NCBI GenBank assembly: GCA_019637115.1
Contig: JAHBWH010000038.1
Span: 1-53,210 of the forward strand
Direction: 5' to 3'
DNA: 53,210 bases
DNA from: Myxococcales bacterium
GTDB taxonomy: Bacteria > Myxococcota_A > Polyangia > Polyangiales > Houyiibacteriaceae
The position numbers and the translations under genes were made by a program. Position 1 is the stretch's first letter; the number at the start of each line of letters is the position of its first letter. Below are positions 1-53,210 of this stretch, one piece after another. The notes below the pieces were generated by a model. The model ran no database searches. It saw nothing but the letters and a program-made list of their open reading frames with translations, and was not told the DNA's origin.

Positions 1-149
1 AGGTCTTCGAGCTGCTCTGCTGTCGCGAGCTCTCTCCGGACGAGGTCGCCGAGGAGCTCTCGCTCTCACGGCCCGCCGTGTACATGTGGCGGACGCGGAT
101 CCGTGAGGCGGCGCGCGAGATCGCCGCCGAGCTGGAGGGGACGCGATGA
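1..149 (+). CDS. RNA polymerase sigma factor, C-terminal end (partial)
   Basis: Only the last 48 or so residues are in the window; the frame runs from base 3 to the TGA at 147-149. The visible part is a helix-turn-helix of sigma-70 region 4 type: LSPDEVAEELSLSRPAVYM followed by a basic recognition helix (WRTRIREAARE). This would bind the -35 element. The stop overlaps the start of the next gene (ATGA at 146-149), so the two are translationally coupled, which is the usual arrangement of an ECF-type sigma factor and its anti-sigma factor. I cannot tell the sigma subfamily because regions 2 and 3 lie outside the window; a LuxR-type HTH is a less likely alternative. Confidence 0.7.
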   Translation, partial: VFELLCCRELSPDEVAEELSLSRPAVYMWRTRIREAAREIAAELEGTR

Positions 150-967
150 GCGCGGACGATCGCTGGTCGGATCCGATCTGGGACGAGCTGGCCGCGGGCG
201 AGCTCGACCCCGAGGAGCGCGCGGCGCTGGAGGCGCTCGCGAGCGAGGACGAGCTCGAGGCGTTCCGCCCGCTCGACGACGCCTTTCGAGACCGCCTCGC
301 CGGCGCGCTCACGACGCAGGTCCGGCACGCGCGCTCGCGTCGTCGCTTCGCGCTCGCGGCCACGACTAGCGTGCTCGCGGCGGCCGCGGCCGTCGTGCTC
401 GTGGTGCGCCCCTTCGCCGACCCGCGCTTCGACGAGCCGCCGTCCGCTGAGGTGGTCGACGAGAACGCGCGCGCGGCGTCCGCTCGGTTCGTGGGCGAGC
501 TGCGCGGTGGCGTCGCGACGGAGCGCAGCGCGTCGCCCGAGCCTGGCGCGTCGCCCGAGCCTGCCGCGTCGCCCGGGCTTGGCTCGTCGTCCGAAGGCGG
601 CGCGCCGCAGGTCCTCCCGACGTTCCACCCCGAGACCCGCCTCGAGCTCGTCGTGCGTCCGCTGCGCGAGGGGGGGGAGCGATCGATGGCGCACGCGACC
701 TTCGTGCGCGTGGACGGAACGCTCCGGCCTTGGGACGTCCCGGTCGAGCGTGCGCGAAGCGGCGCCGCCCGCGTGGTAGGGACCGCCGGCGCGTTGCTCG
801 ACGCGGTTCCCCCTGGCGTCGTCGAGCTCGTGATCGCCATCGACGACACGCCGGCCAGCGCAGAGCGCGTCGAGCGCTGGATCGCCGACGGTGATCCGCG
901 GGTCCTCCGCTTCCCCGCGCGCTTCGTGCTCGGGCCCGCGACCTCCGACGACGAGGGGTCGCGATGA
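146..967 (+). CDS. Anti-sigma-factor-like single-pass membrane protein
   Basis: This 273-residue protein is acidic at the N terminus (residues 1-55, rich in Glu/Asp/Ala helices), has a basic stop at about 62-66 (HARSRRR) and one membrane helix at about 67-87 (LAATTSVLAAAAAVVLVV). A long exported part follows, with a short Ser-Pro-Glu repeat around residues 129-152 (ASPEPGASPEPAASP). No zinc-binding HxxxCxxC motif is visible in the cytoplasmic part, so it is not a classical ZAS anti-sigma factor. It overlaps the sigma gene upstream by 4 bp and the CHAT gene downstream by 4 bp. Topology and position fit a membrane anti-sigma factor whose exported domain could sense an envelope signal; the function is inferred from context, not from a recognised domain. 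Confidence 0.65.
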   Translation: MSADDRWSDPIWDELAAGELDPEERAALEALASEDELEAFRPLDDAFRDRLAGALTTQVRHARSRRRFALAATTSVLAAAAAVVLVVRPFADPRFDEPPSAEVVDENARAASARFVGELRGGVATERSASPEPGASPEPAASPGLGSSSEGGAPQVLPTFHPETRLELVVRPLREGGERSMAHATFVRVDGTLRPWDVPVERARSGAARVVGTAGALLDAVPPGVVELVIAIDDTPASAERVERWIADGDPRVLRFPARFVLGPATSDDEGSR

Positions 968-3570
968 AGCGACGTCCGGCCTCGGCGGTGGGGCCGCGGC
1001 TGCCTGGCGGGCTGCTCCTGCTCGCCGCCGCATGTGGCGGTGGCTCGGGCTCCGCGGCGCCGCTCGCGGCGCAGCTCGGCTGTGAGCTCGAGCTCGATCG
1101 AAGCGAGCTCGCTTGTGTGGGCGAGGCGACGGTCTTCGTGGCCTCCGAGCGCGCGCCCACCGCGACGCTGAACGGCGAGCCGCTCACGCTGGCCTGGCGC
1201 GCGGTCGAAGGCGGTTGGCGCGCCGAGGTGGATGCAGAAGGCCGCCTCGAGCTCGAGGCGGGCGGCGCGCGCGGCGCGTGGTCGCTGCGCGCGCGTGATG
1301 ATCGCTTCGACGAGGTCGAGGCGCGCCGGAGCGCGGGCGACCTGGAGGGCGCGCTCGAGGCGCTCGAGACGCTCGAGCGGCAGGCACCCTCCGACGATAC
1401 GCTCGGCCGATTTCCCAAGCCGCCCCGCGCGAGGGTCGCGGGCCTGCGGGCGCGGATCGCGCTGCGCGCGGGCCGCGTCGACGAGGCGGTGGCTGGATTG
1501 CGGGTGGCGCGCGTCGCCGCGGAGCGCGCGGGCCTGCCGACGCGCGCGGCGCTCGACGCGATCGCGGAGGCGTTCACGGAGCGCGCGCGCTGGCGCTTCG
1601 CGGAGGCGCGCGCGGCGCTCGACGCCGCGTCGCGCCTCGGCGCGCCCGACGCACAGATGGACACGCGCGTGGCCTACCACCGAGGCCTCGTCGCGCGTGA
1701 CGTGGGCGACGTCCGCGAGGCCCTGCGGGCCTTCGAGCGCGCGCAGGCCTCCGCGGCGCGCGTGGGGCCAGACGACGTGGGGGCGTGGGCCGCGCAGGCG
1801 GCGGCGCGCCTGCGACACGAGCTCGGTCGGCGCGCCGAGGCCTACGCGGAGCTCGACGCCGTGCGCGCCGAGGGCGCGTGCGAGCGCGCGCACCTCGCGA
1901 CCAACCGGGGTTGGCTCTCGTTGCTCGACGCCGAGGAGCGCGTGGGCGTCGTCGACCGCGCGGCGCTGGAGCTGGCGGCGCGGCTCTACGCGAGCGAATG
2001 CCCACACCCCGCGGGGGCCAACGCGCGCGTGAACCTGGCCCTCGCGTCCTGGCTCGAGGGAGACCTCGTGGGGGCGCGAGGCGCTCTCGAAGGCGCGGCC
2101 GACGCCGCGAACCTGGAGGTCGCGCTCTGGCGAGACGTCATCGAGTCACGCCTCGCGGCGTCGAGCGGCGAGGCGCGTGCGGCGGCGGCTCGCCTCGAGG
2201 GGTGGCTGCCGAGGCTGGCCGCCGCCCCGCCGGGGGCGCGGTGGCGCGTGTGGGTCGAGCTCGCGAAGGTGCGTGTGGACGAGGGGGCGAGCGAGGCCGC
2301 GATCGGCGCGCTCCGCGCCGCAGAGGACGAGCTCGAGGCCGAGAGCCGCCGCCGACCGATCGAGGGCAACCTCGGGGGCTTCGCGGGATATCGCGACGAG
2401 AGCGCGCGGCGGCTCGTGCACCTGCTCGTGAGCGAGGGCGCGCTCGAGGAGGCCTTCGACGTCGCGAGGCGCGCGCGGACCCGTCGGCTCCGTCAGCTCC
2501 GCTGGCGTGAGCGGGTCGCGGCGCTCGACGCGAGCGTCCGCGCGCGTTGGGAGCAAGCGGTCGGCGCCTACCTCGCGGCGCGGGCCGACGCCAGCGCGGA
2601 CGCGGCGGAGGATTGGCGCCTGTCGGCGGAGGCGCTGGAGACACGGCGGCAGGCGCGCGCGGGCGTGGAGGCCCGACTCGGTCGGCTCCTCGACGACGCC
2701 TACGCCGTGCTCGCCAGCGGGCGTGGCATCGAAGCGGGGGTCCTCGGGCCGGGCCCCGCCGAGGGCGAGTTGACGCTCCTGCACTTCGACGAGCTCGCGT
2801 TCGCGGCGTGGACGCAAGACGGCGCGCGCAGGGTCGAGGTCCACCGCGTCGACCCGGAGGATCCCTTCGGCCCCTTCGCCGCGCGCCTCTCTGACGCCCG
2901 CTTCGTCCGGCTCCTTCCGCACGGCACGTGGCGCGCGGTGCCTCTCCACGCCGAGGTCCTCGGGCCGCCGGTGGTCTATGGCCTCGACCTCCCACGCGAG
3001 CGAGCGCCCCGCCAGCGTCGCGGTGCCGTCGTGGTGGCCGATCCCAGGGGCGATCTGCCCTTCGCGTTGGCCGAGGGGCGAGCGCTCGCGGCCCACCTCG
3101 GCGCGCCGCTGCTGGCGGGGGACGACGCGAGCTGGGACGCCGTCGGCGCGGTGCTCCGCACCGAAGCGGTCTTCTATTACGCAGGCCACGGCGAGGCCGC
3201 GGACGATCCGCTCCGGAGCGCGTTGCCGCTCGCCCATGGAGGGCGGCTCGAGGCGGGCGACGTGCTCGCGCTCGAGCGGGTGCCGTCGGTCGTGGTGCTC
3301 TCGGGCTGCGAGACCGCGAGCGCATCGCTCGAGGGTGCGCCTGCGACGCTCGGGCTGGCGCAGGCCTTCGTCGCGAGCGGCGCCGAGCGCGTGATCGCGA
3401 CGACCGCTCGGGTCCCCGACGCCGCCGCGCGACGTTTCGCGGACGCCCTCCGCCGACACGCCGCGACCTCCGACGAGCCCTTCTCGGTGGGGTCGGTCGC
3501 GGCGGCGATCGCCGAGCTCCGCGCCGCCGGGCTCTCCGACGTCACCAGCTACCGGATGCTGGTCCCTTGA
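964..3570 (+). CDS. CHAT-domain (caspase-like) lipoprotein with TPR-like helical repeats
   Basis: This 868-residue protein starts with a lipoprotein signal (basic start, leucine-rich core, lipobox LAAAC near residue 24). A long alanine/arginine-rich alpha-helical region of TPR type follows at about 115-530. The C-terminal 280 residues form a CHAT domain of the caspase/separase clan. The conserved pair is clear: YYAGHG with the catalytic His at 742 and LSGCETA with the nucleophilic Cys at 782. Both residues are intact, so an active cysteine peptidase is expected, anchored to the envelope by lipid. It sits between the anti-sigma-like gene (4-bp overlap) and a subtilisin-like lipoprotein 42 bp downstream. 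CHAT proteases in other systems cleave a specific partner after activation; the neighbouring subtilisin or the anti-sigma protein are natural candidates, by inference only. Confidence 0.88.
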   Translation: MKRRPASAVGPRLPGGLLLLAAACGGGSGSAAPLAAQLGCELELDRSELACVGEATVFVASERAPTATLNGEPLTLAWRAVEGGWRAEVDAEGRLELEAGGARGAWSLRARDDRFDEVEARRSAGDLEGALEALETLERQAPSDDTLGRFPKPPRARVAGLRARIALRAGRVDEAVAGLRVARVAAERAGLPTRAALDAIAEAFTERARWRFAEARAALDAASRLGAPDAQMDTRVAYHRGLVARDVGDVREALRAFERAQASAARVGPDDVGAWAAQAAARLRHELGRRAEAYAELDAVRAEGACERAHLATNRGWLSLLDAEERVGVVDRAALELAARLYASECPHPAGANARVNLALASWLEGDLVGARGALEGAADAANLEVALWRDVIESRLAASSGEARAAAARLEGWLPRLAAAPPGARWRVWVELAKVRVDEGASEAAIGALRAAEDELEAESRRRPIEGNLGGFAGYRDESARRLVHLLVSEGALEEAFDVARRARTRRLRQLRWRERVAALDASVRARWEQAVGAYLAARADASADAAEDWRLSAEALETRRQARAGVEARLGRLLDDAYAVLASGRGIEAGVLGPGPAEGELTLLHFDELAFAAWTQDGARRVEVHRVDPEDPFGPFAARLSDARFVRLLPHGTWRAVPLHAEVLGPPVVYGLDLPRERAPRQRRGAVVVADPRGDLPFALAEGRALAAHLGAPLLAGDDASWDAVGAVLRTEAVFYYAGHGEAADDPLRSALPLAHGGRLEAGDVLALERVPSVVVLSGCETASASLEGAPATLGLAQAFVASGAERVIATTARVPDAAARRFADALRRHAATSDEPFSVGSVAAAIAELRAAGLSDVTSYRMLVP

Positions 3571-3612
3571 ACGAGATGGGCAGCCGTCACCGCCCGAGAA
3601 CGAAGGACGAAC

Positions 3613-5727
3613 ATGAACCACAAGATCCTCTGGGTTGCGCCGCTGATGGCGCTCGTGGGCTGCACCGGCGACCAGGTCGGCGCGCGTGAGGACGGGCTCT
3701 TCGCGTCGATCGGCGTGGCGTCTCCGTCCGCGAGCGCCTCCTCGGCGAGTAGCCCGTCGACGCCGAGCTCCTCAGCGACGACCACCACGAGCACCGTGAC
3801 GACCGGGGTGCTGGCGCCCCGCGACCCACGCCCGAACACGACCGTCTGGCGTCAATGCGACGCGCATCGACTCGTCGGCAGCCTCCGCTACGGCACCCGG
3901 TGCCCGGCCCCCTCGGGCAACTGGCGAGCGGATGGCCGCTTCGCCGGGTTGGTCAACGAGTCGGGCGCGGGGTACTGCGGGTACACGCTGCCTGCCCACC
4001 TGCCGTTCACGTTCTCGGGTCTGCCGGTCCATCGGAGCCAGGATGACGTCAACGGGTGGGTCCTTCGTCCGGAGCAATGGCTCGAACCGGACTGCCCGAC
4101 GGTGGTGCCGCTCTCGGACGACGACGCCATCGCGTCGTGGGGTCCGGCGCACGTCGAGGCCCAGCGCCGCCAGCTCGATCACCTCGTGTCGTTGCCGACG
4201 GTCCGGCCCTTCTTCGGGCAGTCGCTCCCGCAGACGACCGACGTCTGGATCCTGGACGCCTCGCGCAACAGCAGCGCCGCCGACATCGAGCCGCTGCGCG
4301 GTGTCCACTCGGACCACGGCTTCGCGGTCGGGCTCCTCATGCGCGATCTCCTCTGCCCCGAAGGGCGCGAGGGCGTCTGTCCGGTGCGCTTCAAGTCGCG
4401 CAACGTGCTCGGCCGCGGCTACGACGGCGGCGGCGCGCACGGGTACATCGGCGACCTCGCCGTCGCGATCCGGCACGCCGTCGACCAGAACGCACAGGTC
4501 ATCGTCTTGGCCGTCGGCTTCCACGAGCAGTTCGCGCGACAGGGCGACCACAACTTCGACGTCAACCGGTTCCACGAGGCGGCCGACACCATCCGCGCGG
4601 CGCTGAACTACGCGCGCTGCCGCAACGTCGCCGTCGTCGCCGCCGCGGGGAACACCGAGGCGGGCCCGCTCGCGAGCGTGGTGGACGGCCGAAACCCCAT
4701 GTACCCGGCGGGCTTCTCCGATGAACGCGGCTGGAGCTGCGGGAGCACGTCGCCGCCGGCGAACGCCCGCCTCGTGCTCACCGCGAGCGCGCTCGATCCT
4801 TGGGACGCCCCTGCTCCCAATGCGCGCGCGAACGGGGAGGCCGAGCTCGCGGCGCCTGGCTTCGCCGTGGTGGCGCCGAACCCGCTCGGCGCCGGTCCGA
4901 GCTTCGTCTCGGGCGGCACGGGCAGCTCGTTCGCGGCGGCTCACCTCGCGGCGCTCGTGGCGTTGGTCAAGGCCTACCAGCCCGGTGCGACTCCGGAGGC
5001 CATCCACGCGCGGATCGCGCAGCACGGCGTGCGGCTCGGGCGTGACGCGAGCTTCTGTCACCAAACGGGTCGGTGGCCGAGCTGCGCCGAGGTCCGTCGC
5101 ATCGACGTCTGCCGCACCGTGCGCTCGATCGTCGAGCCGCTCTGCCGGCCGCGCAGCGGCGGCCTGCTCTTCATCCCGCCCGCCGAGTGCAGCGCCCTCC
5201 CGGTCTGCGACCCGCTCGCGGCTGGCGCTGGCGCCCCCGCGCAGGGCGTCGACTTCGCCCGCCTCGCGCAGGCGACGACCGAGAGCGCCGCGGATCCGAG
5301 TCAGATCGGCGTGCTCGGCCAGTGCGGCGCGTCCGGCGCCGCGGTGGCTGGCTGGCCGTCGTCCGAGCCGGGGAGCTCGCTCTGCCCCGCGCTCGAGCAC
5401 GAGAACGGCATCCGAACGCCCAACCGGGTCGGCTCGCTGCCCGGGGTGGATCCGTGCGGCGCCTGCGTGATCGACGCGCGCGACCCCGCGCGGCCGGAGC
5501 TCGTCGTCTCGCTCCAGCCGGGGCTGTCGATCGGTTCGCCGGTGCTCGACATCGGCACCTCCTCCGTCGCGCTCGGGTCCTTCGCGCTGCAGAGCCAGAG
5601 CAGCGTGACGCCGCTCCGCATCGCCCTCCCGCCGATGCAGGTGGTCCCCACGCACGCGAAGCTCTCCATGATGGTCGGAGAGAGCCAGTCGGCGACGGGC
5701 TACGTGCCCGTCTACGTGGGGCCCTGA
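3613..5727 (+). CDS. Subtilisin-like (S8) serine protease lipoprotein
   Basis: This 704-residue protein has a short lipoprotein signal with lipobox LVGC at about residue 17 and then a Ser/Thr-rich linker to about residue 65. The peptidase S8 triad is recognisable: Asp215 in VWILDASRN, His235 in DHGFAVG and Ser439 in GTGSSFAAAH, with the oxyanion Asn in VAAAGNTE. The domain spans about 205-460. About 240 further residues follow, containing paired cysteines that may form disulfides in the periplasm or at the surface. The Shine-Dalgarno sequence AAGGA lies 6 bases before the ATG. It is the last gene of the sigma/anti-sigma/CHAT operon, with a strong hairpin after its stop. Spacing within the triad is shorter than in classical subtilisins, so substrate range is unknown. 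Confidence 0.88.
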   Translation: MNHKILWVAPLMALVGCTGDQVGAREDGLFASIGVASPSASASSASSPSTPSSSATTTTSTVTTGVLAPRDPRPNTTVWRQCDAHRLVGSLRYGTRCPAPSGNWRADGRFAGLVNESGAGYCGYTLPAHLPFTFSGLPVHRSQDDVNGWVLRPEQWLEPDCPTVVPLSDDDAIASWGPAHVEAQRRQLDHLVSLPTVRPFFGQSLPQTTDVWILDASRNSSAADIEPLRGVHSDHGFAVGLLMRDLLCPEGREGVCPVRFKSRNVLGRGYDGGGAHGYIGDLAVAIRHAVDQNAQVIVLAVGFHEQFARQGDHNFDVNRFHEAADTIRAALNYARCRNVAVVAAAGNTEAGPLASVVDGRNPMYPAGFSDERGWSCGSTSPPANARLVLTASALDPWDAPAPNARANGEAELAAPGFAVVAPNPLGAGPSFVSGGTGSSFAAAHLAALVALVKAYQPGATPEAIHARIAQHGVRLGRDASFCHQTGRWPSCAEVRRIDVCRTVRSIVEPLCRPRSGGLLFIPPAECSALPVCDPLAAGAGAPAQGVDFARLAQATTESAADPSQIGVLGQCGASGAAVAGWPSSEPGSSLCPALEHENGIRTPNRVGSLPGVDPCGACVIDARDPARPELVVSLQPGLSIGSPVLDIGTSSVALGSFALQSQSSVTPLRIALPPMQVVPTHAKLSMMVGESQSATGYVPVYVGP

Positions 5728-5745
5728 AGCGGTCGGTGCTCACCG

Positions 5746-5781
5746 GGGGTCGTGACGAGCTCCGACGTCGTCACGAACCCC
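5746..5781 (+). terminator. Hairpin after the protease operon
   Basis: An inverted repeat of about 13 bp (GGGGTCGTGACGA against TCGTCACGAACCCC, one bulged base) begins 18 bases after the subtilisin stop codon. There is no clear U tract, so it may be a factor-independent terminator of the high-GC type or a 3' stabilising hairpin. Confidence 0.55.
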
Positions 5782-5801
5782 GAGGGGCGCTCGCGCTTGG
5801 C

Positions 5802-5845
5802 GGATGACCCAGTCGGCGGATGACCCAGTCGGCTGATGACCCAGG
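5802..5845. repeat. Short tandem repeat, 16-bp unit
   Basis: The unit GGATGACCCAGTCGGC occurs twice exactly (5802-5817 and 5818-5833) and is followed by a decayed third copy (TGATGACCCAGGCC). Confidence 0.85.
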
Positions 5846-6086
5846 CCTGCACCAGCAAGCCCACGATCCCAGCGAGCGGCCCTGGGCTCACGCGACGGGG
5901 CTTCGCCGCACGAGGGACGCGCGCTGCGCCGCTGGGTTCGTGTTTCACGTCTACGCGCTGGCGCGCGAGCAAGGGCCAGAGGGTGCACATCGCGGACCCG
6001 AAGATGCGCGTCGCGAGCGCGCTCGACCACGCCGCGGGCGACCTTTAACGCCGGATTAATCTCGCGAGCTCGTGAGGCCGAGCGGC

Positions 6087-6869
6087 TCAGTCAGCGCAAA
6101 GCCCGCCATGGGGAACGATGCTCGGCACCGTGAAGCCGAGGCCGATTCCGCCCAAGCTCAGCGTGTAGTCCCCCGCCGCGAGGACGTCCGACGAACACCC
6201 CGCGAACCGTGAAGAGAAGCAGTCCGTGCAGGCATCATCGTCTGCAGCGGGACACAACGCTGCTTCGACGCTCAGGGCTCCGCCGCTCTCGGTCACCTGG
6301 CAAGCGCCGTGGTGGAGAGAGACTCCCTCGGAGGGAAAGACCTGCACCCGAATTCGCGCCGCGGCGTCCAGATGCTCTCCGTCGGCGTCTGCGCGCCCGC
6401 GGACGCATACCTGCCGGACTGGGGCCGGAGCCGCGTGAGAACAAGCGAACGACCCGCAACCCCAACACGGTGAGTACCCCGGTGGGACGCAGCTGTCGGG
6501 GAAGAGCAACTGCTCGGTCCCCCGCTGGCCGCACGCGGTCGCGAGGGCGCACGCCAACTCCGCCCACACACACCCACCATAGACCGGTTCCGCGCTCGGG
6601 TTGTTGACGCACGACCGTTCCAGCGGTGAAGCGTAGGTCGGCGAACACGACTCGGCGGAGATGCAGGCTGCTTCGTCCAGTCCAGCGCACTCCCCGATCC
6701 CGAGGCACGTCTCATCGTCGAGGTAGTGGAGGCACACGCGGCACGCCTCCTCGTCCAGATAGTCGGTGCAGGAAACGCCAGCACCTCGCCCAGCATCGAC
6801 GTTGTGCACCGGCTCGTCGGGCGAGCAGGCGACGCCCCAAACCACGAGCCAGATGACGAAACGCCGCAT
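6087..6869 (-). CDS. Cysteine-rich secreted lipoprotein, unknown function
   Basis: The 260-residue product begins MRRFVIWLVVWGVACS, a typical lipoprotein signal with lipobox GVAC at about residue 15. The mature part has many regularly placed cysteines (for example DEEACRVCLHYLDDETC and CWGCGSFAC), the style of disulfide-rich surface lipoproteins common in myxobacteria. I chose the ATG at 6869 rather than the GTG at 6887 because it starts directly with the signal peptide. It lies downstream of dnaA on the same strand with a gap of about 175 bp, so it probably has its own promoter. I do not recognise a named family. Confidence 0.75.
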   Translation of the reverse strand: MRRFVIWLVVWGVACSPDEPVHNVDAGRGAGVSCTDYLDEEACRVCLHYLDDETCLGIGECAGLDEAACISAESCSPTYASPLERSCVNNPSAEPVYGGCVWAELACALATACGQRGTEQLLFPDSCVPPGYSPCWGCGSFACSHAAPAPVRQVCVRGRADADGEHLDAAARIRVQVFPSEGVSLHHGACQVTESGGALSVEAALCPAADDDACTDCFSSRFAGCSSDVLAAGDYTLSLGGIGLGFTVPSIVPHGGLCAD

Positions 6870-7043
6870 CGAACGATTACGGTACACCAGATCGTGGGAA
6901 CCGCCGCGCCCGCGACCCGCCCCTTCGAGCTGCGGGGCTCTCGCACGCCGAGGTCACGGGCCCTTGCCGAGTCCGGCGCCAGCTCTCGGTCGCGCACACG
7001 GCACCTCGACCGCGACGGCGGTAGGAGCCGAGCGAGCTCGAGC

Positions 7044-8411
7044 TCAGAGGCCGAGCTTGCGGCCGACGGCCTCGAGGGCGCGCTGCGTCTGCTCGTCCTC
7101 GGCCTCCACGAGGCCGTCGATCTTGCGCACAGCGCTCATGACGGTCGTGTGGTCCTTGCCGCCGAAGCGCTCGCCGAGCTCCGGGTAGCTCGTGCCGAGG
7201 CGCTGCCGACAGAGGTACATCGCGACCTGTCGCGGGTAGCTCACCGCGCGGTGGCGACGCTTCGACTTCAAATCGCCCAGCTTGATGTTGAAGTACGTGC
7301 AGACCGCGCGCTGAACGTCCTCGACGGTCAGCGCCTGTTCGTTGGTCGGCAGGGACGCCCGCAGCGACTCCTTCGCGAGGTCGAGGTCGATGCCCCGACC
7401 GAGGAGCTCGGCCTTCACCGCGATCCGGAGCAGCGTGCCCTCGAGCTCGCGGACGTTGCTCTTCACGTGCTGGGCGATGAAGAGCGCGACGTCGTCGGTG
7501 AGGTGGATCTTCTCCGCCTCGGCCTTCTTCTTGAGGATCGCGATCCGCGTGTCGAGCTCGGGCGGCTGGATGTCGGCCACCATGCCCGACTGGAAGCGGC
7601 TGATGAGGCGCTCCTCCATCTCCACGATCTGCTGGGGATAGACGTCGGAGGTGACCACGATCTGGCGGTCGGAGTGGTAGAGGGCGTTGAAGGTGTGGAA
7701 GAACTCTTCTTGCGTCTGATCGCGGCCGGCGAGGAACTGGATGTCGTCCATCAGGAGGACGTCGCATTGCTCGCGGTAGCGGCGGCGGAACTCGTCGATG
7801 CGGTGGTTCTGCAGCGACCAGATGAACTCGTTCGTGAAGCGCTCGGCGCTGAGGTAGAGGATGACGGCGTCGGGCTTGTCGCGCAGGATCGTGTGACCCA
7901 TCGCGTTCATGAGGTGCGTCTTGCCGAGACCCACCCCGCCGTAGATGAAGAGGGGGTTGTACCGCTTGCCCGGCGCGTCGCCGACCGCTACGCACGCCGC
8001 GTGCGCGAGCTGGTTGGAGGGCCCGACGACGAAGTTGTCGAAGCTGTACTTCGGGTTGAGGTCCGTGAAGCGCACCGGGGTCGGGTCGCGGCGCACGGCT
8101 GGGCGCGCCCGCGGCCGGGCCGGCGTCTCCAGCTCGACGCGCTTGGGCGGCGCCTGCAGGGCCTCGTCGATCTCGAAGCGCAGCCGCGAAGGGGAGTCGG
8201 TCGCGTCGAGCCAGACCTCCGCGAGCGCGTCGAGCAGGAGGTCGTTGTAGTGGTTGGTGATCCAGTCCGCGTAGAACCGGTTGGGGATGCGCAATACGAC
8301 CGCGTCGCCCTCGAGCCCTTCGCAGCGGACCGGAGCGAGCCACGTGTCGAAGTTCTCGGCGGAAAGGCGGCCGCGGAGACTCTCGAGCGCGCGTTCCCAC
8401 AGTTCGTTCAT
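7044..8411 (-). CDS. dnaA: Chromosomal replication initiator protein DnaA
   Basis: DnaA binds DnaA boxes at oriC as an ATP-dependent filament, melts the origin and loads the helicase. The 455-residue product has all parts. Domain I starts MNELWERALESLRGRLSAE with the family's DTWLAP motif; a short proline/arginine-rich domain II lies at about 85-115. The AAA+ domain has Walker A GVGLGKTHL near residue 160 and Walker B LLMDDIQF near 220. Domain IV has the DnaA signature GGKDHTTVMSAVRKI near 417. I chose the ATG at 8411 because GAGGA sits 8 bases upstream; an in-frame ATG at 8429 has no ribosome site and would add six residues. The intergenic region upstream carries DnaA-box-like sites, so autoregulation is likely. 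No dnaN or rpmH/rnpA is next to it. Confidence 0.98.
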   Translation of the reverse strand: MNELWERALESLRGRLSAENFDTWLAPVRCEGLEGDAVVLRIPNRFYADWITNHYNDLLLDALAEVWLDATDSPSRLRFEIDEALQAPPKRVELETPARPRARPAVRRDPTPVRFTDLNPKYSFDNFVVGPSNQLAHAACVAVGDAPGKRYNPLFIYGGVGLGKTHLMNAMGHTILRDKPDAVILYLSAERFTNEFIWSLQNHRIDEFRRRYREQCDVLLMDDIQFLAGRDQTQEEFFHTFNALYHSDRQIVVTSDVYPQQIVEMEERLISRFQSGMVADIQPPELDTRIAILKKKAEAEKIHLTDDVALFIAQHVKSNVRELEGTLLRIAVKAELLGRGIDLDLAKESLRASLPTNEQALTVEDVQRAVCTYFNIKLGDLKSKRRHRAVSYPRQVAMYLCRQRLGTSYPELGERFGGKDHTTVMSAVRKIDGLVEAEDEQTQRALEAVGRKLGL

Positions 8412-8439
8412 GTTCGGATTCCTCGACATTCTCGGGCGA

Positions 8440-9060
8440 AAAGAATGCAGATCCCCAACCTGTGCACAGGTGGGGCCAGGGGCTCTGCTTCGGTCGAAGG
8501 GGGAAAGTCGTTGCTGCGAGGGTGCGGTCGGCGAGCCGAGCCGCGCGCGACAACCGGCGAAGGCAACGAACGGCACTCACGGCGCCGCCAGCACACCCTC
8601 CCTGTGTCACCCCCTCGAACGAAGGGAAGGCGAAGCTAGCAGCCTCCCTCCGTCACGTCTACGCCACTTTGCACCCAAGTTTCTAACTCGTGGGGATCGC
8701 GCGGGATTCACTTCGGGGGATTTTTCCCCAGGCCGGTGACGCCTCGCCCGGGACACCCAACGAAACCCACAAGTGCCGGAGATCATGTGGAAAGAAGGAG
8801 CCGTCCCGTCGACCCCGGGCTGTCACCGAGGGGAGCATCCGTGATCCGGCCGTGATCCCGAACGGTTGTTTTCGAACCCCACAGCGCCCTGTGGATAAAT
8901 CGTGAACGAACCGGGGTCGGCTCCCCCATTTGAGGGAGCAGGTCCTGAGAGACTCCGCACACTCCGCGACGTCGTCCACACCGTCGTCCGGACAGTCGTC
9001 CACACCCTCGTCCACACACCCTCATCCACGACCCCGTCCGCGCGCCGGAGGACGAGGGGG
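8440..9060. other. Probable chromosomal origin of replication (oriC)
   Basis: This gene-poor interval lies between the start of dnaA and the start of the gene at 9199. It holds one perfect consensus DnaA box in reverse orientation (TGTGGATAA, 8890-8898). In the forward orientation it has a tight array of TCGTCCACA (8972-8980, 8996-9004, 9008-9016) and TCATCCACG (9022-9030), each 7/9 matches to TTATCCACA and, for the first three, one base from the TTGTCCACA form used in high-GC genomes. A weaker TGTGGAAAG is at 8787-8795. Modestly AT-richer patches (8675-8695 and 8718-8730) could be the unwinding element. Clustering beside dnaA is the main support. An open frame crosses the array on the plus strand, but its translation there is poor and a better start lies at 9199. 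Confidence 0.75.
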
Positions 9061-9198
9061 TGGCCGGACGGGCAAGTGAAGCCGCATCGCACGATTCTGC
9101 TCGAACGCGCTTCGGGTCGGGGCCGCGTTCGTGATACCGATCGCGCCCGAACGGTCGCGCGGGCCCATGCGGACGGCGCGTCGCCTCGGGAGGTTCGG

Positions 9199-11913
9199 TT
9201 GAGCGACATGGTCGAGCAATTCGTCTACGACGGACGCGAAGGTCAGACCCGCCGCGACGCGGTCCACGTCCCTGGGCCGGGGGGCTCGCTTCGCACCGCG
9301 AGGGTGCTTCGCGTCGTGAACGTCGCGACCGATCCGCGACACCGCGAGGCGGCGCTCGCGGGCACGCTGCACGCCGACGAGGGGCTCGCCCTCCCCTACG
9401 TCTTCCACGATCCACAGGGTCTGCACTTCGCGCTCGTCGTCCCCGAGAGCTTGGCGCACACCGCGCTGCTCGAGCGGGCGAAGCTGCTCGAGCGGATCGC
9501 GGCTGACACCGAGCACCGCGTGCCGGCATACGTCGCGGAGGCGCGCGTGGTCATTGGCGGGGAGGGGCTGCGCGCCTACCTCGAGGCGCCGACCGCGCGC
9601 GGAGCGCAGGAGGCGCTCGACGCCCGCGAGGCTCAGCTCGCGGGGCGCGAGGCGCAGCTCGCGGACGTGCAGGCGCGCGAGGCCGCCCTCGAGGAGCGCG
9701 AGGCGCGGCTCCAGGCGCGCGCCGAGGTGGCGACCCGCAAAGAAGACGAGCTCCGCACCACGAGCGAGCAGCTCGAGGCCCTCGGTCGCGACCTGCGCCG
9801 CCAGGAGGAGGAGCTCGAGACCCGGTTCGCGACGCTGCGCGAGCGAGAGGAGGCGCTCGCTGCGGCGCCGCTCACACCGCTCGCGACCGACCCCGCCATC
9901 GACCCCGCCGCGGACGTCGTCATGCTCGACGAGCCACGCGCCCCGCTGCACTCCGGCGAGGTCGCGCTCGTCGACGAGGCGGAGCTCCACGCGGTCGAGG
10001 ACTTCGGCGAGTCGAGCACCTCCGCCGAGCTGGACGCCGCGCCCGGCGAGGTGTGGGCGACGCCGCAGGAGGTCCGCGCGTGGCAGCGCGAGCCAGAGGA
10101 GCTCGGTGGCGACGCCGCGCGGCTCGAGCCGGAGGACGTCGAGTCGGAGGACCTCGAGCCGGAGGACCTCGAGCCGGAGGACCTCGAGCCGGGCGACCTC
10201 GAGGAGCTCTCCGACGACGCGCTGGACGACGGCGAGCTCCTCGAAGGCGCGGAGCTGCTCGACGACGAGTCGCCCGAGCCAACGGCGATTCACCGAGGCG
10301 AGCAGGCGCCCGTGCACCCCGCGCCGCGGCAGAGCGTCGCGCCGCCCGACGACGCCTTCGACGATCCGCAGGTGGAGATGCTCGCGCGCCTCGGCAGCGA
10401 CGGCGTCTGGCTGCACGCGCGCCTCGCCGAGGGCTTCGAGGATGCCTTCCGCGACGAGAGCACGGACCTCCTCGTGCAGTACGTCGCGGTCGACGACTAC
10501 CCCGTGGTGCTGCTGACGCTCGTCGACGAGCGCGAGCCTCGCCCTTATACGCGGCGCGCGGCGCTCGACCCGAAGGACGCGGAGGACCGCGCGATCCTCG
10601 AGGCGCTGCGCGACCGCTTCCGCGTGACGGTGGGCCTCTTCTCGCCCGAGGGGCGCTTCGAGCGCACGCGCGAGCTCGAGGCCCCCGAGCGCCGTACCAA
10701 CCTGACGATGATCCTCGAGCGCGCCGCGCGCGCCGACGGGCAGATCGACCCGCTGACGGCGCTCGAGCGCGCGCTCGCCGCGCCGCCGCCGGTGCAGCTT
10801 CGGGGGCACCCCTTCGAGGACGCGCCGCTCGCGGCCGACGCGAAAGAAGCGCTCGCTGCGGTCCAGGCGCTCGCGAAGTGGAGCAGCCCGGCCAAGCTCG
10901 ACCTCGCGCTGCTGGCGCTCTCCATCCCACGGCAGCGGGTCGACGACGCGTTCCGTCGCATCCTCGGCGACGGCCTGCGGCACGGGATCGCCTTCCCGCC
11001 CGCGCTCGTCAGCCGCGCCATCTCGCTCGGGATCGCGCCCGAGCCGGGGGAGCTCGTCATCGGCTTGGTCGACGCGTTCCGCGGGACCTCGGCGCTGCCC
11101 GATCGCGGCGGCCTCACGGCCGAGGTGACGGCGCGCAACTGGGAGCAGCTCCTCGGCCTCGCCGGCGAGCTCGAGGTTGCCATCGCCTCGGAGGCGCACG
11201 ACGCCGCGTGGGAGTCCATCCGATCCGTCCGCGGCGACTCGGCGGCCCCGAAGATGGTCGCGCCCGAGGCGCTCCGAGAGATGAGCGCCGACGAGGTGGC
11301 GGACTTCTTGATGCACCCCAAGCTCCGCCTGCCGGCCGCGCTCGAGCTCGCGCGGCGCGGGGAGCCCGCCTACGTGGCCACCATCTTCGACGCGGTCCGC
11401 AAGATGCCGCGCGAAGAGGTGCTCGACGTCGTGCCGCGGCTCGTCGCCTTCGGAGAAGAGGCCGCCGACGCGCTCATCGACGGCCTGAACGCGCGCAAGA
11501 CCTTCGTGCGACAGGCGGCGGCCCTCGCGCTCGGCGAGCTGAAGCTGCGCCGCGCGGTGGCGCCGCTCGTGCACCTCTTGCAAACCGAGCCGAGCGAGAT
11601 CTGGTGGGAGGTCGGGCGCGTGCTGGCCAGCTTCGGCGCGGCTGGGCTCCGGCCGATGCAGCGCGCGATGCGCGACCCGAAGGGGGCCGAGGAGCGCTTC
11701 TCCTACACGCTCGCGCACCTCTCGGCGCTCGAGCCGGCCAAGGTCCGCGAGCTCGAGTCGGACGCGAACCCCAAGGTCAAGGCCGTCGCGGTCGCTGCCA
11801 TGACGCAAAAGCTCCTCGCGGAGCAGCACCTCGTGGCGCTCGCGAGCGGGGACGAAGAGGACGGCATCCACGCCTTCAGCCGACGCTTCTACGCCGCGCT
11901 AGGCGGGTCATGA
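9199..11913 (+). CDS. Large coiled-coil and HEAT-repeat protein, unknown function
   Basis: With the TTG start at 9199 the product is 904 residues. I prefer this start because GGGAGG lies 5 bases upstream; ATG at 9208 is the alternative, and the frame further upstream crosses the origin. Order of parts: a folded N-terminal domain (about 1-130); a heptad-rich coiled coil (about 135-220, REAQLADVQAREAALEEREA style); an acidic low-complexity region with a 5-residue repeat EPEDL (about 310-335); a second globular region; and C-terminal HEAT-like helical pairs (about 700-890) such as VRQAAALALGELKLRRAVAP. No catalytic motif is visible. Coiled coil plus acidic linker plus HEAT suggests a scaffold. 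Its place beside dnaA/oriC is suggestive but is no evidence of a replication role. Confidence 0.85.
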   Translation: MSDMVEQFVYDGREGQTRRDAVHVPGPGGSLRTARVLRVVNVATDPRHREAALAGTLHADEGLALPYVFHDPQGLHFALVVPESLAHTALLERAKLLERIAADTEHRVPAYVAEARVVIGGEGLRAYLEAPTARGAQEALDAREAQLAGREAQLADVQAREAALEEREARLQARAEVATRKEDELRTTSEQLEALGRDLRRQEEELETRFATLREREEALAAAPLTPLATDPAIDPAADVVMLDEPRAPLHSGEVALVDEAELHAVEDFGESSTSAELDAAPGEVWATPQEVRAWQREPEELGGDAARLEPEDVESEDLEPEDLEPEDLEPGDLEELSDDALDDGELLEGAELLDDESPEPTAIHRGEQAPVHPAPRQSVAPPDDAFDDPQVEMLARLGSDGVWLHARLAEGFEDAFRDESTDLLVQYVAVDDYPVVLLTLVDEREPRPYTRRAALDPKDAEDRAILEALRDRFRVTVGLFSPEGRFERTRELEAPERRTNLTMILERAARADGQIDPLTALERALAAPPPVQLRGHPFEDAPLAADAKEALAAVQALAKWSSPAKLDLALLALSIPRQRVDDAFRRILGDGLRHGIAFPPALVSRAISLGIAPEPGELVIGLVDAFRGTSALPDRGGLTAEVTARNWEQLLGLAGELEVAIASEAHDAAWESIRSVRGDSAAPKMVAPEALREMSADEVADFLMHPKLRLPAALELARRGEPAYVATIFDAVRKMPREEVLDVVPRLVAFGEEAADALIDGLNARKTFVRQAAALALGELKLRRAVAPLVHLLQTEPSEIWWEVGRVLASFGAAGLRPMQRAMRDPKGAEERFSYTLAHLSALEPAKVRELESDANPKVKAVAVAAMTQKLLAEQHLVALASGDEEDGIHAFSRRFYAALGGS
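10126..10200 (+). repeat. In-frame 15-bp coding repeat (EPEDL)
   Basis: Five tandem copies of a 15-bp unit close to GAGCCGGAGGACCTC encode repeated Glu-Pro-Glu-Asp-Leu in the acidic linker of the coiled-coil/HEAT protein. Copies differ by one or two bases. A 15-bp unit keeps the frame when copy number changes. Confidence 0.9.
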
Positions 11914-12238
11914 GCGAGACGCGACGTCAGAACGTGGGCCGCCACGAGTCGTCCGCGCCGCCCGGCGGATCCCCGACGCGCCGTGATCGCCTCGGTTCGG
12001 GATGGACAAGACGAACCGAGGGCTCTAAAACTTCGATCCATTCGGGTCTTTCTGCGGCATCGTCGATTCTCGGCCCTCGGGCTCGGTCTCCTCGGTCCTC
12101 GATCCGTCAGATCTCGATGTGCCAGGTCAATGTGTCGGGTCCCCGTCGTGTGGCGGGCCCAGGGTCATCCGAGTCGGCGTGCGGCGGCCCGGAGAGAAGC
12201 GGCGGCTCCGTGAGAAGCAGCAGCGAGGTGAGTCGAGC
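11914..12238. other. Spacer with hairpin; no gene seen
   Basis: No open frame here has convincing composition. It contains the hairpin at 11990-12021. The last 30 bases carry the ribosome site GAGGTG of the phosphoesterase gene. The interval probably holds that gene's promoter, which I cannot place. Confidence 0.5.
11990..12021 (+). terminator. Hairpin downstream of the coiled-coil/HEAT gene
   Basis: A perfect 10-bp inverted repeat (CCTCGGTTCG and CGAACCGAGG) with a 12-base loop lies 77 bases after the stop codon and is followed by a slightly A-rich GCTCTAAAACTT. It fits a terminator or mRNA 3'-end hairpin. Confidence 0.5.
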
Positions 12239-12976
12239 ATGAGGCTCGGGATCTTCAGTGACGTCCACGCGAACATCGAGGCCATGTCGGCCGTGATGCG
12301 CGCGTTCGAAGGCGAAGAGATCGACGAGTACTACTGCATCGGCGATGTAGTCGGGTACGGCGCGAGCCCCAACGAGTGCTGCGACATCATCCGCGAGGCC
12401 GCGAAGGTCACGATCCTCGGCAACCACGACGCGGCCGTCGCCGGCCGGATGGACTACTCGTACTACTACGAGGCCGCGCGGCAGGCGCTCGACCTGCACG
12501 CCAACGTCCTCTCCGAGACGAACCTCGAGTGGCTCAAGAGCCTCCCCTACAAACACGTCGTCGAGGGCACGGGCGTGCACCTCTGCCACGGCTCGCCACT
12601 TCGGCTCGAGGAGTTCGAGTACATCTTCGCGCCCGAGCAGGCGCGCGAGTGCCTGCAGATCTGGGACGAGCTCGGCGACCTCACGCTCATCGGCCACTCC
12701 CACCTCTGCAAGGTCTTCAAGCTCAAGCCGGGCGAGGTCGAGGAGCTGCCGGCGATGGACTTCACGCTCGAAGCGGGCGCCAAGTACATCGTCAGCGTCG
12801 GCAGCGTCGGTCAGCCCCGCGACTACGACAACCGCGCGAGCTACACGACCTTCGACACCGACGAGCGACGCTTCGCGTTCCGCCGCGTCGAGTACGACAT
12901 CGAGAGCGCCGCCTCGAAGATCTTCTCGTCCCGGCTCGAGCGGAACTTCGGCCACCGCCTCTTCATCGGCGTCTGA
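12239..12976 (+). CDS. YfcE-like metallophosphoesterase
   Basis: This 245-residue protein has the full calcineurin-like phosphoesterase set: DVHAN at residues 8-12, GDVVGYG near 41, GNHD near 62, HGSP near 118 and GHSH near 152. These would bind a di-metal centre. The group includes small cytoplasmic phosphodiesterases and phosphatases of the YfcE/MJ0936 type; the natural substrate is not predictable from sequence. I chose the ATG at 12239 because GAGGTG sits about 8 bases upstream and the product begins directly with the first beta strand (MRLGIFSDVHAN). A longer in-frame start at 12119 adds a low-complexity basic leader and is unlikely. The gene appears to be transcribed alone. Confidence 0.9.
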   Translation: MRLGIFSDVHANIEAMSAVMRAFEGEEIDEYYCIGDVVGYGASPNECCDIIREAAKVTILGNHDAAVAGRMDYSYYYEAARQALDLHANVLSETNLEWLKSLPYKHVVEGTGVHLCHGSPLRLEEFEYIFAPEQARECLQIWDELGDLTLIGHSHLCKVFKLKPGEVEELPAMDFTLEAGAKYIVSVGSVGQPRDYDNRASYTTFDTDERRFAFRRVEYDIESAASKIFSSRLERNFGHRLFIGV

Positions 12977-13166
12977 GCCTCGGGGCTCGAGCCGCGGGGA
13001 TCGACTTGGGACACGACTCGGAGGTCGGGCCTCCGAGGTAGTGGAGGCTCGCCGCCCGGCGGATCACCCCGCGGGCGGGTCGCCGACGCGCTCTTGGGCG
13101 GACGTGCTTTGGGGCGATGGTGCGCGCGCGGACCTATCGGCCCACGCGATTTGGTAGGTTCTGCGC

Positions 13167-15593
13167 ATGGGCAGCGGGGAGATCCAGAGCGACGACGTGC
13201 TCGAGGTCGTGTTCGCCTCAGACCGAGTCGGGGTCGCCATCCTGGACGGCGAGCTGAGGTACGTGCGCATCAACCGGCTCCTCGCGGCGGTGAACCAACG
13301 GTCGATCGCCGACCACATCGGCCGGACGGTCGAGGAGGTGGTCGGCGACGCCGTCCCTGCCCTGACGGCCTCGTTGCAGCGCGTGCTCGAGAGCGGCGAG
13401 CCGATCCTCGACGCGGCCCTCGGCGAGGAGCGCGTCCGCCTGCGCATGAGCGTGCACCCGACGCGCGCTCGCGATGCGTTGGTCGTACTCTGCGTTCAGG
13501 ATCACGAGGCGGAACGCGACTCGACCCTCCGCGAGCGGCTCGAGCTGGAGCTGACGTTGTCTCGGGTGGCGGCTCGGCTCGTCGCGGCCGGCAGCGAGGA
13601 CCTCGACGCGGCCATCGAGGTCGCGCTCGCCGAGGTCGGACGGATTCAAGGCGTGGAGCGCGTGACGGTGCACCGCGTCGACGCCGCCGCCCGCGTCGCC
13701 GAGGTCACGCACGCCTGGCACGGCGACGCACCGGCGTTGCGATCATGGCCCGTCGGTCACGTCCACGAGATCGAGGGAGATTGGTTCGTCGATCGACTCC
13801 TCGAAGGGCGACCGATCGTGTTGGACGATCTCGACGCTCTCCCGCTCGACGCGGCGGCCTCCCGTTCGCAGGTCGAACGGGAGGGGCTCGGCGCGATGGT
13901 CGTCGCGCCCTTGGCGCCGGCGGGCCGCCTCATCGGCGCCGTGGTCTTCGCGAGCTCGCGGCCCCGGCGGTGGGCGCACCCGTTCGCGGCGCGCGTGGGG
14001 CTCTTCTCCGAGATCCTCGCGGGGGCGATCGCGCGACAGCGGCTCGAGCGGGAGGCGGCGCGCCGAGCCGAGCTCGACGAGCTGCTTCGTGAGCTCGCGG
14101 AGTCCTTCGTCGAGCGGCCCTTCGGCAACCCGAGCGGCGTCCTCGACCGCATCTGCAAAGCGCTCGGGATGTTGCGGATCCACGTCTTCGAGGTGGATTG
14201 GGCCACCCGGGTGGGGATCCTCTTGCAGGACGGAGGGGCGCCCGGCCATTTCCGCGCCGGCGAGCGACGCCGCTTCGAGGAGCTCGCGCCGCCTCTGATG
14301 CACCGAGAGCCGACCGACGCGTCGATCGTCTACGTCCGAGAAGACGAGATGACACCCGAGAACGCCGCGCATTGGCGCGCCAACGGGATCGGGGCGGCGC
14401 TCGTGGTGCCGCTCATGGTGGACGGGAGCGCGCGGGGAACGCTCGGCTTCTCGGCGCGCTCGCGCGCGGACTTCACCCCGGAGTTTCTCGAGCGCGTCGC
14501 GTTGCTGAGAGGCCTCTTCAGCACGGCGCTCGCCCGCGCACAATCGGAGCGCGCGAGAGAAGCGACCCTCGCGGAGCTCGAGGCGTTGAAGTCCCGCGCC
14601 GAGCGCGAGCGGGATTATTTGCGGCAAGAGCTCGGCGGGAACCGAGAGCTCGTGTACGTGAGCGCGCGCATGCGCGAGGTCATCGACCGCCTCGACGCGG
14701 TGGCCGAGACCCCCGCGACGGTCTTGTTGGTCGGGGAGACGGGCGTCGGCAAGGAGCTGCTCGCGCGAGCCCTGCACGCGCGGAGCGACCGGCGCAACGG
14801 GCCGCTCATCAAGGTGAACTGCGCGTCCGTCCCCGCGGAGCTCTTCGAGAGCGAGTTCTTCGGTCACGTCAGGGGAGCGTTCACCGGCGCCCACCGCGAC
14901 CGCCGCGGACGCTTCGAGCTCGCCGACGGTGGCACGCTCTTCTTGGACGAGGTGGGGGAGATCCCCATGGCGCTGCAGAGCAAGCTGCTGCGCGTGCTGC
15001 AGGAGGGCGAGCTCGAGCGCGTGGGGGACGACCGCACGCTCCGCGTCGACGTCCGCGTGGTCGCCGCGACCAACCGCGATCTCGAGGCGGAGATCGAGGC
15101 GGGGCGGTTTCGTCGCGACCTCTACTATCGCTTGAGCGTCTTCCCGCTCACGATCCCGCCGCTGCGCGAGCGAACCGACGACATCCCCCGCCTCGCGCGC
15201 GCCTTCTTGCACGAGCACTCCGCGCGCCTCGGGCGCCGCGGGCTCACCCTCCGCGACGCCGACCTCGCGCGCCTCTGCGCGTACTCCTGGCCAGGCAACG
15301 TCCGCGAGCTCAGCCACGTCATCGAACGCGCCGTCATCCTCTCCACGTCGCCGCCGCTCCGGCTGGACCTCGGGCCTCAGCTCGAAGCGCAGGCGAGCGA
15401 GCGACCAGCCACCATCCTCACCGCCGACGAGCTGCGCGCGCTCGAGCGCGCGAACATCCTCGCGGCGCTCGAGGCATCCCCGAAGATCGCGGGGCCCGGT
15501 GGCGCGGCGGAGCGGCTCGGGATGAACCCCTCCACGCTCCGTGATCGGATGCTCAGCTTGGGCATCACGAGGCGGGGCCGGCGCGCGCGGTAG
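13167..15593 (+). CDS. Sigma-54-dependent transcription activator with PAS and GAF sensor domains
   Basis: This 808-residue activator has a PAS-like domain (about 8-115), two GAF-type sensory domains (about 125-305 and 315-450) and a coiled linker. The AAA+ sigma-54 interaction domain (about 495-725) has Walker A GETGVGKE near 523, the sigma-54 contact loop GAFTGA near 571 and Walker [11 protein letters not shown] near 592. A C-terminal Fis-type helix-turn-helix (about 760-800) ends [17 protein letters not shown]. Because GAFTGA is intact it should remodel sigma-54 RNA polymerase. There is no receiver domain, so input is probably a ligand or partner acting on PAS/GAF. It lies just upstream of the stressosome-like genes, in the same direction, with a 200-bp gap that holds a possible -24/-12 promoter. 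Confidence 0.95.
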
Positions 15594-15689
15594 AGCGTCG
15601 CCAGGCAATCCCTGACCGCTTCGACTCGTGCCTGGAAGCGACGGCCCACGACCAGCCGCGAGCGACGACTCGTAGGAGCGCTTCGCGGA

Positions 15690-15717
15690 AACGAAATCTC
15701 CATTTCCAAAACGAAAT
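15690..15717. promoter_or_regulatory. Pair of AACGAAAT motifs, possible operator
   Basis: The octamer AACGAAAT occurs at 15690-15697 and 15710-15717, spaced 20 bp (about two helical turns) in an unusually AT-rich patch of an otherwise GC-rich spacer. The position, between the sigma-54 activator and the stressosome genes, fits an activator site. Confidence 0.4.
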
Positions 15718-15765
15718 TCCGTCGCGGGATCCCACCCGTCGCGTGAAGAACGTCGGTGGGCGGCC

Positions 15766-15781
15766 TGGCATGAGCCGTGCT
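15766..15781 (+). promoter_or_regulatory. Possible sigma-54 (-24/-12) promoter
   Basis: TGGCATGAGCCGTGCT has the invariant GG-N10-GC spacing of sigma-54 promoters and matches the TGGCAY half exactly; the -12 half is GTGC in place of TTGC. Transcription would start near 15791, only a few bases before the ATG at 15796, which itself has no ribosome site, so either translation is leaderless or the match is by chance. Confidence 0.35.
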
Positions 15782-15795
15782 CACTGACCGCGTCG

Positions 15796-16209
15796 ATGAC
15801 ACGCCAGCTCGTCGCCACCACCGAGCGCGAAATCTCACCGCCGCTCCGCAGCACGCCGTCGGTAGAGGGCGCCGTCCGGTACGCGTGCGCTCGCCTCGAC
15901 CCGGACCTGGCGACGCACCTGCACTTGGTCGACCCGTCGCGCTGGGCGAACGAGCGAGCCCCCGGTCTCGGGATGATGCTCGCGCTCGCGCTGGCCGTGA
16001 GCGCGGCCGCGCAGACCGGTCGAGCGACCTTGGAGATGAGCGCGAGCCCGCGCGACGTGCGGCTCCGTCTGCGGGGAGCGGCGGTGTTCGCGTCCACCAA
16101 GCTCGGGGACCGCCTGAGGGCCCTCTGCCGACACGAGGGTGTCGTCTTCGAGGGTGTGGGGACCCACGAGCTCGTGCTCCGCTGGGCTCGCGAAGAGGGG
16201 CCCCGATGA
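15796..16209 (+). CDS. Unknown 137-residue protein at the head of the stressosome module
   Basis: The product has an alanine-rich helix (LGMMLALALAVSAAAQTGRA, residues 56-75) followed by beta-strand-like segments (ATLEMSASPRDVRLRLRG). No transmembrane signal or named motif is clear. It overlaps the RsbT-like kinase by 4 bp (ATGA at 16206-16209), so the two are translationally coupled and probably work together. There is no ribosome site before the ATG. The fold pattern might be a degenerate GHKL or STAS-like domain, but I cannot support either. Unknown function with a likely role in the partner-switching pathway, by context only. Confidence 0.65.
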   Translation: MTRQLVATTEREISPPLRSTPSVEGAVRYACARLDPDLATHLHLVDPSRWANERAPGLGMMLALALAVSAAAQTGRATLEMSASPRDVRLRLRGAAVFASTKLGDRLRALCRHEGVVFEGVGTHELVLRWAREEGPR

Positions 16210-16835
16210 GCGAGCTGGAGCGCGCGCTCACCGTCCTCCTCGATCGCTACATGCCGGCGATCCTCGCGCAGTCCGTGAAGCGGCGCGCGCTCGCGGCCGT
16301 CGGCGTCGCCGAGGGGCAGCTGCGGGACGAGCACCTCCCCACCCTTCGCCGCCAGCTCGAGTCGGGCATCCGACTCTTCGTCGACGCGGGCGCGCAGAGC
16401 GGGCTGATGGCGGAGATCGACGCGCTCTGCAGTGGACGAGTCGCGAGCGCCGAGGCCGCCGTGGTCCCCGTCCGGGTCGAGGCCGACATCGTCGAGGCGC
16501 GCGGCCGGGCGCGCGAGCTGATGATGGCGCTCGGCGGCGGCGCGTTCCCCACCCAGCGCGCCGCGACGGTGGCGAGCGAGCTCGCGCGAAACATCGTCGC
16601 CTACGCGGGTGAGGGGGTCTTGGAGCTGATCCCTCGTCCCGAGCGGCCGCTCCTGACGATCGTCGCCCGAGACCAAGGTCCGGGCATCGCCGACGTCGAG
16701 GCGATCCTGGAGGGTCGGTACCGCAGCAAGACGGGTCTCGGGATGGGGCTTCGCGGCGTGCAACGACTCGCGGCTCGGTTCGAGCTGTCGACGAGCGCGC
16801 GCGGCACCCGCGTCGAGGCAGACCTCGCGATATGA
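16206..16835 (+). CDS. rsbT: RsbT-like serine kinase (GHKL ATPase) of a stressosome
   Basis: RsbT-type kinases phosphorylate STAS-domain proteins and, once freed from the stressosome, switch on a downstream output. The 209-residue product carries the GHKL boxes: N box SELARNIVAYAG near residue 122, G1 box DQGPGIADVEAIL near 155 and G2 box KTGLGMGLRGVQRLA near 177. These are close to classic RsbT motifs. An extra helical N-terminal domain of about 95 residues (starting MSELERALTVLLDRYMPAIL) is not found in the 130-residue Bacillus RsbT and may be a partner-binding or sensory part. It is coupled to the gene before it by ATGA and followed, after 138 bp, by the RsbS-like gene. Confidence 0.88.
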   Translation: MSELERALTVLLDRYMPAILAQSVKRRALAAVGVAEGQLRDEHLPTLRRQLESGIRLFVDAGAQSGLMAEIDALCSGRVASAEAAVVPVRVEADIVEARGRARELMMALGGGAFPTQRAATVASELARNIVAYAGEGVLELIPRPERPLLTIVARDQGPGIADVEAILEGRYRSKTGLGMGLRGVQRLAARFELSTSARGTRVEADLAI

Positions 16836-16973
16836 GGCGGAGGTCGGCCGACATGACGAGCCGCCCGATCCGGCGGTCGCTCGCCCCGCGAGCGGGCACG
16901 GCCGGCGGGCTCCGCGCGACCCCGCCATCGGGCGGCATCCACCCACGGCCCCTCGAAGGAAGCTGAGGAGCAC

Positions 16974-17381
16974 ATGCAACGCGACGCAGGAAACGAGATC
17001 CCGATCTTGGAGCTCTGGGGGCGCCTCGTGGTGCCCCTGCAGGGCGACATCACGGACACGCAGATGGAGGCGCTCCAAGAGCGCGTCCTCCGGCGCGTGC
17101 GAGCGCGCGCGCCGAGCGGGCTCGTGCTCGACGCGACGGGCGTCTGGATGATGGACAGTCATCTGTGCGCGGTGATGGGCCGGCTCGCGAGCGCCGCGCG
17201 GCTGATGGGGACCCGCCCGGTCCTCTCGGGCCTGAGCCCGACGATCGTGATGACCCTGCAGACGATGGGTATCGAGCTGACCTCCGTCGAGACGACGGTG
17301 AGCCTCGAGGCCGCGCTCGAGCTGCTCGGGGTCTGGCCTGACGAAGACGACGACGAGGAGGAGACCGACGATGAGCGATGA
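16974..17381 (+). CDS. rsbS: RsbS-like STAS-domain protein
   Basis: This 135-residue single STAS domain resembles stressosome RsbS: IPILELWGRLVVPLQGDITD at the start, the phosphorylation loop LVLDATGVWMMDSHL with Ser62 in the position of Bacillus RsbS Ser59, and SGLSPTIVMTLQTMGI. An acidic tail (EDDDEEETDDE) follows. In known stressosomes RsbS holds RsbT until phosphorylated. AGGAG precedes the ATG. The end overlaps the next gene (RsbR-like) by 11 bp, so they are co-translated. Intact Ser62 argues for a functional switch. Confidence 0.88.
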   Translation: MQRDAGNEIPILELWGRLVVPLQGDITDTQMEALQERVLRRVRARAPSGLVLDATGVWMMDSHLCAVMGRLASAARLMGTRPVLSGLSPTIVMTLQTMGIELTSVETTVSLEAALELLGVWPDEDDDEEETDDER

Positions 17382-18279
17382 AGACGGAGCCCTGGAGGAC
17401 GAGCTCGCGCGCGAGCGAGCCCGTCTCGAGACCTTTCGCCTGATCCGAGCCACGCTCTTCGAGGACAGCCGCGACGGTGTGTGCATCGTCTCGGCCGACG
17501 GCTCCGTCGAGCTGAACGCGACGGCGGAGGCGATGCTCTCGACCGTCAGTGAGCCAGGCGACGACTGGCAGGAGAGCTGGGGGTTCTTCCGCCTCGACGG
17601 CTCTCGGTGCGAGGCGAGCGAGCTCCCGGGCTTTCTGGCGCTCAGCGGCGCTGCGGTGCCGACGCAGATCGTCCAATGCGTCTCGCCCGATCTCCCCGAA
17701 GGCGTGTACTTGTCGATCGACGCTCGTCCCTTCGGGCCGGGACGGTCCATCTCGGTCTTCCAGGACGTGAGCGCCCAGTTCAAGCTCGAGTCCAAGCTCG
17801 AGGAGCGCGGACGTCAGCTCGCGGCGAGCGAGGCCGAGAACGCGGCCCTCGTCGAGCGCCTCCGCCTCGCGATCGACCAGATCGCGACGCCGATCTTGCG
17901 GGTGGCCAAGGACGTGCTCGTCATGCCGATCATCGGCGTGCTCGACGCGGCCCGCAGCGCTCGCGCGGCCGAGCGGCTCCTGCACGAGGTCTCGTCGAGC
18001 GGCGCACGATGGGTCATCGTCGACGTCACGGGCGTCGAGATCATCGACACGACGACCGCGGATCTCTTCTCGAAGGTCACGCGCGCCGTCGAGCTGCTCG
18101 GCTGCCGCGCGGCCATCAGCGGGATGCGGCCGGCGGTCGCGCGGACGTTGATCGAGCTCGGGATCTCGATGGACGGGCTGCCGAGCTACCGAAACCTGCG
18201 GCACGCGCTCGAGGCGGCGCTCGCCGAATCCAAGGTCAGCCGACGTCGCAGGCGGCGTCGAGAGGAGGTGCGCGCGTGA
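17371..18279 (+). CDS. RsbR-like stressosome protein 1 (sensor domain plus STAS)
   Basis: The 302-residue protein has an N-terminal PAS-like sensor (about 15-130), a short coiled linker (about 130-165) and a C-terminal STAS domain (about 170-285). Both phosphorylation threonines of RsbR proteins are present: Thr227 in VEIIDTTTAD (equivalent to Thr171 in Bacillus RsbRA) and Thr259 in MRPAVARTLIELG (Thr205). The tail is basic (RRRRRRR type). Bacillus RsbR proteins use a globin-like N-terminal domain; here PAS-like sequence replaces it, so the input signal differs. It overlaps RsbS upstream by 11 bp and the second RsbR downstream by 4 bp. Confidence 0.87.
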   Translation: MSDEDGALEDELARERARLETFRLIRATLFEDSRDGVCIVSADGSVELNATAEAMLSTVSEPGDDWQESWGFFRLDGSRCEASELPGFLALSGAAVPTQIVQCVSPDLPEGVYLSIDARPFGPGRSISVFQDVSAQFKLESKLEERGRQLAASEAENAALVERLRLAIDQIATPILRVAKDVLVMPIIGVLDAARSARAAERLLHEVSSSGARWVIVDVTGVEIIDTTTADLFSKVTRAVELLGCRAAISGMRPAVARTLIELGISMDGLPSYRNLRHALEAALAESKVSRRRRRRREEVRA

Positions 18280-19157
18280 GCGAGCAATCGACGAAGACGG
18301 CGGCGACGCAGGACGCGCTCGCGACGCTGAGGGCGGAGATCGCCGAGGCCCAGGCGGCTTGCGAGCAGCTCATGCGAGGACATCCGCAGGGGATCGCCGT
18401 CGCGGGAACGGACGGGTCGCTGGACGTGAACGAGGCGGGCGCCGCGATCCTCGGAGCGCTCGCCGGCAACGAGGGCACGGACGCGTGGGTCGCCCAATAT
18501 GGGCTCTTCCTCGAGGACCAGAGGACGCCCTATCCCCCGGCCGAGCTGCCCCTCGCGCGCGCGCTCCTCGAGCGCGTCACCCTCTCCGACGTGCCGATCT
18601 GGATGCGCTCGCCGGCGCGACCCGAGGGCGCGTGGCTCAGCGTCTCGGCGCGCCCGCTGCCGGATGGACGCGCGCTCGCGGTGTTCCGCGACGTGACCGC
18701 GGAGCGGACGCTCGCGACCGAGCTCGCGGCTCGGAACGCCGCCCTGGAGGCGCGAGACGCCGAGAATCGCGCGCTGGTCGAGCGCCTCCGCGTCGCGCTC
18801 GACGAGCTCTCGACCCCCGTATTGGAGGTCTGGGAGGGGGTGCTGGCGGTGCCGGTGGTGGGCCTGCTCGACACTCAACGGAGCGCGCAGATGACCGAGC
18901 GCGTGCTCGACGAGGTGGCGCACGGGCAGACGAGGTTCGTCATCGTCGACCTCACGGGCGTGGAGTGCGTCGACACCTCCACGGCCGATCGCCTCGTGAA
19001 GCTGGCCTCGGGCGTTCGCTTATTGGGTGCCGAGTGTGTCGTCTCGGGGATCCAGCCGGCGGTCGCGCAGACCCTCGTGACCATCGGCGTCGAGCTCCAC
19101 GGCCTCATCGCGGTGCACGATCTCGAGCACGCGCTCGGTCATTGCCTCGCGTCATGA
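18276..19157 (+). CDS. RsbR-like stressosome protein 2 (sensor domain plus STAS)
   Basis: The start is the GTG at 18276, overlapping the previous stop (GTGA), with AGGAGG 7 bases upstream. The 293-residue product has the same plan as its neighbour: PAS-like domain (about 20-145), coiled linker (about 145-180) and STAS domain (about 185-290). Thr234 (VECVDTSTAD) and Thr266 (IQPAVAQTLVTIG) match the two phosphorylation sites. The two RsbR copies share the linker and STAS much more closely than the sensor part, as expected for duplicates that take different inputs into one stressosome. Its 3' end overlaps by 19 bp, tail to tail, with the RsbX-like gene on the other strand. Confidence 0.87.
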   Translation: MSEQSTKTAATQDALATLRAEIAEAQAACEQLMRGHPQGIAVAGTDGSLDVNEAGAAILGALAGNEGTDAWVAQYGLFLEDQRTPYPPAELPLARALLERVTLSDVPIWMRSPARPEGAWLSVSARPLPDGRALAVFRDVTAERTLATELAARNAALEARDAENRALVERLRVALDELSTPVLEVWEGVLAVPVVGLLDTQRSAQMTERVLDEVAHGQTRFVIVDLTGVECVDTSTADRLVKLASGVRLLGAECVVSGIQPAVAQTLVTIGVELHGLIAVHDLEHALGHCLAS

Positions 19158-19720
19158 GCGACGAGATCGGCGACGAGCGCCGTCGCGTCGTCGTGGTGCG
19201 CGGCGTGCTCGGAGAAGAGATGATCGAGGAGCTCGTGCGGGGTGCCACGCGCGAGCACGTCGACGCCGACGTGCGACGAGATGCCGTCCGAGCACAGGAC
19301 GACGCGGGTGGCCCCCTCGATCGACGCCTGCGCGACACGGAGCGACCGCGTCGCACCGCCGAGGATGCCCGGCGTATTCGTGAAGGGGAGCCGGGTGGGG
19401 CCCACGACCCGGAGGGCGACGTTGCCGACCCCGGCCGCGGTGACCGTGGTGCCCTGGCAGGACACGACGGTCATCGCCGCTCCTCGGGTGCCGCGCAGCG
19501 CGCGCCCCACGGAGGCGAAGAGCACCTCGAGCGGGGCGTCGGGCGTCGCACGAAGCGCCTCGACCGCGCGGCGCGAGGCCTCGGCGGCGGCCTCTCCGTG
19601 GCCGAGGCCGTCGATGACGGCGACGACGACGAGGGTCGGCGTCTCGTGGGCGAAGACCGCGTCGCCGTTCGCGCGCTCGCCTTGTTTGGGGCGGCTTCGG
19701 TGATCGACGAGGACCCTCAC
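19139..19720 (-). CDS. rsbX: RsbX-like PP2C-type serine/threonine phosphatase
   Basis: RsbX removes phosphate from RsbS and RsbR and resets the stressosome. This 193-residue product (GTG start at 19720) has the PP2C/SpoIIE-type order: NGDAVF, the metal-binding strand VVVAVIDGLGHGE near residue 40, a central AAMTVV segment, LCSDGISSHV near 147 and the C-terminal acidic motif HHDDATALV. The size matches RsbX. It is on the opposite strand to the rest of the module; its end overlaps the RsbR2 gene by 19 bp and its start lies only 15 bp from the start of the next ATPase gene. Antisense placement of the reset phosphatase could give transcriptional interference with rsbR2, by inference. Confidence 0.82.
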   Translation of the reverse strand: MRVLVDHRSRPKQGERANGDAVFAHETPTLVVVAVIDGLGHGEAAAEASRRAVEALRATPDAPLEVLFASVGRALRGTRGAAMTVVSCQGTTVTAAGVGNVALRVVGPTRLPFTNTPGILGGATRSLRVAQASIEGATRVVLCSDGISSHVGVDVLARGTPHELLDHLFSEHAAHHDDATALVADLVAHDARQ

Positions 19721-19735
19721 GGGGAGCGAGCTTAC

Positions 19736-20167
19736 GTGAGGGCGCTCGCGCGGAGAAGCGGCGCGGGGTTGGCGTGCGAGGACGAGGCGGATCGCTTCGT
19801 CTGCGCGATGTACGTGACGCGCGCCGCCGCGGACGCGGGCCTCTCGATGCAAGCGAGCGTGGAGATCGCCCTCGTGGCCGCGGAGCTCGCCGCGAACGCG
19901 GCGCGCCATGGGGGCGGCGGGCGCCTCTTCGTCGACCCTCTCCCCGCGGGTGGTCTACAGCTCGTCTGCATCGATCAGGGCCCCGGCATCGATGACGTCG
20001 CCACGGCGGTCCGGGACGGCTGGTCGAGCGGACGCCCGAGGTCGCCCTTCGACCACGCGCGCCGGAGCCTCGGCGCCGGGCTCGGCACCGCGCTCCGACT
20101 CACGGACTCCCTGGGCTTCTACCCCACCCCAGGGGGCGGTCTCACGGTGATCGCGTCGCGTCGCTGA
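19736..20167 (+). CDS. Second RsbT/RsbW-like ATPase of the stressosome module
   Basis: The 143-residue product (GTG at 19736, GGGGAG 9 bases upstream; GTG at 19700 is the alternative and would overlap rsbX) is a GHKL-type anti-sigma/serine kinase. N box AAELAANAARHGGGG near residue 47, G1 box CIDQGPGIDDVATAV near 77 and a G2-like LGAGLGTALRLTDSLGF near 110. It is more divergent from RsbT than the first copy; the residues around the G2 box resemble RsbT/RsbW hybrids. Two kinases with one RsbS suggests either a second output branch or competition for the same STAS partner. Its 3' end runs into a tandem repeat tract. Confidence 0.8.
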   Translation: MRALARRSGAGLACEDEADRFVCAMYVTRAAADAGLSMQASVEIALVAAELAANAARHGGGGRLFVDPLPAGGLQLVCIDQGPGIDDVATAVRDGWSSGRPRSPFDHARRSLGAGLGTALRLTDSLGFYPTPGGGLTVIASRR

Positions 20168-20368
20168 CGGGCGACCAGGCGCGCGCGACGTCGCGTCGCC
20201 GACGAGGCGACCAGCGCGGTCGAGGTTCGAGGTCGCCGATGGGTGATCGGCGCGGTCGACGTTCGAGGTCGCCGATGGGTGATCGGCGCGGTCGACGTTC
20301 GAGGTCGCCGATGGTCGAGGTTCGAGGTCGCCGATGGGTGATCGGCGCGGTCGACGTTCGAGGTCGCG
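20156..20368. repeat. Tandem repeat tract starting in the 3' end of the second ATPase gene
   Basis: Two layers are visible. First, about 30 bases around the stop codon (TCGCGTCGC-TGA and on, from 20156) recur with about two changes at 20191, where TGA has become CGA. Second, a 36-bp unit beginning GATGGGTGATCGG occurs at 20238-20273 and 20274-20309, then a 23-bp truncated copy, then a copy at 20333-20368 that differs in its last base. No coding role is apparent; the tract lies between the ends of two convergent genes. Confidence 0.9.
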
Positions 20369-20381
20369 CCGGCGACGGCGA

Positions 20382-22112
20382 TCAGAGCTCTCGACCGCCG
20401 AGGTCGGCCATCCAGGCGGGCGACTCGTCCTCCACCGCGCGGAGCTCCACGCTGCTGTCGAAGCGGCGATCGCGCTCCTCGAGCATCGACTCGAGCCGCC
20501 GCAGCAGCGGCGTCAGCGTGCGCCGGTCCTGCGCGCTCACCGCCACGCCGTCGTGCTCGTGCGCGAGCATCGCGGCGCGGCGCGGGTCGAGCTGGTCCGC
20601 CTTGTTGTAGACCACGAGCCGTGGGATGCGGTCGAGCTCGAGCTCGGCGAGCAGCCGCTCGGTCGTCGTGAAGTGGTCGGCGTTCGACGGATCCGAGGCG
20701 TCCACGACGTGGAGGATCACGTCGGCGTCCTCGGCCTCTTCGAAGGTCGCGCGGAACGCGGCGAAGAGGTCCTTGGGCAGGTGGCGGATGAAGCCGACGG
20801 TGTCGCTGAGCAGCACCTCGCGGCCGCCCGGCGTGACCATGCGCCGCGTGCGCGTGTCGAGCGTCGCGAAGAGCTTGTCCTCGGCGAGCACGTCCGCCCC
20901 GGTCAACGTGTTGAGGAGCGTGCTCTTGCCCGCGTTCGTGTAGCCGACGATGGCGACGACGGCGACGTCGTTGCGGCCACGGCGTCGTCGCCTCTGCTTG
21001 CGCTGTCGCTCGAGCTTGCGGAGCTCGCCCGAGAGCCGGGTGATGCGCTCGCGCGCCCGCCGGCGCCCGATCTCGAGCACGGTCTCGCCCGGGCCACGCC
21101 CGCCGATGCCGCCCGTCAGGCGCGAGAGCCCGTCGTCCTTCGAGCCGAGCCGCGGCAAGAGGTAGTTCATCTGCGCGAGCTCGACCTGGAGCTTGCCGTC
21201 GCGCGACTGGGCGCGCTGCGCGAAGATGTCGAGGATGAGCTGCGAGCGGTCGATGACCTTCAGCTCGGTCATCTTCGCGATCGCCGCCCCCTGCGCCGGC
21301 GTGAGGTTGCGGTCGAAGACCAGCACCTCGGCGTCCAGCTGCATCGCGCGGATGACGACGTCCTCGAGCTTGCCGCGGCCGAGCACGTACTTCGGGTCGA
21401 CCTTCTCGCGGATCTGCAGGACGGTGTCCGCGACGGCGACCCCGGCCGTGCGGGCGAGCTCTTGGAGCTCGCGCAGCGAGTCTTCGGCGTCGGCGGCGTT
21501 CCGCTTGTCACAGACGTGCACGAGGATCGCGCGGCCGTCCTTCGCGGTGACGACACGCGCGGCGGCCGCGCGCGCGAGCTCCTCCTCGAGCGCGGCGACC
21601 AGCCGGCCGACGTCGATGTCGCCGATCTCCGAGTGCGCCGAGAGCGGACCGTAGGTGCGATAGGGCGGCTCGCTGCGGCCCTCCTGCGTCGGCGCGCAGT
21701 GGCCGTAGTAGACCCAGGTCGGCTTCGGCTCGGCCGGGTCGACGCAGATCGCCGCCACGAGGTCGAGCCGGAGCTTCGTGAGGTCGACGAGGTCATCACG
21801 CGTCAGCGGCTGGTTGCCGATGTGCGTGTGAATGAGGCGCAGGCCGCGCAGGCGCCCGACGCCCGCGCGGAAGCGGCCGACGTCGGGGAGCATGAGCTGG
21901 TGCGCGTCGCCGACGATGACGCGGAAGACCTCGCCCGTGCGGTCGACGAGCACGCCGACCTGTCGCCCGGTCGCGTGGGTGATCTCGCAGAGCGAGCGCG
22001 TCAGCTCGGGGGTCGTCAGGACGTCGAGGGGGACGCGGCGCCGGTAGATGCGCTCGAGGGCCTTGAGCTCGGAGGGCGCGAGGCCCGAGGTGTTGCCGTA
22101 GATGTCTGCCAA
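20382..22112 (-). CDS. hflX: GTPase HflX (N-terminally extended form)
   Basis: HflX is a ribosome-binding GTPase that splits stalled or hibernating 70S ribosomes. The 576-residue product shows the HflX core: glycine-rich motif [15 protein letters not shown] near 345, G1 GYTNAGKST near 392, the switch II region [13 protein letters not shown] near 440 and G4 NKAD near 510. An additional N-terminal domain of about 190 residues ([20 protein letters not shown] start) resembles the extended HflX of deltaproteobacteria. The start is uncertain; I prefer TTG at 22112 with GGAG just upstream, since homologous starts lie near IYGNTSG. A TTG at 22193 would add 27 unlikely residues. Confidence 0.92.
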
Positions 22113-22217
22113 GGGGCTCCGGTGGCCGACCTGCGCGGGACCTCCCGCCTGGTGACCACGCCCCAACGTAGCAACGGCCAATTGGCACCACAACCCATGG
22201 GTCGTAGCGCTCGCCCG

Positions 22218-24767
22218 TCAGAGCGCGAGGCGCGCGACGAACGCGTCGACCCGGCCCACGGCGAGCGCAGGTCGGGTCTCCCCGCAGACGAACACGGACC
22301 CTGCGGCCGCCGACGCGCCGTGCAGCGCCAGCTCGGTGGTGCCGAACTGCCGCGTCGCCTGCAGCTCGCCAGCGTCGTCGTAGCGGCGCACGAACCCGCT
22401 GCGGTGCACGCCCGCGACCTCGCCCGGCAGCGCGCCGCGTGTGTCGCCCGCGACGACGACCCCGGCCGGCGCTGCGCGGATCGCGGTCGCGCGGTCCTCG
22501 GCGCTCGAGCCGAACTGTCGGGTCCAGCGTGCGGTGCCGGTCGCGTCATAGGCGCGGACAAAAGCGTCGGTGTCGCCCGCGCTGCTCTGGCCTGGGAGCA
22601 CGCCGTCGGTCAGCCCCGCGACCACCACGAGCCCGCCGGCGCTCACCGCGAGCGACATGGCGAAGTCGCGCTCGGTCGAGCCGAACTGCCGCACCCAGCG
22701 CGCCCCACCGTCCGCATCGAGCGCCAGGACGACACCATCCATACCGCCCGCGCTCACATGCCCTGTGAGGGCGCCGAGCGTCCGCGCGGCCACATAGATC
22801 TCCCCGGTCGGGGCGACCGCGACGTCGGCCGCCGCGTCCAGCCCGGTCGTGCCGAACTGGTACGTCCAGCGCGTCGCGCCGTCGGCGTCGAACGCCCGAA
22901 CGAAGCCATCCTGCCCACCGACGTGGGTCTGCCCTGGGAGCGCACCCTGCGTCGTCCCGGCGACGTACACGCGCCCGTCGGCGCCAACGGCCACCGCCTC
23001 GGCGGAGTCACTCGCGCTCGAGCCGAACTGTCGGGTCCAGAGCGTCTCGCCGCTCGCGCTGAGCTTGCGGACGAAGGCGTCGCGGCCACCCGCGCTGGTC
23101 TCGCTCGCGAACGTCCCATCGGTGAAGCCCACGACGTAGACGGAGCCGTCGGGCGCGACGCTCACGGAGCGCGCCATGTCGGTCGCGGTGGTCCCGAACT
23201 GCCGCGTCCACGTGACGCCGCCGTCGTCGTCGATCCGGCGCACGAACGCGTCGCTGGTGCCGCCGACGCGCGTCTGTTCCGGGAGTGTCCCGAAGGTCTC
23301 CCCCGCGATGTAGATGCCGCCCGCGGAGGCGCTCACGGAACGGGCGGCGTCCGACGCGCTCGAGCCGAACGCCTCCATCCACGCGAGCGAACACCGGCCC
23401 GCGTCGCAACCGTGGGCGCAGGCCACCTCGGTCGCTGGGTACTCACAGCGGCCCGCGACGCAGGCCCCGCCCGCCTCGTACGAGCGCCGAACGTCGCCCA
23501 CGCACGTGGTCGCGGGCGGCGTGTCGCAGACGCCGTCGCAGCGACCCGCGCAAGCGCCCGCCGCGCAGCCGAACGGGCACTCGGTGTCGTCGTGGGGATA
23601 GTCGCAGCCGGACGCACCACAGGATCCGGACGCGCGGAACGACCGCAGCGTGCCCTCGCTGACGCATTGGGGGGGCGGAGGCGTGTTGCAGACCCGGGGC
23701 TCCGACTGGCAGCCGCTCGGATCGCACCACCCGCGCCGGCACGGGTCCGCGGGGACGCAGCTCGTTCCCGTGCTCGGCTCGAGGCACGGGTCGAGGTCGA
23801 AGTTGCCGCAGACGACCAGCGTGTCACCGTCGCAGACGGTCGCCTCACACTCGTCGACGCACGCGTCGAGCGGCCGACATGTGCCCGACTGGCAGCTCTC
23901 TCCGCTCGGGCACGAGCGCGCGGGCCCCCACTCGAGGCAACCGTCGAGGTTCAGGTCGCCACACGTCGAGACCCCGCCGGCGCGGCACGACACGGCCCCG
24001 CGCGCACATTCGTCGATGCACTCATTGCGGCACCTGCCGACGCTGCACGTCTCGCCAGCGGCGCACTCGACCGCCGGGAGCCACTCGAGGCAGCGCTCGA
24101 CGCTGCGCCGGCCGCAGCGTTGGGTGCCGCCCGGGCCCGCGCAGCGCGTCTCGTCTTCGACGCAGACGTCCACGCACTCGGCGACGCAGACCCCGAGCAC
24201 GCAGGCCGGCGTGTCGCCAGCACATCCGCGCGGCGCACCCCAGCGGGTGCAGCCGTCGTCGCCGACCTCGCACGTCACGACATCGTCGCTCTCGCATTGT
24301 GTCGCGCCCACGAGACACCACGCGCCGCAGGGCAGGCGCTCGAGCGTCACGCGAGCCTCCAGCTCGGCCCCGAGCTCCGGCGTGACCTCGACCGAGCCGA
24401 CCGCCGCGCGCGCGCCGCTCGCCATCCCGGTGACCTCGACCCTCATCGGACGCGCAGCCCACGTGTCTGGCAAGAGGAGGACGAGCTCTCGGGCGACGCC
24501 GACCTCGACGTGTGCGCGCTCGTCGCCTGAAGCGCCGACGACCTCCAGCGCGCTCAGACCCCACGCCTCGTCGTGCTCGACATGGAGCCGGACCCGGGTC
24601 TCGCCGGTCGCGCACGCGACGAACGTGGAGGCGATCGTGCACACGATGGCGCTCGTCCAGCCGAGCCGTCGAGCGCGCGGCGCCCGTTCGAGCCTCGCCT
24701 GGCCCATCGCGCGGCTCATCGCGCGGCCCATCGCGCGGCCCATCGCGCGGCCCTTTGCGCGGCTCAT
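22218..24767 (-). CDS. Lipoprotein with cysteine-rich stalk and seven-bladed beta-propeller (SBBP repeats)
   Basis: The 849-residue product has a lipoprotein signal (VCTIASTFVAC, lipobox at about residue 40) after a short Arg/Met-rich leader. A disulfide-rich region of about 300 residues follows with repeated CxDECxxxxxxC modules. The C-terminal 390 residues hold exactly seven repeats of about 52-54 residues, each with the W-TRQFGT-ATD consensus and then a SVYVAG-T-G strand pattern: the SBBP (beta-propeller) repeat, so a closed single propeller is expected. It is coupled to the TPR gene upstream by ATGA. GAGGAG lies 4 bases before the ATG at 24767. Several further in-frame ATGs come from the 12-bp repeat in the leader. 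It probably acts at the cell surface in adhesion or binding. Confidence 0.9.
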   Translation of the reverse strand: MSRAKGRAMGRAMGRAMSRAMGQARLERAPRARRLGWTSAIVCTIASTFVACATGETRVRLHVEHDEAWGLSALEVVGASGDERAHVEVGVARELVLLLPDTWAARPMRVEVTGMASGARAAVGSVEVTPELGAELEARVTLERLPCGAWCLVGATQCESDDVVTCEVGDDGCTRWGAPRGCAGDTPACVLGVCVAECVDVCVEDETRCAGPGGTQRCGRRSVERCLEWLPAVECAAGETCSVGRCRNECIDECARGAVSCRAGGVSTCGDLNLDGCLEWGPARSCPSGESCQSGTCRPLDACVDECEATVCDGDTLVVCGNFDLDPCLEPSTGTSCVPADPCRRGWCDPSGCQSEPRVCNTPPPPQCVSEGTLRSFRASGSCGASGCDYPHDDTECPFGCAAGACAGRCDGVCDTPPATTCVGDVRRSYEAGGACVAGRCEYPATEVACAHGCDAGRCSLAWMEAFGSSASDAARSVSASAGGIYIAGETFGTLPEQTRVGGTSDAFVRRIDDDGGVTWTRQFGTTATDMARSVSVAPDGSVYVVGFTDGTFASETSAGGRDAFVRKLSASGETLWTRQFGSSASDSAEAVAVGADGRVYVAGTTQGALPGQTHVGGQDGFVRAFDADGATRWTYQFGTTGLDAAADVAVAPTGEIYVAARTLGALTGHVSAGGMDGVVLALDADGGARWVRQFGSTERDFAMSLAVSAGGLVVVAGLTDGVLPGQSSAGDTDAFVRAYDATGTARWTRQFGSSAEDRATAIRAAPAGVVVAGDTRGALPGEVAGVHRSGFVRRYDDAGELQATRQFGTTELALHGASAAAGSVFVCGETRPALAVGRVDAFVARLAL

Positions 24768-24770
24768 CGC
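24709..24770. repeat. 12-bp tandem repeat across the lipoprotein start
   Basis: About five near-identical copies of GCGCGGCCCATC (variants GCGCGGCTCATC and GCGCGGCCCTTT) cover the first codons of the propeller lipoprotein. On the minus strand they encode RAMG/RAMS/RAKG and supply several in-frame ATG codons, so copy-number change would keep the frame and the start. Confidence 0.9.
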
Positions 24771-25402
24771 GCTCCTCGCCAATCGATCGTCATGCAGCCC
24801 GTGCCGCAAGTGGGCCCCCCGGCGCGGGTGAGGCCGACCCCGAGGCCGACCACCGAGGCGACGACGACGATCCCGACGACGGTCCAGAGCGGCCACCGTG
24901 CGTACCACGCCCGCGTCGATCGCGTGGACGTCGATCGCGCGGGCGCCGGCGCGAGCGCGGCTGGTGGCGCGCTGTGAACGACCTCGAGATCCACCCGTTC
25001 GGGCGAGACCTCCGGTTGGCTCGCAGGAAGGGTGATTTCGGGCTCTGGGCCCAACGCTTCGAGCCGCGCGCGGGCGGTGTGAGCCCCTGCCCCCTCCGGA
25101 TCGTCTCGCAGGTAGCGCTGATACTCCTCGCGCGCCTCGGAGGTGCGTCCGAGCGCGAACGCACACTCGGCCATGTTGAAGAGAAAGAGGGGGCGACCGC
25201 TCAGCGCGTGGCCCGCCTCGAACTCGGCGCGCGCCTCGGCGTGTCGGCCGACCGAGACGAGCTCGCGGCCGACGGTGAAGTGCCCACGCGCGCGTTGCTC
25301 GAAGTCGTCCTCAGCGCCGGCGTCCACCGCGTCTTGCGCGCCGACCATGGGCGCGACCGCGAGGAGACACGCGACAGAGAGTGCGGAGAGTCCGTGAGTC
25401 AC
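24764..25402 (-). CDS. Secreted TPR-type protein with C-terminal membrane helix
   Basis: The product is 212 residues from the GTG at 25402 (GAGG 6 bases upstream). It has an N-terminal signal sequence (LSALSVACLLAVAPMVGAQDA), a TPR-like helical region (about 30-110, including FNMAECAFALGRTSEAREEY and YLRDDPEGAGAHTARARLE), a proline-rich linker and one C-terminal membrane helix (WTVVGIVVVASVVGLGVGL, about 172-192). Such TPR/one-helix proteins are abundant in myxobacteria and often sit beside surface lipoproteins. The stop overlaps the start of the propeller lipoprotein, so both are made from one message and may form a complex in the envelope. Confidence 0.8.
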   Translation of the reverse strand: MTHGLSALSVACLLAVAPMVGAQDAVDAGAEDDFEQRARGHFTVGRELVSVGRHAEARAEFEAGHALSGRPLFLFNMAECAFALGRTSEAREEYQRYLRDDPEGAGAHTARARLEALGPEPEITLPASQPEVSPERVDLEVVHSAPPAALAPAPARSTSTRSTRAWYARWPLWTVVGIVVVASVVGLGVGLTRAGGPTCGTGCMTIDWRGAR

Positions 25403-25710
25403 GTGCGCCTCGCGATGCCGAACCGAGCCGCCGGGTTCATGCTCGACGCGCGGCAACGACACCGCGCCGGCTAGCATGCGGCCACACCAGGCGGCCGTGG
25501 GTGGCGTGATCCGGCGCGCGCGTGGCGTGAATCGTGTGGTCTCGCGCCGCTCGCGGGGATGAGGCTCTCAAACGGCGGCAGGCAACCGGGCTCCGCTCGA
25601 GAGGCCACGTCCACGTGGGAGGCGAGCTCAGCTTCTCGAGTAAATTCGAGGTTCCCCACCGCGTTCGTAGCAGATCCGCTTCGATCCGAACCCGCGAACG
25701 CGCGGCCGGC
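25403..25710. other. Spacer upstream of the TPR/propeller operon; no gene seen
   Basis: No convincing coding frame on either strand. The more AT-rich part around 25636-25675 (CTCGAGTAAATTCGAG is a partial dyad) may hold the minus-strand promoter of the two-gene operon or a terminator for hisD, whose stop lies at 25711. Confidence 0.45.
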
Positions 25711-26976
25711 TCAGCGCCGGGCGGCCACGGCGAGCGCGTGGGCCTCGAGGCCTTCGAGGCGCGCCAGCGACTCGAGGAGGTCCGCCTGCGCTCGGATCGC
25801 CTCGCGCGAGTACCGGATGAGGCTCGTGCGGATCACGAAGTCGTACACGCCGAGGGGGCTCGCGAAGCGGACGGCGCCTCCCGTGGGCAGCACGTGGCTC
25901 GGCCCCGCCGCGTAGTCGCCCGCGGCCTCGGGCGTGTGGTAGCCGAGGAAGGCGGCGCCGACGGCGCGGATGCCCTCGAGCATCGCGTCGGGGTCGGCGA
26001 CGCTCAGGTTGAGGTGCTCGGCCGCGAGTTCGTCGGCCACGCGCGCGGCCTCTTCGAGCGAGCCGACGACGAAGCAGTGGCCGTTGTCGCGCACGCTCTT
26101 CGTCGCGATGTCGCGCTTGGGGAGGGTCTCGAGCTGGCGGGCCAGCTCGGCGTCCACGGCGTCCGCCAGCGCGCGCGAGAGCGTGACGAGCAGCGGGTAG
26201 GCGTCCTCGTCGTGCTCGGCCTGCGAGAGCAGATCGGCCGCGACCACCTTCGGGTCCGCGTCGTCGTCTGCCACGACGAGGATCTCGCTCGGCCCGGCGA
26301 TCGAGTCGATGTCCACGAGCCCGAAGACGAGCCGCTTGGCGCAGGCCACGTAGAGGTTGCCGGGGCCGACGATCTTGTCGACTCGGCCGACGGTCTCGGT
26401 GCCGTACGCGAGCGCGCCGATCGCCTGCGCGCCACCGGCGTCGACGACCTCGGTCACGCCCGCGAGCTCCGCCGCCGCGAGGATCTCGGGGGTGGGTCGA
26501 GGGGTCGTCAGCACGATGCGCGGCACGCCCGCGACCGCCGCGGGGATCGCGGCCATGAGCACCGTGCTCGGGTAGCGCGCCTTCCCGCCGGGCGCGTAGA
26601 CGCCTGCCGCGCGCACAGGGAGGACGCGCTGGCCGAGCTCGATGCCGTCCTCTTCATAGCGGAAGCCGTCGTCGCGTTGGTGCTCGTGGTAGCGGCGGAT
26701 GCGCTCGGCGGCGGCCGCGAGCGCGTCACGCACAGCGGGGTCCACCGTGGCGGCCTCGGCGCGCCAGGTCGCCTCGGGGACGACCACGTGCGGCTGCCGA
26801 CGGCCCTCGAAGCGCTCGGTCAACGCGACGATCGCCGCGTCGCCCCTCTCGCGCACCTCGCGGAGGATCTCGCGCACGGCGCCCTCGACGCGCTCGAGAT
26901 CGGCGTCGCCTCGTCGCGAGAGGCGCGTGAGCGCCTCCGCGTAGCTCGCCGAGCCCTCTTCGTGAATCGTCAGCAT
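25711..26976 (-). CDS. hisD: Histidinol dehydrogenase
   Basis: HisD oxidises L-histidinol to L-histidine in two NAD-linked steps, the last reactions of histidine biosynthesis, using Zn. The 421-residue product is full length. It contains the HisD signature region GPGNLYVACAKRLVFG followed by DSIAGPSEILVVAD, the QAEHDEDAYPLLV motif with metal and catalytic His/Asp/Glu residues, and AAGPSHVLPTGG near the C terminus. I chose ATG at 26976 (MLTIHEEGSASY) because the longer in-frame start adds a basic unconserved leader. No other his gene adjoins it, so histidine genes are scattered here. It diverges from the gene at 27091 with 114 bp between them. Confidence 0.96.
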   Translation of the reverse strand: MLTIHEEGSASYAEALTRLSRRGDADLERVEGAVREILREVRERGDAAIVALTERFEGRRQPHVVVPEATWRAEAATVDPAVRDALAAAAERIRRYHEHQRDDGFRYEEDGIELGQRVLPVRAAGVYAPGGKARYPSTVLMAAIPAAVAGVPRIVLTTPRPTPEILAAAELAGVTEVVDAGGAQAIGALAYGTETVGRVDKIVGPGNLYVACAKRLVFGLVDIDSIAGPSEILVVADDDADPKVVAADLLSQAEHDEDAYPLLVTLSRALADAVDAELARQLETLPKRDIATKSVRDNGHCFVVGSLEEAARVADELAAEHLNLSVADPDAMLEGIRAVGAAFLGYHTPEAAGDYAAGPSHVLPTGGAVRFASPLGVYDFVIRTSLIRYSREAIRAQADLLESLARLEGLEAHALAVAARR

Positions 26977-27090
26977 GGCGGGGTTGTAGCGCCGAGGGCG
27001 GACCCGAACCAGCGACCGCACGGCGTAGGTCGGCAGGCGGGCTCGTCGCCACCGAGCCAAGGATCGGCGCCGTTCGGGAGTCTTCGCGCT

Positions 27091-28119
27091 ATGTCACGTC
27101 CGCTCTCGTTGCTCCTCGTCCTCGGCGCGTGCGGGTCGCCGCCGAGCCCCGCGGAGGCACCGCCTCCCCGCTCGGCGGCGCCCGCCCCCCCGACCCCCCC
27201 GAGCTACGAGGTCCACGAGTGGGGCCTCGTGCGCCGCGTGTTTCCCGATCGTGTGGTCGTGTCGGGGCCGAGGAACCTGCAAGCCGTACCGATGCCGGTC
27301 GCCAAGCCGGTGCTCTACTTCCATCGCGACGGTGACGGCCCGCTCTCGATCGACGTCCACGTCTCGATGCCGTCAGGGCACGTCGCGGAGCACTGGCCGC
27401 TCACGACGAGGGAGCGCGCGCCGCGCTCGATCCGTTGGGAGGGCGTCGCGCTCGTCGAAGGATCCTGCCGAGGCGCGCGGTACCCGAGCGCCTCCGACGC
27501 GCCGTGCTACGCGCTCGACTTCTGCGAGGCGGCCGAGCTCGCGAACGTGGAGACAGACGACGGCGACTGCGTGAACGTGGGTGGCGAGCCCTTCGACCAC
27601 CTCTTCTATCGCGGCGAGGTCACGAGCCCTCCGTCCTTCCCGCTCGAGCTCGCGCTCGAAGGCGAGGTGCTCCGGGTCACGCATCGCGGGCGGGAGCCGA
27701 TCCCTGGTCGGCTCGTGAGGGTCCGACGAAGCGGGGCCGTCGTGAGCGTGGTCGACCCACCGCGGCCCGGCGGGTCGGTCGTGTTGCCCACGCCCGCGAC
27801 GCCGAACGGTGAGGGCGCCCACGCGCTGCGCGGCTCGCTCGAAGCCGCGGGTCTCACGGCCGCGGAGGCGGAGGCGTTCGCGCGCGCGTGGGACGAGGAG
27901 CTCTTCGGCACCCTCACGGCCAGCGTCGCGACGATCCCGCCCGCGACGGTCGCCGCGATGCCGATGGGCCCGTCCCCCGACGACGCGCTCCTCTATGTCT
28001 TGCCTCCGTCCCACGCGGACGCGCTGGCGACGCTGCGCTTCGACCCGCCTCCGCGCGCCGTGCGTCGTGCCATCGTCGCGTGGATCGACGTGGCCCTCGG
28101 TCGACCGGTGCGCCGGTGA
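27091..28119 (+). CDS. Secreted lipoprotein with HEWG motif, unknown function
   Basis: The 342-residue product begins with a short lipoprotein signal (lipobox VLGAC at about residue 14) and a Pro/Ala linker. The mature part opens SYEVHEWGLVRRVFP, a motif I recall from uncharacterised secreted proteins of myxobacteria and planctomycetes. Paired cysteines occur at about 130-155. No catalytic motif is recognisable. The ATG at 27091 is the only start that begins at the signal peptide, though an open frame runs far upstream through hisD antisense and is a shadow. It is transcribed divergently from hisD. Confidence 0.75.
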   Translation: MSRPLSLLLVLGACGSPPSPAEAPPPRSAAPAPPTPPSYEVHEWGLVRRVFPDRVVVSGPRNLQAVPMPVAKPVLYFHRDGDGPLSIDVHVSMPSGHVAEHWPLTTRERAPRSIRWEGVALVEGSCRGARYPSASDAPCYALDFCEAAELANVETDDGDCVNVGGEPFDHLFYRGEVTSPPSFPLELALEGEVLRVTHRGREPIPGRLVRVRRSGAVVSVVDPPRPGGSVVLPTPATPNGEGAHALRGSLEAAGLTAAEAEAFARAWDEELFGTLTASVATIPPATVAAMPMGPSPDDALLYVLPPSHADALATLRFDPPPRAVRRAIVAWIDVALGRPVRR

Positions 28120-28168
28120 CGAGCGATCCCAACGACTGGCCGCCGGGCGCTGCGCGCACCACGATTGG

Positions 28169-28648
28169 GTGGTGGACGGCACGTGGAAGAGCCAACCCCT
28201 CGCCGGGTTCTGCGCGACCGAGTCCGAGATGCGCGCGCGCTTCGGCGCGGCGACCCTCGAACGCGAGGACTCGAACGGGCTCGGTGACATGGACGTCTGG
28301 ATCCTTCGCTTCTCGTGTGGACTCGAGGCGATCCTGCTCTTCATGCGCGACTTCGAGCCGGCGCGAGGTCTCGAGCCTCGACCCGAAGGCCGACGCGGGG
28401 TGGAGGTCTATGCGTCGGAGGTCGATCGCGCCCATCTCCAGCACCACCTCGGCGGGGACGCTTGGTCGCCGTTCCTCCCCGACCGGCTACTCGACGGCCC
28501 GCAGTCATGGTGGGTGCGCCGAGGCGACGACAACGGGAACGTCTTCGACGTCGCGTCGTTCTCCCACCGCTGTGGCGCCGACGCCCTCGCGGAGCAGCTG
28601 ACCGCGCGTGGGCACAAACAAGTGTATTGGGTCGAGTACGTGCCGTGA
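28169..28648 (+). CDS. Hypothetical protein, start uncertain
   Basis: From the GTG at 28169 the product is 159 residues, with good codon bias and a normal composition to the stop (ending KQVYWVEYVP). Readable segments include WKSQPLAGFCATESEMRARFG and LGDMDVWILRFSCGLEAILL. No signal peptide, membrane helix or family motif is clear. There is no ribosome site before this GTG, and similar composition continues about 15 codons upstream, so it may be a gene whose 5' end was lost or whose true start overlaps the preceding gene. Confidence 0.55.
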   Translation: MVDGTWKSQPLAGFCATESEMRARFGAATLEREDSNGLGDMDVWILRFSCGLEAILLFMRDFEPARGLEPRPEGRRGVEVYASEVDRAHLQHHLGGDAWSPFLPDRLLDGPQSWWVRRGDDNGNVFDVASFSHRCGADALAEQLTARGHKQVYWVEYVP

Positions 28649-28725
28649 GGCGGGCGAGCCCCGCGACGGCCTCGGCGCTCGAGCGAGGTCTCGGCGAGCG
28701 CTTCTCGAGGGCGTCGGCGAGGGGC

Positions 28726-29998
28726 TCATCCGCCCGCGACGGCCTCCGCGCGTCGGGGATCGAGGCGGGCTTCGGCGAGCGCTTCGAGGGCATCGGCGAG
28801 CTCGCGGTCGGCGCATGCGCGCGCGATGTCCCGCGCGACGTTGGCCGCGAGCTCGGGGGAGTCGGCGGCGAGGGCCATGGCGGCGCCGAGGCGCTGGTCG
28901 GCCGGCGCGTGTGGGTCCTCGAGGGTCTCGAGCACGCGGACCTTCGGGACGCCGACCTTCCGGTAGTCGCCCTTGATCAGCTCCTCGACGTCTCGCTTCC
29001 ACGCCTCGTAGTCACGGCCTCCGCGCGCGAAGGCTTGCGTCGCGGCCACCGCCTCGCCCCGCGCGGCGAGGACGTGCGCGCGCACGGCCTCGAGGAGATC
29101 CGGCTCGAGCGGGCCGAGGGGGACGCGCACGACGCCGTCTCGGGTCGCAAGCACCAGGTCCCTGTGGCCGAGCGTGCCGACGCTCTGGAGCGTCGCGTCC
29201 TCGATGTCGCGGTGCGGAACGAAGCGTCGTCGTTTGCCCTCGTTCCATGCGACGCCGTCCGCGCCGATCGAGAGGGGTCCAGGCTGCAGACGCCCGAGGA
29301 TCGCCGCTCCCACGCGGAGGAGGAGCGCGACGGCGAAGACGACGACGCTCGCGGGGGGGATCACGATGGCTGCGAACGCCACCGGCACCATCGCGAAGGG
29401 AGCGAGGGCGAAGAGGATGAAGGTGGTCAACACGACGGTTCCGCTCTGGCGACGCGGGACGCGGAGGGTGCGCGCCCGCCCCCCGAGCCCGAGGGCGCCG
29501 AGCAGCTCGAGGCCCTCGGAGACATCTGCGACCTCGACGCGCCACACGTCGCCGCCATGGAGCTCGAGCACGACCTCCGCGGGGGGCCTGACGCGTGGTG
29601 CCATCGGCGCCGACGAGGGCGCGCTCGGGGACCACGTGCCCGTCGACGAGACCGCCCGCCGTCGTGGCGATCGGCACGCGATGCTCGCGACCGTCGGCGA
29701 CGAGGACGAGCTCCGCTCCTCCTTCGCGCGCTTCGAGCGCGCCTGGCGCTCGCAGCTCGCCAGGGCGCGTGCGTCGGGCGAAGAGCCGCGTGAGCGTCGC
29801 GCCGACGAGGGCCACGACGCCGAGCGCGCCGAGCGGCGTCCCGAAGAAGACACGGAGGTCTCGCGCGGGCACTGGGACCGCGGTGGCCAGGAAGCCGAGC
29901 GCCGTCCCCACGCCGAACGCTGCGTAGCCGACGCGGCCGAGCCAGCGCCGGAGGCGACCACGGACGCGCGTGAGAGCGCGGGTGACGAAAGTGGCCAT
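28726..29998 (-). pseudogene. Frameshifted multi-pass membrane protein
   Basis: Two overlapping minus-strand frames make one protein of about 424 residues. The N-terminal part (ATG 29998) has two membrane segments (GYAAFGVGTALGFLATAVPV and GALGVVALVGATLTRLF). The C-terminal part continues in another frame with VVLELHGGDVWRVEVADVSEG, two more membrane segments (VLTTFILFALAPFAMVPVAF and VVVFAVALLLRVGAAIL) and a PH-like or EF-type cytosolic tail. The shift lies at a run of six C on the minus strand (plus 29581-29586): removing one C joins the frames as RQAPAEVVLEL. It could be a real mutation, a slippage site or a sequencing error. Function unknown. Confidence 0.75.
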
Positions 29999-30098
29999 CG
30001 CGCGACGAGGGTACTCCGGGCCACGCTCGTGTGGCGCTTACCAACCCTCACACTCTCGCAGTGGAAGCTTACGGGTCGGCGGGGCATGCCACGTGCCC

Positions 30099-30707
30099 AT
30101 GAAGACGTCGTCGCTCGCGCTCGCGCCTCGCTCTCCCAGGTCGACCTCCATCCCTCGATCGTGCGCGGCCTCCTGTCTCGCAGTGCTACTCATGGGCTGC
30201 GGCCCCGGTGCCGAGGAGGTCGTCTTGCGCTCGGGGATCTATCAGCTCGAGCACGAGTCGATCTCCGACGACTGTGATCCTCCGACGCATCCGTCCGAGG
30301 GTCGCGTGCTCGCTTTCGGTGGCATTGCCGAGACCGGAGAGGCCTGGATCCGGTTCCCGTACTTCCCCCACGCTTCGGCCGTCTCGCCCGGCGACATCGA
30401 AGCGTTCCCTGGAGCGACCCTCGAGCGGTCCAACGACGCGACCCGGACCCTCGCGTCGGGTCTCGCCTGTCCGCGCGTCGCGTTCGACACGATCACTGTG
30501 GCGGCGCTCGACGCCGAGTATCTCGAGCTCGAGTACGAGAGGCGGTGGGAGGTGGACGTGAGCGAGGAATGCGTGGACTCCTATTTCCCCCGAGCGTCGT
30601 GCACGAGCGCCTTCCGGCACATCTTCACGCTCGAAGAGGGTTGCCCGTCACATTGCGTTCGATCCCTGGACGCGGACCTGAGGGCGCTCACGTGCCAATG
30701 TGATTGA
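30099..30707 (+). CDS. Small cysteine-containing lipoprotein, unknown function
   Basis: The 202-residue product starts at the ATG 30099 and has an unusually long basic leader before a lipobox (AVLLMGC at about residue 32). The GTG/ATG choice is uncertain; TTG or CTG starts nearer the hydrophobic core are possible. The mature protein has about eight cysteines, mostly in the last 60 residues (CVDSYFPRASC, CPSHC, LTCQC). No known family. It is followed by a palindromic repeat element. Confidence 0.65.
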   Translation: MKTSSLALAPRSPRSTSIPRSCAASCLAVLLMGCGPGAEEVVLRSGIYQLEHESISDDCDPPTHPSEGRVLAFGGIAETGEAWIRFPYFPHASAVSPGDIEAFPGATLERSNDATRTLASGLACPRVAFDTITVAALDAEYLELEYERRWEVDVSEECVDSYFPRASCTSAFRHIFTLEEGCPSHCVRSLDADLRALTCQCD

Positions 30708-31201
30708 GCTACGGCGCCCGCCTGGTTCTTCCGGCTTCTCCGCTCGTGGGATCGCGCCGGCGCAGCATATGCGCCCCATCGAGCCAGCCCGTTGAAGAAC
30801 TAGTTCTTCAACGGAGCCGCGTGTTTTGGGGGAGGCTCCGGTGGGCTTTGCCCACTGGAGGGGGTCTTTTCGAAAGACCCCAGAAAGAAGAGGCAGTCCG
30901 TTGAGGGACTCGAAGAGTTCTTCAACGGCTGCTAACCGTGTTCGCCGCGTGCCGGACCGTTCGCGACGTGGCATCCTTCCCGCTCCATGATGTTCCGTCA
31001 CGAGATCCTGCTGCTGGCCACGTCGGCCGAGGTCGCGCTCGCGCGCTTCCTCGGGCCGGGCGTCGGCTGCGGGTCGTCTCGATAGAGCACCCGAAACCTA
31101 CGCCCGGCTCTCGACCGGGCGACATGGTGCCGTCCGGTCTCGCTCGGGTCCCGCTGCTCCCTCCGCACGTTCGGGAGCCGTACAAACGACCGAGGTCCGA
31201 C
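30708..31201. other. Spacer with palindromic repeat element; no gene seen
   Basis: The interval holds the structured element at 30789-30928 and about 270 bases of ordinary sequence before rnk. A 32-codon frame at 30988-31083 (begins MMFRHEILLLATSAEV) has no ribosome site and is not called. Confidence 0.5.
30789..30928. repeat. Palindromic MITE/REPIN-like element
   Basis: The element is bounded by two related palindromes. The left end (30789-30814) is a perfect 26-bp palindrome built on CCGTTGAAGAACT. The right end (30898-30928) is the same arm, CCGTTGAGGGACTC...GAGTTCTTCAACGG, with two mismatches and a 3-base loop. Between them lie two adjacent hairpins: 30836-30860 (11-bp stem, one G-T pair, loop TTT) and 30861-30881 (GGGGTCTTT/AAAGACCCC, 9-bp stem, loop TCG). 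Base composition is clearly lower in GC than the surroundings. No transposase is present. It fits a small non-autonomous mobile or REP-type repeat. Confidence 0.8.
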
Positions 31202-31582
31202 ATGACGTCCCCGCCCCCCATCATCATCGCCTCCGAAGACCGCGCCGCCTTGCTCCAGCTCCTCGGCGACGCCGACGGCGTCGTCGCCGACCTCCTCGAC
31301 ACCGAGCTCGAGCGCGCGGAGGTCTTGCCCCTGAGCCAGGTCCCCGCGGACGTCATCGTGATGGACAGCGAGGTGGAGTACGAGGAGGTGCTCACGGGGC
31401 GCCGTCGCAAGCTCCAACTCGTCTACCCGCGCCAAGCGGACTCGAGCGCGGGCCGCGTCTCGATCCTCGCCCCTCTCGGGTGCGCGCTGCTCGGGTTGCG
31501 CGTCGACCAGGAGATCGACTGGCAGATGCCAGGCGGCAAGCGGCGCCTGCGAGTGCTGACGGTCTCGCGCGGACGCAGCTGA
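31202..31582 (+). CDS. rnk: Rnk-like GreA/GreB C-terminal domain protein
   Basis: The 126-residue protein matches the nucleoside diphosphate kinase regulator family: a short N-terminal helical part (IIIASEDRAALLQLLGD) and a C-terminal GreA/GreB-like FKBP-fold domain (VIVMDSEVEYEEVLTGRRRK; RVSILAPLGCALLGLRVDQEI; DWQMPGGKRRLRVL). The coiled-coil tip residues of GreA are absent, as in Rnk, so it binds RNA polymerase without transcript-cleavage activity in known cases. ATG 31202 starts the family N terminus; the frame is open upstream but unconserved in character. It appears to be monocistronic. Confidence 0.88.
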   Translation: MTSPPPIIIASEDRAALLQLLGDADGVVADLLDTELERAEVLPLSQVPADVIVMDSEVEYEEVLTGRRRKLQLVYPRQADSSAGRVSILAPLGCALLGLRVDQEIDWQMPGGKRRLRVLTVSRGRS

Positions 31583-31788
31583 GCGCTGGCCCGCGGGCGC
31601 CTGCGCATCAGCGGCACGCATGCTCGCGTTGCCAGGAAAGCGGGGCGGGGCTCGGGCGCGTGCACGCTGCGCGCAGCGCGTCACCCACGGTCGACACGCC
31701 CTCCAGGGCACGCGCCGACGCCAGGCGGCGCACGATCGCGACCCATCGACGAGCGCGTCGGTGGCGGCTGGCGAAGTCGGCTGATCGC

Positions 31789-33330
31789 TCAGATGAGGAT
31801 GGGGCCGCCGTCGGGCGGGACGACGATGTAGACCTCACGCTGGTCGAGGTCGGCGACCCCATTCCCCACGACGAAGATGCGCGCGCGGAAGACCTGGGCG
31901 CGCTCGGCGGGCGCGCGGACGTCGTTCCAGAAGTCGACCGTGAACTCGACGAGCGTGCCGGGGATCACGCCGTAGAAGGTCGTGTCGTCCATGCTCGCGA
32001 AGCCCGCGCCGGGGATGCCGTCGCGATATCCCTGTACGGGGCGGATCGCCTTGATGAAGGTGGTCGCGTCGAAGTCGTCCGGGTTCCCGGGGACGTTCGC
32101 GGTGCGCGTCGAGACGTCCTGCGGGGTCGCGCCGATGATCGTCTCGATGCCGTTGACGATCTCGGTCGAGACGGTGCCGTCGGAGGCGGTGTAGACGAGC
32201 GGGTTGCCGGCGCCGTCGACCGACCCGGTCCTCGTGGCCATCGCGCGGTACGACGGGCCGCCGCCTTGCGCGCCGGTCATCACGCCGATGAAGCGTCCGC
32301 CGATGCTCGAGAGGGCCGCGGCGGCTTGGTCGAAGGTCGCGGGCGGTGGGTTGATGCCCGAGTAGGCGAACCCGCCGGCCTCGTTGTTGTGCCAGGTCGC
32401 GTCGCTCACGAGCACGACGATCGGGAGCGCGCCCGGCCGGAAGCACGGGTAGCCTCGGCGGGCCGAGGGCTCGTCGGGGATCGCGGGGCAGGAGCGCGGG
32501 GGGATCGAGTAGGTGCTCCCGCTGTGCGTCCACGTGCCGCCGAGCCCAGTCGCGGTCTGGAAGATCGCCTCGACCTGCGACTCCGGAATGTCCGCGCCTC
32601 CGCTCGCGCTGAGCGTGTTCAAGCCGGCCTGCACGGCGGCGAGGTCGGCGGTGATGTCCTGGACGTTCGCGTAAGCCTGATCGGCGCTGCCGCCGTAGCC
32701 GCCGAAGGGGAAGTCGTCGAAGCGGCCCACGCCCATCTGGACGTCGGGGATCCGCTCTTGGACGCGCGCCGCGATCATGCCGAGCGAGCTGCGGACGTTG
32801 TTGATCGGTCCGCTCATCGAGCCCGTCGTGTCGATGAGGAAGTAGAGGTCGGCGATCGTGATCGCCGTGCTGAAGAGCAGCGTCCGCGCGACGCGGTCGC
32901 CGTGGTAAGGCAGCACGACCGCGAAGTCCTCCTCGGGGATCCGGCTCGACGCGTCGTTCGGGTCCGTGCCCGCCGCGACCTCGACGAGGTCGGAGAGGCC
33001 GTCGCCGTCCGTGTCGACGAGGCACGGGTCAGTGAAGTAGACGCAGATCTCCTCGTAGTCCGAGAGGCCGTCGCTGTCGCTGTCGAGGTTCTGCAGGGTC
33101 TCGGAGGCGACCGGGTCGTCGCAGTCCGCCAGCGTCCCGGTGTGGCCCGGGCAGAAGAAGCCCGATGGAGGCGCAGCGTCGGCGCCAGGGATCGGCCCGG
33201 TGGGGCCAGCGTCCGCGCCGCCGCGGTCGCTGGGGTCGCCGCTGCGTCCCGGTCCGGCGGCGCCCGTCGGCGCACAGCCGAGCGCCAGCATCAGCCCCCC
33301 CAACACGACCCCAATCCGACCGCAAGCCAC
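31789..33330 (-). CDS. Von Willebrand factor A-domain lipoprotein with calcium-binding type 3 repeats
   Basis: The start is GTG 33330 with AGGAGG 5 bases upstream. The 513-residue product has a lipobox (LMLALGC, Cys at 19), a Gly/Pro-rich linker, and thrombospondin type 3-like calcium-binding repeats (DSDSDGLSDYEE and DTDGDGLSDLVE, about 83-120). A VWA domain follows whose MIDAS motif DTTGSMS is intact near residue 167, with further metal-loop Thr/Asp downstream. A C-terminal beta-rich region ends IFVVGNG...IVVPPDGGP. This is the plan of surface lipoproteins that bind protein ligands through a metal ion, in adhesion or predation. It is transcribed alone; the region before it has GTTAG dyads. 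Confidence 0.9.
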   Translation of the reverse strand: MACGRIGVVLGGLMLALGCAPTGAAGPGRSGDPSDRGGADAGPTGPIPGADAAPPSGFFCPGHTGTLADCDDPVASETLQNLDSDSDGLSDYEEICVYFTDPCLVDTDGDGLSDLVEVAAGTDPNDASSRIPEEDFAVVLPYHGDRVARTLLFSTAITIADLYFLIDTTGSMSGPINNVRSSLGMIAARVQERIPDVQMGVGRFDDFPFGGYGGSADQAYANVQDITADLAAVQAGLNTLSASGGADIPESQVEAIFQTATGLGGTWTHSGSTYSIPPRSCPAIPDEPSARRGYPCFRPGALPIVVLVSDATWHNNEAGGFAYSGINPPPATFDQAAAALSSIGGRFIGVMTGAQGGGPSYRAMATRTGSVDGAGNPLVYTASDGTVSTEIVNGIETIIGATPQDVSTRTANVPGNPDDFDATTFIKAIRPVQGYRDGIPGAGFASMDDTTFYGVIPGTLVEFTVDFWNDVRAPAERAQVFRARIFVVGNGVADLDQREVYIVVPPDGGPILI

Positions 33331-33375
33331 GCGAGCCTCCTCTCCGGCGGCGCGCCCGCGCGGGGCCGCCCATCG

Positions 33376-33389
33376 GTTAGGACACTAAC
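33376..33389. promoter_or_regulatory. GTTAG inverted repeat upstream of the VWA gene
   Basis: GTTAGGACACTAAC is a 5-bp inverted repeat with a 4-base centre in an AT-rich patch (33376-33445) that also holds GTTAAGAATT on the minus strand and TAACGGACGTCGTTA. It is well placed to be an operator or promoter of the minus-strand gene. Confidence 0.35.
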
Positions 33390-33451
33390 GAAATGAAGTT
33401 CGTCCCGAGAAACGCTGACGAATTCTTAACGGACGTCGTTAGGTGGAGCGC

Positions 33452-33469
33452 CCGAGCCCGCGGGCTCGG
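33452..33469 (-). terminator. Perfect 18-bp GC palindrome after the CPXCG gene
   Basis: CCGAGCCCGCGGGCTCGG is a perfect palindrome 18 bases downstream of the minus-strand stop at 33487. It can fold as a hairpin only with a tiny loop; terminator or protein-binding dyad. Confidence 0.4.
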
Positions 33470-33486
33470 ACGAGCCCGAATGCGCC

Positions 33487-33741
33487 CTATTGCGCGCGAT
33501 CGATCCAGACCTCGAGCGCGCCCTCGGGCGAGCGCGAGACCGTGATCGCCCATGGGTGGCAGCAGACGTCGCAGTCTTGAACGAGCTCACCGTGCGAGCT
33601 CGGATCGACGTAGAGCGGCATCGTCTCGAAGCACCAGGGGCACGTGACGTCGACCTCGTCGCTCGCGTCGTCGCGTCGTCGTCGCCGCGGACTGCGAACC
33701 CGGCGCCCTTCGTCGTCGAGGATGAGCTCGTCGTCGTCCAT
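33487..33741 (-). CDS. CPXCG-motif cysteine-rich small protein
   Basis: The 84-residue product contains two zinc-knuckle-like pairs, TCPWCFE and CDVCCHPW, spaced 30 residues apart and followed by ITVSRSPEGALEVWI. This is the layout of the small CPXCG-motif protein family (about 60-70 residues, cytoplasmic, probable zinc binding, function unknown). I chose ATG 33741 because it gives a length near the family's; an in-frame ATG at 33831 adds a basic leader. It has an acidic/basic N-terminal extension (DDDELILDDEGRR). It diverges from the Crp/Fnr gene. Confidence 0.8.
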   Translation of the reverse strand: MDDDELILDDEGRRVRSPRRRRRDDASDEVDVTCPWCFETMPLYVDPSSHGELVQDCDVCCHPWAITVSRSPEGALEVWIDRAQ

Positions 33742-33845
33742 CCCACCGTCCTTGGGGTCGCGCCGGTCTTCGCGCCAGCTCGGGCCACCGCCGGCGGCGG
33801 GGAGGCGGTGGTGCGGGGCGAGGGTGGCCACTATTCTCTGGCTCG

Positions 33846-34637
33846 ATGACCTCGTGGAAGGAGAGCTCCGCGGCGCGGCTCGCGGCCCGCGGCCTCTTGG
33901 CGCTGGAGCGGCGTCGCGAGCGATCGGCGCCGCTCACGCGCGTGTCCGCGGGGTGCTGGTCGCTCGCGACGGCGGCGCTCTGGGAGCGCGCGCCCGACGA
34001 GGTGCGGCGCGCCCTCTCGGATCACATGGGGGTGCGGCGCCACGACGCGCGGGTCCACGTCGCGCTCGACCATGGCGGCGACGTCGTCTACCTCCTCCTG
34101 GAGGGGGGCGCGAAGCTCTATCGCGCGAGCGCGGGGGGGCGGAAGCTCGTCGAGGCCATCGTCGCGCCGGGCGACGTCTTCGGTCGGCTCGGCGCGTCGG
34201 GCCACGAGGAAGAGGCCGCCGCGCTCGAGACGCTCGAAGCGACGCGGCTCGGGCTCATCTCGCGCGACGCGTTCCAAGAGGCGCTCCGGCGTCACCCGGA
34301 CTTCGCCTTCGAGGTCGTGCAATACCTCGACGACCGAACCCGACGGCTGGCGAGAGCGCTGCATGCGCTCGCGTTCAAAGACGTCGAGACGCGGCTCGCT
34401 GAGACGCTCGTCGCGCTCGCTCGTGCGGAGGGAGAGGCCTGCTCGCATGGCTTCGCGGTCGACCTGCGCCTGAGCCAGACCGATCTCGCCGAGCTGGTCG
34501 GGGCTTCGCGACAGGTCGTCAACCAGACCCTCGGGCGCTTCGAGCGGCGGATGCTCGTGCAGCGGATCGGTCGGGTGATCTGCATCCTCGAGCTCGACCG
34601 GCTCGACCGCTTCGCGCACGAGCCATCGCACGAGTAG
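33846..34637 (+). CDS. Crp/Fnr-family transcription regulator
   Basis: The 263-residue regulator has a cyclic-nucleotide-binding-fold domain (about 50-150; VVYLLLEGGAKLYRAS and IVAPGDVFGRLG) and a C-terminal winged helix (about 180-250) with the HTH LSQTDLAELVGASRQVVNQ. The canonical cAMP contact motif (RSAT/E) and the Fnr cysteines are not seen, so the ligand is unknown. It ends LDRLDRFAHEPSHE. Its last codons are duplicated twice in the downstream spacer. It diverges from the CPXCG gene with 104 bp between starts, so the two may share a control region. Confidence 0.9.
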   Translation: MTSWKESSAARLAARGLLALERRRERSAPLTRVSAGCWSLATAALWERAPDEVRRALSDHMGVRRHDARVHVALDHGGDVVYLLLEGGAKLYRASAGGRKLVEAIVAPGDVFGRLGASGHEEEAAALETLEATRLGLISRDAFQEALRRHPDFAFEVVQYLDDRTRRLARALHALAFKDVETRLAETLVALARAEGEACSHGFAVDLRLSQTDLAELVGASRQVVNQTLGRFERRMLVQRIGRVICILELDRLDRFAHEPSHE

Positions 34638-34837
34638 CCACGGTCGGTCGTCCATCGTGCGACGGCTCGTGTCGCGGCTCGACCACTTCGCGCACGAGCC
34701 ATCGCACGAGTAGCCACGGTCAGTCGTCGATCGTGCGACGGCTCGTGCCTCTCGGTTCGGTCGGGTGATCTGCATCTTCGAGCTCGACCGGCTCGACCGC
34801 TTCGCGCAGGAGCCATCACACGAGCAGCCGTGGTCCG
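34601..34837. repeat. Tandem copies of the Crp/Fnr gene 3' end
   Basis: The last 12 codons and stop (from GCTCGACCGCTTCGCGCACG at 34601) recur at 34677, period 76, with one base changed and the TAG kept. A third, longer copy (about 34758-34837) repeats the segment that begins at 34567 inside the gene, with about six changes, TAG now CAG. The copies fill most of the 315-bp spacer 34638-34952, which otherwise holds nothing I recognise. Confidence 0.9.
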
Positions 34838-34952
34838 GGGAGGTCCGTGCGGGCGGGGGCGCCGAAGGGCGCGCCGCTGGGTCGACGGAAAACGACGCGG
34901 CCTGTCAGCTGGATGACAGCGCCCAATGGGGTCGGGGCGCTACGCGATCGGC

Positions 34953-35960
34953 ATGTCGACGCCTTCGAGCTCGCGGAGCCCTTCCGCCCTCCGCTCCCGC
35001 CCCATCCACGCCGCGCGCGCCCTCGCGGCGGCCTTCGCGCTCTTCGGCGCGCTCGCGGGGGCGCCCGCTCGGGCGCAGCCTGGGATGAGCGCCGAGCGAG
35101 CACGCGTCGTCGAAGGAGGCGAGGTCCCAGCAGGCGTCGTCGAAGGAGGCGAGGTCCCAGCAGGCGTCGTCGAAACAGGCGTCCCGGGGACTTCCGTCGC
35201 GGATCCGTCAGAGCACGCGGCAGCCTCGGACGCTCCTGAAGCGCCGCCCGCTTCGAGCGGCTCGGAGCGACGCCTCGCCGCGGCCGCCGCGGCCGGCCCC
35301 GAGGACCCTGCGCATGGACCAGGGGCTGTCCCTCGCGCGGTGCCCCCTGGCGAAGTCTTCCGCGGGGAGGGCCTCTCCCATGCGTTCTCGCTGTGGACCG
35401 GTGTTCGATACGACTATGCCTTCGACGCGCCGCTCGGTGGCGATCGCCACCACGCCGTCGCCTTCGACCTGAGCTCGCGCTTCGCGCTCGGGGGGCCCGT
35501 CAGCTACTTCGTCGGCCTCGACGTGAGCGCGGGAGGCGGCGACGTCGGCTTCCTCTACGAGGTCGAGGCGCACCTCGTCGGCGTCGCCGCCCGCTGGGAC
35601 ACGGGCTTCGTCGGGCTGTCGAGCGGGATCGGCCTCGGCGGCGCGACCGCGGCGCTGCCGCTCGCCGCGCAGATCCCGATCGAGCTCCGGCTCGAGGCGA
35701 GCCTCGGACCCCTTCGGATCCTCGCGTCGGCCACGCTGCGCTTCGTGCTTGGCGCCGAGTCGCGTCAGGACGGCGCGCGCTCGCTTGGTTTCGCCGACGA
35801 GCTCGGGGCGTCGCTCTACGTGCGGGTCGGGGGCGAGCGCCGCTTCTGGGCCCGCACCGTGGCCGGATCGGGTCCCGCGTTGGGGCTCTTCTACCGCGAG
35901 CGCGCGGGCAGCCGAATCGTCGGCGTCGCGCTCGCGCTCGCGCTCTCGGGAGGACGATGA
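34953..35960 (+). CDS. Probable outer-membrane beta-barrel-type protein with short repeat linker
   Basis: From ATG 34953 the product is 335 residues. It has a Sec signal (AAAFALFGALAGAPARAQ, cleavage near residue 41), a low-complexity linker with a repeated VVEGGEVPAG motif, and a glycine/aromatic-rich C-terminal region of alternating strands (FSLWTGVRYDYAFDA, SYFVGLDVSAGGGDVGFLY, ASATLRFVLG) typical of outer-membrane barrels. ATG 34926 is an alternative start; neither has a good ribosome site. It overlaps the hydrolase gene by 4 bp (ATGA), so the two are coupled. Confidence 0.7.
   Translation: MSTPSSSRSPSALRSRPIHAARALAAAFALFGALAGAPARAQPGMSAERARVVEGGEVPAGVVEGGEVPAGVVETGVPGTSVADPSEHAAASDAPEAPPASSGSERRLAAAAAAGPEDPAHGPGAVPRAVPPGEVFRGEGLSHAFSLWTGVRYDYAFDAPLGGDRHHAVAFDLSSRFALGGPVSYFVGLDVSAGGGDVGFLYEVEAHLVGVAARWDTGFVGLSSGIGLGGATAALPLAAQIPIELRLEASLGPLRILASATLRFVLGAESRQDGARSLGFADELGASLYVRVGGERRFWARTVAGSGPALGLFYRERAGSRIVGVALALALSGGR
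35104..35175 (+). repeat. In-frame 30-bp coding repeat
   Basis: A 30-bp unit starting GCGTCGTCGAAGGAGGCGAG occurs at 35104-35133 and 35134-35163 exactly, followed by a partial third. It encodes VVEGGEVPAG in the linker after the signal peptide. Confidence 0.92.
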
Positions 35961-35962
35961 CC

Positions 35963-37069
35963 ATGACGACGCCCCTTCGATCACAGCTCGTTCGAGCGCC
36001 GTTCGTTCAAGGGCTGTTTGATGGAGCGCTGCTCGTTCGAGCGCTGCTCCTTCGATCACGGCGCCTGAGAGCGCAGCTCCTGAGAGCGCTGCTCCCTTGC
36101 ACCGTCGGACTCGCCGCGTGCACTGGCGCCCCTCACCTGTCCGCGCGTTGGCCGAGCGCGGATGGACCCTTCGACGAGACGCCTGCCGCCGCTGGTCGAC
36201 AGGACCAACTCGCCGACCACCACTGGGAGCGGCTCGAAGCCGCCGACGGGACCGAGCTCTTCGCGCAGTGCTGGGCCCCGCGCGACGCACGACCGGCGGC
36301 GCTGCTCGTCGTGGTGCACGGCCTCAAGGATCATTCCTCGCGATACCGCGAGCTCGCGCGCGTCATGGTGCCGGAAGGCGTCGCCGTCTGCGCGATGGAC
36401 CATCGCGGGCACGGGCGCTCCGCGGGGCGGCGCGCGGACGTCGCGAGCTTCGATCCCTACCTCGAAGACCTCACCCGCTTCGTGTCGTACGCCCGTGAGC
36501 GCTCGGGCGCCGACGTGCCGCTCTTCCTCTTCGGGCACAGCATGGGCGGGGCGCTCGCCGCGCTGCTCGTGCTCGAAGAGCGGGTGCGAGACGTCCGCGG
36601 GGTGATCCTCAGCGCGCCCGCGCTCCGGATCTCGCGTCCACCCTTCGAGATCGCGGCGACCGGCGCGCTCGCTTCGTTGGCGCCGAACGCGCCCGCGGTC
36701 GACCTCCCGAACGAGCACTTCTCGCGCGATCCGGAGGTCGTCCGCGCGATGGCCGACGACCCGCTCATCTACGCGTCGCGGCACTCCGCGCGCTTCGGCG
36801 GCGCCTTCGTCGATGGGCTCGCGCGGGTTTGGCGTCGGCCCGAGGCCTTCGACGTGCCTCTCCTCGTGCTGCACGGCACCGAAGATCGCGCGACCGACCC
36901 GCGAGGCAGCGTCGAGCTCGTCGAGCGCCTGCGGGCGGCCGGCAGGAGCGACGCGACCCTCGAGCTCTACGAGGGCCTGTACCACGACCTCCTGCACGAG
37001 CCGGAGCGCGAGGCGATCCTCGCGACCGTTCGTGGGTGGCTCGTCGCCAGGATCGGAGGTGGCCGATGA
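35963..37069 (+). CDS. Alpha/beta hydrolase, monoacylglycerol-lipase-like
   Basis: The product is 368 residues from ATG 35963 (GGGAGG 9 bases upstream; ATG 35957 overlaps the previous stop). The serine hydrolase triad is intact: Ser193 in GHSMGG, Asp308 in HGTEDRATDP and His341 in LYHDLLHE. The oxyanion region is VVVHGLKDHSSRYR. This is the serine aminopeptidase/monoacylglycerol lipase (PldB-type) group; the substrate is probably a lipid ester. The N-terminal 45 residues are a basic Leu/Arg-rich repeat-derived leader ending with a possible lipobox (VGLAAC), so the enzyme may be membrane-anchored. It is coupled to the barrel-type gene upstream. Confidence 0.88.
   Translation: MTTPLRSQLVRAPFVQGLFDGALLVRALLLRSRRLRAQLLRALLPCTVGLAACTGAPHLSARWPSADGPFDETPAAAGRQDQLADHHWERLEAADGTELFAQCWAPRDARPAALLVVVHGLKDHSSRYRELARVMVPEGVAVCAMDHRGHGRSAGRRADVASFDPYLEDLTRFVSYARERSGADVPLFLFGHSMGGALAALLVLEERVRDVRGVILSAPALRISRPPFEIAATGALASLAPNAPAVDLPNEHFSRDPEVVRAMADDPLIYASRHSARFGGAFVDGLARVWRRPEAFDVPLLVLHGTEDRATDPRGSVELVERLRAAGRSDATLELYEGLYHDLLHEPEREAILATVRGWLVARIGGGR
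35980..36095 (+). repeat. Degenerate 15-18-bp repeats in the hydrolase leader
   Basis: Motifs close to GAGCGCTGCTCGTTCGA recur about five times (for example 36022-36038 and 36037-36053, and around 35993 and 36085). They encode the RALLLRS/RAQLLRALL leader. Confidence 0.6.
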
Positions 37070-37193
37070 GGACGGGTCGACCGAGCGGGCGTGCGCGCTC
37101 CAACCGTGACGTCGAAGGGGGTTCCCTCGCGTCGCGGTTGCCATCAGGCTCTCGGCGCGCGGCGACGACGATCGCCACGAAGGGAGGGGCGTG

Positions 37194-37883
37194 ATGGCAT
37201 CGACGCTGCGCGAGATCGCGGAGGGCGTGCACGTGGCGGAGGCGCACCAAGGCTTCTACGGGCTGGAGCTCGGGGCGCGCATGACGGTGCTCGAGACCTC
37301 CGAGGGCCTGCTCGTGCACTCGCCGATTGCCATGGCGCCCGAGCCCGTCGCGAAGCTCGGGGCGCCGCGGTGGGTGCTCGCGCCGAACCTCTTCCACCAC
37401 CTCTACGCGGGCGCGTGGATCGACGCGGGGCTCGAGGGTTGGTGCGCCGCGGGGCTCCCGGAGAAGCGACCGGACCTGAAGCTCCGCGTCATCGAGCCGG
37501 AGACTCGCCCCTTCGGGGACGAGGTCGCCGTGCTCCCGCTGCGGTGCTTCTCGTTCAGCAACGAGGTCGTCGTGCTCCACCGGCCGAGCCGCACGCTGAT
37601 CGTCACCGACCTCTGCTTCAACCTCCCCGAGACCGCGCCGTGGTGGACACGCGCGGTGATGCGCGGGCTCGGAGGCTATCCAGGCGTGCGCTCTACGCTG
37701 CTCGAGCGGCTGTGGATGAAGCGCGAGCTCGCGCGCCGGGAGCTCGGGACGATCGCGTCGTGGGACTTCGACCGCCTCGTCCTGGCCCACGGCGAGATCG
37801 TGGAGCGGGGCGCGAAGGATGCGTTCGTCGGCGCCTTCCGGTGGCTCGACCTGGAGGGTGCGCCCCGGCTCTCGAGCGGATGA
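37194..37883 (+). CDS. DUF4336-type protein (metallo-beta-lactamase-like fold)
   Basis: The 229-residue product resembles DUF4336 proteins, remote relatives of the metallo-beta-lactamase superfamily: ARMTVLETSEGLLVHSPIAM, WVLAPNLFHHLYAGAWI, FSNEVVVLHRPSRTLIVTDL and LVLAHGEIVERG. The HHLY and AHGE segments are in the positions of metal-binding histidines but the full HxHxDH motif is absent, so catalysis is uncertain. GGGAGGGG lies just before the ATG at 37194 (a GTG at 37191 is next to it). The 3' end is tandemly duplicated downstream. Confidence 0.8.
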   Translation: MASTLREIAEGVHVAEAHQGFYGLELGARMTVLETSEGLLVHSPIAMAPEPVAKLGAPRWVLAPNLFHHLYAGAWIDAGLEGWCAAGLPEKRPDLKLRVIEPETRPFGDEVAVLPLRCFSFSNEVVVLHRPSRTLIVTDLCFNLPETAPWWTRAVMRGLGGYPGVRSTLLERLWMKRELARRELGTIASWDFDRLVLAHGEIVERGAKDAFVGAFRWLDLEGAPRLSSG

Positions 37884-38008
37884 CCACCGTCGGCCCTTCC
37901 CGTCGGCTCGACGTGGAAGGTGCGCCCCGGCGTCGGAGCGGACAGTGACCGTCGGTGCCTTCCCGTGGGCTCGACGTGGAAGGTGCGCCCCGGCGTCGGA
38001 GCGGATAG
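37843..38008. repeat. Tandem copies of the DUF4336 gene 3' end
   Basis: Three copies of a 62-63-bp unit begin GGCTCGACCTGG (37843, inside the gene), GGCTCGACGTGG (37905) and GGCTCGACGTGG (37968). Each still reads LDxEGAPRxxSG followed directly or after one codon by a stop (TGA, CAG-TGA, TAG). Copies two and three lie in the spacer before the lipoprotein gene at 38066. Confidence 0.92.
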
Positions 38009-38065
38009 CGTCCGCCGCGATGGAAATGCCGGGGCGTCGGAGCGACGAACCGCAGAGGGGGCCAA

Positions 38066-39100
38066 ATGACTCCGACGAGGGTGATCTTCTGGTCTGGGTG
38101 TGCGTTGATCCTGGGGTGCTCGGCGAGCGCGAGGGTCGAGCTGAGCGATCTGGTCGCCGCCCATTGCGCGAGTCTGTCGACCTGCGCGGTGAGCGGGTGG
38201 GACCCCGCGTTGGTCTACCGGCTCGACCCGGACCTCTGCGAGTCTGGCCAGGCGCGGGGGCCCTACGCTGCGCTGCCGCTGGACGACCAGGCGCAGGCCA
38301 GACGCTGCCTCCGCGCGCTGGAGCGCGAGTGCCCCTTCGAGTGGATCGCGCGCGGCGGGGGCGATTGGCTTCCCCGTGAGTGCGCCGCGCTGCGACGGCC
38401 CGGCACCGCCGAAGCGGGCACGCCGTGCGTCTCGGGGTTGCAATGCGCCGAAGGGCTGGCCTGTGTCGCGGTCACCCGAACGTGCGCCAGCGACGAGCGG
38501 ATCTGCGGCGTGGCCGACGAGGGCAGGCTCGCCGACCTGTGGTTCGTGGACACCAGCGCGACCACCTGCACCAACCTCGGTTGTCGCGAGGCGGTCTACG
38601 AGAACGTCTCCGTCCGCGAAGGTGGCGCGTGCGGCGCCTCCAGCGAGACGGCCTGGAACATCTGCGCCCGCGGGCTGGTGTGCGGAGCGGGGCAGACGTG
38701 TCGGCGACCTGCCGCCGAAGGACAGCCCTGTGAGGACGACCTCCACTGCGGACCCGGCTTGCTCTGCGACGAGGTCTGTCGTCGGCCCGCGCTCGGGACC
38801 GCCGTCGGTGCCCCCTGTTTCGCGGAGCGCGACACGTGCGACATCCGGCTCGGCCTCGCGTGCATGAGGGCCGAGGACGGGCTCTTGCGCTGTGCGCGTG
38901 CGACCGACCTCGGCGACCCGTGCGTGACGCGCCCCCACGACTCGTGCGGGTCTGGGCTCATGTGTCACGTGGTGGACGGCTGCACCCCCACGCCGGCGCG
39001 GCGTGCGGTCGGCGCTGCTTGTCAGCGAGGTCGCGAGTGCCTGAGTGGCCGGTGTGATCGCGCGACCGAACGCTGCGTCGCGACGTGCGACGAGGGTTGA
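38066..39100 (+). CDS. Cysteine-rich lipoprotein (EB/Dickkopf-like modules)
   Basis: The 344-residue lipoprotein (lipobox ALILGC, Cys at 18) has about 35 cysteines arranged in repeated modules such as GTPCVSGLQCAEGLACV, GQPCEDDLHCGPGLLCDEVC and GAACQRGRECLSGRC. These six-to-eight-cysteine units are common in secreted myxobacterial proteins and are probably disulfide-stabilised binding modules. Function unknown; surface location is inferred. It is followed without a gap by gene remnants in the same frame. Confidence 0.85.
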   Translation: MTPTRVIFWSGCALILGCSASARVELSDLVAAHCASLSTCAVSGWDPALVYRLDPDLCESGQARGPYAALPLDDQAQARRCLRALERECPFEWIARGGGDWLPRECAALRRPGTAEAGTPCVSGLQCAEGLACVAVTRTCASDERICGVADEGRLADLWFVDTSATTCTNLGCREAVYENVSVREGGACGASSETAWNICARGLVCGAGQTCRRPAAEGQPCEDDLHCGPGLLCDEVCRRPALGTAVGAPCFAERDTCDIRLGLACMRAEDGLLRCARATDLGDPCVTRPHDSCGSGLMCHVVDGCTPTPARRAVGAACQRGRECLSGRCDRATERCVATCDEG

Positions 39101-39250
39101 GCCACCGCGAACGCACGCGCATCCGCGCTCGAGCGCTGCTACGAGGCGGCGCTGCGGCGCGACCCCACCCTCGCTGGCGAGATGAGCGTCGAGCTCACGG
39201 TCGAAGCCGCAGGCCGAGCGACGGGCGTGCTGGTCACCGAAGACTCGATC
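39101..39250 (+). pseudogene. Fragment of an AgmX/PglI-type (TonB-like) C-terminal domain
   Basis: In the frame directly after the TGA at 39098-39100 the sequence reads SALERCYEAALRRDPTLAGE then MSVELTVEAAGRATGVLVTE and DSIGS. This is the start of the TonB-like AgmX/PglI C-terminal domain of myxobacteria (typical form: xRCYExALRRxPxLxGxVxVxFTI). It breaks off at about 39250, before the conserved Cys and the last strands. No start codon or upstream part remains, so it is a remnant. Confidence 0.6.
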
Positions 39251-39939
39251 GGAAGTCTCTGTGGGCGCAGTACGTGCTCGACCAGTTCGGTTCGGTCGCC
39301 GAGACGGTCCAGTCGCTGCGTGCCGAGCCCTTCATCGTCGTCACCGACGCCGTGCCCGGCCAGAGTCGCCTCGCGACGTTGCACCTCTCCGTGTCCGACG
39401 CGACCGGCGACAGCGCCATCTTCGAGTACGTCGACGAGCGCCTGGTCATTCATCACGGGCGGAACCATCGCGTGATGACCAACTCGCCCGTGTACGATCA
39501 GCAGCTGGCGCTGGCCGCCTACTGGCAGCAGATCGGCGGGACCGTGATGTTGCCGGGCACGAACCGGGCGGCGGACCGCTTCGTTCGCGCGTCGTTCTAC
39601 ATCGACGCGATCCCTCGGTACGGCGACCCGTCGACCGCGGTGCCTGCGGTGATGAGCGTGATGCGAAACGTCTCCGTGCCGTACGGCATCACGACGCCGG
39701 AGCAGCCGAACATCTCGACCACGCAGTGGCGGGTCGTCATCGACCACACCAACGTCGTCTACCACTTCGAGTCGGCGTTGAGCTCGGGGGCGATCCACGT
39801 GAAGCTGCGCGCCCTCGACCTGCGTCGCGGCACGCCGATTCGGCGGCTGGAGCTCGCGCGTTATCTCGACCGCACGGGCGACGTCACCGGTGAGCTCCGC
39901 CCCTCGGCGCCCATGCAGTTCCTCCCCGCGCCTGGCTGA
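39251..39939 (+). pseudogene. C-terminal fragment of a choloylglycine-hydrolase/penicillin V acylase family protein
   Basis: From about 39251 a frame reads SLWAQYVLDQFGSVAETVQ, then FIVVTDAVPGQSRLATLHLS, SAIFEYVDERLVIHHGRN and MTNSPVYDQQLALAAYW. This is the C-terminal two thirds of an N-terminal-nucleophile hydrolase of the conjugated bile salt hydrolase/penicillin acylase family. The N-terminal part with the catalytic Cys is missing; the fragment is joined directly to the AgmX-type remnant in another frame. About 229 residues remain and are otherwise intact to the stop, so loss may be recent. It can also be read from an ATG at 39085 as a chimeric frame, but that leader is out-of-frame sequence. 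Confidence 0.7.
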
Positions 39940-40015
39940 GCTCGCTACGCTCCGCCCGGTAGGGCGGCTCGCAGAGCGCGCCCGGGGCGGCTCGCGGAGA
40001 CCGCAGAGCTTGGTC

Positions 40016-40870
40016 TCAGTCGTCCCACGGGCAGTCGCGGCGGACGCACTCGCCAGACTCCGCGTCGCAGAAGGTGCCGGGCTCGCACCGGCTCCTGCCC
40101 CCGCAGCGCTCGCCGAGACGTGGCTCGAAGCAGCGCGTCGCCTCGACGCAGCCGCGGACCTCGTCGAAGACGCGCCAGGGGCCACAGTCGCACGCGGGCT
40201 GCGCGCAGAGGAACGGACAGGGTCGTCCGCACTCCGTGTCACAGCAGATGCCCTCCCACGCGCCGCCGGTCCCGCGGCAGAGCTCCTCGCGCGTGACCGG
40301 CTCCGAGGTCGGGCACTCCCGCTCGATCGAGACGCAGCCGCGGCCCTCCTCGAAGCGTCGACCCCGACCGCAATCGCACACAGGGCCTCCGACCAGGCAG
40401 TCGAAGGGCGGCGGGAAACCGCACCACCAATGCCCGCAATCTTCTGCCCAGAACCGCCACTCGCCGCCGGTGCCGCGACAGAGCGGCGGCTCGCAGCCCG
40501 CGTGTGCGCGCTCGCACTCCTCGAGCGAAGGCCAGCTCGTCGCGCAGTCCGCGCCGACGCACTCGCCACACCCGATGACCACGCACGCCTCGCCGTCCCA
40601 GTGGATCGTGCCCGGTCCGTCGCAGATCAGCTCCGGGCAGACCATCGGGCGGGCGTCCTCCGCGTCGCAGCCCTCGAGCCCGCCGTCGAGCCCCGGCGGC
40701 AGGCCTGCGTCGCTGGGCAGACCCGTGTCGCGCCCGACGAGCGCGTCCCGGTCGGCGTGAACGTGGCCTGCGTCGCGGAGCTCCTCGGTCTCACGGGCGC
40801 CGTAGCAGCCGAGCGTGAGCGTCACGAGGACGAGCGCGCAGCGTGCCGAAGTGTGTCGGGTGCGAAGCAT
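40016..40870 (-). CDS. Cysteine-rich lipoprotein, unknown function
   Basis: The 284-residue product (ATG 40870) has a lipobox (VTLTLGC, Cys at 22), a His/Asp/Gly linker and about 36 cysteines in modules such as CRGTGGEWRFWAEDC and CRGTGGAWEGICCDTECG that are related to each other, so it arose partly by internal duplication. It ends CDAESGECVRRDCPWDD. Surface or secreted; no enzyme motif. It diverges from the small membrane protein at 40972. Confidence 0.85.
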   Translation of the reverse strand: MLRTRHTSARCALVLVTLTLGCYGARETEELRDAGHVHADRDALVGRDTGLPSDAGLPPGLDGGLEGCDAEDARPMVCPELICDGPGTIHWDGEACVVIGCGECVGADCATSWPSLEECERAHAGCEPPLCRGTGGEWRFWAEDCGHWWCGFPPPFDCLVGGPVCDCGRGRRFEEGRGCVSIERECPTSEPVTREELCRGTGGAWEGICCDTECGRPCPFLCAQPACDCGPWRVFDEVRGCVEATRCFEPRLGERCGGRSRCEPGTFCDAESGECVRRDCPWDD

Positions 40871-40971
40871 GCTCGCGTCTGCAGCACGCGGCGTGCCACC
40901 GAGCGCCGCGCTCCCCAGCCGATTTCTGTTGTCGCCGCTCTTGGCGACGAGCGACCGTCATCGTCCACGCC

Positions 40972-41307
40972 ATGTCCGAACCCGTGGCCATCGTGCTCAT
41001 CGTCGCCGCCGTCGTCGCGTTCGCCGGGTTCATCGTGTGGCGTCACCACCGCGTGCGAACCGCGAACGATGACCTCCTCGTGAACGGCGAGCGCGTGAAC
41101 GCGACGATCGAGCGGATGTCGCCCGTGCTCGGCGAGGACGACCTGTTCTCCATCACATTGCGTGTGGAGGCACACGTGATCGAGACGCGATGGTTCTTGC
41201 CTTCGCACGTCCTGCCGGCGGTGCAGCCCGGACGTTCGGTCGCGGTTCGCGTGGACGCGGAGCGACGGCGCGCGGCGTTCGACGCCGCCGCGATGGGCTA
41301 CGTCTGA
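40972..41307 (+). CDS. Small single-pass membrane protein
   Basis: The 111-residue product starts MSEPVAIVLIVAAVVAFAGF, one membrane helix at about 5-24, followed by a cytoplasmic or exported beta-rich domain (VNATIERMSPVLGEDDLFSI; RSVAVRVDAERRRAAF). The layout is like DUF3592-type membrane proteins (ligand-free small beta domain with the pattern PGxxVxVxxD). Function unknown. No ribosome site is obvious. It is transcribed divergently from the Cys-rich lipoprotein. Confidence 0.65.
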   Translation: MSEPVAIVLIVAAVVAFAGFIVWRHHRVRTANDDLLVNGERVNATIERMSPVLGEDDLFSITLRVEAHVIETRWFLPSHVLPAVQPGRSVAVRVDAERRRAAFDAAAMGYV

Positions 41308-41541
41308 CCGTGTCCAGCCACGTTGCCCCGCGACGATTGGATCCGACGTGGGCGATCCGGAGCGACTCCCTCGTTCGCCTCCTTCGGCCTGGTCGACCGA
41401 TGGTCCTCGGGAGGTCCGAAGAGGTTAGGCGATGGATCAACGCCAGCCGAACGGTGCCGCGGCTCGCCCAGGCGGTCGAGACTCCCGTTTCGCGACGTGA
41501 CGGAGGGATTGGCCCGCTCCGCGATGGGCGCCCCGACGACC

Positions 41542-42432
41542 TCAGGCGGCCGACGCGGCGGGTTCTGCGCTGGCCACGAGCTGCTCGCTGATCGCCCACA
41601 GACGCTCCGCGAGCGTGTCGTCCTGCGCGAGGCGCATCGGGTGCTTCGGCTTCGAGTCGGCGAAATAGCCGCCGGTCACGCCACGCAGCTCGGGCGCGCT
41701 CGCGAGGTGGATCGTGGTCGCGGCGCCCTGCGCCGGTGTCTTCAAGAAGGGCCGGACGAGCTTGAAGCCGAACGAGGTGAGCAAGCCCATGTCCTCGGAG
41801 CTCGCGAACTCCGTGGCCACGACGCCGGGGTGGAGCGCGTTGGTCGTCACCCCCGTCCCCTCGAGGCGGCGCGCGAGCGCGCGCGTGAAGTAGATGTTGG
41901 CGAGCTTCGACTTCGCGTACACGTCGAACGACGCGTACTTCTTCTCGGCTTGCAGGTCGTCCCAGTCGATCCCCCGCCGCGCCCAACGGTGGGCGTCCGA
42001 GGAGACGTTCACGACGCGCGCCTCACCATCTTCGCGCGCCGCCGCCTTCAGCGCGTCGAGGAGCAGCTGCGTGAGGAGGAAGTGCCCGAGGTGGTTGACG
42101 CCGAAGGTCGTCTCGAAGCCTTCGACCGTCGTCGTACGCGCGTCGAGCACGAGGCCCGCGTTGTTCACGAGGACGTGGAGCTTCGGGTGACGGGCGAGGA
42201 AGCTCGACGCCGCGCCGCGAATCGAGGCGAACGACGCCAGGTCCAGATCCAGCAGCTCGGGGCGCCGCCCCGTCCGCTGCTCGATCTCGGCGGCGGCCTG
42301 CTCGCCCTTGGTCCGGCTCCGCGCGGCGATGACCACCGTCGCGCCGAAGCCCGCGAGCGTCGACGCGGTCTCTTTGCCGATGCCCGAGTTCGCCCCCGTG
42401 ACGAGGACCACCTTGCCGTTCATGTCTGCCAT
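41542..42432 (-). CDS. Short-chain dehydrogenase/reductase
   Basis: The 296-residue enzyme has the SDR coenzyme motif TGANSGIG near residue 13, the NNAG motif near 92, the catalytic Ser in VVNVSSDAH near 141 and YAKSK (Tyr and Lys) near 176. It is closest in style to retinol dehydrogenase/WWOX-like SDRs (DLASFASIRGAA, FGVNHLGHFLLT, LHPGVVATEF), which reduce or oxidise hydrophobic carbonyl compounds with NADP(H). I chose ATG 42432; ATG 42423 is 3 codons later. It diverges from the methyltransferase, with the 81-bp duplication in the spacer. Confidence 0.93.
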   Translation of the reverse strand: MADMNGKVVLVTGANSGIGKETASTLAGFGATVVIAARSRTKGEQAAAEIEQRTGRRPELLDLDLASFASIRGAASSFLARHPKLHVLVNNAGLVLDARTTTVEGFETTFGVNHLGHFLLTQLLLDALKAAAREDGEARVVNVSSDAHRWARRGIDWDDLQAEKKYASFDVYAKSKLANIYFTRALARRLEGTGVTTNALHPGVVATEFASSEDMGLLTSFGFKLVRPFLKTPAQGAATTIHLASAPELRGVTGGYFADSKPKHPMRLAQDDTLAERLWAISEQLVASAEPAASAA

Positions 42433-42513
42433 GGAGGCCTGGTGGTCGCCGCTGGGAGCGAAGCGTGACGTCGCACGGCCAATCGACCCCGCTCGGCCCG
42501 CGCCGCGCTCGCC

Positions 42514-42676
42514 GTCCACGTGGCGCGCGAAATCGGCCATGCTTCTGCCCCGACCACCCACGCGAGGCCTCGCGATGCACGACGACGCGCGCCCGTCCAC
42601 GTGGCACGCGAAATCGGCCATGCTTCTGCCCCGACCACCCACGCGAGGCCTCGCGATGCACGACGACGCGCGCTTC
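42514..42676. repeat. 81-bp tandem duplication covering the methyltransferase start
   Basis: An 81-bp unit beginning GTCCACGTGGCGCGCGAAAT occurs at 42514-42594 and again at 42595-42675, with about one base changed. Each copy carries GAGG, 7 bases and an ATG (42575 and 42656). Because 81 is 27 codons the two starts are in frame with each other. Confidence 0.95.
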
Positions 42677-43351
42677 GATCGCTCGAGCCGCAACAAGCTC
42701 ACGCCCCACGACCTGGATCGTTTCGCGGGCCCGACCCTCTTCGATCGTGTCGGGCGCGTCGTCTGCCGGGCCGCGTGCCTGCCGCGCAAGGAGCTCTACG
42801 AGGCCTGGGAGGTGGCCCGCCGGGTGCGACGCCGCTTTCGTGGCGGCCGCGTCGTGGACCTCGCATGCGGCCACGCGCTGCTCGCGCACCTGATGCTCGT
42901 CCTCGATGACCGCTCCGAGCGCGCGCTCGCGGTGGACCTGCGCGTCCCCGAGAGCGCCGCGTCCCTGGCCGCCGCGCTCGCGGGCGAGTGGCCTCGGCTC
43001 ACTGGGCGCGTGTCCGTCGAGCGCGCCGCCCTCGAGTCGGTGCCGCTCGGCCCCGAGGACCTCGTCGTGAGCGTGCATGCCTGCGGAGCGCTCACCGACG
43101 CCGTGCTGAGCGCGGCGATCGGCGCGCGGGCCCGCGTCGCGGTGCTCCCGTGCTGCCACGACGCGCGCACGTGCGACGCGGGATCCGTCGACGGCTGGGT
43201 GGACGCGCCGCTCGCGATCGACGTCACCCGCGTCGCGCGGCTTCGCGCCGCGGGCTATCGGGTCCACACGCAGCGCATCCCGGCTGAGATCACGCCGAAG
43301 AACCGCTTGCTCCTCGCGGAGCCCATCGGCGCTGCAGGCGCCGAGCCGTGA
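42656..43351 (+). CDS. SAM-dependent methyltransferase
   Basis: From ATG 42656 the product is 231 residues; the duplicated ATG at 42575 would add 27. The class I methyltransferase fold is visible: motif I VVDLACGHALLAH near 65, motif II ALAVDLRVPESAA near 87, motif IV VVSVHACGALTD near 137 and then VAVLPCCHD near 159. The HACGALTD plus PCCH pair resembles the Methyltransf_32 group (METTL25/Trm13-like), which includes RNA modifiers; the substrate is not predictable. The 3' end recurs in the spacer downstream (43427-43452). Confidence 0.8.
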   Translation: MHDDARFDRSSRNKLTPHDLDRFAGPTLFDRVGRVVCRAACLPRKELYEAWEVARRVRRRFRGGRVVDLACGHALLAHLMLVLDDRSERALAVDLRVPESAASLAAALAGEWPRLTGRVSVERAALESVPLGPEDLVVSVHACGALTDAVLSAAIGARARVAVLPCCHDARTCDAGSVDGWVDAPLAIDVTRVARLRAAGYRVHTQRIPAEITPKNRLLLAEPIGAAGAEP

Positions 43352-43452
43352 GGCCCCGACGGCGTCGGAAGGATCTCTTGCGCTTGCAGAGCCCGTCCAC
43401 GCCGACGGCGTCGGAAGACATGCGTCGAAGAACCGCTTGCTCCTCACGGAGC
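43301..43452. repeat. Second copy of the methyltransferase 3' segment
   Basis: The 26 bases from GAAGAACCGCTTGCTCCTC at 43301 (14 codons before the stop) recur at about 43427 with one change. GACGGCGTCGGAAG also occurs twice (about 43357 and 43399) in the spacer, giving a compound tandem of about 45 and 126 bp. Confidence 0.75.
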
Positions 43453-43506
43453 GGCGCCGCGGCCGGCGAAAGTGGCAGTGCTCGTGACCGCGTCCCCGCC
43501 GACCCG

Positions 43507-43612
43507 TGGGCGGCTTCGACGCGGCCGCTTCCACGCGGCGGCTTCGACGCGGCGGCTTCGACGCGGACCGGCTTCGACGCGGCGGCTTCGACGCGGACCG
43601 GCTTCCACGCGG
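43507..43612. repeat. 14-16-bp tandem repeat
   Basis: Seven or so copies of GGCTTCGACGCGG, followed by CG or ACC, run head to tail. One or two copies have C for G (CTTCCACGCGG). Non-coding; it lies after the methyltransferase and before the pseudogene. Confidence 0.9.
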
Positions 43613-43621
43613 ACGGGGCGC

Positions 43622-44337
43622 TCATCGCGTCGGCGTCTGCCCGTTCCCGCGCACACCCACGGACACCGACTGCGAGGGTCGCGCGAACGGGCGCACGCGC
43701 GCCGCGCGCGCGGCCTCACGCAGGCAACGTCCCTCGGTGGTCCGCTCGATCGGAGAGGGCAGCCGCACCCGACGGACGACGCCGCTTCCAGCGAAGGTGA
43801 TCGAGACGGCGACGTTGGTGCCAGCGGGCAAGCACGCCCGCATGCGCGGCTCGACCTCGGCGAGGCCGTCGCGGAGCGTGCTCGGGCTCAGCGTGTCGGG
43901 CAGCGGGGCGGGGCGGCTGGCGTGCTGTCCGAGCCAGGCACGCCAGCGCGCGATGGAGGCGAGGCGCGCCGAGCGGTCGGCACGCGAAAGTCGTAGGCGC
44001 CGTTCTCGTGCCAGAGCGCGCGCTGCTCCGCGTCACCCCGGGGTTGTCGGCGAACCGACCCGGGACGAAGCCGAAATGACGGCTGACCGCGCAGTCCAGG
44101 ACCCGCTGCGCCCTCCAGGCGCGTCATCTCGTCCGCCGCATCGAGCGGAGCGAGGATCGCGCTCGCGCCCCGTAGCCCGAGCGCGCAGAGCGCGTGGACG
44201 GCGGGCGTGTAGTCGGCGTGCAGAGGGTCGGGCGCTTCGTCGAGGCGCGCGACCCACGACGCGATCTCGGCGTCGTCCGACGGCTGGGCGGCCGCGTGCG
44301 CACAGAGAAGGACGCCGAGGAGGCTCGCGAGGCGCAT
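43622..44337 (-). pseudogene. Secreted protein with TonB-like C-terminal domain, multiply frameshifted
   Basis: Reading the minus strand from ATG 44337 gives a signal peptide (MRLASLLGVLLCAHAAAQ) and a helical part (ASWVARLDEAPDPLHADYT) to MTRLE near 44118. The sense then passes through other frames: AQRVLDCAVSRHFGFVPGRF and ADNPG, ALWHENGAYDF RVPT, then RSARLASIARWRAWLGQ and, to the stop at 43622, VEPRMRACLPAGTNVAVSIT with the ending VGVRGNGQTPTR. The last part resembles an AgmX/PglI-type domain. At least three frame changes occur between about 44120 and 43975. The intact protein would be about 235 residues. Confidence 0.7.
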
Positions 44338-44493
44338 GCTCCAGTCTACGTCGAAGCGCGGTGAGCCTTCCCGTTCCGGTTGAGCGGAGATCACCGACAC
44401 ACCCGGTGAGCACGATCAGCATCCACCCGAGGCGAGTCGCCGTGCCATAAGTCGTGCCGTTCGCGTGGTAACATTACACCAATGGCGAACTTC

Positions 44494-44611
44494 TACACGG
44501 GTCGGCCTCGTCCTGTGAGCTGCTCGGCCCCTACGAGGGTCGGCCTCGTCTCATGATCCGGTCGGCCCTTCTACGATGGTCGTCCTCGTCCCGTGATCCG
44601 CTCGGCCCGTC
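44494..44611. repeat. Three copies of the sigma-factor gene 3' end, each with a stop codon
   Basis: On the minus strand, the last 12 codons and stop of the ECF gene (RAERITGRGRPS-stop) are followed by RADRIMRRGRPS-stop and GAEQLTGRGRPV-stop. Periods are about 40 and 38 bp, so the copies are in different frames but each carries its own TAG. Plus-strand stop positions are near 44572, 44532 and 44494. Confidence 0.93.
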
Positions 44612-45833
44612 GGCGCATCTCGGCGCGCTCGGGCTCGTTGCGGGTGAGGTCCGCTGCGCGCTCGAACGCGGCCGCCGCATCGTCGAGGCGGTCGAGCTGC
44701 TCGAGCAGGTCACCACGCACAGCCTCGAGATACGGGTAGTGAGCCAGCGTACCTTCGCGGTCGATCACCTCCACGACGGCCAGGCCAGCCTCGGGGCCCG
44801 CCGCGCGACTCAGCGCGACGGCCCGGTTCAGCTCCACGACGGGCGAGGGCGCGACGATCGCGAGGAGCCCGTAGAGCGCGGCGATGCGCGCCCAGTCGGT
44901 GTCCTCGAAGCGCGCCGCTCGCGCGTGACATGCCGCGATGGCGGCTTGTAAGGCGAGCGGCGACTGAGCGCCGCCGAGGTCGAGCGCTCGATCGAGGGCG
45001 GCCAGTCCGCGCCGGATCTGCAGCGGGTCCCAGCGGGCGCGATCCTGCCGCTCGAGCAAGACGGGCTCTCCATTCACGGTCGCGCGTGCGCCGCTGCGCG
45101 CGGCCGTGAGTTCCATCAGGCCAAGGAGCGCGTACACGTCGGGCTCGTCCGGCATCAGCCCGGCGAGCACCCGCCCGAGGCGCAGCGCCTCCTCGACGAG
45201 CGACGTGCGCATCCAGCTCTCGCCCGAGGTCGCGCTATAGCCCTCGTTGAAGATGAGGTAGACGACCTCCAGCACCGAGGCGAGGCGCTCGGCGAGCTCC
45301 GGCTTCGGTGGCAGCTCGAACGGCACGGAGGCCGCAGCGAGCGCGCGTTTGGCGCGGACGATGCGCTGCGCGATGGTCGGCTCGGTTTGCAGGAACGCGC
45401 GCGCGATCTCCGCCGTCGAGAGCCCGCCCAAGAGCTTCAGGGTGAGCGCCACGCGCCCCTCGCGCGGCAGCACCGGGTGGCAGGCGATGAACACGAGGCG
45501 CAGCAGCTCGTCGCTGATCGGATCGTCGAGGTCCGGCTCCGAGCCTTCGTCCACGCTTCGCTCCGCGACGAGCTGCTCGCGCTTGCCGGCCCGCACGCGC
45601 TGGGTGCGCAGGTGATCGATGCCGCGGCGTTTCGCGGCGGTCATCAGCCATGCCCCGGGCTCGTCGGGCACACCATCGCGCGGCCACCGCTCGATCGCCG
45701 TCATCAAGACGTCTTGGACGACGTCCTCGGCGACGCCCACGTCGCCGAGCATGCGCGTGAGTCGCGCGATCAGCGCTGGCGCGTGCATGCGCCACGCGAC
45801 CTCGACCGCCCGCCGTGCCTCCGTCTCGGTCAC
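44571..45833 (-). CDS. ECF-family RNA polymerase sigma factor with TPR extension (ECF42 type)
   Basis: From the GTG at 45833 the product is 420 residues (MTETEARRAVEVAWRM at the start); ATG 45905 is the alternative. Region 2 reads RMLGDVGVAEDVVQDVLMTA with AWLMTAAKRRGIDHLR; region 4 is LTLKLLGGLSTAEIARAFLQ followed by TIAQRIVRAKR. After region 4 come about 230 residues of helical, TPR-like extension (LFN-like VVYLIFNEGYSA, then ALYGLLAIVAPSPVVELNRA), the mark of the ECF42 group. Those sigma factors lack an anti-sigma gene and sit beside YCII (DGPF) genes, as here. The C-terminal extension is known to be needed for activity in studied members. The gene end is duplicated downstream. Confidence 0.93.
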   Translation of the reverse strand: MTETEARRAVEVAWRMHAPALIARLTRMLGDVGVAEDVVQDVLMTAIERWPRDGVPDEPGAWLMTAAKRRGIDHLRTQRVRAGKREQLVAERSVDEGSEPDLDDPISDELLRLVFIACHPVLPREGRVALTLKLLGGLSTAEIARAFLQTEPTIAQRIVRAKRALAAASVPFELPPKPELAERLASVLEVVYLIFNEGYSATSGESWMRTSLVEEALRLGRVLAGLMPDEPDVYALLGLMELTAARSGARATVNGEPVLLERQDRARWDPLQIRRGLAALDRALDLGGAQSPLALQAAIAACHARAARFEDTDWARIAALYGLLAIVAPSPVVELNRAVALSRAAGPEAGLAVVEVIDREGTLAHYPYLEAVRGDLLEQLDRLDDAAAAFERAADLTRNEPERAEMRRRAERITGRGRPS

Positions 45834-45988
45834 GTCGCTCGAGAGAACAGCACCCACGCGTGGTCGCCGCAAGTCGGGCGACTGGGTGGCGGGGCATCCG
45901 TTCATGAGCCCACGCGGTCCGTCGAAGGAGGTCGGCCGTCGAGGGCGTCGCGCGTCTCCGCGGAGGTCAGGCGGCCGCGCGCCGACCT

Positions 45989-46393
45989 CTAGGTGCAGTT
46001 GATCATCCAGGGCACGCCGAAGCGATCGACCAAGATACCGTATTGGCGCGCCCAGGGTGTCGGCCCGAGCGGCATCCGCACCGCGCCGCCGCTCGCGAGC
46101 GCCTCGAAGAGCGCCGCCGCGCGCGCAGGATCGTCGACGTCGATCACGACGTGCGCGCCCTCGATGCCCGCGTACGGATGCTCGGGGGTCGCGTCCGTGC
46201 CCATGATGCACATCGCGCCGAGGTCGAGGCAGCCGTGCATGATGCCGTCGGGGACGGCCTCGGCCAGCGCCTCGCACCCGGGCATCTCGGAGAACTTCAT
46301 CATCGCCGTGAGCTCTCCGCCGAGCAGCCCTCGGTAGAACGTGAGCGCCTCGCGGGTGGTGCCGTCGAAGCTCAGGTAGGTGTTGATTCGCAT
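45989..46393 (-). CDS. VOC-family (PhnB/glyoxalase-like) protein
   Basis: The 134-residue product is a single vicinal-oxygen-chelate domain: NTYLSFDGTTREALTFYRGL, GGELTAMMKFSEMPG, IMHGCLDLGAMCIMGTD, then HVVIDVDDPARAAALFEAL and GPTPWARQYGILVDRFGVPW. It is of the PhnB/3-demethylubiquinone methyltransferase-like type. GGGAG lies 7 bases before the ATG at 46393. Members of this family often accompany ECF42 sigma genes; the molecular role is unknown. Next to it on the same strand is a YCII protein. Confidence 0.88.
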   Translation of the reverse strand: MRINTYLSFDGTTREALTFYRGLLGGELTAMMKFSEMPGCEALAEAVPDGIMHGCLDLGAMCIMGTDATPEHPYAGIEGAHVVIDVDDPARAAALFEALASGGAVRMPLGPTPWARQYGILVDRFGVPWMINCT

Positions 46394-46419
46394 GTGGATT
46401 CTCCCGTGTGGTTGGGCGG

Positions 46420-46833
46420 TCACGAGCCGAGCTGGGCGCGCATCCGTTCCTCTCGCTCCCGAATGGTCGGATCGGCGGCGTCCCCGAAGTCCTCGAGCTC
46501 GAAGATCGGTCGGATCTCGAGCTCCGCGCCCCCGTCGAAGGGGGCCTTCTTCAGCCACGCGACCGCTTCGTCGACCGAACGCACCTGCCAGAGCCAGAAG
46601 CCCGCGATCAGCTCCTTCGTCTCTGCGAAGGGGCCGTCGGTCACCTGGTGGCTTCCGCCCTCGAAGCGCACGCGGCGGCCATCTCGGCTTGGCCGGAGCC
46701 CCTCGCCCGCGAGCAAGACCCCTGCTCGAAGCAGCTCTTCGTTGTAGCGCCCCATCGCCTCGAGCTCCTCTCGTGAGGGGAGCTTCCCGGCCTCGGTCTC
46801 GGCGCTGGCTTTGACGATCACCATGACTCGCAT
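46420..46833 (-). CDS. YCII (DGPF)-domain protein 1
   Basis: The 137-residue protein has the YCII/DGPF layout: MRVMVIVKASAE, LEAMGRYNEELLRAGVLLAG and the signature VTDGPFAETKELIAGFWLWQ. GGGAG precedes ATG 46833. DGPF proteins are the conserved partners of ECF42 sigma factors; their biochemical role is unknown, although the related YciI fold carries an active His/Asp. It lies 26 bp upstream of the VOC gene on the same strand and diverges from the second YCII gene. Confidence 0.9.
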   Translation of the reverse strand: MRVMVIVKASAETEAGKLPSREELEAMGRYNEELLRAGVLLAGEGLRPSRDGRRVRFEGGSHQVTDGPFAETKELIAGFWLWQVRSVDEAVAWLKKAPFDGGAELEIRPIFELEDFGDAADPTIREREERMRAQLGS

Positions 46834-46973
46834 CGTTCTCTCCCGTTCTTGGGGCCCTCTCGGGGCTCTCGTTCGGATGACGATCGAGCGGGGCACGGAT
46901 CGACGAGCCGGGTGATCTTTTTTTCGGCCTCCTCGACGCCGGCCACCCTCCACGGGTAGAACGGAGACCGACC

Positions 46974-47390
46974 ATGCAGTTCTTGCTCTTGATCTACACG
47001 GACGCCGAGCTCTTGAGCGCGCTCCCGGCCGAGGAGTACGACCGCCTCATGCGTGGCTGCCTCACCCACGCCGACGAGCTGCGCGCGAGCGGTGTGTTGC
47101 TCGGGTCGCAGCAGCTCGAGCCGGCCGAGCGGGCTCGCACCCTGCGGGTCCGGGGTGGGGAGGCGCTCGTGATCGACGGGCCCTTCGCCGAGACGAAGGA
47201 GATGCTCGCGGGGTTCAACCTGATCGAGGCGCCGAGCCTCGCGGAGGCCGTCCGCATCGCTCACGAGTTCCCGTGGGCGCGATTCGGCTCGATCGAGGTC
47301 CGACCCGTGCACGACATGGACGCCGAGCGAGCGCGCGTCGGCGCGGGCGGTGGGGCGGCCTCGCCGGCGGGAGGTCGCGAAGAGCGCTGA
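46974..47390 (+). CDS. YCII (DGPF)-domain protein 2
   Basis: The 138-residue protein (MQFLLLIYTDAELLSALPAE) has the same signature, VIDGPFAETKEMLAGFNLIE, and ends with a Gly/Ala-rich tail (RVGAGGGAASPAGGREER) that is probably unstructured. It is transcribed in the opposite direction to YCII protein 1 with 140 bp between the starts. A shared ECF42-controlled promoter region there is likely. The 3' end context (TGACGCG) recurs downstream. Confidence 0.9.
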   Translation: MQFLLLIYTDAELLSALPAEEYDRLMRGCLTHADELRASGVLLGSQQLEPAERARTLRVRGGEALVIDGPFAETKEMLAGFNLIEAPSLAEAVRIAHEFPWARFGSIEVRPVHDMDAERARVGAGGGAASPAGGREER

Positions 47391-47625
47391 CGCGGGGTTG
47401 GGGCGAGCGGGTCGGGAGGGCTCGTCCGTGGGGCGGTCGGCGCCGCCGCCGGCGGTCGCGAGCCGATCGCCCTCGGCTTGCGCGACGCGACGGGCGCGAC
47501 GTTCTGCCGTCCCGCAGAACACTGACGCGCGGGCTCGGGGCGATCGGGTCGCGAGGGCTCGGGGTGTCCGCGCTGGCCGCCCGACGTCGCGGCGACCCCT
47601 GACGCGCGTCGCGGGCTCGGGGCGG
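47387..47625. repeat. Repeat pair around and after the YCII gene stop codon
   Basis: The 40 bases at 47387-47427 (starting CGCTGACGCGGGGTTGGGGC) recur with about seven changes at 47521-47562, and a third partial copy follows at about 47600-47625. Each begins with TGACGCG. The rest of the spacer to 47644 shows no gene. Confidence 0.75.
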
Positions 47626-47644
47626 CGTGGTAGCGTGCCGCGCG

Positions 47645-48970
47645 ATGTCGGAGATCGCTCGTCGTGCCCGGATCCAGGCGCTCGCGCTCGCGCTCGCCGC
47701 GTGCGCGCTCGCGAGCCCGGTCCGCGCCGACGACGCGGCGATGTCGCGCTTCCACTACGAGCAGGCGAGCCGCCACTACGCGGCGGGGCGCTTCGACCGC
47801 GCGGTGCAGGAGTTCTTCCTGGCGCAGCGCGCGAGCCCCAACCCTCGCACCCTCTACAACATCGGGCTGTGCTTCTTGCGCCTCTCGCGGCACGAGGACG
47901 CCTTCTACTTCCTCGGCGAGTACCTCGCGCAAGCCGACGACGCCGAGGGCGCCGACGAGCGTCGGCGCTTCGCCGAGAGCTCGCTCGAGTCGCTCGCCCC
48001 GCGCGTCGCGCGGGTGGTCGTCACGAGCGCCCCAGAAGGCGCCGCCATCTTCGTCGACCAGCGCGAGCACGGCAGCTACGGCGTCACCCCGCGCGTGCTC
48101 GCGCTCTCGCCAGGCTCGCATCGGCTCTGGGTGGAGCTCGAGGGACATCGCCTGGCCGAGGCCGAGGTGACCGCCGTGGTCGGCCGGGAGGTCCGCGTCG
48201 CGCTCACCCCCGAGCGGATCGTGGGTCGTCTGCGGGTCGAGGCGCCCGAGGGGGTCGTGGACGCCCAGGTCCGCGTCTACGACGGCCGTGGGCGCCGGCT
48301 CGCGGTGGGCGAGGCCCCGCTCGTCGTCGCTGCCGCGCCGGGGCGGCTCGAGGTGGAGGTGGAGGCGGTCGGCCACCAGCCCTCACGCCAGTTCGTCGAG
48401 ATCGAGGCCGACGCGGAGGTCACGCTCCGCGCGAGCCTGCGCGCCCTCCCGCAGCCGACCGGAGATCTCACCGTGACCGCGAACGTCGGCGACGCGGTGG
48501 TGGAGCTCGGCGACGAGCCGGTCGGCCTCGTCCCCCTGGTGCTCCCCGAGCTGCCCGCGGGCGAGCACGAGCTGCGCATCCGCGCGCCGGGTCGCCTGCC
48601 GTTCTCCGAGCGCCTCGAGATCCCGGCGGACGTGCGCACCTGGGTGACGGTCCAGCTCGCGGAGCCGCCGCGCGGCCGCTCGCCCGTGACGTGGGCGCTC
48701 GGGGGTGTCGCGGGGGCCTCGTGGATCGGCGCGCTGACGCTCGGCTTGATGGCGCGCGCGCGCGCGGCCGACTTCGCCGCGCGATGGAACGAGCCGGGCG
48801 GAGGCCCCGTGGACGGGCTGCACCGCGAGGCGCGGCGGCTCGGCCTCGCGACCGACGTCTTGCTCGCCGTCGGGCTCGTGGCCGTGGTCGGCGGCGTGCT
48901 CCTCTACGCGCTCACGGGCGATCGCGAGGGCCGCCGCTCGAGCGCCACGGTGCACCGGAGGCCTCGATGA
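47645..48970 (+). CDS. TPR and PEGA-domain secreted protein
   Basis: The 441-residue product has a Sec signal (IQALALALAACALASPVRA, cleavage near 28), a TPR region (about 33-110; HYAAGRFDRAVQEFFLAQRA) and two or three PEGA-type beta domains (about 115-340; VVVTSAPEGAAIFVDQREHG, VTANVGDAVVELGDEPVG, LPAGEHELRIRAPG). Two membrane helices follow at the C terminus (WALGGVAGASWIGALTLGL and DVLLAVGLVAVVGGVLLYAL). The plan is like the TPR/PEGA proteins beside surface polymers or kinases in myxobacteria. It overlaps the beta-helix gene by 4 bp. Confidence 0.88.
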   Translation: MSEIARRARIQALALALAACALASPVRADDAAMSRFHYEQASRHYAAGRFDRAVQEFFLAQRASPNPRTLYNIGLCFLRLSRHEDAFYFLGEYLAQADDAEGADERRRFAESSLESLAPRVARVVVTSAPEGAAIFVDQREHGSYGVTPRVLALSPGSHRLWVELEGHRLAEAEVTAVVGREVRVALTPERIVGRLRVEAPEGVVDAQVRVYDGRGRRLAVGEAPLVVAAAPGRLEVEVEAVGHQPSRQFVEIEADAEVTLRASLRALPQPTGDLTVTANVGDAVVELGDEPVGLVPLVLPELPAGEHELRIRAPGRLPFSERLEIPADVRTWVTVQLAEPPRGRSPVTWALGGVAGASWIGALTLGLMARARAADFAARWNEPGGGPVDGLHREARRLGLATDVLLAVGLVAVVGGVLLYALTGDREGRRSSATVHRRPR

Positions 48971-50625
48971 GCAGCCGACTCGCCGAAGGGGATCGCGCAC
49001 GCGACCCGCGCTCGAATCCTGCGCCACGTCCGAGCCCGGGTCGCAGGCGTGTCCACCCGATCCTCGCGCTCGCGCTCGTGCTCGCGCTCGCGCCCGCGTG
49101 CTCGTTGTCGCTCGGCCTACCCACGAGCGAGCCGGAAGAGAGCTTGCGGGCCTGCAGCAACGGGATCGACGACGACCTCGACGGCGAGGTCGACTGCGCC
49201 GACCCCTCGTGCCGCGCGTTCTGTTGGGACGGCAGCGCGCTTCGTGGCCCGATGATGACGCCCTGCTTCACGGACGACGCGCACGCCCTGGCCTTCTCGG
49301 CGTTCGGCAGCCCGACCCGCTGCGAGCCGGCCTCCGAGGTGGCGTGCCCAGCGGGAGCGCACCTGCTCCCCGGCGCCGAGGCCTGTCGGCGCGTGGGCGA
49401 TGCGTGCCCCGACGGCGACGCCTGGCCGAGCATCGGCGACGCGCGGGTCACGTGGTACGTCCGGCCGGGCGCCACGGGCGGCGACGGGAGCGAGGACGCA
49501 CCCTGGGGCTCGCTCCGCGAGGCCCTCGACGCCGCGTCCGCGGGCGACCGCGTGCTCCTCGGCGCGGGCACCTTCGACGCCGCCGTCGTCGATCGCGCGG
49601 TCGAGCTCCGCGGCGTCTGCGCGGGCGGGACGATCGTGCGGGGCACGCTCCACGTCGAGGCTCCCGGCGTCGAGCTCGCCGAGCTGACCGTGGAGGCCGA
49701 GAGCGTCGCGGTGGTCGCAGGGGCGGAGATGCACGGGGTGGCGATCGAGGCACGCGGCGGGCTGCGGGTGGAGGACGGGGTGCGCGCCTCGCTCGTGGGA
49801 TCGCGGCTCGAGCGCGGCGACGCGGTCGTCGTGGACGTGGGCGCCGAGGCGCGGCTCGAGCTCGTGGCGTCGAGCGTCCGCGGAGGCGACGTGGGCATCC
49901 GCAGCGCAGGGGGCGCGCTCGCGCTCCGAGGGGTCGCGGTGCGCGGCACGCGCGAGCGAGGGATCGTCGCCGAGGGCGCGGTCTCGATGGACGGAGCGCT
50001 GCTCGAGCCCACTGGCGGAGCAGCCGCCGACGTTCGCTGTGATGCGTCGGACGCGTGCGCGCTCGACTACGTCGTCGTCCGCGCGGCGCCGGGGCTGGTC
50101 GAGGGCACCCGAGGGCTCGTGGTTCGGGGCGCGGCGACGGTCACCCACTCGGTCTTCACGGGCGCGGAGATCGGGGTCGAGGTCGAGGGCTCGCTCCGGC
50201 TCGAAGACTCGATCGTCGAGCAGGCGGACCGCGCGGGGATCGCCGTCTCGCCGGGCGCGGCGCTCGTCGTCACGCGGACGTTGTTCTTCGACAACCGCTT
50301 CCGCGCGCTCAGCGTCGGCGTGGGCGCGAGCGCCACCCTGCTCGACGTCGAGGCGCGGGGGATCGCGCGCATTGGGACGACCGAGGCTTGCGTCGAGGTC
50401 TTCGAGGGCGCGTCGCTCGGCGCGACGAGCTTCCTCTTCGGGGCCTGCGGCCTGTGCGGGATGCGCCTCGTCGGCCCCGAGATCGAGCTCATCCTGCGCG
50501 ACGGGATGGTGGCCCAGAACGCGCGAGGGGTGTGCTTGGTCGAGGGCGCGAGCCCCACGGTCGCCGAGCTCACGTCCCGGGTCACATACCTCGAAAACGG
50601 CGCTGGCAACATCGTGCGCGAGTGA
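48967..50625 (+). CDS. Right-handed beta-helix lipoprotein
   Basis: The 552-residue lipoprotein has a long basic leader and a lipobox (ALAPAC at about 41), then a Cys-rich segment with an acidic calcium-loop-like motif (GIDDDLDGEVDCADPSC). From about 155 onward (TWYVRPGATGGDGSEDAPWG) it is a parallel beta-helix: turns of about 22 residues with patterns such as GVRASLVGSRLERGDAVVVD and GIAVSPGAALVVTRTLFFDN. This is the PbH1/DUF1565 type. Such proteins bind or degrade polysaccharides; no catalytic residues are recognised. It is coupled to the TPR/PEGA gene. Confidence 0.9.
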   Translation: MSSRLAEGDRARDPRSNPAPRPSPGRRRVHPILALALVLALAPACSLSLGLPTSEPEESLRACSNGIDDDLDGEVDCADPSCRAFCWDGSALRGPMMTPCFTDDAHALAFSAFGSPTRCEPASEVACPAGAHLLPGAEACRRVGDACPDGDAWPSIGDARVTWYVRPGATGGDGSEDAPWGSLREALDAASAGDRVLLGAGTFDAAVVDRAVELRGVCAGGTIVRGTLHVEAPGVELAELTVEAESVAVVAGAEMHGVAIEARGGLRVEDGVRASLVGSRLERGDAVVVDVGAEARLELVASSVRGGDVGIRSAGGALALRGVAVRGTRERGIVAEGAVSMDGALLEPTGGAAADVRCDASDACALDYVVVRAAPGLVEGTRGLVVRGAATVTHSVFTGAEIGVEVEGSLRLEDSIVEQADRAGIAVSPGAALVVTRTLFFDNRFRALSVGVGASATLLDVEARGIARIGTTEACVEVFEGASLGATSFLFGACGLCGMRLVGPEIELILRDGMVAQNARGVCLVEGASPTVAELTSRVTYLENGAGNIVRE

Positions 50626-50705
50626 GCCTCGACGGGTCCTCCACCGCGAGGTGCTCGGGCGGCTCCCGAGATCGGCTCGTGGTGCTCGGCCTCGAGGTCG
50701 GTTCC

Positions 50706-50822
50706 GTGTCGACGAAGGACATGCAGAGCATATTCGAGGAGATAGGCCGAAGGCCGGTCGGGCCGCCGAGCGACGCCGAGGACCGGCGCAAACGGATCGT
50801 CAAATCCGCCGAGCACTACTAG
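50706..50822 (+). CDS. Possible small protein of 38 residues
   Basis: The frame from GTG 50706 reads VSTKDMQSIFEEIGRRPVGP then PSDAEDRRKRIVKSAEHY and stops at TAG. GAGG is 8 bases upstream. Composition is well balanced for such a GC-rich genome (Lys, Ile, Phe, Tyr), which is unlike the shadow frames. It could be a real small protein or a remnant N-terminal fragment. Function unknown. Confidence 0.4.
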   Translation: MSTKDMQSIFEEIGRRPVGPPSDAEDRRKRIVKSAEHY

Positions 50823-50880
50823 GCTTGCTTGCCGATTGGGCGAACCGCGCTCGACGTGTGTCGAGGATCGAGGAGAGGTT

Positions 50881-51684
50881 GTGCGGGAGACGAGACGGCG
50901 AGGGAAGGCGCGATCGTGGAGGGCTTCGAGCGTGAGCTGGCGGGCCGCCGCGCGCGCGGCGTGCGCGCTCGTCGCGATGACGCTCTTCGGGTGCGGCGAC
51001 GACGCGTGGAACTGCGAGACCGACGACGGCGCGCGCTACGATCTCCGCGTCGTGCGGATGACGCTCGACGTCACGATGGAGCCCACGCCCGTGCCCGAGG
51101 CGGAGGTCTGCTCGCTCGTCCCTCGATGTGCGTGCTTGACGGTCGACGAGGGCGGCCGCCGCTCGGTCCGCATCCCGCCCGACCTCGAGATGCTCCTCGA
51201 GGTGCGGGCGCCCGGCTATTTCACGACGGTGGCGACCCACCGCTCCGGCGAGGTCGACCGGGCCTCTCAGCTCGTCCTCATCGACCGCGGCACGATGCGC
51301 ATCCTCGCGGCGTCCGTCGGCCTGCGCCTCGACCCCCAGCGCGGGCACGTCGGGCTGCGCGCGGCGCCCGGCCCCGGTCGCGACGTCACGGCGACGACGT
51401 ATGTCCTGCGCAACCTCGACACCGGCGAGGAGCATCCGTTCTACTACACGGCGCGCGGGGCGCCGTCGCTCGACGCCACCTCGAGCGACGAGACCGGGCT
51501 CGCGGTCGCCGTCAACGTCCCGCCCGGCAACTACCGGGTCGAGTCCGACGTCTTCCCGACGTGCAACGTCATCGACGCAGGCTGGCCCTTCTTCGTCGAC
51601 GGCCGCTTCCAGGGCCTCGACTTCCCGATCCACGCGGACTCGGTGACCTTGCTCGACGCGCTCGACTGTGGGGTCGCTCGCTGA
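50881..51684 (+). CDS. Lipoprotein with carboxypeptidase-regulatory-like fold, unknown function
   Basis: The start is GTG 50881 with AGGAGAGG just upstream. The 267-residue product has an arginine-rich leader and a lipobox (MTLFGC, Cys at about 38). The mature part is beta-rich: LRVVRMTLDVTMEPTPVPEA, CACLTVDEGGRRSVRIPPD, MLLEVRAPGYFTTVATH. The pattern 'value-added adjective then LLEVRAPGYFTT' is that of carboxypeptidase-regulatory/TonB-plug-like beta-sandwich domains. Five or six cysteines are present. No enzymatic motif. Confidence 0.75.
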   Translation: MRETRRRGKARSWRASSVSWRAAARAACALVAMTLFGCGDDAWNCETDDGARYDLRVVRMTLDVTMEPTPVPEAEVCSLVPRCACLTVDEGGRRSVRIPPDLEMLLEVRAPGYFTTVATHRSGEVDRASQLVLIDRGTMRILAASVGLRLDPQRGHVGLRAAPGPGRDVTATTYVLRNLDTGEEHPFYYTARGAPSLDATSSDETGLAVAVNVPPGNYRVESDVFPTCNVIDAGWPFFVDGRFQGLDFPIHADSVTLLDALDCGVAR

Positions 51685-51749
51685 CGCGCCAGCCGTCAGG
51701 CTCTCCCACATGCGGACCCCATGGGGCATGCGGTAGGCTGTGCCCGCCG

Positions 51750-53210
51750 ATGGGAAGCAAAGAGCCCGTCCATCCCCCCGACACCCGCGATCTGACCCGC
51801 GACACGAGCGAGTCCGGCCCGCGAGGCCTCGAGCAGACCGCCGAGGTCGGCGAGACCCTGCGCGCGTCGCCAGGCGCGGGCGGAGCGTTCCTCCCGCACG
51901 GCAGCTGGCTCGACAAGAGCTACCGAGTGAAGGACCTGCTGGGCCGTGGGGCGATGGGCGCCGTCTACCTCGTCGAGCACGTCGAGCTCGGCAAGGAGTT
52001 CGCGGCCAAGGTCGTCGCGGGGGCACACGGCCTCGACCCGGCCGCCATCACGCGGCTCCGTAACGAAGCCCGCATGGCGAGCTCCATCGACCACGAGAAC
52101 ATCGTGGGGGTCTCGCACCTCGGCACGCTCCCCGACGGCAGCGTCTTCGTCGTGATGGAGCGGCTGCGCGGCGAGGATCTGCGGGCGCGGATGGAGCGCC
52201 GCCGCGCGGCTGGGGACCCGTGGCTCCCCGACGACGAGGTGCGCGCGATCGTCCCGCCCCTGCTCAGCGCGCTCGCGAGCGCCCACGCGGCCGGCATCGT
52301 CCACCGCGACCTGAAGCCGGACAACATCTTCCTGCACCACCGTCGTGGCCTCATCACACCGAAGATCGTGGACTTCGGCATCGGCAAGCTGCGCAACGCG
52401 GAGGAGGACCTCCGGCTCACCGCGACGGGGCAGATCATCGGCACGCCGCTCTACATGGCGCCCGAGCAATCGCGCTCCAGCGACATCGTCGACCACCGCA
52501 CCGACCTCTACTCGATGGGGGTCGTGCTCTACGAGCTGCTCACCGGGCGGTTGCCCTTCGACGCGAAGAGCCTCTACGAGCTCGTCGTCAAGCACGTCAC
52601 GGAGACCCCTCCCGATCCGCGCACGCTCCGCGCCGACCTGCCGGACCCCGTCGCCGAGCTCTTGCTCCGCTGCCTGCAGAAGGCGCCCGACGCGCGCCCC
52701 CAGACGGCAGACGAGCTCTCGCGCGCGTGGCGCGAGGCGTGGGGCGAGCCCGCCGGCCTCCCTGCGGCGCCGTCGTTTCCGGCGAGCGGCGAGCTCGGAC
52801 TCTACGAGAGCGGCGCGCACGAAGGCGGCCTCGGCTCCTCGCCACGCTTCGACTCGGCGAACGAGGCGACCACGCCCGCCTTGGCCACGAGCCAATCGGT
52901 GACCGCGCAGATCGCCGACGCGAGGCCCGCGCCAGCGCCAGCGCGAGGTCGAGGGCGGGTGGCCGTCGCGGGCGTCGCGGCCCTCGTCGTCACGCTCGCG
53001 CTCGGGATCTGGCTGGTCGGGGCGGAAGGCGAGGACGTCGGCGCGCCCGCACCCACCGCGGCTCCCATCGCCGCCGAGACGACCGCGGCGCGGGCGTCCA
53101 CGAGCGCGAGCGACGAGCTGGTGCGCCGCGACGAGCTCGCGCGCTCGCCCTCGTCCGCGCTGGCGCCGACGGAGGGCGTCAGCCCCGGCGCTCGCGCCGA
53201 CGACGACGCC
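51750..53210 (+). CDS. Hanks-type serine/threonine protein kinase (C-terminal end cut off)
   Basis: The gene runs from ATG 51750 to the window edge (487 codons without a stop). The kinase domain (about 57-325) is complete: glycine loop LGRGAMGAVY, Lys in FAAKVV, catalytic HRDLKPDN, DFG in IVDFGIG, APE in YMAPEQS and DLYSMGVVLYELLTGRLPF. After a linker comes one membrane helix (VAVAGVAALVVTLALGIWLV, about 408-427), then an exported Ala/Thr-rich part that continues past the edge. This is a membrane receptor-like kinase of the PknB type. Such kinases are very numerous in myxobacteria. Confidence 0.95.
   Translation, partial: MGSKEPVHPPDTRDLTRDTSESGPRGLEQTAEVGETLRASPGAGGAFLPHGSWLDKSYRVKDLLGRGAMGAVYLVEHVELGKEFAAKVVAGAHGLDPAAITRLRNEARMASSIDHENIVGVSHLGTLPDGSVFVVMERLRGEDLRARMERRRAAGDPWLPDDEVRAIVPPLLSALASAHAAGIVHRDLKPDNIFLHHRRGLITPKIVDFGIGKLRNAEEDLRLTATGQIIGTPLYMAPEQSRSSDIVDHRTDLYSMGVVLYELLTGRLPFDAKSLYELVVKHVTETPPDPRTLRADLPDPVAELLLRCLQKAPDARPQTADELSRAWREAWGEPAGLPAAPSFPASGELGLYESGAHEGGLGSSPRFDSANEATTPALATSQSVTAQIADARPAPAPARGRGRVAVAGVAALVVTLALGIWLVGAEGEDVGAPAPTAAPIAAETTAARASTSASDELVRRDELARSPSSALAPTEGVSPGARADDDA

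Follow-up and report, generated by a model that had tools for sequence, protein, structure and literature searches.

The window, a 53,210-nucleotide stretch of a myxobacterial genome, opens on a set of four genes that encode a sigma factor, a membrane-bound anti-sigma factor, an exported CHAT protease and an exported subtilisin of the S8 family (Table 1). Direct reading and computational tools bore out the coordinates given for these genes in the original prediction, together with the details of their layout: ATGA overlaps of 4 bp join sigma to anti-sigma and anti-sigma to CHAT, a 42-bp gap separates the CHAT gene from the S8 gene, and the hairpin placed after the latter is real. As this hairpin has neither a T-run nor a terminator consensus, we did not accept it as a canonical intrinsic terminator. 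Because base 1 of the window is also the start of its contig (G000:C312), the sigma gene is truncated and only its last 48 residues are visible. Its 5′ half, comprising the first 110 codons, lies at the right end of contig C25 (L124, 9403-9732), leaving about 45 residues missing between the end of C25 and the start of the window. The window fragment is 67% identical to the full-length sigma factor of the homologous locus L038, which scores 46.6 against the TIGR02937 cut-off of 42.9 and exceeds the cut-off of PF04542, with PF08281 staying below; region 2 is carried by the window sigma factor's own 5′ half on C25. Its sequence thus assigns the protein to the ECF sigma factors, which are short and possess regions 2 and 4 only.

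Table 1. Positions of genes, domains and residues of the four-gene set in the window.
Feature	Position	Strand	Basis
ECF-type sigma factor, C-terminal 48 aa (region 4)	3..149	+	PF08281 / TIGR02937 sub-threshold matches on fragment
Anti-sigma factor, 273 aa: cytoplasmic helical N-domain, one TM helix, exported beta-sandwich domain	146..967	+	AlphaFold model, homologues
Anti-sigma TM helix, aa 70-87	353..406	+	Model helix; RSRRR just before
Anti-sigma Arg127 codon (candidate site-1 cleavage site)	524..526	+	Arg + small residue at start of loop
TPR-CHAT protease, 868 aa, exported: N-terminal Cys-pair domain, TPR array, C-terminal CHAT domain (aa 676-835)	964..3570	+	PF12770, 1.1e-21; TPR and CHAT structures via profile
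CHAT putative lipobox Cys24 (LAAAC, permissive)	1033..1035	+	Sequence
CHAT catalytic His742 (YYAGHGE)	3187..3189	+	31/31 conserved
CHAT catalytic Cys782 (VLSGCET)	3307..3309	+	31/31 conserved
S8 subtilase lipoprotein, 704 aa: lipobox Cys17, Cys-rich N-domain, S8 domain, C-terminal CxxC beta domain	3613..5727	+	PF00082, 5.2e-13
S8 conserved N-domain, about aa 74-170	3832..4122	+	N-domain HMM
S8 catalytic Asp215	4255..4257	+	16/16 conserved
S8 catalytic His235	4315-4317	+	16/16 conserved
S8 oxyanion Asn347	4651-4653	+	16/16 conserved
S8 catalytic Ser439	4927-4929	+	16/16 conserved
S8 C-terminal beta domain with CxxC (C615, C618)	5434..5724	+	PQP..CxxC in homologues
Strong hairpin 3′ of S8 gene, without T-run	5728..5797	+	MFE -43.2 kcal/mol, z -3.5

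The anti-sigma protein has no match in Pfam or NCBIfam. Its structural model, the positive-inside rule (N-in orientation in 62 of 65 family members), the ATGA overlap with the sigma gene and the existence of zinc-finger versions among its homologues characterize it as a class I membrane anti-sigma factor, predicted to bind sigma. A zinc-finger anti-sigma domain is joined to this exported domain in the homologues L117_6 (zf-HC2, above cut-off), L111_7 and L118_5 (both HxxxCxxC); in these three loci, the zinc-finger domains stand in place of the N-domain. The HxxxCxxC motif, found only there, is absent from the window protein, which we do not count as a zf-HC2 member. The family profile had no PDB match, and Foldseek returned only generic Ig-like or NPC2-like matches for the exported domain, so that we rejected a PDB counterpart. 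Homology of this domain to the N-terminal domain of CHAT, considered for their similar motifs, was rejected at a profile-profile probability of about 1%. Within the exported part, Arg127 marks the start of a loop whose residues 125-128 are modelled with a pLDDT under 50. It is conserved in 62 of 63 anti-sigma members encoded near CHAT, but equally in 11 of 11 aligned members far from CHAT, and it is kept in L117, in a genome where no CHAT was detected. Given this invariance where no CHAT is nearby, we rejected Arg127 as proof of CHAT cleavage and retained it as a candidate site; the residue may have a structural role or be used by a different protease.

Both proteases match their family models well above the gathering scores (CHAT, 78 bits vs 24; S8, 49.4 bits vs 21.8), and the catalytic residues claimed for them, His742/Cys782 and Asp215/His235/Ser439, are intact and invariant among homologues, as is the S8 oxyanion Asn347. 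The further claim that both carry lipoprotein signals stood clearly for S8 (LVGC), whereas the LAAAC sequence of CHAT is merely permissive; a lipobox-like Cys is present in 29 of 52 CHAT homologues. The S8 model (pTM 0.71) superimposes on pro-subtilisin E with a Z-score of 26 over residues 84-504. Adenylate-cyclase-CHAT proteins of Thermodesulfobacteriota (L146, L147) were discarded as relatives for their differing architecture.

The original prediction had named a search for conserved neighbourhoods as its check and a lack of conservation as what would refute it, and the neighbourhood is kept across the phylum, far beyond this strain. Among 52 flanked CHAT loci across Myxococcota, an anti-sigma factor of the same family stands beside CHAT in every one, being fused to it in five loci of one clade, while sigma is found in 46 and S8 in 34, the S8 domain being missing from 18. 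When loci were picked by the anti-sigma factor alone (n=37), 26 contained CHAT, 22 contained S8 and 20 contained both, in varying orders and orientations. Across 379 genomes, CHAT and the anti-sigma factor occur together in 37, CHAT only in 5, anti-sigma only in 3 and neither in 334 (Fisher 2.7e-42); genomes have 0-3 CHAT genes, and the two in the window's genome both lie within such modules. The exact gene order of the window recurs in Polyangium fumosum, Pyxidicoccus caerfyrddinensis and an Acidobacteriota MAG. In the fused loci (L053-L056, L059), a single chain runs from the anti-sigma domain through the TM and exported domains to TPR-CHAT, placing CHAT, by predicted topology, outside the cytoplasm and tied to the anti-sigma factor; L093 has a continuous S8-CxxC-TM-sigma reading frame. 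The partners also diverge together, as CHAT distances track those of anti-sigma, sigma and S8, with the observed values reached in 5, 2 and 0 of 2000 within-genome shuffles, respectively; S8 tracks CHAT at r 0.94, the anti-sigma factor less tightly at 0.83. The results support the earlier view that the four genes act as a unit, its two proteases lying outside the cytoplasm and being tied to an ECF sigma/anti-sigma pair. Because it recurs in shuffled orders, the set probably represents a signalling module that is conserved and, it seems, undescribed, and that would work through cleavage.

The loci lacking S8 reveal what is constant about the CHAT partner. All 38 intact S8 homologues end in the PQP…CxxC beta domain, and the HMM of this domain is significant, beyond S8s, only on small secreted proteins adjoining CHAT. 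Most S8-less loci have such a protein instead, CxxC being present in 10 of 11 immediate downstream small secreted proteins vs 5 of 48 elsewhere. One S8-less CHAT neighbour, L052_6, is also matched by the S8 N-domain HMM (3e-8) and consists of N-domain and CxxC domain without the catalytic domain. Judged by its domains, S8 is a variant of a CHAT partner that is itself conserved.

The gene set, its conservation and co-occurrence, the export signals, the topology deduced from the fusions and the intact catalytic residues are what the analysis shows. On this basis, we propose an envelope-signalling module in which CHAT and its CxxC/S8 partner relay an outside event to the anti-sigma factor, presumably by cutting it, a reading we consider quite plausible, at somewhat below an even chance. 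The single-pass anti-sigma factor would hold the ECF sigma factor at the inner membrane, its exported beta-sandwich serving as the receptor end. Outside the cytoplasmic membrane would reside TPR-CHAT and a dedicated secreted or lipid-anchored partner ending in the CxxC domain, which in the window also carries a subtilisin domain, located after the conserved N-domain and before the CxxC domain. Sensing of an envelope or external event most likely falls to the TPR region and this partner; activated CHAT would then cut the exported part of the anti-sigma factor, perhaps at the disordered loop after Arg127. Degradation of the remainder would free sigma to transcribe the module and other genes. For such autoregulation, a crude, low-power dyad enrichment upstream of 57 sigma genes vs 375 others gave no support, returning only weak GC-rich words and no shared promoter motif. 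Subtilisin, where present, would be a co-regulated partner or executor and not an obligatory relay.

The sigma/anti-sigma pair might instead sense on its own through general site-1/site-2 proteolysis, with CHAT and CxxC/S8 as genes under its control whose products act on envelope or prey proteins. ECF operons commonly include their own targets, and consistent with this reading, CHAT and S8 sit together apart from sigma/anti-sigma in L158, L160 and L161, while some sigma/anti-sigma pairs have an ABC exporter (L082) or kinase-like gene (L084) nearby in place of CHAT. However, a one-chain fusion of anti-sigma and TPR-CHAT sits poorly with CHAT being no more than a target, and the presence of the anti-sigma factor at all flanked CHAT loci, as well as its co-divergence with CHAT within genomes, makes us regard this explanation as rather unlikely, if a serious one. 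Less likely still is a cascade of the kind put forward in the original prediction, in which CHAT cuts and activates an S8 zymogen (or the CxxC tail), with subtilisin as executor or anti-sigma cutter. The co-divergence of CHAT and S8, the tightest of all, their pairing when apart from sigma/anti-sigma, and the conserved N-domain before the S8 catalytic domain, with the model aligning to pro-subtilisin from residue 84, argue for it. Yet the S8 domain is missing in many loci and a cascade therefore cannot be the general core; since most S8-less loci carry a CxxC protein instead, exemplified by L052_6, a universal CHAT-to-subtilisin relay is unlikely. As a general rule, the cascade was thus not supported, many sigma/anti-sigma/CHAT/CxxC loci having no subtilisin domain. 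The tighter tracking of CHAT by S8, and their staying together in L158, L160 and L161, nevertheless fits CHAT acting on the S8/CxxC partner also, or instead.

Highly improbable, in our estimate, is that CHAT and S8 form an envelope defence or cell-death effector pair switched by sigma/anti-sigma. CHAT and subtilase proteins do occur in defence systems, and PADLOC weakly matched the two to BovA at 5.5e-5 and to a subtilase at 2e-5, but these matches span generic catalytic cores only, so that we rejected defence membership; moreover, CHAT and S8 are exported proteins, neither a pore-former nor a nucleic-acid sensor was seen, and the module has no defence island around it in the window, a dnaA-like gene being among its neighbours. 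Chance adjacency of unrelated genes has a negligible probability, being refuted by conservation in shuffled gene orders, and the comparison left nothing in its favour. Our preferred reading remains the envelope relay to the anti-sigma factor.

CHAT proteases are known chiefly as cytoplasmic enzymes linked to defence; to our knowledge only one, the RNA-guided Craspase, has been shown to act on a sigma pathway. An exported TPR-CHAT beside or fused to an anti-sigma factor throughout a phylum points to a wider reach of caspase-like control over sigma factors, one independent of CRISPR. In a limited literature search, which covers novelty in part, only Craspase papers were relevant to CHAT with sigma factors, in agreement with the earlier statement that no system with this order had been described. 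The analysis also delineates two protein domains that apparently lack a name, the exported domain of the anti-sigma factor and the beta domain with CxxC, and several 'hypothetical' lipoproteins become candidate partners of CHAT. The module is open to experiment in the cultured hosts P. fumosum, P. caerfyrddinensis and Sorangium cellulosum.

Several known systems share parts of this design. In bacterial gasdermin systems, caspase-like/CHAT and subtilisin proteases are dedicated activators of a neighbouring protein; in the window module no gasdermin was seen, the proteases are exported and sigma/anti-sigma are present. T7SS mycosin, a membrane-anchored subtilase (TIGR03921), is the best named subtilase model for S8 (2.6e-24), but its 86 bits lie under the equivalog cut-off of 278.75, no T7SS genes were seen beside S8, and S8 has the CxxC C-terminal domain; we rejected this identity. 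As in the regulated intramembrane proteolysis of RseA-sigmaE and RsiW-sigmaW, a single-pass anti-sigma factor with an exported domain would control an ECF sigma factor and a first cut on the outer side of the membrane is expected, whereas the exported domain in the window belongs to another, Pfam-less family. Site-1 proteases for anti-sigma factors include DegS, PrsW, signal peptidase and others; we know of no CHAT among them. Craspase, the type III-E CASP system (Csx29, Csx30, CASP-sigma; PMC10028731), likewise combines a TPR-CHAT protease, an ECF-like sigma factor and an inhibitor of the latter, Csx29 cutting Csx30 and thereby freeing the sigma factor. It is, however, cytoplasmic, RNA-guided through Cas7-11 and directed at soluble Csx30; in the window module, CHAT is exported, the anti-sigma factor spans the membrane and has an exported domain, and there is an S8/CxxC partner. 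Neither Cas7-11/gRAMP nor Csx30 was seen in the neighbourhoods examined. By analogy only, Craspase is the nearest precedent for CHAT-controlled sigma release. We tentatively suggest, with some doubt, that Myxococcota possess a recurrent, CRISPR-independent counterpart on the envelope side, in which exported TPR-CHAT, gated by a CxxC partner often carrying subtilisin, would directly control an ECF sigma factor through cleavage of the exported portion of the cognate anti-sigma factor.

The four genes originally described at the 5' end of the window, with their 4-bp overlaps, 42-bp gap and catalytic residues, withstood re-reading and profile and conservation checks. Base 1 of the window is the start of its contig, and only 48 aa of the sigma factor lie inside it; the first 110 sigma codons (region 2) form the end of another contig of the source genome, C25, and about 45 residues in between are unsequenced. 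The hairpin 3' of the S8 gene was confirmed by folding (-43.2 kcal/mol, z -3.5), and no T-run follows it. The module appears to sit near the replication origin: a dnaA-like gene lies downstream of it, and a dnaN-like gene lies on the contig carrying the sigma 5' end.

Features of the module and related loci
Feature	Location	Strand	Description
dnaA-like gene	window 7044-8411	(-)	just downstream of module; sequence recognition, no profile search
dnaN-like gene	L124 (stretch of C25) 4442-5596	(-)	contig with sigma 5' end; sequence recognition, no profile search
Second module of source genome	L067 4230-9489 (G000:C323)	(-)	CHAT, small secreted CxxC protein, sigma, anti-sigma; without S8
Fused anti-sigma-CHAT	L053-L056, L059 (one clade)		one chain of ~1,050-1,110 aa: cytoplasmic anti-sigma domain, TM, exported domain, TPR-CHAT
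S8-to-sigma frame	L093 8789-12529 (G327:C243)	(-)	1,246 codons, one open frame

A sequence search found CHAT homologues in 27 of the 145 genomes of the order, and each S8 homologue there (four outside the source genome) lies directly downstream of one. We retrieved the neighbourhoods of CHAT homologues, calling genes with a codon-usage script, and chose a second, phylum-wide locus set by an anti-sigma profile alone; since that profile was built from CHAT neighbours, this set is unbiased for S8 and gene order and less so for CHAT. Conservation in other myxobacterial genomes, which the original description proposed to check, was borne out: among 37 loci of this set with a called anti-sigma, 32 had an adjacent sigma, 26 had CHAT within 8 kb, 22 had S8, and 20 had CHAT together with S8. 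Pooling gave 52 CHAT loci flanked by 1.5 kb or more, and all 52 had an anti-sigma (five as CHAT fusions), with sigma in 46 and S8 in 34, in about 25 distinct arrangements, eleven having the exact window order. Hosts in which all four genes stand in order include Polyangium fumosum DSM 14668, Pyxidicoccus caerfyrddinensis, one Myxococcaceae MAG and one Acidobacteriota MAG; in Sorangium cellulosum So0157-2, sigma, anti-sigma and CHAT are joined by a small secreted protein that matches the CxxC profile. CHAT genes are scarce (0-3 per genome), and both in the source genome sit in sigma/anti-sigma modules. Across 379 genomes (CHAT E<=1e-50; anti-sigma <1e-10, read from listed E-values), 37 had both, 5 CHAT alone, 3 anti-sigma alone and 334 neither (Fisher 2.7e-42, relatedness ignored).

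The anti-sigma is predicted to be helical in its N-domain, with a TM helix at 70-87 and a beta-sandwich on the exported side, and 62 of 65 members follow positive-inside topology. Three homologues, next to other sigma genes, carry an HxxxCxxC anti-sigma domain ahead of the common exported domain, one (L117_6) scoring above the zf-HC2 cut-off, which speaks for the anti-sigma assignment and singles out the exported domain as the part that stays constant. The order of domains in the fused chain places CHAT outside. In these fused loci a 955-993 aa secreted protein sits between the chain and S8, that of L056 ending in a MYXO-CTERM-like signal.

The gene set, its conservation, the export signals, the fused topology and the intact catalytic residues are established; in the proposed mechanism the exported CHAT would cut the anti-sigma outside the cytoplasm, and the cut would release sigma. 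In the anti-sigma, a disordered loop opens with the invariant Arg127 and a small residue after it, but Arg127 is likewise conserved in members without CHAT nearby. Rival readings are that CHAT and the S8/CxxC partner are mere sigma targets, or that CHAT activates the subtilisin in a cascade. Against a null of 2000 shuffles of modules inside genomes only, CHAT distances correlated with those of S8 (r 0.94, reached in 0 shuffles), anti-sigma (0.83, 5) and sigma (0.71, 2), the anti-sigma-S8 correlation being weaker (0.84, 131). Judged from these distances, modules pass on as cognate units, the CHAT-S8 tie being tightest; co-inheritance of linked genes accounts for part of the co-divergence.

Each of the 38 intact S8 proteins has PQP..CxxC and a beta domain at its C-terminus. 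The only significant matches of the CxxC-domain profile were small secreted CHAT neighbours (L048_9, L043_8, L041_6, L048_10 and L044_3; 1.4e-7 to 1.9e-5), and the next two, weak, were CHAT neighbours too. Downstream small secreted proteins carried CxxC in 10 of 11 cases in S8-less loci versus 5 of 48 elsewhere (P 5e-7), and L052_6 lacks the catalytic domain but retains the S8 N-domain (3e-8) and a CxxC end. Hence the subtilisin domain is optional, and S8 is one form of a CxxC partner. The L093 frame runs through Cys-rich repeats, S8, CxxC domain, D/T-rich linker, GCSGC..TM..RK (MYXO-CTERM-like) and ECF sigma, a possible subtilisin-TM-sigma fusion; as the sigma might instead begin at a GTG inside the frame, and the sequence comes from a draft assembly, we treat it only as a lead.

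Several genomes with a CHAT-less anti-sigma locus encode a full-length CHAT elsewhere; L158, L160 and L161 pair CHAT with S8 without sigma/anti-sigma, and in L159 a short anti-sigma-like frame accompanies CHAT and S8. The association thus outlasts loss of linkage. At L117 (G392:C160), where the zf-HC2 anti-sigma bears the common exported domain, three neighbouring frames match the S8 profile, and no CHAT was detected in that genome (94% complete). In place of CHAT, the family sigma/anti-sigma adjoins an HlyD-type exporter operon at L082 and, at L084, a kinase-like gene on the edge of a contig, so other pathways also use the exported anti-sigma domain. At L150 (G046:C106) a distant CHAT protein adjoins an ECF-like sigma as well as a TM-bearing, anti-sigma-like membrane protein that has HxxxCxxC, which suggests that the CHAT/sigma association is wider than the module. 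In L146 and L147 (Thermodesulfobacteriota) an N-terminal guanylate/adenylate-cyclase-like domain is fused to CHAT, one having an ECF-like sigma gene nearby.

We file the module as an ECF sigma/anti-sigma with an exported TPR-CHAT protease and CxxC/S8 partner. In keeping with the original statement that no described system with this order was known, a full-text literature search of partial coverage, outside which the main ECF classification lay, found no description of a sigma/anti-sigma/CHAT/S8 module. Craspase TPR-CHAT chains were only weak matches to the CHAT profile (5e-4 to 1e-3); 8rot_B matched it better (2e-8). The closest precedent, Csx29/Csx30/CASP-sigma, acts in the cytoplasm and is guided by RNA (PMC10028731), whereas the CHAT protease here is exported.
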